DNA of 39,236 bases from Elusimicrobiaceae bacterium (lineage in GTDB: Bacteria; Elusimicrobiota; Elusimicrobia; Elusimicrobiales; Elusimicrobiaceae). The first letter of the stretch is position 1; every line of letters begins with the position of its first letter. Position numbers and translations under genes: made by a program. The notes under the pieces are model-generated. The model searched no databases. It saw nothing but the letters and a program-made list of their open reading frames with translations, and was not told the DNA's origin. The stretch is from contig JAQVSV010000014.1 in assembly GCA_028700325.1 (NCBI GenBank), positions 1-39,236 on the forward strand, in the 5' to 3' direction. Shown here one piece after another: positions 1 through 39,236 of the stretch.

Positions 1-1682
1 AGCTCCAGTATCGCGCGCTGGGTGCCGCTGCCGATCGTGCGGAAAATCCTGTCGCGGCATTTGGGGCACACCGCAGGCAGTTCGGCGGTGGTACCGCAGA
101 GTCCGCACTTTAAAAACTCGCCGGACGCCGTTTTCTGCTTGCCCATGCCGCCGCCGCACCTGGGACAGGGCAGCGACCAGCCGCAGCACAGACAGGCGTA
201 GGCGGCGGCGTAGCCCAGCCGGTTGATGATAAGCAGCGACTGCTGTCCGCGCGCCAGCGCGGACGCCACGCTTTCGCGCAGTTCGTCGGACACATAGCTG
301 CTTTCCGCGCCTTTCTTGCCGGTGATAACGACACGCGGCGCGGTTATCCGCCGCACCGGCTGGTTAAGCGCGAGCATTGCTATGCGGCCATCCAGCGCGA
401 ACCTTAAAGTTTCCATTGACGGGGCCGAACTGGCAAACAAAACCGGACAGCCGTGATGCGCCGCCCGCCACACCAGCACTTCCCGCGCATGGTAATAGGG
501 ACGCTGTTCCTCCTGCTTGTAGGAATCGTCATGCTCCTCGTCCATAACGGCAAGACCCAGATTGACAAACGGCAGCAGGCAGGCCGAACGCGTGCCCGCC
601 ACCACAATGCTTTCACCAGCCACCAGCCGGTTAAAAATCATGTTTTTCTGGCGCGGTGTCAGCCGGCTGTGCCACAAAACGGTGCGCGCCGCCCCAAGCC
701 GGGCTGAAAATTCCTCGATAAACGGCTGCGTAAGCGCGATATCGGGCAGAAGATACAATACCTGCCGGCCGCAGTTGAGCGCGGTTTCCATGAGCCGGAT
801 AAACACTTCGGTTTTTCCGGTAAGGGAATCGCCTGTCAATAAGGTGGACTGCGACTGTTTGGCCCGCACCAGCGGCGCAAGCGCGTCGCAGGCGGCGCGC
901 TGGTCGGGCGTAAGGGTGAACGCGGATACAACCACTTTTTGCGTGGCGGCCCCGGCGGATTCCGCGGAAACGGCTGCCCGGCCCGCGCGGTCAGGCCCGG
1001 CTTCGCGGGCCGGAAAAACGAAACTGTCCGGCCCGGACGCGGGTACGCCGTCAGCCGAACCGGGCTCGCCAAGCGGCGCGTCATAAAACGCCGCGGTCAT
1101 GGCTTCCATATCAAGCGCGGTGTCATGGTCCGGAGGCTCCGGCACGGACGGAACACCGGTCTGGATCGCCCCGGCGTTTTCAAACATCGTGCCCGTCCAG
1201 TCGGACTGGGCAACGAGCTGCCGCACGGCGACCACCCTGCTTTCAGCCTTATCTGCGACCGGTTTTTTTTCGGCCGCAGAAACCGTTTTCCTCTTTCCGT
1301 CCGGGGAAGCCGGTTTATTCAGGTCTTTTTCCAGTTCGGCGCGCAGCCGCTCAAATGACAGAAGTTTAAACCATGAGGGAAACATCGCGCCGAACACCTC
1401 GCCCAGCGGATTGCACCAGCGCTGCGCTATATACTGCGCCAGCCCCACGCCCTCGCCCCCGAACAGAGGCGCGGGGTCTTCAATCGAAAGAATCTCTTTG
1501 AGCCTGATATGCAGCGGAAGCCGGGTCTTTCCGGTCAGCTCAACCGCCACACCGGTGGCAACCGCTTTGCCAAAAGGCGCGCGCACCCGCATGCCCGGTT
1601 CAAGCGACTGCTCAAGCCGGGCGGGCACGCTGTAATCGAACAGTTTGCGCAACGGCACCGCGAACGCGACTTTACAAAACAT
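1..1682 (-). CDS. priA: Primosomal protein N' (replication restart helicase PriA), 3' end outside window
   Basis: PriA is the 3'-5' DEAH-type helicase that recognises stalled or repaired forks and reloads the replisome. About 560 codons are visible, from the start at 1682 to the window edge, so the C-terminus is missing. The N-terminal DNA-binding part reads MFCKVAFAVPLRKLFDYSVP. A variable linker of roughly 130 residues precedes LTPDQ near residue 255. Walker A is GDSLTGKT and Walker B is DEEHDDSYKQ. A zinc-binding insertion near the edge has four Cys pairs (CLCC, CPRC, CGLC, CPKC). Motif III reads SSAPSMET rather than the usual SATPS form, and NRLG replaces the common NRRG; both are mild deviations. 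The start lies three bases beyond the stop of the upstream glycosylase gene, so the two are probably co-transcribed. Family assignment is firm. Confidence 0.95.
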   Translation of the reverse strand, partial: MFCKVAFAVPLRKLFDYSVPARLEQSLEPGMRVRAPFGKAVATGVAVELTGKTRLPLHIRLKEILSIEDPAPLFGGEGVGLAQYIAQRWCNPLGEVFGAMFPSWFKLLSFERLRAELEKDLNKPASPDGKRKTVSAAEKKPVADKAESRVVAVRQLVAQSDWTGTMFENAGAIQTGVPSVPEPPDHDTALDMEAMTAAFYDAPLGEPGSADGVPASGPDSFVFPAREAGPDRAGRAAVSAESAGAATQKVVVSAFTLTPDQRAACDALAPLVRAKQSQSTLLTGDSLTGKTEVFIRLMETALNCGRQVLYLLPDIALTQPFIEEFSARLGAARTVLWHSRLTPRQKNMIFNRLVAGESIVVAGTRSACLLPFVNLGLAVMDEEHDDSYKQEEQRPYYHAREVLVWRAAHHGCPVLFASSAPSMETLRFALDGRIAMLALNQPVRRITAPRVVITGKKGAESSYVSDELRESVASALARGQQSLLIINRLGYAAAYACLCCGWSLPCPRCGGGMGKQKTASGEFLKCGLCGTTAELPAVCPKCRDRIFRTIGSGTQRAILE

Positions 1683-1684
1683 GG

Positions 1685-2593
1685 CTACTCTTTTCCGGCG
1701 GTCTGAGGCGGTTGCATCCCGGCGGCTTTCATGACCAGCTTCATATCGTCCCAGGTGGGGCGTTTATAGTCGGGATTGCGCAGCAGCGCGGCAGGGTGAT
1801 AGGTAGCCGCCACCTTGATGGCCGGAGTGACCGGATAATCGCGAAGTTGTCCGCGCATGGAGGACAACGAACCCGTGAAGCTGAGCAGTTCCCGCGCCGC
1901 TGTCGCGCCCAGCGCGATGATAAATTCGGGGTTAATCAGCTCTATCTGCCGCTCCAAGTAGGGCCGGCAAACGCGGATTTCATCCGGCGACGGCGGCCGG
2001 TCGTTACCGCGTTTTTCAGGATTTGACGGGTCAATCATCGGATGGCATTTGGCGATATTGGCAATATAAACATTAGTGCGGTCCAGCCCCATCGCGCCAA
2101 GAATTTTATCAAGCAGCTGGCCCGCTTTGCCCACGAAAGGCAGGCCCTGCCGGTCTTCCTCGTAACCCGGGCCCTCGCCGATAAGCATTATCTGCGCGCG
2201 GGGATTGCCCATGCCGAACACCGGTTTTATCCGTGCCGCGCCAAGCGGGCACAACTTGCAGACGGAAACCAGTTTTTCCAGCCCCGCCATATCAAGTTTC
2301 GACAGGTCAGGACGTTTCGTTTCCGTTTTTAAAGCGACGGCTTCCGGAGCGGGCAGCTGTGCATGCGGGGCCGCTTTGGCTGGCGCACCCGCGTGCGCGG
2401 ACACAGCATGCGCGGCCGGTTTGACATGCGCAGGCGCGACAGGCCCGGCAGGGCCGGACGAAACGGCGGAAAATTCCGCCGCCGGCGCAGGGGGGACGGC
2501 CGTTTCAGAAAACGAGCCTGCATAATCGTCAAAATCGTTATATTTCAGGCAGTTTTTAAGCTGGCGCACCAGTGTTTTTAATTCATCAGGCAT
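1685..2593 (-). CDS. Family 4 (Fe-S) uracil-DNA glycosylase
   Basis: This enzyme removes uracil from DNA in base excision repair. It has 302 residues. The catalytic domain (about 105-290) shows GEGPGYEEDRQG at 139-150 followed by LPFVG, and the later motif TYHPAALLRNP near 265-275. Four cysteines at about 112, 115, 183 and 209 match the 4Fe-4S ligands of family 4 enzymes. Residues about 30-92 are an Ala/Pro/His-rich low-complexity linker behind a short N-terminal helix. I chose MPDELK as the start because the longer open frame runs back through an intrinsic terminator at 2704-2735. The gene ends in TAG, which matters for reading the amber codon in the DUF4159 gene of this window. A -10-like TATAAT lies upstream at 2642-2647. 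Confidence 0.9.
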   Translation of the reverse strand: MPDELKTLVRQLKNCLKYNDFDDYAGSFSETAVPPAPAAEFSAVSSGPAGPVAPAHVKPAAHAVSAHAGAPAKAAPHAQLPAPEAVALKTETKRPDLSKLDMAGLEKLVSVCKLCPLGAARIKPVFGMGNPRAQIMLIGEGPGYEEDRQGLPFVGKAGQLLDKILGAMGLDRTNVYIANIAKCHPMIDPSNPEKRGNDRPPSPDEIRVCRPYLERQIELINPEFIIALGATAARELLSFTGSLSSMRGQLRDYPVTPAIKVAATYHPAALLRNPDYKRPTWDDMKLVMKAAGMQPPQTAGKE

Positions 2594-2633
2594 ACACGCC
2601 CCGCAGAAAGAAGCTGGAAAGACAGTTAAGGTA

Positions 2634-2647
2634 ATAATGTCATTATA
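2634..2647 (-). promoter_or_regulatory. Candidate -10 box overlapped by a 13-bp palindrome upstream of the glycosylase gene
   Basis: On the minus strand TATAAT (2642-2647) overlaps the perfect palindrome ATAATGACATTAT (2634-2646), about 40 bp before the glycosylase start. No good -35 hexamer stands at the right distance. The palindrome could be an operator for a repressor, but it does not match the E. coli or Bacillus LexA box that I know. The functional reading is inference. Confidence 0.35.
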
Positions 2648-2703
2648 TCTTATTTCCCCGGCTTGAAAGACCGGCCCGTTATCCGCAAATGCAAAATGCC
2701 GGC

Positions 2704-2735
2704 AAAAAAATCCGGCGCACAATGCGCCGGATTTT
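2704..2735 (-). terminator. Intrinsic terminator of ppdK-gmk-rpoZ
   Basis: A perfect 9-bp GC-rich stem TCCGGCGCA/TGCGCCGGA (2711-2719 and 2723-2731) has a 3-base loop. On the minus strand it is followed by an uninterrupted run of seven T. It lies about 85 bp past the rpoZ stop. The plus-strand side has only four T. Confidence 0.85.
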
Positions 2736-2818
2736 ATCCGCTTCAAATATATTCGCTTGGCCGCCGGTTCCGCGCCCGCGCTGCATTTTGCGCGCCTGAA
2801 CGACCCTTGCGGCGGTTT

Positions 2819-3127
2819 TTACAGCTCGGGCAGGGTCATCTCGACGGGCTGCGCGTTTTTGCGCGCTTCCCGCTCTTCCCGGGCCTGAGCGCGGGCGAGC
2901 AGGCTTTTTTTATAGGTGTCGAGTATCAGTTCCCGTGAAATCTGGCCGGACAGCACATCGGTAAGCGCCGCCGAAATCACTTCGGAATTCGGTTTGTGCC
3001 GGAACTCCTCGCGCCGCCGGATCTCGCGCGCCCACATCGAACCCAGCACGATCAGATCATATTTGTCCTGACTGTAATCCATTATCTCCTGCTCCAGTTC
3101 TATGGTTTTTACTTTGGCTTCTGTCAT
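2819..3127 (-). CDS. rpoZ: DNA-directed RNA polymerase omega subunit
   Basis: Omega is the small subunit that helps fold and assemble beta' in RNA polymerase. The protein is 102 residues, slightly longer than typical omega. The conserved core is DKYDLIVLGSMWAREIRRRE followed by HKPNSEVISAALTDVLSGQI, the usual family signature with basic residues after the first helix. The C-terminal 30 residues are charged and helical (RAQAREEREARKN). The gene stands directly downstream of gmk, the arrangement found in many bacteria, with 19 bases between them. A terminator follows. Confidence 0.88.
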   Translation of the reverse strand: MTEAKVKTIELEQEIMDYSQDKYDLIVLGSMWAREIRRREEFRHKPNSEVISAALTDVLSGQISRELILDTYKKSLLARAQAREEREARKNAQPVEMTLPEL

Positions 3128-3146
3128 GTGCCCTCCTGAAAATCCG

Positions 3147-3767
3147 TCAGATAAAACGGTATACGCTTTGCGCCGAACGTTTAAGCCTCGGCAGCTGCCG
3201 CGCGGTGATAATGCGCTGCGCCGTAATGATGGCTTTGAGCTGGCTGACCGCGATTTCCAGATCGTCGTTGATTATCACATAGTGGTAATCGCCGATCCGC
3301 TCCAGTTCGCTTTTCGCGGTCGCGAGCCTTACGGCCAGATCACCGGTATCGTTGCGCGCTTCCAGCCGGGATTTCAGCACCGCCCAGCTCGGCGGCAGCA
3401 GAAATATCTTCACGGCGTTTTCGTAATGCCTTGAAACGGTTTCCGCGCCCTGCACGTCAATCACCAGCAGCGGGTTTTTTCCGCGCCGGATTATGCTGTC
3501 AAACGATTTCTTCGGAATACCGTAATAATACTTCCCGTGCACTTTCGCCCATTCGGCCATGAGGCCCGCCTTGATATTGCGCACAAAGCGGGCCTCCGGC
3601 CAGAAATGGTAATCAATACCGTCTTCTTCCGCCGCGCGGGGCGCGCGGGTCGTGGCGGTAACAACCCGTTCAACAGAGCTGTCCTCCGCCAGAACCCGGC
3701 TGCAAACCGTAGTCTTGCCGCCCCCGGAGGGGGAGGAAACTATTATCGGGAAACCCCGCAAGGCCAT
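3147..3767 (-). CDS. gmk: Guanylate kinase
   Basis: This enzyme phosphorylates GMP and dGMP to the diphosphates with ATP in the cytoplasm. The 206 residues match the usual family length. The P-loop SSPSGGGKTTV is at about 11-21. The GMP-binding region contains TATTRAPRAAEEDGIDYHF, followed by the lid segment with GKYYYGIP and the VIDVQGAETV strand. The C-terminus is slightly extended and basic. Six bases separate it from the ppdK stop, so it is probably expressed from the ppdK promoter together with rpoZ. Confidence 0.95.
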   Translation of the reverse strand: MALRGFPIIVSSPSGGGKTTVCSRVLAEDSSVERVVTATTRAPRAAEEDGIDYHFWPEARFVRNIKAGLMAEWAKVHGKYYYGIPKKSFDSIIRRGKNPLLVIDVQGAETVSRHYENAVKIFLLPPSWAVLKSRLEARNDTGDLAVRLATAKSELERIGDYHYVIINDDLEIAVSQLKAIITAQRIITARQLPRLKRSAQSVYRFI

Positions 3768-3773
3768 GCGGGA

Positions 3774-6554
3774 TTACTTCTTCCCGCCATGCTTCACCAC
3801 CGCCTGCGCGGCAGCCAGTCTGGCTATCGGCACGCGGAACGGCGAGCAGGACACATAATTGAAGCCCTGTTGATGGCAGAATTCCACGCTTCTGGGATCA
3901 CCGCCATGTTCGCCGCAGATGCCCACTTTAAGGTTCGGGCGGGCGGTGCGGCCTTTCCTTACGGCAATCCTGATCAGTTCGCCGACACCCTTTTCATCAA
4001 TGGACTGGAAGGGATCTTCCGGCAGAATGTTCCTGTTCAGATAATCGCCGAGGAAGCTGCCGATATCGTCACGCGAAAAACCGAAACTCATCTGGGTCAG
4101 GTCGTTCGTGCCGAACGAGAAGAACTCCGCGGGGCCCGCCATTTCATCGGCGGTAAGCGCGGCGCGGGGGATCTCGATCATCGTGCCGACCATGTGCGGA
4201 ATCTTCTTCATGCCGGTGGCTTTAAGCACTTCTTCGTATACCCGTTTGATGATTACTTTCTGGTTCTCGATTTCGACATGGGTGCAGGTGACCGGGATCA
4301 TGATTTCGGGCAGCACCGTCACTTTCTCCTTAAGGAGTTCCGCGGTCGCTTCGAAAATCGCGCGGACCTGGGTTTCGGTCACTTCCGGATAGGTTATGCC
4401 AAGCCGCACGCCGCGATGGCCCATCATCGGGTTGTTTTCCCGCAGGCCTTCGGCGCGTTTTTCCAGATCGGCGTAGCTGATGCGCAGCGCTTCGGCAAGC
4501 TTTTTGAGGTTGTCGGCGTTGTGCGGCACGAACTCGTGAAGCGGAGGATCAATCATCCGGATGGTTACGGGGTAACCGGCCATCGCTTTAAGAGTTTTCT
4601 TGATATCCGACTTCATGAACGGAAACAGATCCTTCAGCGCGGCTTTCCGCTCGTCCAGCGAGGAGGAAACAATCATTTTCCGCAGGTTGAACAGTGCGTC
4701 GTCCGAGCCTTTGCCGTAGAACATATGCTCGATGCGGAACAGGCCGATGCCTTCCGCGCCGAATTCGCGCGCCTTGGCGGAATCTTCCGGGGTGTCGGCG
4801 TTCGTGCGGATTTTAAGCGTGCGCACCCTGTCGCAGATTTTAAGGAAATCAAGCAGCGTCTTGTCGTTGGCGCCGGCGGCCATCATGTCCAGCTTGCCAA
4901 CGTAAACGTGGCCCTTGGAACCGTTAAGGGAAATCCAGTCGCCTTCCCTGATGGTCACGCCATTGACGGTGATAACCTTGTTTTCGATGTGCATTTCGGC
5001 GCAGCCGACGATGCAGCATTTGCCCCAGCCGCGCGCGACCAGCGCTGCGTGCGAGGTCATGCCGCCGCGTGCGGTAAGAATGGCTTCTGCGGCTCTCATC
5101 CCGGTCACGTCTTCAGGGTTGGTTTCTTCGCGGACAAGAATGCATTTTTTGCCGGCGTTGAAATAGGCGATGGCGTCGGCGGCGTTGAACACCACCTGGC
5201 CGGCGGCTCCGCCGGGGCCCGCGGGCAGGCCCTTGGCTACGACTTTGGCGGCCTTCTCGGCCACGGGGTCAAGCACGGGGTGAAGCAGTTCGTCAAGCTG
5301 GGCGGGCGTTACGCGCATGACGGCGGTTCTGGCGTCAATCATTTTGCTGTTGAACATGTCGGTCGCCATTTTAACGGCGGCTCTGCCGTTGCGTTTGCCC
5401 ACGCGGCACTGCAGCATCCACAGTTTACCGTCCTGAATGGTGAACTCGATGTCGAGCATGTCATGGTAATGCTTTTCCAGTTTCTTCTGGATTCCGTCGA
5501 GCTCCCTGTAAACTTTCGGCATGATTTCATGAAGGGTTTCAAGATGCCGGGACTGGTCGTTGCGGGAATATTCGTTGATCGGAGCGGGGGTGCGTATGCC
5601 GGCCACCACGTCTTCGCCCTGAGCGTTCACGAGATATTCGCCGTAAAAATTATTATTGCCGGTGCCGGGATCGCGGGTGAAAGCTACGCCGGTCGCGCTG
5701 GTTTCGCCGGTGTTGCCGAACACCATTGACTGCACGTTGACGGCGGTTCCCCATTCGTGCGGGATTTTTTCAATATTGCGGTACGCGATCGCGCGGGTGC
5801 CGTTCCACGACGCGAAAACCGCGCCGATTGCGCCCCACAGCTGGTCGTTGGCGTTGTCGGGGAATTCTTTTTTAAGAACGGTCTTGACCGTCGCCTTGAA
5901 ATCGGCGCACAGTTTTCTGAGCTCTTCCGAGGTCAGCTCGGTGTCGGTCTTGTAGCCGCGGGCTTTCTTGATCTGGGCAAGTTTTTCGTCGAGAACTTTG
6001 CGGATGCCCTTGTCGTCCTTAGGCTCGATGCCGGCGGCTTTCTCCATCACCACGTCGGCGTACATCATGATCAGGCGGCGATAGGCGTCATAAACAAACC
6101 GCTCGTTCCTGGTATCGGCAATCATGCCGGGGATTGTTTCGGTCGTCAGGCCGACGTTAAGAATGGTTTCCATCATGCCGGGCATGGAACTTCTCGCGCC
6201 GGAGCGCACGGAAACCAGCAGGGGTTTCTTCGCGTCGCCGAAAACACGGCCGACGTTCTTTTCAACCATCTTGAGATTTTCCGCAACCGTTTTGGCAAGT
6301 GACGCAGGGTATGTTCTTTTGTTCGCCCAGTAATAAGTGCATACTTCGGTGGTAATGGTGAATCCGGGGGGAACCGGCAGCTTGAGCTGGCCGGCCATTT
6401 CGGCGAGATTGGCGCCTTTTCCGCCGAGGAGCTCCTTCATCGAGCCATTGCCATCAGCTTTGCCGTTCCCAAAGTAATAGACGCTTTTGGAAATGGTTTT
6501 CTTCGTCGTTTTCCTGACTGCAGCTTTTGTAGTATTTTTAACCGCGGTTGGCAT
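3774..6554 (-). CDS. ppdK: Pyruvate, phosphate dikinase
   Basis: PPDK interconverts pyruvate + ATP + Pi with PEP + AMP + PPi and serves glycolysis or gluconeogenesis in PPi-using anaerobes. The protein has 926 residues. The N-terminal ATP-grasp half includes GGKGANLAEMAGQLKLPVPP and SVRSGARSSMPGMMET. The phosphohistidine loop GGMTSHAALVARGWGK places the swivelling His near residue 502. The C-terminal PEP/pyruvate barrel ends with GICGEHGGDP, whose Cys is the catalytic acid near residue 880. The start at 6554 is supported by AGGAGA six bases upstream. About 25 Lys/Thr-rich residues precede the usual family start (YYFGNGKADG). The gene leads a ppdK-gmk-rpoZ unit. Confidence 0.96.
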   Translation of the reverse strand: MPTAVKNTTKAAVRKTTKKTISKSVYYFGNGKADGNGSMKELLGGKGANLAEMAGQLKLPVPPGFTITTEVCTYYWANKRTYPASLAKTVAENLKMVEKNVGRVFGDAKKPLLVSVRSGARSSMPGMMETILNVGLTTETIPGMIADTRNERFVYDAYRRLIMMYADVVMEKAAGIEPKDDKGIRKVLDEKLAQIKKARGYKTDTELTSEELRKLCADFKATVKTVLKKEFPDNANDQLWGAIGAVFASWNGTRAIAYRNIEKIPHEWGTAVNVQSMVFGNTGETSATGVAFTRDPGTGNNNFYGEYLVNAQGEDVVAGIRTPAPINEYSRNDQSRHLETLHEIMPKVYRELDGIQKKLEKHYHDMLDIEFTIQDGKLWMLQCRVGKRNGRAAVKMATDMFNSKMIDARTAVMRVTPAQLDELLHPVLDPVAEKAAKVVAKGLPAGPGGAAGQVVFNAADAIAYFNAGKKCILVREETNPEDVTGMRAAEAILTARGGMTSHAALVARGWGKCCIVGCAEMHIENKVITVNGVTIREGDWISLNGSKGHVYVGKLDMMAAGANDKTLLDFLKICDRVRTLKIRTNADTPEDSAKAREFGAEGIGLFRIEHMFYGKGSDDALFNLRKMIVSSSLDERKAALKDLFPFMKSDIKKTLKAMAGYPVTIRMIDPPLHEFVPHNADNLKKLAEALRISYADLEKRAEGLRENNPMMGHRGVRLGITYPEVTETQVRAIFEATAELLKEKVTVLPEIMIPVTCTHVEIENQKVIIKRVYEEVLKATGMKKIPHMVGTMIEIPRAALTADEMAGPAEFFSFGTNDLTQMSFGFSRDDIGSFLGDYLNRNILPEDPFQSIDEKGVGELIRIAVRKGRTARPNLKVGICGEHGGDPRSVEFCHQQGFNYVSCSPFRVPIARLAAAQAVVKHGGKK

Positions 6555-6637
6555 TTACATCTCCTGTTCTTGTTTGCTCCGCCCGCCGCAATGCACTGCG
6601 GGCCGGCATGGTCATTTTTTTATGAAGCTATATATTA

Positions 6638-6666
6638 ATTTTACGAAATATGCGCCCGCCTTGCAA
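6638..6666 (-). promoter_or_regulatory. Predicted sigma-70 promoter of ppdK
   Basis: On the minus strand TTGCAA (6661-6666) and TAAAAT (6638-6643) are separated by 17 bp. This gives a leader of roughly 80 bases before the ppdK start with its AGGAGA site. Confidence 0.6.
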
Positions 6667-6709
6667 TGCGAAGGGCAACGGGCCGCATTTTTGCTAAAAT
6701 TACAAAATC

Positions 6710-7990
6710 ATGGCTAAAACTGGAAAAAACCGCGCAGTGCTGCTTTTCACCGGCAGCGAACTTTTAAACGGCAAACTCAACAGGTACGAACCGCTGTTCT
6801 GCGCCGAACTGGCAAAACTCGGCATGACGGTTGGTTATTCGGTTACTTTGCCTGACGAGACCGGCACGGTCGCCTCGGCTGTCGCCCGCGCGCTGACGGA
6901 AGCGGCACTGGTCATAGCGGTCGGCGGGCTCGGCCCCACCTTCGACGACGTGACCCGGCAGGCCGCCGCCCTCGCGCTTGACCGCCGGCTGCTGCCGGAT
7001 CCGGAAATCATGAAAACGATCGAACGCCTTTTCGCGCGCCGCGGCAGCATAATGCCGGAGAACAACCGCCTCCAGGCGCTTGTCATCGCAGGCGCGAAAC
7101 CGCTCGCCAACCCCGTAGGCACCGCGCCGGGCCAGCTTTTTTTCAAAAACGGCAGAATGCTTGTGCTGCTGCCCGGCCCGGAAAGCGAATGGCGGCCCAT
7201 CTTCAGCCGGTCAGTCGCGCCGGAAATAAAAAAACGGTTTCCGCGCCGGGCGGGCACCCGGCAGACTGAAATCAATCTGGCCGGCATAGCGGAATCGGCG
7301 GCGGACGAACAGCTCCTGCCGGTGATAAAGGCTTTCCCGGCGGCGGAGTTTACCATCCTGTCCGCGCCGGGCCATGTGCGCGTATTCGCGCGGGTGCGCG
7401 AAAGAACGGACACGGAAGCGAAAAACCTGCTTAAAAGAATACAGGCGCGCCTGCTGAAAAGTTTCGCCGGCACGGTTTTCGGATGCGGAGAACTGCTCCC
7501 GGAAACCGCGCTTGGCGCAAAACTGCGGAAGCTGGGCCTGCGAATCGGCACTGCCGAATCGTGCACCGGAGGGCTGGTGGCGCACCGCATCACGCGGGTG
7601 CCGGGCAGCTCCGGCTACATGAACGGCGGCGTTGTGGCTTACGCCAACTCGGTCAAAACAAGGGTGCTGGGCGTAAAAGCCGCGACCCTTGAAAAACACG
7701 GCGCGGTTTCGGCGGAATGCGCGCTGGAAATGGCGCGCGGCGCGCGGAAAGTGACGGGAAGCGATATCGGAATCGCCACAACCGGCATAGCCGGGCCGGG
7801 CGGCGCGACGGCGGGCAAACCGGTCGGGCTGGTATACATAGCGGTTTCGGTCAGGGGAAGCGGCGAAACCGTCGTCAAACATGTTTTTAACGGCACGCGA
7901 AACAGCATACAGGAGTGTTCGGCAAACGCCGCACTGGCGCTGGCGCTGAAAACGCTCAACCTGCCGCGCCCGGGCATGCGCCGAATTTGA
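6710..7990 (+). CDS. cinA: CinA-family protein (molybdopterin-binding-like domain + NMN deamidase)
   Basis: CinA combines an N-terminal COG1058 domain with a C-terminal PncC domain that deamidates nicotinamide mononucleotide in NAD salvage. It has 426 residues. The N-terminal half shows LLFTGSELLNG, then VGGLGPTFDDVTR and ANPVGTAPG. The C-terminal half from about 270 shows TAESCTGGLVAHRITRVPGS, GGVVAYAN and TTGIAGPGGA, all PncC hallmarks. It diverges from ppdK. No Shine-Dalgarno is visible. A TAAAAT box at 6695-6700 ends nine bases before the ATG, so the leader may be only about three bases. The stop codon is embedded in the -35 box of the rpsO promoter. Confidence 0.93.
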   Translation: MAKTGKNRAVLLFTGSELLNGKLNRYEPLFCAELAKLGMTVGYSVTLPDETGTVASAVARALTEAALVIAVGGLGPTFDDVTRQAAALALDRRLLPDPEIMKTIERLFARRGSIMPENNRLQALVIAGAKPLANPVGTAPGQLFFKNGRMLVLLPGPESEWRPIFSRSVAPEIKKRFPRRAGTRQTEINLAGIAESAADEQLLPVIKAFPAAEFTILSAPGHVRVFARVRERTDTEAKNLLKRIQARLLKSFAGTVFGCGELLPETALGAKLRKLGLRIGTAESCTGGLVAHRITRVPGSSGYMNGGVVAYANSVKTRVLGVKAATLEKHGAVSAECALEMARGARKVTGSDIGIATTGIAGPGGATAGKPVGLVYIAVSVRGSGETVVKHVFNGTRNSIQECSANAALALALKTLNLPRPGMRRI

Positions 7991-8015
7991 CAGAACCCGA
8001 TGACGCTTGTATAAT
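7987..8015 (+). promoter_or_regulatory. Perfect consensus sigma-70 promoter of rpsO-pnp
   Basis: TTGACA (7987-7992) and TATAAT (8010-8015) are separated by exactly 17 bp. The -35 box overlaps the cinA stop codon. Expected transcription start is near 8022, giving a leader of about 38 bases with an AAGGA site before rpsO. Confidence 0.92.
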
Positions 8016-8059
8016 GTATAAAGACGAACGAAAATAACAATAACAAGGAACAACGCTAA

Positions 8060-8329
8060 ATGACCACGACCAAAGAAAGACGGACCGAAGTTCTCACCAA
8101 GTTCCAGGCTCATCCTTCAGACACGGGAAGCACTTCCGTTCAGGTTGCATTTCTGACGGAGCGGATCGCTTACATTTCCGCTCACCTCAAAAATAATCCC
8201 AAAGATTTTGCGGGCGAAAGAGGGCTGTTAAAGCTCGTCGGCCAGCGCCGCCGCCTGCTCAGATATCTTAAAGAGACCAATCTCAACGCGTACCACAGCC
8301 TTATCAAACAGCTGGACATGAGGAAATAA
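8060..8329 (+). CDS. rpsO: 30S ribosomal protein S15
   Basis: S15 is a primary 16S rRNA-binding protein of the small subunit platform. Its 89 residues equal the normal length. Conserved segments include [19 protein letters not shown] and the C-terminal [19 protein letters not shown] lies about 11 bases upstream of the ATG. Pairing with pnp five bases downstream is a very widely conserved gene order. In E. coli S15 represses its own translation through the leader; I could not recognise a specific pseudoknot in this short leader. Confidence 0.97.
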
Positions 8330-8334
8330 CTATA

Positions 8335-10437
8335 ATGACAAATCTTAAAACGACCCGCATCGAAGAAACGGTGGGGGATAAAATCATTTCATTGGAAACC
8401 GGGCTGATGGCCCGTCAGGCGGACGGCGCGATCGTCGCCCGCATGGGCGACACCGTGCTGCTCGCGGCGGTGGTGTCCGAAAAGACGCAGGATCCCGGTC
8501 CGGCGGATTTCGTGCCGCTCACCACTAACTATAAGGAACGGACCTATTCTGCCGGCAAAATTCCCGGCGGTTTTTTCAAACGCGAAGGCCGGCCCTCAAA
8601 AAAGGAAATTCTTTCCTCCCGCCTGACCGACCGGGCGATCCGCCCGCTGTTTCCGGAAGGGTACGCGGCGGAAACGAACGTGACGACGATGGTGCTGTCG
8701 AGCGACGGCGAGAATGACGCCGATGTGCTCAGCATTGTCGCCGCGTCAACCGCGCTGACGATCTCGTGCATACCGTTCAACGGCCCCGTGGCCGGAGTGC
8801 GCGTGGGCAGAATTGACGGCCAGTACATCATCAACCCGACCCACGCCCAGCGCGACGAAAGCGATATTGATTTTGTCATCGCCGGCACCAAACAGGGAAT
8901 GCTGATGGTGGAAGGCGGCTGCAAGGAAGTGCCGGAGAACGTGCTGATAGAAGCGATGGAAAAAGCGCAGGACGCCATCAACCGGCTCTGTGATATGCAG
9001 ACCAGGCTGCGCGAGCAGATCGGCGCGCCCAAGTTCACCGTGCCGCAAACCGTCATGCCCGAAACGATCAGGCAGACGGTGGAAGCGAAAGTGCGCCCGG
9101 AAATCGTGCGGATCCTCAACCTGTTCTGCGACAAGCAGACGCGCGACAAATCAATCGCCGCACTCAAGCAGCAGACCATTGACGCGCTGAGCGGGGAAAA
9201 CCCCGGCTGCGAACCTTTTGTCAACCTCGCCATCGAAACGGTTTCTTATGAAGAAAGCCGCCGCCTGGTGCTGGAAAAAGGCGTGCGCGTCGACGGCAGA
9301 AAGCCGGACGAAATACGTCCGCTTGACTCGCGGGTCGGCCTGCTGCCCCGCACCCACGGTTCCGCACTGTTCACCCGCGGCCAGACGCAGGGCCTGGTAG
9401 TCTGCACGCTCGGCTCGCCCGAAGACATGCAGATGGTGGAAGGGCTGGAAGAAACCTACCACGAGCGGTTCATGCTGCATTACAATTTCCCCGGTTTTTC
9501 CACGGGCGAATGCAAACCGGACAGAAGCCCCGGCCGCCGCGAAATCGGGCACGGAGAACTGGCCCGGCGCGCGCTGATGCCGCTGCTGCCGCAGGAAGAG
9601 GAATTCGGCTACACGATCCGGCTGGTTTCCGACATTATGGAATCGAACGGATCCAGTTCGATGGCCTCCGTATGCGGCGGTTCGCTGAGCCTGTTTGACG
9701 CCGGCGTGCCAATGAAAGCCGCCTGCGCCGGAATCGCGATGGGTCTTATTTCGGACGGCAGCAAACACGTTGTCCTGTCCGACATTATGGGCCTTGAAGA
9801 CCACCTCGGCGATATGGACTTCAAACTTACCGGCACGCGCAAAGGCATCACCGCGTTTCAGATGGACGTGAAACTGGCGAGCGGCATTGCGCTGTCAATC
9901 CTTAAAGAAGCCGTCGCGCAGGCCACGAACGGCCGCAATCACATCCTTAACCACATGGAAACGGTGATAACCGAGCCCCGGAAAGAAATGTCACAGTACG
10001 CTCCGCGTCTTTTCAGAATACAGATCCCCCAGGAAAAGATCGGCGCGCTTATCGGGCCCGGCGGCAAGAACATACGCAGAATCACCGAGGAAAACAACTG
10101 CAAGGTTGAAGTGAACGATGAAGGCGTCGTTTACATCTCCGGCGTGGATGCGGTAAAGGTGGAACGGGCCCGTAAGGAAGTGGAGTCCCTGACCGCCGTG
10201 GTTGAAGTGGGCAAGATTTACTCCGGCAAAGTGGTTTCCATACAGCCTTTCGGCGCGTTTGTGGAACTGCTGCCGGGCCAGGACGGCCTGCTGCACATCT
10301 CCGAAATCGAGCACCGCAGAGTCAACAAGGTGGAAGACGTGCTCAAACTCGGAGAAGAGGTACAGGTCAAAGTGGTCGAGATTGACAATAACGGGAAAAT
10401 ACGGCTGTCCCGCAAAGTGTTGATCGCGAGAAGCTAA
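8335..10437 (+). CDS. pnp: Polyribonucleotide nucleotidyltransferase (PNPase)
   Basis: PNPase degrades RNA 3'-5' by phosphorolysis and can add heteropolymeric tails. The 700 residues hold two RNase PH domains, the second with [20 protein letters not shown], where the two Asp of the catalytic site and the following Lys are present. A KH domain follows ([15 protein letters not shown], near 575). The S1 domain carries [18 protein letters not shown] and DGLLHISEI. No domain is missing. It is co-transcribed with rpsO. Confidence 0.97.
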
Positions 10438-10460
10438 ATTATCAACAACCCCGGTACGCT

Positions 10461-10955
10461 ATGAAAAGAACCGTAAAAAAATCCCCCGTAGCCGTAAAGG
10501 CCGCTCCCGCGCGGGACACAGCCGCGCTGGAGGAAATAAAAACCCTTTACGGTTTCATGCAGAAAAACAGCCTCGAAACGATAGACTACGCCTCCGGCGA
10601 AACTCACATCCGGCTGGTGCGAAAGCGCCCGAATGTGATACCTGTGCCGGTGCTTCAGACTGTGCAGGCGCAAACACAAGCATCCTCCGCACCGGCCAGG
10701 CCGGCCGAGTACGCGGGCGATACCGTGAACTCGCCGCTGCAGGGCATCTTCTTCCGTGCGGCTTCGCCGTCAAGCCCGCCGTTCGTGCGGGAAGGCGATA
10801 CCGTCAAGAAAGGGCAGGTGCTGTGCCTTATCGAGGCGATGAAGGTGTTTAACGAAGTGAAGGCGGAGTTTGACTGCAAAGTGAATAAAGTGCTTATTGA
10901 CAACGGCAAGCCGGTTAAATCAGGCGAGAAACTGTTCGCCGTTGAAAAACGATAG
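10461..10955 (+). CDS. accB: Biotin carboxyl carrier protein of acetyl-CoA carboxylase
   Basis: This is the biotinylated carrier that shuttles CO2 between biotin carboxylase and carboxyltransferase for malonyl-CoA synthesis. It has 164 residues: a Lys/Ala N-terminus, a short helical segment (LEEIKTLYGFMQKN), an Ala/Pro linker and a biotinyl domain from about 88. The biotin-acceptor motif is CLIEAMKVFNEV. The hydrophobic lead-in reads NSPLQGIFFRAASPSSPPFV, as in AccB. It ends in TAG. The usual partner accC does not follow; the next gene is a winged-helix protein. The start has no clear Shine-Dalgarno and lies 23 bases after pnp. Confidence 0.92.
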   Translation: MKRTVKKSPVAVKAAPARDTAALEEIKTLYGFMQKNSLETIDYASGETHIRLVRKRPNVIPVPVLQTVQAQTQASSAPARPAEYAGDTVNSPLQGIFFRAASPSSPPFVREGDTVKKGQVLCLIEAMKVFNEVKAEFDCKVNKVLIDNGKPVKSGEKLFAVEKR

Positions 10956-10984
10956 CGCAGACCGCTGCGGAAATATGATCCTTT

Positions 10985-11011
10985 GCGCGCCCGGCCATCA
11001 GCCGGGCGCGC
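10985..11011. other. Strong GC hairpin downstream of accB
   Basis: An 11-bp perfect stem GCGCGCCCGGC/GCCGGGCGCGC encloses the loop CATCA, 30 bases past the accB stop. No T-run follows on either strand, so it is not a standard intrinsic terminator. It may stabilise the 3' end of the rpsO-pnp-accB mRNA. Confidence 0.6.
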
Positions 11012-11086
11012 AGGGATGATTGCAGTACAATATCTCTGAACCCGCAGAACCAAACAGCCCTCCCGGCTGTATATTATATGCTCTAA

Positions 11087-11362
11087 ATGGATACATTGCG
11101 TATGAGCGAACCAGCACTCTTTAAAAGCACCCTTGAAAACAACGCAGGACGCATTCTGAGCGAAATAGCCAGCACTTCCGGCGGCCAGCTTACCGCATGG
11201 GAGCTGAAGATGCGGCTGCACCTGTCCAGTTCACAGCTGTACATAGCGCTTGGCTGGCTGATGGGACGGGAAGCGGTTGAACTGGAACCGGAAAATCTTG
11301 ATTACATAATCAGGCCGGCGGCAAAACGCAGTCCCGCGCCGCCTCCGCCTGTTATCGGTTAA
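11087..11362 (+). CDS. Small winged helix-turn-helix protein (DUF2582-like)
   Basis: This 91-residue protein resembles the short winged-helix family Pfam lists as DUF2582. Helical residues 15-45 (ENNAGRILSEIASTSGG) lead into SSQLYIALGWLMGREAVEL, the recognition helix and wing. The tail is Pro-rich. Its function is unknown; members may bind DNA or act as protein-interaction modules. The start could be 11087 or the second Met at 11102. No Shine-Dalgarno is seen at either, and a TATTAT box at 11072-11077 is placed for a near-leaderless message from 11087. Its stop codon overlaps the ftsK start (TAATG). Confidence 0.7.
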   Translation: MDTLRMSEPALFKSTLENNAGRILSEIASTSGGQLTAWELKMRLHLSSSQLYIALGWLMGREAVELEPENLDYIIRPAAKRSPAPPPPVIG

Positions 11363-13764
11363 TGGCCAGACGAAACGCATCCCCTTTCGACCTGTTCTAT
11401 GCGGGCCGCAAAAAACACGCGGGGAAATCCGCGCGCGGGGTGGCGTTTTACGCTAAAAAAAAGCAGTCGGCCAAAGCGGGCAGGCGCAAAACCAAAACTC
11501 CCGCATGGCTGCCGGCGGTAGGCTGGATATTCACCGTGTCGCTCACGCTGTGGCTGATCTGGATCCAGTGGGTGGGGGGCTCAAGCGGAGCGCTGGGCCG
11601 CATTCTGGCGGACGGGCTGTTTAAAACATTCGGGCACGCGTCCTATCTGTTCCCTCTGCTTATGCTGTACGGCCTGGCGACGATCTTCTTCGAGCGCACG
11701 GAAAAGGCGTTCGGCGCGCTCACGCTTGCCACAGGCATCACGTTCGTGCTGGTCTCCTCGTCGGCTGAACTGGCGCTGCTCAAACTGATTTTCACCGGTT
11801 CCCTTATTTCCGGCGGTGTCACCGGCGAGATGACAGCCGCATTGCTCGACGGTATTTTGGGCAAGGCGGGCGCGGGCATAATCGGCATGGGGATATTCGT
11901 GGCGGGCGTGCACATTTTATTCGGGATCCCGTGGAAAAAAACCATCTCCGCCATGCTGAAATGGGTGCGGGAGGATTATGCCGCGTGGACAGCCGGCAGA
12001 ACCGCGCTGGCGCGCAGAATAGAAGCCGCGCGCGGCGACTTGCCGGTGCCCGCGGAAGAATGCGCCGCGCGGAATTGCGACATAACGGATTGCGAAGTGT
12101 CCGGGGAGCCCGCCCGGCCCGCGCGCGAAAAGCTCACCGCGCCGATCAAGATCATGCGCGGAGGCAATAGCGGTTCCCCGCCCGCCAAGCCAAGACCGGC
12201 AGCAGTAAAGAAAACCGCGGAGAAAGCGGAAGAGGAAGCTCCGCTTCCGCTGGAACGCCCGCCGTTCGATCCAAAAACTTACGAACCGCCCTCGCTTGAC
12301 CTGCTTAACGAACCGCCTGCAAACCGGCTAATCGGCCCGTCGGACGACGAGATCGCGCACGCGAAACAGCAGCTGGAGGAAACGCTCGCCAGTTTCGAGA
12401 TCAAAGCCACGGTGACAGGCGCGCTGGCCGGCCCGGTGATCACCCGCTATGAACTGAAACCCGAGAAAGGGGTGAAGGTAAGCTCGATAGTGTCGCTGGA
12501 AAACGATATAGCGCTTGCCATGAAAGCGAAAGGCATCCGGATAGAGGCGCCGATCCCCGGCAAAGACGCGATCGGGCTTGAACTGCCCAACGAAAAACCG
12601 GTAATGGTCTATCTGCGGGAAATACTGGAAGACCCCGCGCTGGCCGGCTCAAGGAACAAGCTGGCCGTCGCGGTCGGGCGCCACGCCGACGGCGCGCCGG
12701 CGACTGCGAACCTGGAAAAAATGCCGCACCTTCTGGTGGCGGGCGCGACAAACAGCGGCAAAAGCATCTGCCTGCAGACGTTTATTCTGTCGCTGGTATA
12801 CCGTGCCCGGCCAGACGAGGTGAAATTCCTCATGATTGACCCCAAGCGGCTGGAACTCACCTTTTATGAGGGGATACCGCATCTCTACGATCCCAAAACG
12901 CCGGCCGAACAGGCCACGGTGATAACCGACTCTAAAGAGGCGGTCGCTTCGCTCAAGGCGCTGGTGAAGGTGATGGAAACGCGCTACAAGATTCTGGAAG
13001 CGGCCAAAGTGCGCAACATGGAGTCATACAACAAATGGGCCGAAAAGAACGGCGAGCCGCATATGTTTTTCATTGTGGTCATCATAGACGAGCTGGCTGA
13101 CCTGATGCTCCAGACCAAGGCCGCGGTGGAAGACTCCATCCAGCGGCTCGCCCAGATGGCGCGGGCGGTGGGAATACATCTGGTGCTGTGCACGCAGCGT
13201 CCGTCGGTTAACGTGATCACGGGGGTTATCAAGGCGAATCTGCCGTCCCGGATTGCGCTGCAGGTGACTTCACGCACCGATTCCAGAGTGATTCTGGACT
13301 CGCAAGGCGCGGAAAACCTGCTCGGCAAAGGCGATATGCTGTATCTGGCGATTGACGCGCAGAAACCGTCCCGGATGCAGGGCGCTTATGTGTCGGAAGA
13401 GGAGATCCGCGCGGTGGCGGATCATCTGCGCAAACAGGGCCGGCCCGACTACCCGGTCCAGCTCCGAAGCGAAAAGGCGGACGAGGAAGCCTTCGGCCCC
13501 GGCATGGGCATCAGCGTGGAGGATTTCAAAGCCGCGCTGAACCTGATTTTACAGCGGCGGCGCATTTCGCAGGATCTGCTCAAGGCGCACTTCGGCTCCT
13601 CGGCGCGGGCCACCAATATCCTGAGCGTGCTCGAGATTCAGGGCTTTATAAGCAAACCCGAAGGCTCCAACCGGTGGGACATCCAGTTTGACAAGATAGA
13701 ACAGCAGGCAGCCAGCTTCGAGCTGACCGTCAATTCGCCCGTTTCCGCCGGGAACGGGGAATAA
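11362..13764 (+). CDS. ftsK: DNA translocase FtsK
   Basis: FtsK anchors at the septum and pumps chromosomal DNA toward dif for dimer resolution. The protein has 800 residues. After a basic N-terminus four hydrophobic segments lie between about 50 and 190. An acidic/Pro linker follows, then the alpha/beta motor. Walker A GATNSGKS is near 459-467, Walker B FIVVIIDELADLML near 570-583, and LVLCTQRPSVNVITGVIKAN follows. The C-terminal gamma winged-helix (about 718-785) reads LKAHFGSSARATNILSVLE, ending GFISKPEGSNRWDI. Domain order and size are normal for the short-linker class. lolA follows, as in many diderms. Confidence 0.96.
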   Translation: MARRNASPFDLFYAGRKKHAGKSARGVAFYAKKKQSAKAGRRKTKTPAWLPAVGWIFTVSLTLWLIWIQWVGGSSGALGRILADGLFKTFGHASYLFPLLMLYGLATIFFERTEKAFGALTLATGITFVLVSSSAELALLKLIFTGSLISGGVTGEMTAALLDGILGKAGAGIIGMGIFVAGVHILFGIPWKKTISAMLKWVREDYAAWTAGRTALARRIEAARGDLPVPAEECAARNCDITDCEVSGEPARPAREKLTAPIKIMRGGNSGSPPAKPRPAAVKKTAEKAEEEAPLPLERPPFDPKTYEPPSLDLLNEPPANRLIGPSDDEIAHAKQQLEETLASFEIKATVTGALAGPVITRYELKPEKGVKVSSIVSLENDIALAMKAKGIRIEAPIPGKDAIGLELPNEKPVMVYLREILEDPALAGSRNKLAVAVGRHADGAPATANLEKMPHLLVAGATNSGKSICLQTFILSLVYRARPDEVKFLMIDPKRLELTFYEGIPHLYDPKTPAEQATVITDSKEAVASLKALVKVMETRYKILEAAKVRNMESYNKWAEKNGEPHMFFIVVIIDELADLMLQTKAAVEDSIQRLAQMARAVGIHLVLCTQRPSVNVITGVIKANLPSRIALQVTSRTDSRVILDSQGAENLLGKGDMLYLAIDAQKPSRMQGAYVSEEEIRAVADHLRKQGRPDYPVQLRSEKADEEAFGPGMGISVEDFKAALNLILQRRRISQDLLKAHFGSSARATNILSVLEIQGFISKPEGSNRWDIQFDKIEQQAASFELTVNSPVSAGNGE

Positions 13765-13784
13765 ACCCTGAAGGGGAAACAATT

Positions 13785-14516
13785 ATGAAAAGACATATCG
13801 GCCTGACAATACTTTCACTGCTGGCGGCGTCCGCTCACGCGGCCTCAGCCGGCACGGCAGGGCAGCCTTCACCCGCGAGCACCGCCGCAGTCACTATCGC
13901 AGCCCCGCAGCCCCGGCAACAGACGGCCGTGGCGCTCAGTTCAACCGCCGTCATAGAAAAACTGCGGGAATGGGACACGAAGCTTGAGTCTTTGTCCTGC
14001 GGGTTCACTCAAAGCGTGAAATTCGGGGATTCCGGCATGGGTTCCACTATCGAAGGGCTGGTCCGCTACCGCAAGCCCGACCTGCTGCGGGTGGAACATA
14101 CCGCACCGCGCAGCCAGATTGTGGTGACCGACAAGAAAACCATCAGCGTCTATTCGCCGCAGGACCGGCAGCTTGTCAAGAGCGACTGGACGTCATGGAT
14201 TTCACAGCAGTCTGCCATATTTTCCGGCGTCACAAATTTCGGCAGCTACGGGAAAATAATAGCGGACCATGGTATAAAAGTGACTACGGGTGAAACCGGA
14301 GTGGCCGTAACGCTCAGCCCGGTAAGCGGCAAACAGAGCTACACTCTCACCTTGCTGCTGGATCCGGAAATGGACTATTTTCCTTACGCCATAGAAATGA
14401 AGATCGGCACAACCGACGTAAAGACCACCCTGAAAAAAATAACAATCAACTCCGGAATACCGGACGGCGTCTTCACGCTGAACCCGCCGCAGGGCACGAA
14501 AATAATAAATTTCTGA
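13785..14516 (+). CDS. lolA: LolA-family outer-membrane lipoprotein carrier
   Basis: LolA carries lipoproteins through the periplasm from LolCDE to the outer membrane. The 243-residue precursor begins with a signal peptide (MKRHIGLTILSLLAASAHA) and an Ala/Thr-rich spacer to about residue 50. The LolA fold shows SLSCGFTQSVKFGD, GLVRYRKPDLLRVEH and the C-terminal DVKTTLKKITINSGIPDGVF with FTLNPPQGTKII. An AGGGGAA ribosome site precedes the ATG. Its place after ftsK matches a common proteobacterial order. Family assignment is good. Whether it delivers lipoproteins or another amphiphile is not decided by sequence. Confidence 0.87.
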   Translation: MKRHIGLTILSLLAASAHAASAGTAGQPSPASTAAVTIAAPQPRQQTAVALSSTAVIEKLREWDTKLESLSCGFTQSVKFGDSGMGSTIEGLVRYRKPDLLRVEHTAPRSQIVVTDKKTISVYSPQDRQLVKSDWTSWISQQSAIFSGVTNFGSYGKIIADHGIKVTTGETGVAVTLSPVSGKQSYTLTLLLDPEMDYFPYAIEMKIGTTDVKTTLKKITINSGIPDGVFTLNPPQGTKIINF

Positions 14517-14526
14517 CCGGTGAAAA

Positions 14527-15369
14527 ATGACTGAAAAACCCGATCTGCCTGTTGCCGGATCCGGCACGGAACACGCGTCTGGCCCGGCGGCGGAGCCGCA
14601 TGACAGCGCTGCCCGGCAACCCGGGCAGTTGCAGCCCGCGCAGCCGGCGCAGGCGCCCCGTTCCGCCACGGCGGGCGAGCGGCTGAAAGCCCTGCGCGAG
14701 GAAAAAGGAATAAGCGCGGAGATGCTGCACCGCAGGACAAAAATACCGCTCAAAACGATTTCCGCGCTGGAAACCGACGACACCGCCTATTACGCCTCCG
14801 ACCCTTATGCGCGGAGTTTTCTTGAGCAGTACTGCGAATATATCGGAGTCGAGCCGGACGAGCTGCGCTCAAGTTTCGAAAAAGCCGCGGAACCGCTGCG
14901 CCGCGCCGATCAACGTCCGCGCACAATACTCAATCCCGGTTCGCCTCTTGATGAAGAAAGCTATGTTTCCGCCGCGCAAGCCTATTTTTTCAAGACGGCC
15001 GCGGCAAGCGCCGCGGTCCTTGCGCTGCTGACTTTGTGGCTCTGGAAAAACGCGGATTATTTCGGCTGGCCGGCAAGCGGAGAAAGCGCGATCGCTTCAC
15101 CCTCTTTATACGAAGCGGCTTTCATTTCCCGGCTTGAAGGGCTGGTAACCGAACGGACATGGCTGCGCGTGACAGCCGACAGAAGGACCGTTTTTGAAGG
15201 TTACGCGCCCGCGGGCGTGAAACTGGGCTGGACGGCTTCAAAAGAATTCAAGGTGGAGTCAGACAGGCCGGACAATCTCCAGTTGTCGCTTGACAACCGG
15301 AAACTGGAGCAGTTTACCAAAACTCAAACCCTCATTCCGGTCGTTTTTTCCGGCGCGGAAACGAAATAG
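14527..15369 (+). CDS. RodZ-like membrane protein (HTH + TM + DUF4115)
   Basis: RodZ-type proteins tie MreB filaments to the membrane through a cytoplasmic HTH. This 280-residue protein has an Ala/Pro-rich first 48 residues. A helix-turn-helix of the Cro/RodZ type follows (GERLKALREEKGISAEML, then YARSFLEQYCEYIGVEPDEL). One membrane helix lies at about 153-174. The periplasmic domain has LVTERTWLRVTADRRTVFEG and GWTASKEFKVESDRPDNLQL, as in DUF4115. It lies 10 bases after lolA and before pgsA; RodZ-pgsA adjacency is common. It ends in TAG. I leave the symbol blank because MreB partnership is not shown here. Confidence 0.85.
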   Translation: MTEKPDLPVAGSGTEHASGPAAEPHDSAARQPGQLQPAQPAQAPRSATAGERLKALREEKGISAEMLHRRTKIPLKTISALETDDTAYYASDPYARSFLEQYCEYIGVEPDELRSSFEKAAEPLRRADQRPRTILNPGSPLDEESYVSAAQAYFFKTAAASAAVLALLTLWLWKNADYFGWPASGESAIASPSLYEAAFISRLEGLVTERTWLRVTADRRTVFEGYAPAGVKLGWTASKEFKVESDRPDNLQLSLDNRKLEQFTKTQTLIPVVFSGAETK

Positions 15370-15380
15370 GACACAAATTT

Positions 15381-16247
15381 ATGATGACAATCGCCAACAG
15401 GATAACGCTGCTGCGCGCGTTTCTTACCATTCTGATGTATGCCTGCATAGTGGTGCCCGCTTCCTGGACGAGGCTGGCAGCCCTGCTTATCTTCGCGCTG
15501 GCTTCGATCACCGACTGGGTGGACGGATTTCTGGCGCGCCGCACCAACACCACCACCACGTTCGGAGCCGTGGCGGATCCGTTTGTGGACAAACTGCTTA
15601 TCGGCGGAGTGTTCGTGGCGTTCGGCTCGGTGCCGGCCCTGCATGTGCCGTTATGGGCGGTATTTCTGATAATCGCCAGGGAAATGATGATTTCCACCCT
15701 GCGGGTGCTGGCCGCGCTGAACCGGGAAATGCTGGCGGCGGAACGCTCCGGCAAATTCAAAACCGCGATCCAGATGATTTCCGCCAGCCTGATACTTGTG
15801 ATACTCAACATTCAGGATCTGGCGGTCAACGGCCCGCCTGACTGGCAGGCCGGTATGCAGGCGGCGGCGCATTTCACGCTGCAGTTTCCTTATCTGCTGA
15901 CGATAATCGTAATGATCGTCACCTGGGCAAGCGGAATAAGCTATCTGTACAACCACTGGGATATGCTCCGCCGTTCCTGGAGCATTCCCAACAGCCGCCG
16001 GCAGCCGCAATTGCGGCGGACTGAAAACCGTCGCCAGCGCCGGCCACATCGGAACAACCGGTTCAGACCTGAAAAAAAAGACGGGATCGTGCAAAGCTCC
16101 CCTTATTTCCCGCAGGACGCGATATTGCGCGAAGCCAAAAAAAATCACCGGCCCCGCCGCCGCGGCAAACGCCCCGCCGGACAAACCGCGCAGAACACCG
16201 GCGGCGCCCGGCCCGCCGCACCCGCCGCGACGGCCGCGCAGGACTGA
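15381..16247 (+). CDS. pgsA: CDP-diacylglycerol-glycerol-3-phosphate 3-phosphatidyltransferase
   Basis: PgsA makes phosphatidylglycerophosphate, the committed step to PG and cardiolipin, in the inner membrane. It has 288 residues. The CDP-alcohol phosphotransferase signature is complete: DGFLAR, eight residues, G, three, D, three, D (ending FGAVADPFVDK, near 50-73). Several membrane helices follow to about residue 195. The last 85 residues (from SWSIPNSRRRQ onward) are an Arg/Lys/Pro-rich cytoplasmic tail not seen in ordinary PgsA. Start Met1 and Met2 are adjacent and both plausible. pgpA, the next enzyme of the pathway, follows 15 bases downstream. Confidence 0.93.
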   Translation: MMTIANRITLLRAFLTILMYACIVVPASWTRLAALLIFALASITDWVDGFLARRTNTTTTFGAVADPFVDKLLIGGVFVAFGSVPALHVPLWAVFLIIAREMMISTLRVLAALNREMLAAERSGKFKTAIQMISASLILVILNIQDLAVNGPPDWQAGMQAAAHFTLQFPYLLTIIVMIVTWASGISYLYNHWDMLRRSWSIPNSRRQPQLRRTENRRQRRPHRNNRFRPEKKDGIVQSSPYFPQDAILREAKKNHRPRRRGKRPAGQTAQNTGGARPAAPAATAAQD

Positions 16248-16262
16248 GAAGAACGAGAAGCC

Positions 16263-16796
16263 ATGCCCGACAGCAACAACGCGCCCGCATTGGACGGCAT
16301 CCGCAGGAACGGGCCGGTGGCGTTTGCGATACGCCTGCTGGCCAGCGGACTGTTTATAAGCCTGCTGCCCGCATGGCTGCTAAAAGGCCGGAAAAACACG
16401 GGCGCCGGGTTTATGGGCACCGTCGCGGCGGTTGCCACGGTGCCGCTTCTGCCGGAAAATCCTGCCGTTTACACGGTGTTTCTGGCGGTATTTACAGCGG
16501 GCGCGATATGGATAAGCGACCGCGCGGATTTCGGGGCCGGCCAGCCGGACGATCCGCGCATTGTAATAGACGAAATCGCAGGCTACTATTTCGCCATAGC
16601 GTTCCTGCCTAGAACAACCGCCGCGCTTTTGCTATGCTTTATATTGTTCCGGCTGTTCGATACGCTCAAGCCGTTCGGCATAAAAAAGCTGGATATGATA
16701 AAAAACGGGTTCGGCGTCGTGATTGACGATGTCGCGAGCGGAATCGCTGTAAACATATTAATGTGGATCGCCTATTTATGCGCAATACGGCTTTAA
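16263..16796 (+). CDS. pgpA: Phosphatidylglycerophosphatase A
   Basis: PgpA dephosphorylates phosphatidylglycerophosphate to PG, the step after PgsA. The 177 residues carry the family motifs RIVIDEIAGYYFA and FRLFDTLKPFGIKKLD, then GFGVVIDDVASGI, within four to five membrane segments. The first 30 residues are more polar than usual. Its 3' end overlaps the start of the following barrel gene by 19 bases. Confidence 0.92.
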   Translation: MPDSNNAPALDGIRRNGPVAFAIRLLASGLFISLLPAWLLKGRKNTGAGFMGTVAAVATVPLLPENPAVYTVFLAVFTAGAIWISDRADFGAGQPDDPRIVIDEIAGYYFAIAFLPRTTAALLLCFILFRLFDTLKPFGIKKLDMIKNGFGVVIDDVASGIAVNILMWIAYLCAIRL

Positions 16797-17767
16797 AATT
16801 TCTTGCGGTTCTGCTGGCAGGAACCGGCCTGCTCTGCGGCTCCGCCGCGCAGGCCGCCGGCACGAATTCCGAACCGCCCGTTCTGCCGCCGGCGCAGGCG
16901 CAGCCCGCCGAACCGCCAGCAATTTCCTCCGCCGTGCCGCCCGTTGGCGAAAAAACCGCGCCCCGGCCCGACGCGCCGGATCAGACGGCCCCCGCGACAG
17001 CCTCCGCCGCTCGCAAAACAGCCGCATACGATTATGACAATCCGGCCGTGCCGCTCAGCGGCATCGTGCTGATGCCCACTTCCTATCGCGGTCGCGGGCT
17101 CAACACCATCGGCCTCAGCCTTGATATCAACGCCGCCTATTACATAGGCCGGCTGTACGGGAAAAACTCGTTTGACTGGACGCTCAACAAAAAGAATTAC
17201 CTTGACCGGATCGGGCAATGGATGCTCGCCGTTGACGGAAAAATGATGGTGCAGACCGAAGGCGACTGGCGGCCGGCCGTAGCCGCCGGCGTATTGGGCA
17301 TGTTCACGTTCCGCGATTCCGGCTCGTCGAAGCTGGATGATCCCACGGTAAACGTGTCGGTTAAATCATCGCAGGGGGTCGGTTCGGCTTATGTCAACGC
17401 CAGCAAACGCTTTTTTTCGCACCGCCTGCTGGCCACGGCCGGTTATATGCAGGGGACTTTCGCGAATGTTTTTCCGCTGCTGAGCGAATTTCTGACCGAC
17501 GAATCCATCTCGCTCAGCGGCCACCCCGGCCAGACCGCCACCTCGCCAAACATCATGTACGGCGGCATGCTGTTTATGATAACCCCGAAATATCCGATCG
17601 GCTTTGAAGTGCTTATCCCGCAGGGCGCGGCGTTAAACCCGAAACTGGTCAATTTCCATCTGGGTTCGCTGCTGAAACTGAATTTCGAAGTGTCTTATCT
17701 GGCATTCGACGGGGGCTGGGATGCGCTCGGCATGATCCAGTTCCGCTACACTTTCTTCCCGAAATAA
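16778..17767 (+). CDS. Predicted outer-membrane beta-barrel protein, function unknown
   Basis: I do not recognise a named family. The start at 16778 gives a clear signal peptide (MRNTALKFLAVLLAGTGLLC, cleavage after AQAA); a Met 15 bases upstream lacks this logic. Residues about 25-85 are Pro/Ala-rich. The rest is rich in alternating amphipathic strands, for example WMLAVDGKMMVQTEG, LATAGYMQGTFANV and NFEVSYLAFDGGW. It ends FRYTFFPK, with aromatic residues near the C-terminus as in many barrels. The overlap with pgpA suggests co-expression with the phospholipid genes. A role in envelope lipid or outer-membrane homeostasis would be a guess. Confidence 0.7.
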   Translation: MRNTALKFLAVLLAGTGLLCGSAAQAAGTNSEPPVLPPAQAQPAEPPAISSAVPPVGEKTAPRPDAPDQTAPATASAARKTAAYDYDNPAVPLSGIVLMPTSYRGRGLNTIGLSLDINAAYYIGRLYGKNSFDWTLNKKNYLDRIGQWMLAVDGKMMVQTEGDWRPAVAAGVLGMFTFRDSGSSKLDDPTVNVSVKSSQGVGSAYVNASKRFFSHRLLATAGYMQGTFANVFPLLSEFLTDESISLSGHPGQTATSPNIMYGGMLFMITPKYPIGFEVLIPQGAALNPKLVNFHLGSLLKLNFEVSYLAFDGGWDALGMIQFRYTFFPK

Positions 17768-17858
17768 AACTGGCTATTGCGCGCGGCAGGCCGCGCCGGA
17801 TCTCCTTTTTGCCAGCTAACGCTTTTACCCCTGATACCGCGTAGACTTGCCGCGCGCA
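17768..17858. terminator. Convergent intergenic region with inverted repeats; likely bidirectional terminator
   Basis: The barrel gene and the minus-strand operon converge here. On the minus strand CTGGC (complement of 17811-17815) and GCCAG (complement of 17770-17774) bracket a GC hairpin and are followed by TTTTATTT. On the plus strand GCGCGG/CCGCGC is followed by CTCCTTTTTG. An 11-bp inverted pair TGCGCGCGGCA (17778-17788) and TGCCGCGCGCA (17848-17858) spans the region. Confidence 0.5.
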
Positions 17859-17865
17859 GGTTCAT

Positions 17866-20022
17866 TTACAAAATGCCTTTTAACCGGCGGACAAGCCATT
17901 CCGCGGCCAGCAATGCCAGCACAAGCGCGCCCGCGGACCAGAGCGAACAGACCTGTTTGCGGGACAGGGTTTCTTCCGTTTTTTCGGGCGGGGGGAACCC
18001 GGCCGCCCAGTCCTTCAGTTTCATTTCGGCGGGCAGATAGGCCCGGCCGCCCGATTCGGCGGCGAGCGCGGAAATTGCGTTCAGGTCCGACACGTCGGAC
18101 TCGCGCGGACGGACCGGAAAAACCGCGGTGTCAGCGCCCAGCGCCGCTCCGCCGGAAACCACCGCCGCGCGCACCGTAACGCGCCCGCGCGCAAGCTCCG
18201 GCAGCTCGGCCTGAAAAACTCCAGGCCGGATAAAGTTGAAAAACAGCGGTATTCTCCGGCCGTCCGGGTAAACCGCTTCGGCGGTGATGGCGGGAGTCGC
18301 GTCATTCAGCGGATTTCGGTCCCGGCCCAGCGCCCTGAGCGTGAACACGCCGGTTTCGCCTTCAGCCAGAGCGGACAGGTCAGCCGACAGGCTGACCGGC
18401 CTGATATCAAGACTGCCGTTAAGGTATGCCAGCGCTCCGGCCCAGAACAGGTTATAGGAGGCCGAGGCGGCCGGATTATCCGCCGCGAGCATTTTCCACC
18501 GCCAGGTAGATGACGCGCCCATAGCCATTACCCGGCCTTTTCCATACCGCCAGGCCCCGGCCATAAGATGATTTTTTCCGTCCGGCCCGACAGCCGAAAA
18601 AACCGGCTCCGCGCCTTTTTTCAGGCCCTGAAAAAGCGTAACGCCATAAACCGGCGCCAGCTGCAGCCACAGGGTTTCCGATCCGGTGGAATCGCCCGCC
18701 AGTTCCGTCACCGGATGGCGGTGCGGCCGCAACCGCATCTGCCAGTCGGCAAACGCGGCCGGCCCGGACGAAATTTCCACCGGCAGCGTTTCAAACAGGG
18801 CGGGCGGATTTGCCGCCGGCGAAAAAATATTGTCGGTGCCCATCGCCAGCAGCGCACCGCCTTTTTTCACGAATTCCGCGAGCGACAGCGCATACGCAGG
18901 CGGCAGGCCGAGCCGGTTGAAAGAAAAATTATCCAGTATGACCACATCGAACAGATCAATGTCGCTCACGAAAATCTGCTCCGCCGGAAACTGGATAAGC
19001 GACAGCTCATTCTCCACCGCCGGCACATAATTTTCCGGGTTGCGCAGAATAACGAACGTAACCAGTTCGTTGTTGGGATCGCTCTTGATATAATCGCGCA
19101 GCAGCGAATAATCATAAGACGGCCGCCCGCACAGATACATTATCCGTCTTTTTTCATGGATCACCTGCCAGTTCAGCTCGCGCAGCACGGCTTTCACGCC
19201 GGGCGCGGTTATTTTAAGCAGGACGTGCTGCGTGCCCAGCGCTTGCGCGCGCACGGTCAGGGTGGCGGCAGTCACTTCATAATCACGCGCGGGCACGAAA
19301 GAAGCCGACGCGACCGTCACTCCGGCTTCGCTCGCCGTAACATTCACCGGCCAGCCTTTGAGTCCGCGCGCGGTAACGGACACTTCCAGTTTCTGGGGCA
19401 GGTGCAGAAACGCGAATTCGGAATACTTTACCGGCCCGGCCCGCAGATCCCGGGCCGAGGGCAGCACTCCCGCCGCGATAAAATCAACGGGAACGGAAGT
19501 TTTGGCGGAACGCAGCGCGCCGCGTTCGGCGCGGCTGTTGCCGTCGGTAATCACCAGAATGCGCGCAGGCGGGGGATTGATCCGCGTCATAACGCCGCCG
19601 AGCGCGCCCGCCAGGTCTGACGCGCCGCTCTCCGGCTTGCCCGGACTGGCCGGATCCAGCGGACGCAGCCCGCGCCCGAACGCGAAAAACGACGGCTCCG
19701 AAAATTTTTGGAGCGCGGCGCGGTTCACGCGGCACCAGTCCGCCGCCTGCCCGAATTTATCCGCGCCGGACGGGCCGGACGGGCCTTTCATGTATACCGA
19801 CGAATCAACCAGTACCGCAAGGCCCGGAAATTTTTCATACCGGCGCACTTTAACCAGCTCCGGACCCAGCGCAAGCAGCGCAAGCGCGCAAACCGCCGCA
19901 AGCCTGAGCGCCCTGACCGCGCGCGGCAGACGCCTGCTCCGCGCGAGCAGCCACATCGTGGCCGCCGCGGCCATAACCGCCGCAACCGCCGGCCACACCG
20001 GCGCGGTAAACACGATTCTCAT
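17866..20022 (-). CDS. Membrane vWA/glutamine-amidotransferase-like protein closing the MoxR cassette
   Basis: A 718-residue membrane protein of the kind found last in MoxR-DUF58-BatA-DUF4159 clusters. Two membrane helices lie at about 10-27 and 37-54 and one at about 693-712, so the large middle part should be extracytoplasmic. A vWA-like domain starts at about 67 with VLVDSSVYMKG; the MIDAS is D73-x-S75-x-Y77, with Tyr in place of the last Ser. VITDGNSR follows. The middle contains DLFDVVILDNFSFNRL and FVKKGGALLAMGTDN, typical of the class I amidotransferase-like fold, without an obvious catalytic Cys. Its ATG overlaps the DUF4159 stop as ATGA. Exact role unknown. Confidence 0.8.
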   Translation of the reverse strand: MRIVFTAPVWPAVAAVMAAAATMWLLARSRRLPRAVRALRLAAVCALALLALGPELVKVRRYEKFPGLAVLVDSSVYMKGPSGPSGADKFGQAADWCRVNRAALQKFSEPSFFAFGRGLRPLDPASPGKPESGASDLAGALGGVMTRINPPPARILVITDGNSRAERGALRSAKTSVPVDFIAAGVLPSARDLRAGPVKYSEFAFLHLPQKLEVSVTARGLKGWPVNVTASEAGVTVASASFVPARDYEVTAATLTVRAQALGTQHVLLKITAPGVKAVLRELNWQVIHEKRRIMYLCGRPSYDYSLLRDYIKSDPNNELVTFVILRNPENYVPAVENELSLIQFPAEQIFVSDIDLFDVVILDNFSFNRLGLPPAYALSLAEFVKKGGALLAMGTDNIFSPAANPPALFETLPVEISSGPAAFADWQMRLRPHRHPVTELAGDSTGSETLWLQLAPVYGVTLFQGLKKGAEPVFSAVGPDGKNHLMAGAWRYGKGRVMAMGASSTWRWKMLAADNPAASASYNLFWAGALAYLNGSLDIRPVSLSADLSALAEGETGVFTLRALGRDRNPLNDATPAITAEAVYPDGRRIPLFFNFIRPGVFQAELPELARGRVTVRAAVVSGGAALGADTAVFPVRPRESDVSDLNAISALAAESGGRAYLPAEMKLKDWAAGFPPPEKTEETLSRKQVCSLWSAGALVLALLAAEWLVRRLKGIL

Positions 20023-20768
20023 TGCTCGCCCCGCTGGCGCAGGCGCTGCAGCAGAAAAGGCTGATGCACGGCGTCCTGCTTGTAGGTGCCGGTCAACGCG
20101 TACATGACAATGTTAAACGAAAGCATTTTCCCGGCCAGCCGCTGCTGCTCGCCACCGGGTGTGCAGGGGTAAAGCGGACTGCCGAACGCATCCACGGGCC
20201 ATACTCCGGGCAGATCATTTTTGGAATAAAACAGCACGGTCCGGCCGCCCCAGTCCGCCCCCTCCATATAATCCGCCACGCGCCGCCGCCCCTGCGGCGA
20301 CCTGATCAGGAAAAAACTGCGGTAAACCGCGTGTTCCCGCGGCAGGATTTTCAGCTACGTTTCCGGCAGCGTGTTGCGCAGGTTGCGCCTGAGCCAGCGG
20401 TCAAACGAAGAAACCGGCTGGCCCGAAGTGTCCTCTGTCCACAGCGTGCCTCCGCTGAGCAGATGCGCGCGCAGACGGCGGCTTTCCACTTCTGTCAGAT
20501 CACGCGGAGCGGAGCGGCAGGCCAGAAAGATAAACGGATACTCAAACACCTTCTCATCCGACAGTTTCACAGAACGCGCGCCGGGATCCGCCCTGACGCT
20601 TGAAACCGCCGTCATGAATTTATGCAGTTCGGGGTAGGGATCGGGATAACCCGCGCATTCCGGCCCCATTTCCAGCCCGGCCCAGAAAAATGTATTGCCG
20701 TCCGCCGCGCGGGCCGCGCCAGCCGCGCAAAAAACCGCCGCGCACAATCCCAACAGCAGCCGCCTCAT
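20019..20768 (-). pseudogene. DUF4159 protein gene with in-frame amber codon
   Basis: One continuous minus-strand frame of 250 codons encodes a DUF4159 protein with a signal peptide (MRRLLLGLCAAVFCAAGAARA). The first part has FKFPF-like features such as VFEYPFIFLACRS and GGTLWTEDTSG. After NTLPET comes TAG (20355-20357), and the same frame continues as LKILPREHAVYRSFF and ADYMEGADWGGRTVLFYSKND to the end. The homology therefore crosses the stop without a frameshift. Other genes here (the glycosylase, accB, the RodZ-like gene) end in TAG, so the codon is a stop in this organism. Options are a recent nonsense mutation (for example from CAG), a sequencing error, or readthrough; the base after the stop is C. 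Start and stop overlap both neighbours as ATGA, and the downstream gene is intact. Confidence 0.85.
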
Positions 20769-22822
20769 GCCAGCCCCGCAAGGAAAAATTCAAGCGCGAG
20801 CAGCGCCAGCGCAAAAGCCAGAACCGGACCGAACAGTTCCAGCCCGCCGGCGCGCGCGAAAAAATCGCCCGCGGGATCCTGAAACTTCAGCACCGTCCAC
20901 GGCGGAGCGGGCGCGGGTTCGGTGACGCTTTCGCCCGATCCCGAATCGGGATTGACCGCGAACGCGGTGTCCGCGCCGCCGTAAGCCCTGGCGGCAACCC
21001 GGTAGATGCCCGGCTCGTCGGTATCCGGGAACTCGTAAAAACCGTTTGCCGGCCTGACCTGCCGGGCCGGGCCGGCGGCGGGCGTGTAATCAACAGGCCC
21101 GTTCAAGTCGTCCGACACCGGCAATTTAAACGGCTCGCCTATAACCGCGCCCAGGCCCCGCACGGAAATTCTCGTGTTGCCAAGCCGGGCCGCGGCGTAA
21201 CCGGCCCAGACGGGAAAAACGGGGCGGAGCGCAAAATCGGTCCAGGCCGTTTCCAGGCCGGGCGTCCAGAAAAACACGCGCCCTTTCCCGGCCGTAATTT
21301 CCGCGAACGCCGGATACTCCGCCTCGCGGTACTTTATTTTCCAGCGCGCCTGCGCGCCGTCCGATAACGTGGAAAGCAGAAAACCCGAAATTTTTATATC
21401 GCCGAACTGGTAGCCGGCCCAGTCAAAATCACCGGCGGAAGCGGGCGGCACGAGCCGCGCCCGGGCTCCGCCGGCCGGCTCCGCCCGCAGCGGACGGACT
21501 GGCAGAATATCCTCCATAAACCGGAATGCCGACGGCTGGGTTTGCGGCCCCGCCACCAGCAGCAAATGCCCGCCGGCCAGAACAAACCGGCGCAGCAGTT
21601 CGGCCTGCCGCGCGGTTATTTCGGAAAAACCGGCCGCGATAACACCCTGATAATCCGACAGCGCGAGGTCCTGCAGCCGCGCCAGATCATAAAACAGGCA
21701 GGAAAAACCCGTAACGTTTTCGCCCAGCACGCTTTTGAGGAAATGGCCGCCGTGTCCGCGCAGCAGAAACTGCGGATCGGACGACAGACATAAAAGTTTC
21801 GGCGCGCGCGGCACGCGGAAAGCGAACCAGCGGGAATTATCGGCTTGCAGCGCGTCAGGCTCCATAAAAACGCGGCCCGTCAGCGTCCCGCCAGCCGCGC
21901 CGCCTGCGGGCCAGCTGGCAAAACCGGTTCCGGCCTGCCGCTCGGTGATGGCGACACGACGCAGAGCCAGACCGTTAACCTGCCCTGCGGCGGCCGCGCC
22001 GGACCGTATCCGCCCGATCCCGCCGAACTGCGCCGACAGCAGCGGAACCGTTTTAAACCCGCCGTCAAGCAGGCCTGCCCCGTTAAAGGAAACGGATGAA
22101 ACCCACCTGTTGTCCAGCCCGGCGGGCAACGCCGTGCCGTAAAGCTCCACCTCTGGCGAGTAGCCGCGCACGGAAGCCGCGCCGTCTGGCCCCAACCCCT
22201 TAAACCCGCGCGCGAAACCGTCCGTCAAAACGATAACCGCCTTCTTGCCGGCTTTTTCCGCGCCCAGAAACGCGAACGCCTTTTCAAGCGCGGGCCGGTA
22301 ATCGGTGACCCGCCACGACGGCGTCATTCCCGCCAGCCGGGCCGCCGCCCGGGCCGGCGGCTCCCAGGAGAGCGGACCGCCTTCCCAGCGGTCGGAAAAC
22401 GCGCCCACGGCCACTTTGTCGGCAGGCCCTAACCGCGAAATGATGCTTGAACCGGCATCCTTTAAAATGGCGGACACCGGCCGCCCCGCAAACTCCGCCC
22501 GGGTGGAGTAGGACAGGTCGAGCAGAACCACCGCACTGACCGGCACGTCCCGCGCGGACTCCGCAGGCAGCCGTCCCGGCAGCCGCTCCAGCACCGGCCG
22601 CGAGAACGCCAGAATCAAAAGTCCAACCGCCAGACAGCGCAGGCCAAGCACCGCCGCCCGCAAAAACCGCCGGCCGCGCAAATTTTTCAGATAAACTTTT
22701 CTTACAAGGTACAGCCCGGGAAAATTGACTTTCAGCGCGCGTTTCAGAACCAGATAATAAATTGCAAGCGGCAGCAGCGCAAGCGGCAGGAAATACAGAA
22801 GATGCGGCGCAAGAAACCTCAT
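20765..22822 (-). CDS. BatA/vWA-domain membrane protein
   Basis: A 685-residue protein starting with the BatA-type N-terminal membrane region (MRFLAPHLLYFLPLALLPLA) and a second helix near 55-73. The vWA domain follows with a complete MIDAS DLSYS (D102, S104, S106) and VIVLTDGFARG. A long extracytoplasmic part includes an amidotransferase-like segment (RRFVLAGGHLLLVAGPQ). A C-terminal membrane helix lies at about 660-682. Such proteins sit with MoxR ATPases and DUF58 proteins in bacterial operons tied to envelope integrity or stress. The gene starts three bases after the DUF58 stop and its TGA overlaps the DUF4159 start. Confidence 0.87.
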   Translation of the reverse strand: MRFLAPHLLYFLPLALLPLAIYYLVLKRALKVNFPGLYLVRKVYLKNLRGRRFLRAAVLGLRCLAVGLLILAFSRPVLERLPGRLPAESARDVPVSAVVLLDLSYSTRAEFAGRPVSAILKDAGSSIISRLGPADKVAVGAFSDRWEGGPLSWEPPARAAARLAGMTPSWRVTDYRPALEKAFAFLGAEKAGKKAVIVLTDGFARGFKGLGPDGAASVRGYSPEVELYGTALPAGLDNRWVSSVSFNGAGLLDGGFKTVPLLSAQFGGIGRIRSGAAAAGQVNGLALRRVAITERQAGTGFASWPAGGAAGGTLTGRVFMEPDALQADNSRWFAFRVPRAPKLLCLSSDPQFLLRGHGGHFLKSVLGENVTGFSCLFYDLARLQDLALSDYQGVIAAGFSEITARQAELLRRFVLAGGHLLLVAGPQTQPSAFRFMEDILPVRPLRAEPAGGARARLVPPASAGDFDWAGYQFGDIKISGFLLSTLSDGAQARWKIKYREAEYPAFAEITAGKGRVFFWTPGLETAWTDFALRPVFPVWAGYAAARLGNTRISVRGLGAVIGEPFKLPVSDDLNGPVDYTPAAGPARQVRPANGFYEFPDTDEPGIYRVAARAYGGADTAFAVNPDSGSGESVTEPAPAPPWTVLKFQDPAGDFFARAGGLELFGPVLAFALALLALEFFLAGLA

Positions 22823-22825
22823 CGT

Positions 22826-23713
22826 CTACCGCCGCGCAAACATGGCCGCGATCCGTTCCAGCACCGACACCACCGGCGCGTCAGTGGAACAGGGCAGGCA
22901 GCCGATCCCCGTGCGGTTGAGCGTAACACGGCAGAACTCGCTCCAGCGCGCGAATTCGCGCTCGTATTCGCCGGAAAAAACCGCCGGATCAAAATCCAGG
23001 CGGCTGTTATCCTCCATATCCCGCAGTTCGGTGCGGCCGCTCCAGTGCAAACGCCGTTCGGCCGGATCGGACAGATGCAGCACCGTAGCCGAATTGCGCG
23101 GCGTTTTAAGCGCGAGCGCGGCGCGCAGCGCGGCATCGTTTTCTTCGAGCAGATCGGTCAGCAGAACCGCCGCGCAGCCGCGGCCTCCGCCGGACAGAAA
23201 ATCGGAAATCGCGCGGCGCATATCGCCTTTGCCGGACGGGCTGGCACAGCCCAGCGCGCCGTCAAATTCCTCCAGCGACGAAAGCGTGTTGCCCGGACGG
23301 GTTTTAAGCGATATCCGGTCCTTGAGCACGCAGACGCCGCAGGAATCGCCCTGCAGAATAAACAGGGCCGACAGCGCCATCGCCAGCCGGCAAGCGTATT
23401 CCCATTTGGTGTAAAGCGCAAGCGGCGAGCGGAAATCCATCGAGGCCGAACCGTCCACCAGCAGGCAGATCTTGAGGTTCTTCTCCTCCTGGAACTGCTT
23501 GACGTACATCCGGTCGGTGCGGGCGAACACTTTCCAGTCAAGAAACCGTACGCTGTCGCCGCGCGAATACTGGCGGTGCTGGACGAACTCCTGCCCGAAC
23601 CCGATCTCCGCGCTTTTATGTGGTCCGGCCATGCCCTGCACCGAATCCAGCCCTATCCGCACACGCCCCAGTTTCTGGATACGGGCGATGGCGGCGTTAT
23701 CAATATATTTCAT
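22826..23713 (-). CDS. DUF58 family protein with vWA-like domain
   Basis: A 295-residue soluble DUF58 protein, the usual partner of MoxR ATPases. The family motif YSRGDSVRFLDWKVFART is at about 49-66. The strand VDGSAS then carries the vWA-like MIDAS (D87, S89, S91). ALLTDLLEEND supplies the later metal-site strand. No membrane helix is evident. The gene's start overlaps the TPR gene's stop as ATGA and three bases precede the BatA gene, so the proteins are probably made in linked amounts. Confidence 0.92.
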   Translation of the reverse strand: MKYIDNAAIARIQKLGRVRIGLDSVQGMAGPHKSAEIGFGQEFVQHRQYSRGDSVRFLDWKVFARTDRMYVKQFQEEKNLKICLLVDGSASMDFRSPLALYTKWEYACRLAMALSALFILQGDSCGVCVLKDRISLKTRPGNTLSSLEEFDGALGCASPSGKGDMRRAISDFLSGGGRGCAAVLLTDLLEENDAALRAALALKTPRNSATVLHLSDPAERRLHWSGRTELRDMEDNSRLDFDPAVFSGEYEREFARWSEFCRVTLNRTGIGCLPCSTDAPVVSVLERIAAMFARR

Positions 23714-24603
23714 TTACGCCTGCCCGCCGTTCCGGGCTTTGCCGCACTGCCGGTTTTGGCGGGCTTTGCGGATTTAACGGACTTGCCGGATTTCGCGGAA
23801 GCCGCCTTGCCGCCGGTTCCGTTCTGTTTTTGTTTCGCGCCGGGCTTTACGGACGCGAGCAGCCGCGCGTATTTCGCTTCGCCGTTTGAAATCCGAAGTG
23901 CGTTTTCAAACGCGGCCGCGGCTTTGTCCGCCGCGCCCGCTTTCAGTTCCAGCCTGCCCAGCAGCGCGTAAGCGTCGGGATAACCGGGGCCCCATTCTAT
24001 CGCGCTGCTCACGTCGCGGCGTGCGGCTTTGAAATTTGACAGGCCATATTCGATTTCCGCTTTTCGTAAAAGCAGGAAAGCGTCTTCGCTGTTTCTGGAC
24101 AGCGCGGCATCAATATCGGCAAGCGCTTCTTTGGGCTTTCCCAGCCCCGCGCGCGCCAGTCCGCGCAGGGCATAGGCGTCATGCGTGTCGGCGCCGGCCG
24201 CAATGGCAGATTCGGCGGCTGCCAGCTGGGCGGCATAATCGCGCTTTAACGAATAGATCGTGGCGGACCATTGAAACGCCAGCGCGGCGGCTTTTTTATC
24301 CTGCGCCGCCCGCCCGAAATCCGCCAGCGCGCGAGTAAAGTTGGCGGTGCGGAAATGCGCCAGTCCGCGGTTTAAAAAAAGCTCGCCGCTATGCGGGTAA
24401 TACCTGGCCAGCCGGTCGTACACTTTAAACGCGCCGGCGTAATTCTGGCGCAGCAGATAATTGTCGGCGCGCGCCATCGCCGCGGCAAAATCGGGACGGC
24501 GGACAGGCCGCATCTGTATAAGCCCAAAAACCGCAACCCCGCCGGTAACCAGCGCAAGGCCCGAAAAAAACATCATTTTCTGAAGGGAATCCAACTGTTT
24601 CAT
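23710..24603 (-). CDS. Membrane-anchored tetratricopeptide-repeat protein
   Basis: A 297-residue protein with one N-terminal membrane helix (FFSGLALVTGGVAVFGLIQM) followed by about five TPR units, for example YAGAFKVYDRLARYYPHSGE, LFLNRGLAHFRTANFTRALA and PDAYALLGRLELKAGAADKA. The last 45 residues are Lys/Ser/Ala/Gly low complexity. I chose MKQLDS as the start because its ATG overlaps the moxR TGA; the longer open frame is a shadow of moxR. In related operons TPR proteins (BatE-like) accompany BatA/BatB, so a scaffold role for the vWA proteins is likely but inferred. Confidence 0.85.
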   Translation of the reverse strand: MKQLDSLQKMMFFSGLALVTGGVAVFGLIQMRPVRRPDFAAAMARADNYLLRQNYAGAFKVYDRLARYYPHSGELFLNRGLAHFRTANFTRALADFGRAAQDKKAAALAFQWSATIYSLKRDYAAQLAAAESAIAAGADTHDAYALRGLARAGLGKPKEALADIDAALSRNSEDAFLLLRKAEIEYGLSNFKAARRDVSSAIEWGPGYPDAYALLGRLELKAGAADKAAAAFENALRISNGEAKYARLLASVKPGAKQKQNGTGGKAASAKSGKSVKSAKPAKTGSAAKPGTAGRRK

Positions 24604-25583
24604 AACGCCTCCGCCACCAGCCGGCTGATAATCTCGTCCGGGCGGATCCCGTCCGCCTCGGCCTGAAACCCCGTGATGATGCGGTGCCGCAAAACCGGCG
24701 CCGCCACATAACGCAGATCGTCGGCCGAAACCGCGAACCGGCCTTCCAGCAGGCACCGCGCCCTGGCCGCCAGCACCAGCGCCTGGGAAGCGCGCGGCCC
24801 CGCGCCCCACGTCACCCATTTCGACACATAATCAGGCGCATCGCCGTCCGGGCGCGACGAGCGCGCCATTTTAACCGCCGCTTCTATAATTTCCCGCGGC
24901 ACCGGCACGGCGCGCACCAGCTCCTGAAGCTCCGTCATCTCGCGCTGGTCCAGCACTTTATGCGCGGAAGCGGCGGCAGGCGCGGCGGACGAGGCGATCA
25001 GCTCTTCCTCCTGCCGGGACGGGTAGCCCACGTTGATCTGCATCAGAAACCGGTCCAGCTGGGCTTCCGGCAGGGGATAAGTGCCTTCCTGCTCGATCGG
25101 GTTCTGGGTCGCCAGCACGAAAAACGGCGGCGCGAGTTTGCGCGTAACCCCTCCGAAAGTGACTTCCTTTTCCTGCATCGCCTGCAGCAGGGCTGCCTGG
25201 GTCTTGGGCGGAGTGCGGTTGATTTCGTCGGCAAGCAGCAGATTCGCGAACACGGGCCCTTCGATATAGCGGGCCTCGCGCTTGCCGGTTTCATGATCCT
25301 GCTCGATAATGTCATATCCGGTTATATCGGACGGCATGAGATCCGGCGTGAACTGGATGCGGCTGAATTTCAGGTCCAGAATTTCCGCGAGCGTGGACAC
25401 CATAAGGGTTTTTGCCAGACCCGGCACGCCGACGAGCAAAGCGTGCCCGCCGGAAAACAGGGTAATCAGAATCTGACTGGCGGTTTCCGTCTGGCCTACG
25501 ACGGTGCGCCCGAGCTGCTCGAAAATCAGAGCGCGCGCGTCGCGCAGTTTGCCGGCCAGTTTCAAATCATGCTGTTGCGCCAT
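24600..25583 (-). CDS. MoxR-family AAA+ ATPase
   Basis: MoxR ATPases are hexameric AAA+ chaperone-like enzymes that act with vWA proteins. It has 327 residues. Walker A GVPGLAKT is near 50-58 and Walker B LLLADEINRTPPKTQAALLQ near 112-130. The sensor region holds VLATQNPIEQEGTYPLPEAQ, followed by LDRFLMQINVGYPS. The C-terminal lid has WVTWGAGPRASQALVLAARA. The start MAQQHD follows a GGGGA ribosome site; the longer frame runs into intergenic hairpins. It is the first gene of the six-gene cassette, with a promoter about 28 bases upstream. Confidence 0.95.
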   Translation of the reverse strand: MAQQHDLKLAGKLRDARALIFEQLGRTVVGQTETASQILITLFSGGHALLVGVPGLAKTLMVSTLAEILDLKFSRIQFTPDLMPSDITGYDIIEQDHETGKREARYIEGPVFANLLLADEINRTPPKTQAALLQAMQEKEVTFGGVTRKLAPPFFVLATQNPIEQEGTYPLPEAQLDRFLMQINVGYPSRQEEELIASSAAPAAASAHKVLDQREMTELQELVRAVPVPREIIEAAVKMARSSRPDGDAPDYVSKWVTWGAGPRASQALVLAARARCLLEGRFAVSADDLRYVAAPVLRHRIITGFQAEADGIRPDEIISRLVAEAL

Positions 25584-25610
25584 AGTTTCCCCGTGCGGAT
25601 TAATGAGAAC

Positions 25611-25640
25611 ATTATAGGATTTTGACTCTCCGCAGCACAA
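25611..25640 (-). promoter_or_regulatory. Predicted promoter of the MoxR cassette
   Basis: On the minus strand TTGTGC (25635-25640) and a perfect TATAAT (25611-25616) are separated by 18 bp. The -10 lies 27 bp before the moxR ATG. Confidence 0.65.
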
Positions 25641-25651
25641 CTTTATTTGAA

Positions 25652-25684
25652 ACGCCGCGCGCCGGATATTCCGGCGCGCGGCGT
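25652..25684. other. 15-bp perfect hairpin between moxR and tolQ
   Basis: ACGCCGCGCGCCGGA (25652-25666) pairs perfectly with 25670-25684 around the loop TAT. It is upstream of both divergent operons. On the minus strand it is followed by GTTTCAAATAAAG; no true T-run follows on either strand. It may be a REP-like element, an insulator or part of an RNA. Confidence 0.7.
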
Positions 25685-25693
25685 CTAAAATGG

Positions 25694-25736
25694 CAGGGCT
25701 GCCTATTTTGGGGGGTAGGTGAGGGAGGCAGCCCTG
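25694..25736. other. 11-bp hairpin with 21-base G-rich loop
   Basis: CAGGGCTGCCT (25694-25704) pairs with AGGCAGCCCTG (25726-25736). The plus-strand loop is ATTTTGGGGGGTAGGTGAGG plus G, with four G-runs of at least two. A run of eight T follows on the plus strand at 25761-25768, 24 bases beyond the stem. The pair of hairpins could belong to a small RNA, but I recognise no known family. Confidence 0.65.
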
Positions 25737-25893
25737 GTAAACAGATCTTAACATAAAACCTTTTTTTTGTAAATAGCGATTTATTCGCGCTATTGAGGCT
25801 GCCGCAGGAGCCGTCCTGGCGTTCTGTAAACGCGCTGTAAATTAAAAATCCATATATTGATTCGCCGCTCTGCCGCGGCAGCGGCATAAATGT

Positions 25894-25899
25894 TATAAT
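25894..25899 (+). promoter_or_regulatory. -10 box of the tolQ operon
   Basis: A perfect TATAAT lies 26 bp before the tolQ ATG. The -35 position is occupied by the GC palindrome CTGCCGCGGCAG (25870-25881), not a TTGACA-like hexamer. That could mean an activator or repressor site. A GGGAGG ribosome site follows. Confidence 0.5.
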
Positions 25900-25925
25900 T
25901 TCGTATCCGACTGACGGGAGGCTCA

Positions 25926-26675
25926 ATGCACACGGGCTGGAAAGAACTTATCATGGCGGGCGGGCCGGTACTGGCGTTGCTGGCGCTGCTGTCAATTTAC
26001 TCGCTGGGAATAATATTCGAACGTTTTGCCCATTACCGCAAGGCGCTGGCGAACGCGGACGAATTCATAAAGGAAATCAAACGGCTTGTGCGTGCCGGCC
26101 AGAAAAACAAGGCCCGCGAAACATGCGAGGGCGATAAAACTCCCGCCGCAAAAATTCTCACCCGCGCGCTGCACGCGCAGGGCGGCCCTGTCGAGAAACG
26201 CGAATACATCCTGTCCGCCATAGACTGGCAGGTTACCCGGCTTCAGCAAAAACTGCCGATACTGGCCACGATCGGGAGCACCACTCCGTTTATCGGGCTG
26301 TTCGGGACGGTGCTGGGCGTAATGAAGGCGTTTAAGGATCTGTCGGCCTATTCCGGGGCGGGCGCGTCGGTCGTGGCGGCCGGCATAGCGGAAGCGCTTG
26401 TCAACACCGCGGCAGGACTGTTTGTGGCCATTCCCGCCATATTCGCCTACAATTATTTTACCAGCCGGACAAACCGGTTTTCCAAAGAGATGGAATACGC
26501 GTCAGAAGAAATACTCAATCTGATGCTGCAGCACGATGATGCCGGGAACGAACCGCTCCCGGTTTCCGCGTCGGGCCGGATCATGCGCCCCGCGCCGCCG
26601 GAGCCGCTGCCCGGCGGGCCTGAACCGCGCCGCGCCGCGCCCGTCGCGCCGACCGTGCGCAACGCGGGCCTATAA
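25926..26675 (+). CDS. tolQ: TolQ/ExbB/MotA-family proton channel protein
   Basis: TolQ-type proteins form the inner-membrane proton channel that energises TolA or TonB. The 249 residues have three membrane segments: GPVLALLALLSIYSLGIIF near 12-32, then LPILATIGSTTPFIGLFGTV and VNTAAGLFVAIPAIFAYNYF. The family signature GLFGTVLGVMKAF is present. A Pro-rich tail of about 40 residues follows. tolR and a TonB/TolA-like gene come next. TolQ versus ExbB cannot be settled; no pal or tolB is present in the window. Confidence 0.9.
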   Translation: MHTGWKELIMAGGPVLALLALLSIYSLGIIFERFAHYRKALANADEFIKEIKRLVRAGQKNKARETCEGDKTPAAKILTRALHAQGGPVEKREYILSAIDWQVTRLQQKLPILATIGSTTPFIGLFGTVLGVMKAFKDLSAYSGAGASVVAAGIAEALVNTAAGLFVAIPAIFAYNYFTSRTNRFSKEMEYASEEILNLMLQHDDAGNEPLPVSASGRIMRPAPPEPLPGGPEPRRAAPVAPTVRNAGL

Positions 26676-26689
26676 AAGGAGCACTCCTG

Positions 26690-27109
26690 ATGCGCTGCAA
26701 CCGTGAACGCCGGGAACTGATGGCGGAAATGAACATGATTCCGCTGATAGACATTTCGCTTATCCTGCTGATAATTTTCATGGTGCTTACGCCCGCGCTG
26801 GTGCAGTCGCAGATAACGGTGCAGCTGCCGCAATCCTCGACGGGCGCGAAAGAATCCGCGGACGACAGCGTCATCACCGTTGAAATCCAGAAAGACGGGC
26901 GCGTGAGCGTGCTGGGCAAGCGGATCCGCGTTGCGCAGCTGGAGGAGGAGCTTATCCTCAGGCTGGCCCGTTCCAGCCGCAAAACGGTGCTGGTGCAGGC
27001 TGACAAATCGGTGCCGGTGGACATGGTGGTGCGGGTATTTGATACCGCGCGCAAACTCGGCGCGGCTAGACTCGGCATCAGCGTAGAGGACAGGATCAGG
27101 CAGAACTGA
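26690..27109 (+). CDS. tolR: TolR/ExbD-family protein
   Basis: The 139 residues have the typical cytoplasmic start (RELMAEMNMIPLIDISLILL), with the proton-carrying Asp in LIDISLILLIIFMV, one membrane helix and a periplasmic domain (VQADKSVPVDMVVRVFDTAR). It partners with the channel protein encoded 14 bases upstream. The stop TGA overlaps the start of the TonB-like gene (TGATG). Confidence 0.92.
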   Translation: MRCNRERRELMAEMNMIPLIDISLILLIIFMVLTPALVQSQITVQLPQSSTGAKESADDSVITVEIQKDGRVSVLGKRIRVAQLEEELILRLARSSRKTVLVQADKSVPVDMVVRVFDTARKLGAARLGISVEDRIRQN

Positions 27110-27816
27110 TGGAAATGCGCCGTTACTATCTGTATTCCGGCATGGCCCACGCGGGACTGCTTCTGGCGGCGCTGCTGCTGGTAAAGCCCGCCGCGCCACG
27201 GCAGATTTTTCCTTCCTATACCGTGGATTTCATAGGCGGCACGGAAGCCGCCCCGGTAAGCGATTCAAAACCCGCCGGGCCCGAACCGGCGGCGCCGGCG
27301 CCTAAAACCGAACCCGCCAGGAAAACCAGGCCGGCGAAACCGGTCAGCGAAAAATTCCGCGCGCCGAAAGACAAAGCAAAAGTTCTGAAAGAGGATCCGC
27401 CCGCGGCCAGTGAGCCGGAAAAACTGACCGCGCCCAGCGTGCTCGAAGAGGAACCTGCCGAAAGCCCGTCCGCGCCGCAAAACGCCGCCGCGCAGGGAGA
27501 CGCTGCTCCGACCGGGATTTCGGCGCAGTTTCCGAACTTTCCCTATCCCTGGTACATAACGCAGGTGCGGCTGGCTTTATGGAATGAGTGGTCGTCTCGG
27601 ATGCCGCGCAGCGGAAACATTTCCTGCGTGATCGCGTTTTTCGTCAGGCGGGACGGAACCGTACGCAAAATTGACGTTGAAAAAAGCTCCGGCAACAAGC
27701 TGTTCAATCTGGCGGCGCTGACCAGTGTGGAGAACTCCGCGCCGCTGCCGCCGCTGCCGGCCAGCTACAAAGAACAGGAACTGGCGGTTCATGTGGAATT
27801 TAAAATAGCGCAGTAA
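27109..27816 (+). CDS. TonB/TolA-like energy transducer
   Basis: A 235-residue protein with an N-terminal membrane helix (YSGMAHAGLLLAALLLV), a Pro/Ala/Lys/Glu-rich spacer of about 110 residues that would span the periplasm, and a C-terminal TonB domain (from FPYPWYITQVRLALWNEWSS). FFVRRDGTVRKIDVEKSSGN and the Pro-rich LPPLPASYKEQELAVHVEFK complete it. It is the third member of the tolQ-tolR unit. The partner receptor or Pal-like protein is not in the window. Confidence 0.87.
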   Translation: MEMRRYYLYSGMAHAGLLLAALLLVKPAAPRQIFPSYTVDFIGGTEAAPVSDSKPAGPEPAAPAPKTEPARKTRPAKPVSEKFRAPKDKAKVLKEDPPAASEPEKLTAPSVLEEEPAESPSAPQNAAAQGDAAPTGISAQFPNFPYPWYITQVRLALWNEWSSRMPRSGNISCVIAFFVRRDGTVRKIDVEKSSGNKLFNLAALTSVENSAPLPPLPASYKEQELAVHVEFKIAQ

Positions 27817-27839
27817 GCCGCCGGAAACAGCGGCAACGG

Positions 27840-28397
27840 ATGAGCATGATAAAACGTCTGGCCATAAACCTGCTGGTGCATTTCGCTTTCGTAGTCTGTT
27901 ATCCGTACCTCGGGCCGCATGGCCTGCTGTATGCAGCGCTGTCATTCACGCTGTGGAGCCTGTTCATCATGCTGGGCGGGCTGGTGCTTAACATGCTGAG
28001 GTTTTTGCTCGGCCCGCTGAAATTCCTGGAAAACATACTGCTGTTCGCCGTTATCGGGCTCGCGCTGGCGTATGTGATGCCGCAGGCCGACGGCGTGCGC
28101 GTGATAACCAAACTCAAAAACCGGCAGCTGCCCACCGGAAAGGACATCAAACACGGGCTCACCGCTTTCGGACTGGACAGGGCCGGCAAACGCACCGCCG
28201 AGGCCGTCACCGCCGAAACCCGCAAGGCGGTGAACGCGCTGGACAAACGCGCCGCGCCGGTGGCCGCCATTGCTGCGGAAAAAATAGCGAAAGCGGCGAA
28301 AAAAGTGGAAAAAAAAGCGGATGAAATTTCCGAAAAAGCAAAAAAATCCGCAAAACAGGCGACCGCAGACGAACCTGCATCCTCCGGCGGAAAATGA
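27840..28397 (+). CDS. Small membrane protein with Lys/Ala-rich helical tail, function unknown
   Basis: No named family is recognised. The 185 residues begin with three hydrophobic segments (LLVHFAFVVCYPYLGPHGLL, ALSFTLWSLFIMLGGLVLNM, NILLFAVIGLALAYVMPQ). From about residue 90 a basic, Ala/Lys-rich amphipathic stretch follows, for example AAEKIAKAAKKVEKKADEIS and EKAKKSAKQATADE, like a long helix or a histone-H1-like tail. It sits between the Tol-type genes and an epimerase, overlapping the latter as ATGA. Confidence 0.75.
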   Translation: MSMIKRLAINLLVHFAFVVCYPYLGPHGLLYAALSFTLWSLFIMLGGLVLNMLRFLLGPLKFLENILLFAVIGLALAYVMPQADGVRVITKLKNRQLPTGKDIKHGLTAFGLDRAGKRTAEAVTAETRKAVNALDKRAAPVAAIAAEKIAKAAKKVEKKADEISEKAKKSAKQATADEPASSGGK

Positions 28398-29356
28398 AAA
28401 CAATACTGATCACCGGCGCGACCGGCTTTCTGGGCCGTAACATTATCGCCAGATTAAGCGGCCGGCCGGATATTAAACTGCGGCTGGGCACGCGCCGCCC
28501 CCGGCCAGCCGGCCAGCCGGGCGTGGAATACGTCAAAACCGATTATGACGACCCGCAGACCCTGCTCGCCGCGACCGCCGGGGCCGACGCGGTGCTCCAC
28601 CTCGCCGCGGCGGTGGCGGCCACCAGTTATGAAGAATTCGAGAAAGCCAACGTCCAGCCCACCCGCGCGCTGGTATCGGCGTGCGCGCGGCAGGAATGTT
28701 CGGTAAAGACGTTTGTGCTGGCGTCGAGCCTGGCGGCGGCGGGCGCGTCGCCCGACGCGGCCTCGCCCCGGACCGAAACCCAGCCGGAAGCTCCTGTTTC
28801 CGATTACGGGCGCACCAAACTCGCCGCCGAACGCGAACTGGCGAACCTGCCGGATCGGGTCAGGCGCGTAATTCTGCGGCCGGCTGTAGTGTACGGCAAG
28901 AATGACGCCGGGATAGACACCCTAGCCGCCTGGGTGCGCCGTGGCCTGATGTTAAGCGCGGGACCGGCCGACACGAAATTCAGTTTCATCTTTGTGGAAG
29001 ACGCGGCGGACTGCTTCATCACCGCGCTCGACAACGCTGACAGACTGAACGGCGGAAAATTTTTCATCTGCGAACCGCGCGCCTATTCGTGGGAATATTT
29101 TATCAGCACGATGGCGATCGCCATGCATAAGCCCACCCCGATTATAGCGACTTTGCCGCCGGCTGTAGTCAAATTTGCGGGCAACGTCTACGGAAAACTG
29201 GCGGCCCTTACCGGCGCCAAACCGGTATTCAACGCCGACAAAGCCCGCGAAGCCGGCGCCGGCAACTGGACCGCTTCACCCGCCGCGTGGATGAATGCAT
29301 CGGGCAAAACCGGCTGGGTTACGCTTGCCGACGGCCTGCGCAAAACATTTTCCTGA
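28394..29356 (+). CDS. NAD-dependent epimerase/dehydratase (extended SDR)
   Basis: The 320 residues show the Rossmann motif TGATGFLGRNI at about 7-17, an acidic second strand region, ADAVLHLAAAVAATSY, and the active-site pair in SDYGRTKLAAE (YxxxK). The C-terminal part has FIFVEDAADCFITALDNADR. Extended SDRs of this type act on nucleotide sugars or steroid/flavonoid-like substrates. The substrate cannot be read from sequence. It is last in the tolQ operon, possibly linking it to envelope polysaccharide synthesis (inference). Confidence 0.87.
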   Translation: MKTILITGATGFLGRNIIARLSGRPDIKLRLGTRRPRPAGQPGVEYVKTDYDDPQTLLAATAGADAVLHLAAAVAATSYEEFEKANVQPTRALVSACARQECSVKTFVLASSLAAAGASPDAASPRTETQPEAPVSDYGRTKLAAERELANLPDRVRRVILRPAVVYGKNDAGIDTLAAWVRRGLMLSAGPADTKFSFIFVEDAADCFITALDNADRLNGGKFFICEPRAYSWEYFISTMAIAMHKPTPIIATLPPAVVKFAGNVYGKLAALTGAKPVFNADKAREAGAGNWTASPAAWMNASGKTGWVTLADGLRKTFS

Positions 29357-29431
29357 CAAATCCAGTTTCCGCTGTCGCCGCGCCGGTCAGGCGGGTGCTG
29401 TTTTGCCGTGCCGCCGCATAACCCTGCCGGG

Positions 29432-29460
29432 TTGCGGAAATAACCAAATTTTGATAGAAT
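29432..29460 (+). promoter_or_regulatory. Predicted promoter of the yggS operon (leaderless placement)
   Basis: TTGCGG (29432-29437) and TAGAAT (29455-29460) are 17 bp apart. The -10 box directly touches the annotated ATG at 29461. A start seven bases downstream would fall on GTG at 29467, in frame. Confidence 0.55.
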
Positions 29461-30186
29461 ATGCAAGTGGGAAACGGCAATTTCACGCAGGCAACCGAAC
29501 ACACAGATTCCCAGCCGCTCCGCAGGTTCGCGGAAGTTGCTCGGCGCATTGCCGCCGCATGCGAACGCGGAGGCAGGGAACCCGGCACCGTTTCCGTTAT
29601 GGCGGTAACAAAATACGCCAGCCCGGCCGCCGTAGCGGATCTGATTAACAACGGCCTCATTTCATGTATTGGAGAGAATAAAGCGCAGGACGCCGTCAAA
29701 AGGTGGGCCGGGCCGCCGCTTGCCCAATACCGGAATCTGGTCAAACGCCACTTTATAGGGCACCTGCAAAGCAACAAGGCGGGCAGGGCGGTTGAATTCG
29801 CGGACAGCATAGACTCCATTGACAGCCTGCATCTGGCGCAGGCCGTGGCGCGCAAGGCGCAGGAAGCGGGGCTGGTCATGCCGGTTCTGATGCAGGTAAA
29901 ACTGACCGCGCTCGGCACGCAGGGCGGCCTGAACGAGCGCGAAGCCCGCGCGCTGGCGGAAACCGCGGCCAAACTGCCGGGCCTGAAAGTAAACGGCTAT
30001 ATGGCGATCGCGCCAGTGGCGGAAAACCCGGAGGCACTGCGCCCGTATTTCCGCCACATGAAACAGATTTTTGACGCGGATTTTCCGGCGGGCGGGGTTT
30101 TATCGCTGGGCATGAGCGGGGATTTTGAAGTGGCGGTGGAGGAAGGTTCCACGCTGCCGCGCATAGGAAGCGCTATTTTCGACTGA
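29461..30186 (+). CDS. YggS-family PLP-binding protein
   Basis: This cytosolic pyridoxal-phosphate carrier/homeostasis protein (YggS/PROSC family) keeps free PLP low and affects amino-acid pools. The 241 residues show the PLP lysine in VMAVTKYASP, IGENKAQDA, the signature HFIGHLQSNK and the C-terminal SLGMSGDFEVAVEEGST. About 20 N-terminal residues exceed the family norm. A GTG at 29467 may be the true start if the promoter next to it is real. DUF167 downstream is a frequent partner of yggS. Confidence 0.92.
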   Translation: MQVGNGNFTQATEHTDSQPLRRFAEVARRIAAACERGGREPGTVSVMAVTKYASPAAVADLINNGLISCIGENKAQDAVKRWAGPPLAQYRNLVKRHFIGHLQSNKAGRAVEFADSIDSIDSLHLAQAVARKAQEAGLVMPVLMQVKLTALGTQGGLNEREARALAETAAKLPGLKVNGYMAIAPVAENPEALRPYFRHMKQIFDADFPAGGVLSLGMSGDFEVAVEEGSTLPRIGSAIFD

Positions 30187-30225
30187 ACGCCGGCTGACGC
30201 ACGGCGCACTCCCGGGAGGAAAGAG

Positions 30226-30489
30226 ATGATCGTAAAAGTAAGAATCATACCCAAATCACCCGATAACGAAGTAGTCAGCAGAATAGGCAGCGTGCTGCGA
30301 GTAAAAGTCGTGTCGCCGGAACTGGACGATGAGGCGAACAACACGCTCCGTGGCTTTCTGGCGGATTTTTTTGACGTGACGGCCGGCGCAGTAAACATCA
30401 TCCGCGGCGCAAAGGGCCGCGAAAAAACCGTTGAAATAAGCGGCAAAAGCGAAGAAGCGCTCCGCAAAGTGATGGATTCCATTCCGTAA
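30226..30489 (+). CDS. DUF167 (YggU-like) protein
   Basis: The 87 residues match the small DUF167 family: IVKVRIIPKSPDNEVVS, VLRVKVVSPELDDEANNTLR and the C-terminal NIIRGAKGREKTVEISGKSE. The function of the family is unresolved. GGGAGGAAA lies before the ATG. Neighbours are yggS upstream and mtnA six bases downstream. Confidence 0.88.
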   Translation: MIVKVRIIPKSPDNEVVSRIGSVLRVKVVSPELDDEANNTLRGFLADFFDVTAGAVNIIRGAKGREKTVEISGKSEEALRKVMDSIP

Positions 30490-30495
30490 CCGGAA

Positions 30496-31566
30496 ATGAT
30501 ACAGAAACTTGTCTGGCGGCATTCCCGTCTTGACATTCTCGATCAGCGTTTCTTGCCCGCGAAAACCGTTTTTGTGCGGGCGGCAACGCCGGACCAAACC
30601 GCAAAAGCTATCAAAGACATGGTTACGCGGGGCGCGCCGCTTATCGGCTGCGTCGCCGCGTACGGTTACGCGCTGGCGCTGCGGGCGAAAACCCCGCCCG
30701 ACTGGGCGCGCGCGCGGCACACGCTTGACGCCGCCGCCAGCACTCTGAAAGCCGCGCGTCCGACGGCAGTGGCTTTAGCCTACGCGGTTGACCGGCTGCA
30801 CGGCAAAGCGCTGGACTACATGGCGGCGCACAGCGACTTCACGAACCGGTCGCTCGCCGGACTGACCGAACTGCTCGACCAGGAGGCGCAGGCCGTTTTT
30901 GACGAAGACGTGCGGGCCAATGAACGGCTGTCGGCAACTGGCGCGAAACTGCTGAAAAAACGTTCCACGGTAATCACGGTCTGTAACGCGGGCACGCTGG
31001 CAACCGCGGGAATAGGCACGGCGCTGGGCGTCATATACAAAGCTTTTGAGCAGGGCAAAATCGAACGGGTGTACTCGCTCGAAACGCGGCCCTATCTTCA
31101 GGGCGCGCGCCTTACCATGTACGAGCTGATGCATAACAAGGTGCCCGCCAGCCTCATCACCGACAATATGGCGGCTCATATCATGGCTACCAGCGAAATA
31201 AGCGCGGTGATCGCCGGGGCCGACAGGATTGCCTCTAACGGCGACACGGCCAACAAAATCGGCACCTACATGCTAGCGGTATTGGCCAGATACCACAAAA
31301 TTCCGTTTTACATAGCCGCACCGGTCCCGACAATAGACCCGGCTATGAAAACCGGCGCGGATATCCCCATAGAAGAACGCGCCTCCTGCGAAGTATGCCG
31401 GTTCAATGGCCTGCGGATCGCGCCGGAAGGCGCGCAGGCCCGGCATCCGGCTTTCGACGTGACACCCGCCCGGCTCATCACCGCCATAATAACCGAAAAC
31501 GGGCTGATCTCGCCGGTCAACCGCAAAAACACCATGAAGGCGTATAATAAAGGCGTGGCGCTGTAA
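30496..31566 (+). CDS. mtnA: S-methyl-5-thioribose-1-phosphate isomerase
   Basis: MtnA converts methylthioribose-1-phosphate to methylthioribulose-1-phosphate in methionine salvage. The 356 residues include TRGAPLIGCVAAYGYALAL, ITVCNAGTLATAGIGTALGV (catalytic Cys), YSLETRPYLQGARLT, GADRIASNGDTANKIGTY (catalytic Asp) and PVPTIDPAMKTG. It is full length. No other mtn gene is in the window, so the salvage route is not shown to be complete. Ribose-1,5-bisphosphate isomerase-like activity is a possible alternative for the family. Confidence 0.95.
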   Translation: MIQKLVWRHSRLDILDQRFLPAKTVFVRAATPDQTAKAIKDMVTRGAPLIGCVAAYGYALALRAKTPPDWARARHTLDAAASTLKAARPTAVALAYAVDRLHGKALDYMAAHSDFTNRSLAGLTELLDQEAQAVFDEDVRANERLSATGAKLLKKRSTVITVCNAGTLATAGIGTALGVIYKAFEQGKIERVYSLETRPYLQGARLTMYELMHNKVPASLITDNMAAHIMATSEISAVIAGADRIASNGDTANKIGTYMLAVLARYHKIPFYIAAPVPTIDPAMKTGADIPIEERASCEVCRFNGLRIAPEGAQARHPAFDVTPARLITAIITENGLISPVNRKNTMKAYNKGVAL

Positions 31567-31580
31567 TTCCTGAAATAACG

Positions 31581-31943
31581 ATGAAAATTCAACATAATCG
31601 CACACAAAGCAGTACCGGGCACAGCGTTGTTCTGATAACGGTGCCCGACACCGCCACCGCCGACACCATCGCCTCTCGCCTGCTGGAGCGGAAACTGGCG
31701 GCCTGCGTGCACATCCTTCCGGCCATAAAATCGCGTTACTGGTGGGAGGGGAAACAGGAAACAGCCTCCGAAATTCTGTTAACGGTCAAAACGGAAACCG
31801 CGCTGGTGCCACTGCTGATCCGCGCTGTCAGGGAAATACATCCTTATAAAGTGCCGGAAATAATCGCGCTCCCCGTCACGCACGGCAATCCGGCTTATCT
31901 GGCATGGATAACGGATTGCTGCCGGCGCGACCCGCGCGCATGA
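31581..31943 (+). CDS. cutA: CutA-like divalent-cation tolerance protein
   Basis: CutA proteins are small, very stable trimers linked to copper tolerance in E. coli, with an unclear function. The 120 residues hold the signature VLITVPDTATADTIA, KLAACVHILPAIKSRYWWEG and VPEIIALPVTHGNPAYLAWI. The N-terminal 12 residues are slightly longer than usual. It lies 14 bases after mtnA and 9 before maf. Confidence 0.92.
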   Translation: MKIQHNRTQSSTGHSVVLITVPDTATADTIASRLLERKLAACVHILPAIKSRYWWEGKQETASEILLTVKTETALVPLLIRAVREIHPYKVPEIIALPVTHGNPAYLAWITDCCRRDPRA

Positions 31944-31952
31944 AAAGACTCT

Positions 31953-32516
31953 ATGGAAAAACTCATACTTGCTTCCCAATCGCCGCGCCGCCGCGACCTG
32001 CTTGCGCAGGCGAGGATCCCTTTTGAAACAGTTGCGCCGGACGTGCCGGAAGACACAGTCCTTACCAGGCCCTCCGCCATCGTAAAGGAACTGGCGTTGC
32101 GAAAAGCGCTCGCAATCGCCGGCCGTTATCCCGGCCGGACAGTGCTGGGCGCCGACACCATTGTATACTGCAAAGGCCGGATTCTGGGCAAACCGGCGGA
32201 CGAAGCCGACGCGCTGGAACTGCTGCGTCTTGAAAACGACTCCTGGCAGACCGTATACACCGGAGTGGCTCTGGTGCTGAAAAACCAAAACGTGAAACTG
32301 TGCGGCTATGAAATTTCCCGCTGCCGCGCGCGGCGGCTTACGGAACCGCAGCTCCGGGAGCTGGCAGCCAAGCATCTCGACAAGGCCGGCGGCTACGCCG
32401 TGCAGGACAACGACGACACGCTTATAAAAAAAATCGTCGGTCCGTTCGACAATGTGGTGGGCCTGCCGGTCGGACTGGTGCGGGAAATGCTGCACAAGGC
32501 GGGTCTTGTTGCATGA
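31953..32516 (+). CDS. maf: Maf-family nucleotide pyrophosphatase
   Basis: Maf/YhdE proteins hydrolyse non-canonical or canonical NTPs to NMP and PPi and can inhibit septation. The 187 residues have ILASQSPRRRDLL at the start, the LGADTIVYCKGRILGKP loop and the GGYAVQDNDDTLIKKIVGPF segment. Subfamily substrate (dTTP/UTP versus m7GTP) is not decided here; the motif at the specificity site reads YAVQDN rather than the usual Y-x-I-Q-G/E form. Confidence 0.92.
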   Translation: MEKLILASQSPRRRDLLAQARIPFETVAPDVPEDTVLTRPSAIVKELALRKALAIAGRYPGRTVLGADTIVYCKGRILGKPADEADALELLRLENDSWQTVYTGVALVLKNQNVKLCGYEISRCRARRLTEPQLRELAAKHLDKAGGYAVQDNDDTLIKKIVGPFDNVVGLPVGLVREMLHKAGLVA

Positions 32517-33136
32517 AAAAGGCGTTGTGGCTTTGCACGCTGGCGGCCTTTTTTTGCGCGGCCGGTTCGGTTAGCGCGGCCGGCGCGGCGAACGCGCGCA
32601 AAAAAAACTCCGCGCAAACGAACGCGCAGGCCGGCTATCTCGCTTCGCTCATCGGTGTCGTTGACACGGCAAAAACACGGCTGGAGCAGGCGCAGCGGGA
32701 CGAAAGCGCGTTCTACCGCCGCCTGGGCTGGGACAACGGCCGTGTGCGCGGCCTGATTGACCTCAATACCTTCCTGCCCTGCCTTGAAAAACGCCGCGCG
32801 CTGGCCAAATATTACGGCGACAGCGCCGCCTCAGCCCGCGGCGCCCCGGTGCCCGCGAAACACACCGCTTCGCACAGAAAATTCATAACCTATCTGGCCG
32901 CCAGGGAAGCCGCGGAAACCGGCAAGCTGGCCCGGATAGACCAGCTGCTCGCCGATTGGAAGAACTCGCTGGAGCAGGACGAAAAAACCGCCGTCTTTCC
33001 CGCGGACAAAATCCACCAGACCTTCAACTTCTGGCCCGCCGACCATGAGGCCGACACCCTGCGCCGCGACTGGGCCGCCGCTTTTAACCGCGAATACAAC
33101 AAAAAAAGAATTAACCGGGCACCAGCCGAGTTGTAA
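32513..33136 (+). CDS. Secreted protein of unknown function
   Basis: The 207-residue product begins with a clear signal peptide (MKKALWLCTLAAFFCAAGSV, cleavage near SAA). The mature part is mostly helical and charged, with ESAFYRRLGWDNGRV and a late NFWPADHEADTLRRDWAAAF. No family is recognised. It overlaps the maf stop as ATGA, so it belongs to the yggS operon. The TAA stop lies inside the -35 box of the trxB promoter. Confidence 0.72.
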   Translation: MKKALWLCTLAAFFCAAGSVSAAGAANARKKNSAQTNAQAGYLASLIGVVDTAKTRLEQAQRDESAFYRRLGWDNGRVRGLIDLNTFLPCLEKRRALAKYYGDSAASARGAPVPAKHTASHRKFITYLAAREAAETGKLARIDQLLADWKNSLEQDEKTAVFPADKIHQTFNFWPADHEADTLRRDWAAAFNREYNKKRINRAPAEL

Positions 33137-33159
33137 AACTGCGCGCGCTTTATTATACT
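33131..33159 (+). promoter_or_regulatory. Predicted promoter of trxB
   Basis: TTGTAA (33131-33136) and TATACT (33154-33159) are separated by 17 bp, about 42 bp before the trxB ATG. The -35 overlaps the preceding stop codon. Confidence 0.65.
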
Positions 33160-33201
33160 TTCATTATTAAAGTCCATATTCTGTCACTGGGGCGGGAAAC
33201 C

Positions 33202-34149
33202 ATGATTCAAAAAGACATTATTATCATCGGCGCGGGCCCGGCCGGCTGCACCGCCGCGATTTACGCGTCACGTTCCGGGTTCGACTGCGCGCTGATAGGC
33301 GGCTCGGTGCCCGGCGGACAGCTTTTATATACCAACAGCATCGAGAATTTCCCCGGCGCGACCGGCGCGCCAAGCGGGTTCGAACTGATAGACCGGATAC
33401 ACAAGCAAACCGCGCAACTGGGCATCGAAATCATACGCGACAACGCCGACCGCCTTGAACTGGACAAACCGCCTTATGTGGCGACACTGGCCGGCGGCCA
33501 ACAGTATTGCGCCCCGATAGTCATAGTAGCCACAGGCGCGAACGCGCGCTGGCTGGGGCTGGCCTCGGAAGAGAAATTCCGCGGGCACGGAGTTTCCAGC
33601 TGCGCCACCTGCGACGGCTTTTTCCAGAAAGGCCGGGATGTGTGCGTGATCGGCGGCGGAAACACCGCTCTGGAGGACGCGATTTTCCTGACAAAATTTG
33701 TAAACAAAGTCTATCTCGTCCACCGGCGCTACGAGTTCCGCGCGGACGAGATTCTGGTGGCTGCGGCCAAAGCGAACCCGAAAATCGAGCTGGCGCTCGA
33801 CAGCGTGCCGGTCGAATTTACCGGCGCAGACGCGCTTGACGGCCTGAAAGTCAAAAACATCAAAACCGGCGCGGAACGCACGCTTGCCTGCAGCGGCGCG
33901 TTTGTGGCGATCGGCACGATTCCCAATATAAACCTTGTGAAAGGCCAGCTGGAACTGGACACCGAAAACTATATCCGGGCCGACGCGCACTGCCGCACCT
34001 CCAAAGACGGGGTTTTCGCGGCTGGCGACGTGATGGACCCGTACTACCGGCAGGCTGTGATCGCCGCGGCAAGCGGCGCGCGCGCGGCTATCGCGGCGGG
34101 CCATTATTTACAGAATCTGGCCTCCCGCTGCCCCGCAAAACAGCCTTAA
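33202..34149 (+). CDS. trxB: Thioredoxin-disulfide reductase
   Basis: This flavoprotein reduces thioredoxin with NAD(P)H. It has 315 residues. The FAD site GAGPAGCTAAIYASRSG is near the N-terminus. The redox disulfide SCATCDGFF places C134 and C137 in the usual CATC. The second dinucleotide site is VIGGGNTALEDAIFL, followed by VHRRYEFRAD. The C-terminus has GVFAAGDVMDPYYRQAV. The basic HRR after the second fold suits NADPH. It probably serves the trxA encoded 4 kb downstream. Confidence 0.95.
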   Translation: MIQKDIIIIGAGPAGCTAAIYASRSGFDCALIGGSVPGGQLLYTNSIENFPGATGAPSGFELIDRIHKQTAQLGIEIIRDNADRLELDKPPYVATLAGGQQYCAPIVIVATGANARWLGLASEEKFRGHGVSSCATCDGFFQKGRDVCVIGGGNTALEDAIFLTKFVNKVYLVHRRYEFRADEILVAAAKANPKIELALDSVPVEFTGADALDGLKVKNIKTGAERTLACSGAFVAIGTIPNINLVKGQLELDTENYIRADAHCRTSKDGVFAAGDVMDPYYRQAVIAAASGARAAIAAGHYLQNLASRCPAKQP

Positions 34150-34169
34150 ACCCGGCACGCTTGTCTTGT

Positions 34170-34207
34170 AAAAAGGCACGCCCCGCTGAATTCAACGCGG
34201 GGCGTGC
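34170..34207 (-). terminator. Intrinsic terminator of the nuclease-kinase operon
   Basis: GCACGCCCCGC (34176-34186) pairs with GCGGGGCGTGC (34197-34207). On the minus strand five T follow. It lies 22 bp past the kinase stop. On the plus strand, after trxB, only A-rich sequence follows. Confidence 0.78.
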
Positions 34208-34228
34208 TCAAAAAAAGAATCCGGCAAA

Positions 34229-35689
34229 TTATCCGGCAAGCCGATGGCCCAGTTCGATGCTTAACCGCGAGAAATCGCGCCAGCGCGCCAGCGCCGATTC
34301 CACTTCCTGCGGGCCCAGTTCCGGCATAAAAACCCGGTCAGTCGCAAGCCCGGCCCATCCGGCCGGCTCCAGCCCGCCGTCCCGCGCGAGCAGATATGCC
34401 GTGCCAAACGACGTTATTTCCTTAACCGCCGCGCGCTCCAGCGGGAACCCGAAGATCGCGCTTTGATAAGAAAGCAGGTAATCGCAGTCGGACAGCCCGC
34501 CCGAAGCGCGCCCGCTGTTAATAACGACTCCGCTCTTGCGCATAAGCAGCACGTTGTCGGCTATGCAGTGCGCTATTCCGTCAAGCGCGCCGCGCACTAT
34601 ATCGGCCGTCGTGGTGGTGGGCAAAATGCCGGTGATGACGGGCGAAACGTCGAAATCCCAGTACGGCGAGCCGAGCCCGCCCAGCGCGGGCAGAAACATG
34701 ACCGGATTGACAGACTGGCGGCACAATTTTTCACAATCGTCGTAATTAAACGGAACCCCGACGCTTTTAAGCCAGTCAAGCGCGGAACCGGCCGAATTTA
34801 CGCTGGCTTCCAGCAGATAGGAAATTTCATCGCCGTTCTGGCACGCGATCGAAGTAAGCAGGCCGCGCACATCCGCGGCGTCCGCGCCAGTATTAGCCAG
34901 GAAAAACGCGCCCGTGCCGTAATTAACGGCGGATTGGCCCGCGCCGACCACACCCATGCCGATCGCCGCAGACTGCTGGTCGCCGATCGAAACCCGGATC
35001 GGAATACCCGTATCGGCGCACAGTCCATAATCACCCACCGACGGGCGCACTTCCGGCAGGGCGGACGCGTATACGCCGAACTCGCTGATCAGCCTGTCAT
35101 CCCAGCGCAGGTTATGGATGTCGTATATGAGCATGCGCTGGGCGTGTGTCGGATCGCAGGCGAACACTTTTCCGCAAGTAAGCCGCCAGACGACATAGGC
35201 GTTAAGCGGCCCCGCGCACAGCCGCCCGGCGCGGGCGGCACGGCGCACTTCCAGCAGGTTTTCAATAGCCCAGGCGATTTTGGGAGCGGCGTAATACTGC
35301 GTTTTATAAAGCCCTGTAATGGCGTGCACCTCGTCCTGCGTGGCGGACACGGTGTCGAGCATCATGGAGGCGCGCCCGTCCTGCCAGCTCAAGAACGGAG
35401 CGAGGATCTCGCCGCTCGCGCGATCCCACAGCGCGACAGTGGAGCGCTGCCCGGTGACGCCAAGCGACACCGGCGACCAGCCGGCCGGCCGGATTTCGTC
35501 AAGCAGGCTGTGATAGGCGCCCAGCGCGGAGTCGCCAAAAAACGCGCCGTCATACTCCGCCAGGCCGGGCCGGGGGAATTCCGCCCGGATCGGACGCCGG
35601 ACAACGGCCACCGTCCCGCCGTCGGCTGAAAACGCCATCGCGCGCACGCTGGAACTGCCCAGATCCAGAACGATAAAACAGTCTTTCAT
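34229..35689 (-). CDS. FGGY-family carbohydrate kinase (glycerol-kinase-like)
   Basis: FGGY kinases phosphorylate glycerol or pentoses with ATP. The 486 residues show the first phosphate loop VLDLGSSSVRAMAF, GVTGQRSTVALWDRASGE, and a glycerol-kinase-like DPTHAQRMLIYDIHNLRWDD. PIRVSIGDQQSAAIGMG holds the catalytic Asp, and VNYGTGAFFLAN follows. Near the C-terminus is NSGRASGGLSDCDYLLSYQS. The mix fits glycerol kinase more than xylulokinase, but some glycerol-binding positions differ, so the substrate remains open. Its start overlaps the nuclease stop (TGATG). Confidence 0.85.
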   Translation of the reverse strand: MKDCFIVLDLGSSSVRAMAFSADGGTVAVVRRPIRAEFPRPGLAEYDGAFFGDSALGAYHSLLDEIRPAGWSPVSLGVTGQRSTVALWDRASGEILAPFLSWQDGRASMMLDTVSATQDEVHAITGLYKTQYYAAPKIAWAIENLLEVRRAARAGRLCAGPLNAYVVWRLTCGKVFACDPTHAQRMLIYDIHNLRWDDRLISEFGVYASALPEVRPSVGDYGLCADTGIPIRVSIGDQQSAAIGMGVVGAGQSAVNYGTGAFFLANTGADAADVRGLLTSIACQNGDEISYLLEASVNSAGSALDWLKSVGVPFNYDDCEKLCRQSVNPVMFLPALGGLGSPYWDFDVSPVITGILPTTTTADIVRGALDGIAHCIADNVLLMRKSGVVINSGRASGGLSDCDYLLSYQSAIFGFPLERAAVKEITSFGTAYLLARDGGLEPAGWAGLATDRVFMPELGPQEVESALARWRDFSRLSIELGHRLAG

Positions 35690-36957
35690 CAGTCGTCAAT
35701 GCCGGAGCAGTCGAGATGCGACTGCCGGTTATACCGGCCCAGTTTTTTCAGGGCGGCCCGGGCGTCCTCGTCCACGGCTTCGTCCGCCAGCAGTTTTTCC
35801 ACGGTAGTCTGGGTAGGCACGAGCACCTTTTTAAGCAGGCCGGTTTCCTTTAAAAATTCAATCACTTTCTGCCGGTCTGGAAACGACCAGTTCCCGCAGG
35901 TTTTAAGCCGCACCTTGTATTTGCGCCCGAAATGCTGGACATATTCCTTGTCGTTCATCAGCGCGATTATTTCGGTGCGCAGTGCGTCCAGATCGCGGCC
36001 CAGCTCCTCGTGGCGGGCGAAAAGTTCGCCGTAGCGGTCCACCTTGTCGGTCAGCGGATCGGATGGGAACGCCGGCTCGGCTTTCGCCGGCGCCGCTTGC
36101 GCGGGCGCGGCGGAGGGGGAAACGGCAGGCGCGGCGCAGCCGGGCCGAGCCGGGCCCGCCGGCTCGGCCAGCCGGCCGGACGCGAACACCGGGCACAGAT
36201 TTTTATAATCGCAGAACCGGCAGGCTTTTTCGCCGGGCGTCGGTTCGAATTTCTCCGCGCGGATATTGTCCGCCACGGCAAGCACTTCTTTCCAGAACGC
36301 TTCGATTTCGAAAACGGACGCCGGATCGAAAACATTTTCCTTGAGGTTTTCAAGCTGGTAAAAACTCATCCGCGCGACCTTGATCGCGCCGGAGTAGCCG
36401 GTTTTGGCGGCCACCAGATTTTTGACGTCCGGCGACGTTTCTATGACCTTCTGGTACATATTGAGCTGGGCGGGCTCTTTCACGACCGTCTTGCCGGTTT
36501 TATAATCAACTACGGACAGCTGCCCGTCACCCAGATAATCAATGCGGTCCACCACGGAAATCACGTTAAGCCCGTCAATCGGGAGCTTGACGAACATTTC
36601 CACCGAAACCGGCACCGCAAGCGTGGCCTTGTGTTTTTCGTAATAGCCGGTGAGGAGTTTTATGCCGTGCAGGAAATCGTCATGCTCCCTGGAAATGTCG
36701 GAATAGCCTTTTTCCTCAGGAGTTTTGGTGTGCCAGTCGCGCTCGAAGACGCGCAGCACCTCGTCGAGCGACGGGAAAGGCGGCGCATCCACCCGGTACA
36801 GAAATTCCAGCGAGGCGTGTATGCTGTGCCCGAATGAAAAATAGGTTTTGGGTTTTTCCGGTATTTTGTGAATATAGCGGAATTTATATTTCTGCGGACA
36901 TTCCTTATAGAGATTCATCCGCGAATACGAGAAATCGAGCAGTTTTGTTCGTGCCAT
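35689..36957 (-). CDS. PD-(D/E)XK nuclease, RecB/AddB C-terminal-like, Fe-S
   Basis: A 422-residue RecB-family nuclease. FSYSRMNLYKECPQKYKFRY at the start gives the first Cys of an AddB/Cas4-type iron-sulfur site; the other three are in ACRFCDYKNLCPVF near residues 240-255. The nuclease core has VISVVDRIDYLG and LSVVDYKTGK (Asp then D-x-K). After residue 255 an Ala/Pro linker and a separate helical C-terminal domain follow (KVDRYGELFARHEELGRDLD). It is not next to a helicase subunit or cas genes. A role in recombination repair is likely but inferred. GAGGT precedes the ATG. Confidence 0.88.
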   Translation of the reverse strand: MARTKLLDFSYSRMNLYKECPQKYKFRYIHKIPEKPKTYFSFGHSIHASLEFLYRVDAPPFPSLDEVLRVFERDWHTKTPEEKGYSDISREHDDFLHGIKLLTGYYEKHKATLAVPVSVEMFVKLPIDGLNVISVVDRIDYLGDGQLSVVDYKTGKTVVKEPAQLNMYQKVIETSPDVKNLVAAKTGYSGAIKVARMSFYQLENLKENVFDPASVFEIEAFWKEVLAVADNIRAEKFEPTPGEKACRFCDYKNLCPVFASGRLAEPAGPARPGCAAPAVSPSAAPAQAAPAKAEPAFPSDPLTDKVDRYGELFARHEELGRDLDALRTEIIALMNDKEYVQHFGRKYKVRLKTCGNWSFPDRQKVIEFLKETGLLKKVLVPTQTTVEKLLADEAVDEDARAALKKLGRYNRQSHLDCSGIDD

Positions 36958-37018
36958 TAGTACAACCTCTAATCAGATTATATATTTTATACTATTTTGC
37001 GAATATGCGAAGCGTTTT

Positions 37019-37048
37019 TTGACAATACACCCCGCGCGACGGTATAAT
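37019..37048 (+). promoter_or_regulatory. Consensus promoter of tRNA-Arg
   Basis: TTGACA (37019-37024) and TATAAT (37043-37048) are both perfect, 18 bp apart, ending 33 bp before the tRNA. Confidence 0.88.
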
Positions 37049-37081
37049 ATAGGTACGGTTTGCGTTTTTTCAAGCCGCAAT

Positions 37082-37153
37082 GCCCCCATAGCTCAATGGA
37101 TAGAGCACCTGCCTTCTAAGCAGGGGATAGAAGTTCGATCCTTCTTGGGGGTA
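37082..37153 (+). tRNA. tRNA-Arg (anticodon TCT)
   Basis: A cloverleaf fits over 72 bases. The acceptor is GCCCCCA with TGGGGGT, with a G-U at the first pair. The D arm is GCTC/GAGC and the anticodon arm CCTGC/GCAGG around CTTCTAA, so anticodon TCT (37115-37117) reads AGA/AGG. The T arm is AGAAG/CTTCT with loop TTCGATC. The discriminator is A and CCA is not encoded. Its last eight bases (TGGGGGTA) are also the first eight of the 156-bp repeat downstream. Confidence 0.93.
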
Positions 37154-37301
37154 TTTTCATACCCCCGAAAAAGCAGACCAACTGCTTGGTCTGCGTGAAG
37201 GATCGAAAGGCGGAGCGATGTCGCGCCATGCGCGACCGCGAGCCGGGGGCGCGGCCGGGGCCGAGTGCATATGAGGCCGGGAGCCGTGCCCGATCCGACT
37301 T
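37146..37301. repeat. 156-bp direct repeat, copy 1, overlapping the tRNA-Arg 3' end
   Basis: Identical over all 156 bases to 37306-37461, with the 4-base spacer GGCC between copies (period 160). It contains three separate stems: GGGGGTA/TACCCCC (37147-37166), GCAGACCAA/TTGGTCTGC (37173-37194), and GTCGCGC/GCGCGAC around CAT (37220-37236). GGATCG (37200-37205) can close a larger domain with CGATCC (37291-37296). No coding frame persists across the period because 160 is not a multiple of three. The 5' arm of the first stem is the 3' acceptor strand of the tRNA. Confidence 0.97.
37168..37194 (-). terminator. Minus-strand intrinsic terminator within repeat copy 1
   Basis: On the minus strand the 9-bp stem GCAGACCAA/TTGGTCTGC with loop GCAG is followed by TTTTT (37168-37172). 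It would end any antisense transcript before it enters the tRNA. Confidence 0.65.
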
Positions 37302-37305
37302 GGCC

Positions 37306-37461
37306 TGGGGGTATTTTCATACCCCCGAAAAAGCAGACCAACTGCTTGGTCTGCGTGAAGGATCGAAAGGCGGAGCGATGTCGCGCCATGCGCGACCGCG
37401 AGCCGGGGGCGCGGCCGGGGCCGAGTGCATATGAGGCCGGGAGCCGTGCCCGATCCGACTT
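37306..37461. repeat. 156-bp direct repeat, copy 2
   Basis: Second, identical copy. It begins with the tRNA-like TGGGGGTA and ends four bases before the -35 box of the sigma-factor promoter. Identity of the copies implies recent duplication or active correction. Confidence 0.97.
37328..37354 (-). terminator. Minus-strand intrinsic terminator within repeat copy 2
   Basis: Same 9-bp stem and TTTTT run as in copy 1, shifted by 160 bp. Confidence 0.65.
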
Positions 37462-37465
37462 TCCA

Positions 37466-37494
37466 TTGACCCGCCCCGTCCAATAACCTAATAT
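37466..37494 (+). promoter_or_regulatory. Predicted promoter of the ECF sigma gene (near-leaderless)
   Basis: TTGACC (37466-37471) and TAATAT (37489-37494) are 17 bp apart. The -10 ends eight bases before the ATG at 37503, so the leader would be about two bases. No Shine-Dalgarno is present. Confidence 0.6.
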
Positions 37495-37502
37495 TATGCG
37501 GT

Positions 37503-38051
37503 ATGCCGGATAACGAAACCGACCTGATAGCCCGCGCCCGGCTGGGCGACAATGCCGCGTTTGAAACCCTCGCCCTGCAATACCGGGACAGGCTTTTCGG
37601 CATCGCGGCAAACGTGTGCGCGGCAATGCCGTCCGAAACCGAGGATGTGGCGCAGGAAGCCATGCTCTCGGCGTTTACGCATATAAAGACATTCAAGGCC
37701 AACTCGGCGTTCAGCACCTGGCTGTACCGGATCGCCGCGAACAAATGTTTCGACCGGATACGCCGCGCGAAAATCCGCGGCTGGACGGAACTGCCGGAAG
37801 ATAACCAGAAAGGCCATCCGGCCGGTGCGTCGGCAAACGAGGACGCGATTAAAAACGAGCTGTCCCGCGCGGTCAACGCCGCGTTATCGGCCTTGCCGCT
37901 GGACTACCGGCTCGCCGTAACGTTATGCGATATTGAGGGTCTGCCCAACGCGGAAGCGGCCGCGCGCCTTAACATTACGCTCGCCGCGCTTAAAGCGCGC
38001 CTGCACCGGGGCCGAGCACTGTTGAAAGAACAGCTCAGGAACTCCGCGTAA
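37503..38051 (+). CDS. ECF-type RNA polymerase sigma factor
   Basis: The 182 residues contain only regions 2 and 4, as in extracytoplasmic-function sigma factors. Region 2 shows TEDVAQEAMLSAFTHIKTFK and AFSTWLYRIAANKCFDRIRR. Region 4 shows ALSALPLDYRLAVTLCDIEG and AARLNITLAALKARLHRGRA. No anti-sigma gene follows; the next genes are trxA and a ferredoxin. What it senses and controls is unknown. The nearby TTGACC/TAATAT promoter is of housekeeping type, not an obvious self-regulated ECF promoter. Confidence 0.92.
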   Translation: MPDNETDLIARARLGDNAAFETLALQYRDRLFGIAANVCAAMPSETEDVAQEAMLSAFTHIKTFKANSAFSTWLYRIAANKCFDRIRRAKIRGWTELPEDNQKGHPAGASANEDAIKNELSRAVNAALSALPLDYRLAVTLCDIEGLPNAEAAARLNITLAALKARLHRGRALLKEQLRNSA

Positions 38052-38122
38052 AAAATACCCGCGGATCCTTTTTGCCCGCTTCCGCGTCTAATGAGTGAAG
38101 GCAAGAAACGAGGAGGCGCGTC

Positions 38123-38497
38123 ATGGAACACCTTACAGCGCAGTCATTTAAAACCAAAGTATTCGATTACCAGGCCAGCAGCGAATGGAAATTCTCGGGA
38201 GAGCGGCCCTGCATAGTGGATTTTTACGCAGAATGGTGCGGGCCGTGCAAAATGCTTTCGCCGGTGCTTGCCGAAGTGGCTGAGGAATACGCCGGAAAAG
38301 TTGACGTTTACAAAGTGAACACGGACGAGGAGCAGGAGCTCTCCGCCGCGTTCGGAATCCAGAGCATTCCCACCCTGCTGTTCGTGCCGCAGACGGGCAA
38401 ACCCGCCGTCGTGCAGGGCGCTTTGCCCAAGGCCGGAGTAAAGGAAGCCATTGAAAAAGTGCTGGGCGTCAAACAAGGAGCCGACAATGCCGGATAA
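38123..38497 (+). CDS. trxA: Thioredoxin
   Basis: The 124 residues contain the thioredoxin fold with the active site FYAEWCGPCKM and the cis-Pro loop QSIPTLLFV. The first 25 residues are longer than in E. coli TrxA. GAGGAGG lies just before the ATG. It overlaps the ferredoxin start by 11 bases. It probably receives electrons from TrxB (33.2 kb); a route through the co-encoded ferredoxin is an additional possibility. Confidence 0.94.
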   Translation: MEHLTAQSFKTKVFDYQASSEWKFSGERPCIVDFYAEWCGPCKMLSPVLAEVAEEYAGKVDVYKVNTDEEQELSAAFGIQSIPTLLFVPQTGKPAVVQGALPKAGVKEAIEKVLGVKQGADNAG

Positions 38498-38687
38498 AAA
38501 AGCGTATATTGACGAAAAACTGTGCGACGGCTCGCCTTTCTGCGCCGTGCGCCGGGCCTGCCCCGCAGGAGCGGTGACCCAGAAAAACGGCGTATTGGGC
38601 GGAACCGCTGTCGTGGATCCCGCCAAATGCATCGGCTGCGGGAAATGCGCAGCAGTCTGCCCGCACAAAGCCGTGCGGCTGAACTGA
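38487..38687 (+). CDS. Small ferredoxin-like protein with seven cysteines
   Basis: The 66 residues start at MPDKKAY, preceded by AAGGAG and overlapping the trxA end. The second motif is canonical, CIGCGKCAAVCP (C48, C51, C54, C58). The first is CDGSPFCAVRRACP (C13, C19, C25), where the spacing is C-x5-C-x5-C-P with three Cys instead of the normal four. One cluster may therefore be 3Fe-4S, site-differentiated or absent. Translational overlap with trxA suggests the two proteins act together in electron transfer (inference). Confidence 0.85.
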   Translation: MPDKKAYIDEKLCDGSPFCAVRRACPAGAVTQKNGVLGGTAVVDPAKCIGCGKCAAVCPHKAVRLN

Positions 38688-38714
38688 AAGCAATAATAAT
38701 CCCCGTAAATGAAC

Positions 38715-38748
38715 GCGAAACCGCCCTGGCAGGCGGTTTCGCGTTTTT
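38715..38748 (+). terminator. Intrinsic terminator after the ferredoxin gene
   Basis: An 11-bp stem GCGAAACCGCC/GGCGGTTTCGC with loop CTGGCA (38715-38742) is followed by GTTTTTATT. It ends the sigma-trxA-ferredoxin region. Confidence 0.92.
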
Positions 38749-38762
38749 ATTGTTTCAGGATA

Positions 38763-38791
38763 TTGCCATTACGGGCTTATGTGTCTATAAT
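38763..38791 (+). promoter_or_regulatory. Predicted promoter of serC
   Basis: TTGCCA (38763-38768) and TATAAT (38786-38791) are 17 bp apart. AAGGAG (38807-38812) lies eight bases before the serC ATG. Confidence 0.8.
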
Positions 38792-38820
38792 GCAGGTGTA
38801 CTTTTCAAGGAGAAAAGAAA

Positions 38821-39236
38821 ATGGAAAAACCCACTAAAAAACCAAATTGTCCCAATTTTTCGTCCGGCCCTTGCGCCAAGCGCCCCGGCTGGACCGTGGA
38901 AGCCCTTAAAAACGCGCTGGTCGGCCGCTCGCACCGCTCCAAACCCGGGAAAGCCCGCCTCAACGAAGTTTCCGAACGTATGAAAAGAGTGCTCGGCCTG
39001 CCGAAGGATTACAGGATAGGGATAGTCGCCGGCTCCGACACTGGCGCGGTCGAACTCGCCATGTGGACGATGCTCGGCTCCCGCCCGGTGGACATGTTCG
39101 GCTGGGAATCGTTCAGCAAAGGCTGGATTACCGACGCGGTGAAACAGCTCAAACTCAAGGACGTGAACGAATATAAAGCCGATTACGGCAAGCTCGCCGA
39201 CCTTTCAAAAGCCAACCCGAAACACGTTATAGATCG
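38821..39236 (+). CDS. serC: Phosphoserine aminotransferase, 3' end outside window
   Basis: SerC transfers the amino group of glutamate to 3-phosphohydroxypyruvate in serine synthesis, using PLP. The 138 visible residues ([69 protein letters not shown]) match the subgroup common in alphaproteobacteria and some archaea rather than the E. coli type. The PLP lysine lies beyond the window edge. It has its own promoter and ribosome site. Confidence 0.93.

Follow-up and report, generated by a model that had tools for sequence, protein, structure and literature searches.

Why should a tRNA gene be followed by two identical copies of a structured sequence that takes up the last bases of the tRNA itself? 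The question is raised by the tRNA-Arg(TCT) gene of an Elusimicrobiaceae bacterium (assembly GCA_028700325.1), located on contig JAQVSV010000014.1, of which positions 1 to 39,236 were analyzed as a single stretch of 39,236 nucleotides, referred to here as the window. In our best reading, the pair is a tandem tRNA-linked repeat, TLR-type and of unexplained kind, and belongs to a non-coding family anchored behind tRNA genes. In what follows, the locus is described first, then the family, the relationship of its members to their tRNAs and their behavior between loci and species; the explanations that can be offered are weighed along the way and the family is finally compared with known systems.

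A tandem repeat behind tRNA-Arg(TCT)

The features of the locus are the following, in window coordinates.

37019-37048, + strand: sigma-70-type consensus promoter TTGACA-18-TATAAT upstream of tRNA-Arg, 12/12 consensus bases
37081-37154, + strand: tRNA-Arg(TCT) (ARAGORN 37081-37154; Rfam tRNA 37082-37153)
37134-37144, + strand: T1, the tRNA T-loop and 3' strand of the T-stem, TTCGATCCTTC, template of the mirror
37146-37301, + strand: repeat unit 1
37302-37305, + strand: inter-unit GGCC
37306-37461, + strand: repeat unit 2, identical to unit 1
37160-37166 (unit 1) and 37320-37326 (unit 2), + strand: acc', TACCCCC, antisense of the acceptor 3' strand
37173-37194 (unit 1) and 37333-37354 (unit 2), + strand: perfect hairpin HP, GCAGACCAA-CTGC-TTGGTCTGC
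37197-37207 (unit 1) and 37357-37367 (unit 2), + strand: T', GAAGGATCGAA, exact antisense of 37134-37144
37209-37244 (unit 1) and 37369-37404 (unit 2), + strand: helix P3 with the conserved internal loop CGGAGCGATG / CCGCGAG
37247-37291 (unit 1) and 37407-37451 (unit 2), + strand: helix P4
37292-37313, + strand: T2, the repeated tRNA 3' end, made of a degenerate GATCC and an exact TGGGGGTA at 37306-37313
37466-37494, + strand: promoter-like site TTGACC-17-TAATAT of the ECF sigma gene, 4 nt past unit 2
37503-38051, + strand: ECF sigma factor gene, a neighbor outside the element (Pfam Sigma70_r2, Sigma70_r4_2, Sigma70_ECF)

An earlier note on this DNA, made from its letters, had described two identical 156-bp units starting inside tRNA-Arg and separated by GGCC, and both the coordinates and the identity (100%) proved exact. 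Each unit opens with TGGGGGTA; in unit 1 (37146-37153) these eight bases belong to tRNA-Arg(TCT) itself, whose acceptor stem contributes its 3' strand together with the discriminator. The 3' half of the tRNA is then mirrored by TACCCCC and, beyond the hairpin, by GAAGGATCGAA. The GATCC of T2 pairs with T', and after unit 2 nothing of T2 is present but GATCC. The units had also been called structured and devoid of a conserved reading frame. The fold of the unit reaches z = -5.0 relative to shuffled sequences, and the frame is not kept between the copies because the repeat period of 160 leaves a remainder of 1 when divided by 3. The stated distance of four bases between the end of the duplication and the ECF sigma promoter is also correct, unit 2 closing at 37461 and the gene's own promoter-like site beginning at 37466.

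Between tRNA-Arg and the repeats, the + strand showed no terminator-like site, and in an Rfam search of the window (E <= 5) the gathering score was reached by the tRNA alone. On the minus strand, the hairpin of each copy (37173-37194, 37333-37354) is followed by TTTTTC and has the look of an intrinsic terminator. A gene of the PD-(D/E)XK nuclease superfamily (Pfam PDDEXK_1; 35689-36957, - strand) is divergent from tRNA-Arg.

A family anchored behind tRNA genes

Related copies at other tRNA 3' ends, which the earlier note had suggested looking for, were clearly found in the same genome, in relatives and in a GTDB scan, and the unit is not confined to the window. A DNA search of the genome itself and of those of 60 relatives returned matches in 51 of the 60, with E-values from ~1e-24 down to marginal, at loci directly downstream of tRNA genes of many isotypes. 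GTDB contigs were scanned with a pattern made of the hairpin loop and the core (CCAACTGCTTGG...GAARNNCGNAGCG), which is present in at least 119 stretches. The matches listed come from Elusimicrobiota and from Patescibacteria/CPR, the latter including Parcubacteria, Moranbacteria, Falkowbacteria, Yanofskybacteria, Harrisonbacteria, Giovannonibacteria and Kuenenbacteria. Among the 131 matches listed, window included, 118 lie just 3' of a tRNA gene of the same strand and of almost any isotype, and part of the others are cut off by contig ends. The same pattern gave 0 hits in the viral contigs scanned. A match labeled 'Proteobacteria' (L089), considered as a sign of wider reach, was not hit by the covariance model and was taken as chance; a typical element is present in L123, whose record is labeled 'Hydrogenedentota'.

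The covariance model of the family, R1, recovers 7 copies at 5 loci in the genome of origin, all with E <= 1e-24. Four of these loci are behind tRNA genes: two copies follow Arg-TCT (the window), two Arg-GCG, one Glu-TTC and one Ser-CGA. The last copy is an orphan (L296, contig C75) devoid of an intact upstream tRNA, with a CCCGCCA-like remnant before the terminator. Genomes of the same family contain from 0 to 31 R1 copies each (29/35 positive), and 58 of 150 genomes in a sample of the phylum are positive, as are 16 of the 17 genomes reached via CPR-type or taxon-unlabeled loci, with up to 12 copies. Four near-complete genomes of the same family (G001, G002, G007 and G010) have zero copies.

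A locus carries one or two copies, occasionally more, and the window pair could in principle be a single copy doubled during assembly, the genome being a draft of 128 contigs and the two copies indistinguishable. Such an artefact is very improbable: similarly spaced tandem copies arise independently in many relatives, some of them with divergence between the copies (L169, L090, L078), the tyrT locus of E. coli displays the same layout in a finished genome, and the existence of the family is independent of the window duplication.

Anatomy and covariation

Read in the sense of the tRNA, whose 3' half constitutes T1, the element presents in order acc', the hairpin, T', P3, P4 and T2. The mirror is formed by acc', antisense of tRNA positions ~65-72, and by T', antisense of positions ~54-64, and it is split by the perfect hairpin, of consensus GCnnnCCAA-CTGC-TTGGnnnGC. 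The two helices P3 and P4 form the core, and P3 carries across the family the conserved internal loop CGNAGCGATG / CCGCGAG. Elusimicrobiota and Patescibacteria have both this loop and that of the hairpin in conserved form. The tRNA and the element are usually separated, in Elusimicrobiaceae, by a hairpin resembling an intrinsic terminator. T2 often runs on into a second copy of the terminator, even into acc' and part of the hairpin. The 3' end of T' occurs in two states, either the perfect complement (TCGAA/TTGAA) or a fixed variant GAGAA (L041, L049, L051, L059 and others); the latter recurs in E. coli RtT, and the alternative may be structural.

The structure perceived in the window is borne out by covariation across the family. 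RNAalifold applied to 38 MAFFT-aligned elements yielded 33 pairs, 24 of which show compensatory change. In 118 model-aligned elements, 96.2% of the cells are paired and covariation amounts to 0.603, compared with 0.178 +/- 0.006 for shuffled and at most 0.081 for slid alignments; this alignment is fitted to the model, and the independent MAFFT alignment agrees with it. G-U pairs make up 0.19% of the hairpin, 1.3% of the core helices (3-7) and 9.3% of the T'/T2 helix, compared with 5.45% in the tRNAs of the same loci (acceptor and T stems), a depletion partly favored by the structure-fitted alignment and measured on related sequences. A low G-U content where pairing varies suggests that one arm is copied from the other at the DNA level. 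Template switching has been proposed as a source or maintainer of perfect RNA hairpin stems (PMC8794818).

The mirror follows the tRNA

The mirror is matched to its own tRNA, and where this differs from the downstream copy it is the tRNA that the mirror follows. T' is complementary to its own tRNA at 10.9 of 14 positions, compared with 8.68 +/- 0.10 when the tRNAs are permuted and a maximum of 9.09 over 2000 permutations; for acc', the figures are 6.12 and 4.34 +/- 0.08. T2, for its part, is a direct copy. At least 10 nt of the last 22 nt of the own tRNA are exactly repeated in 84 of 110 full-length elements (in 3/110 for another tRNA), with a median exact length of 13 nt, the window having 8 exact nt and the degenerate GATCC. 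The boundary of the T1/T2 repeat is sharp at tRNA position ~56, identity being 0.03, 0.08 and 0.71 at positions 54, 55 and 56.

T1 and T2 have diverged in some elements, which allows the two possible partners of T' to be distinguished. In the cells where they differ (positions 57-64), T' complements T1 in 130, T2 in 3 and neither in 14, a count in which diverged T2 sequences are registered ungapped and the invariant GAA favors T1. The T'-T1 duplex is stronger than T'-T2 in 91/91 cases, partly because T2 is devoid of TTC. The proposal that T' is maintained as the RNA helix closing on T2 is contradicted by this 130 to 3 preference.

A mirror tuned to the tRNA itself counts in favor of a structured RNA useful to the host, which would switch or sense the transcription, read-through or processing of the tRNA, or be set free as an sRNA of ~150 nt. 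In transcripts continuing beyond the tRNA, T' and acc' would peel off the 3' half of the tRNA and T2 would take its place on the acceptor stem. The strong covariation with conserved internal loops argues for such a role, and expression as RNA is documented for the relatives in E. coli and Pasteurellaceae (PMC8144298, PMC4986893). Structure prediction points in the same direction. When minimum-energy folds are computed for the tRNA together with its element, the tRNA 3' half is captured by T' in 89/106, T2 is the partner of the 5' acceptor strand in 78/106, and the tRNA's own acceptor stem survives in 5/106, compared with 117/119 for the tRNA alone. According to these models, a read-through transcript could not easily hold the normal tRNA fold at equilibrium. 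The alternative fold is, however, not independent evidence because it follows directly from the mirror. Against a host function also stand the intrinsic-terminator-like hairpin that usually separates tRNA and element in Elusimicrobiaceae, the patchy presence from genome to genome, the stems, the hairpin above all, with fewer G-U pairs than those of tRNAs, and the retraction of the sole E. coli TLR phenotype reported (PMC8144298). We consider a host RNA a serious rival to our reading, but an unlikely one.

A still more doubtful proposal is an RNA device swapping tRNA tails, in which the mirror would strip the original 3' half, T2 would become the acceptor strand and the element would be a large intron-like T-loop insertion. 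If true, this device, distributed over almost all isotypes of two phyla, could gate tRNA production or represent the remnant of a mobile RNA homing to tRNA T-loops.

Behavior between loci and species

Orthologous tRNA loci carry orthologous copies, and these change by tandem number, loss and inter-locus recombination. At tRNA-Val(CAC), G017 has two units (L169), whereas a single unit is present in G143 (L197), a sister species of ~93% identity. At the tRNA-Gln/tRNA-Met locus, elements are found behind both tRNAs, one or the other according to the species, and tRNA-Met of L034 is followed by the remnant of a partial deletion, consisting of the terminator, acc' and a worn hairpin. Some Elusimicrobiaceae have this divergent tRNA-Gln/tRNA-Met pair in the opposite orientation with respect to the neighboring tRNA-Pro (L034, L043, L061, L076, L086, L095, L152); elements at both outer ends of the pair could be inversion substrates. 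Half of the hairpin, T' and the core are partly duplicated inside the element at the tRNA-Arg(TCT) locus L251 of G011, which was apparently caught in mid-rearrangement.

Near-identical cores are encountered behind different tRNAs of one genome, with T' and T2 differing to fit each tRNA, as in the pairs L152 Met / L090 Tyr and L247 Asp / L252 Ser. In G013, the Ser(CGA) element continues, from a join within the core, with the 3' part of the Leu(GAG) element, the copied terminator hairpin of the latter and over 70 nt of its flank (L258/L260). This is an ectopic recombination between elements that left the tRNA-specific mirror in place. Pure vertical descent, with one lineage per tRNA, is contradicted by the shared cores and by this recombinant. 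Downstream of both elements of G013 lies a second dispersed repeat, AGGGATGTTCCCAAATGAAAATAAAATCGGGAGATGCC, which at L258 precedes an ORF starting like a type IV pilin gene.

Clustering of cores by genome within one genus is modest (0.431 versus 0.401 shuffled, sd 0.016). Within genomes, core similarity and T-arm similarity are uncorrelated (rho -0.03), so that T' shows no sign of acting as a guide that directs elements from one tRNA to another, a role for which it had been considered.

These observations bear on whether the element is, or was, mobile. The earlier note had likened the duplication to the footprint of an element targeting tRNA ends. This description stands insofar as a tRNA 3' piece is duplicated as if by insertion and the family recurs at other tRNA 3' ends; an integrase-type element is unsupported, none of the copies read containing a gene, no viral contig matching and orthologous copies being mostly kept at the same tRNA. 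A broader version would be a non-autonomous mobile element inserting into the tRNA T-loop (boundary near 55/56) with the help of a recombinase, transposase or reverse transcriptase provided in trans. T1 and T2 would then be a long target duplication, and the mirror would be made at insertion or corrected afterwards. The T1/T2 repeat that begins so sharply and runs through the terminator is consistent with this scenario, as are the occurrence of one element type in two distant phyla behind almost all isotypes and the near-identical cores within a genome. The conservation of orthologous copies, the lack of genes and of viral matches and the behavior of T' tell against it, and the documented event between loci is a recombination, not an insertion. 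We regard such an element as another serious rival, though a rather unlikely one.

A proposed recombination-driven repeat

The explanation that we favor, with a probability of about 0.5, is a dispensable repeat driven by recombination, whose mirror is kept matched by hairpin-templated correction. The direct repeats of the tRNA 3' end flanking each unit would let units amplify or be deleted by recombination or slippage, and ectopic recombination or gene conversion would carry cores from one tRNA locus to another. The tRNA tail, the mirror and the hairpin between its halves would constitute a DNA quasipalindrome whose perfection is preserved by template-switch correction, the tRNA, whose sequence selection fixes, serving as the master copy. 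The tRNA promoter would drive transcription into the element, and the resulting RNA would be trimmed at its tRNA-like end, as reported for E. coli rtT. Dispensability is argued for by the four near-complete genomes of the same family that have no copies. Several points weigh against this reading. The clustering of cores by genome is modest, and the G-U depletion is subject to the alignment bias mentioned above. Homologous recombination cannot seed an element-free tRNA, and the conservation of the hairpin and P3 loops across two phyla, for which pure copying offers no explanation, calls for a recognizer.

Comparison with known systems

The closest parallel is offered by the TLRs of E. coli, described by Egan and Landy (1978) and Rudd (1999) as summarized in PMC8144298, which counts 22 of them at ten loci, the terminal 18-19 bp on the 3' side being those of the preceding tRNA or 5S RNA, and gives them no known function. 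They likewise lie directly 3' of tRNA or 5S rRNA genes, from one to several (up to five) per locus, in units of roughly 80-180 bp whose 3' end repeats that of the tRNA. Among the eleven E. coli regions that we checked, the tyr, lys, arg and rrfB elements show T2, starting near tRNA position 58-59. At lysQ (L234) and lysV (L236), T2 is followed by a duplicated terminator and a 13-nt T-arm antisense, GATTCGAACCTGC, is present; the passages of PMC8144298 available to us make no mention of either. No core homology to the E. coli TLRs was detected by sequence or covariance model, and the elements are for this reason named TLR-type and not assigned to the E. coli sequence family. Their mirror differs as well: it has a greater length, a conserved hairpin divides it, and its sequence is adjusted to the tRNA and not to T2. 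In the arg and lys TLRs of E. coli, by contrast, it is T2 that gives the slightly better pairing with T'. Further differences are their association with almost all isotypes, their number of up to 31 copies per genome and their presence in other phyla.

RtT RNA (Rfam RF00391), the tyrT TLR, shares with the new family a T' antisense, GGGGAAGGAT, closed by a second tRNA 3' end, and its T'-GAGAA junction is also found in part of the family. Homology to RtT was rejected for the window element by covariance models in both directions: the RtT model (gathering threshold 45 bits) gave no hit in the window at E <= 5 and 133-138 bits at the E. coli control locus, and R1 scored at most 4 bits on the E. 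coli RtT locus. The rrA/rrB/rrF sRNAs of E. coli rRNA operons are, according to PMC8144298, short structured RNAs between two terminators, reached by read-through and ending in a copy of the 3' end of the upstream RNA. They differ in being located behind 5S rRNA, and no antisense of at least 8 nt was found in them.

Integrative elements using tyrosine-recombinase att sites also have a tRNA 3' end repeated on both sides. Here, in contrast, the element is of ~100 bp and lacks an integrase, no such gene being found in the ~150-nt copies or among the window neighbors checked, and the mirror has no counterpart in those systems. REP/BIME and MITE-type intergenic repeats are similarly short, dispersed, palindromic and non-coding; the present elements differ from them by being tied to tRNA genes and by carrying locus-specific tRNA copies.

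In the part of the open-access literature covered and in Rfam 15, no TLRs were found outside Gammaproteobacteria. The TLR architecture, known from E. coli since 1978 and still without function, is extended here to Elusimicrobiota and Patescibacteria, with hundreds of copies behind nearly all isotypes and a mirror tracking each tRNA. This constitutes the first large data set with which selfish repeats, substrates of template switching and an RNA switch on tRNA production can be weighed against one another as accounts of TLRs, and the question becomes testable because relatives with 0 and with 31 copies exist.
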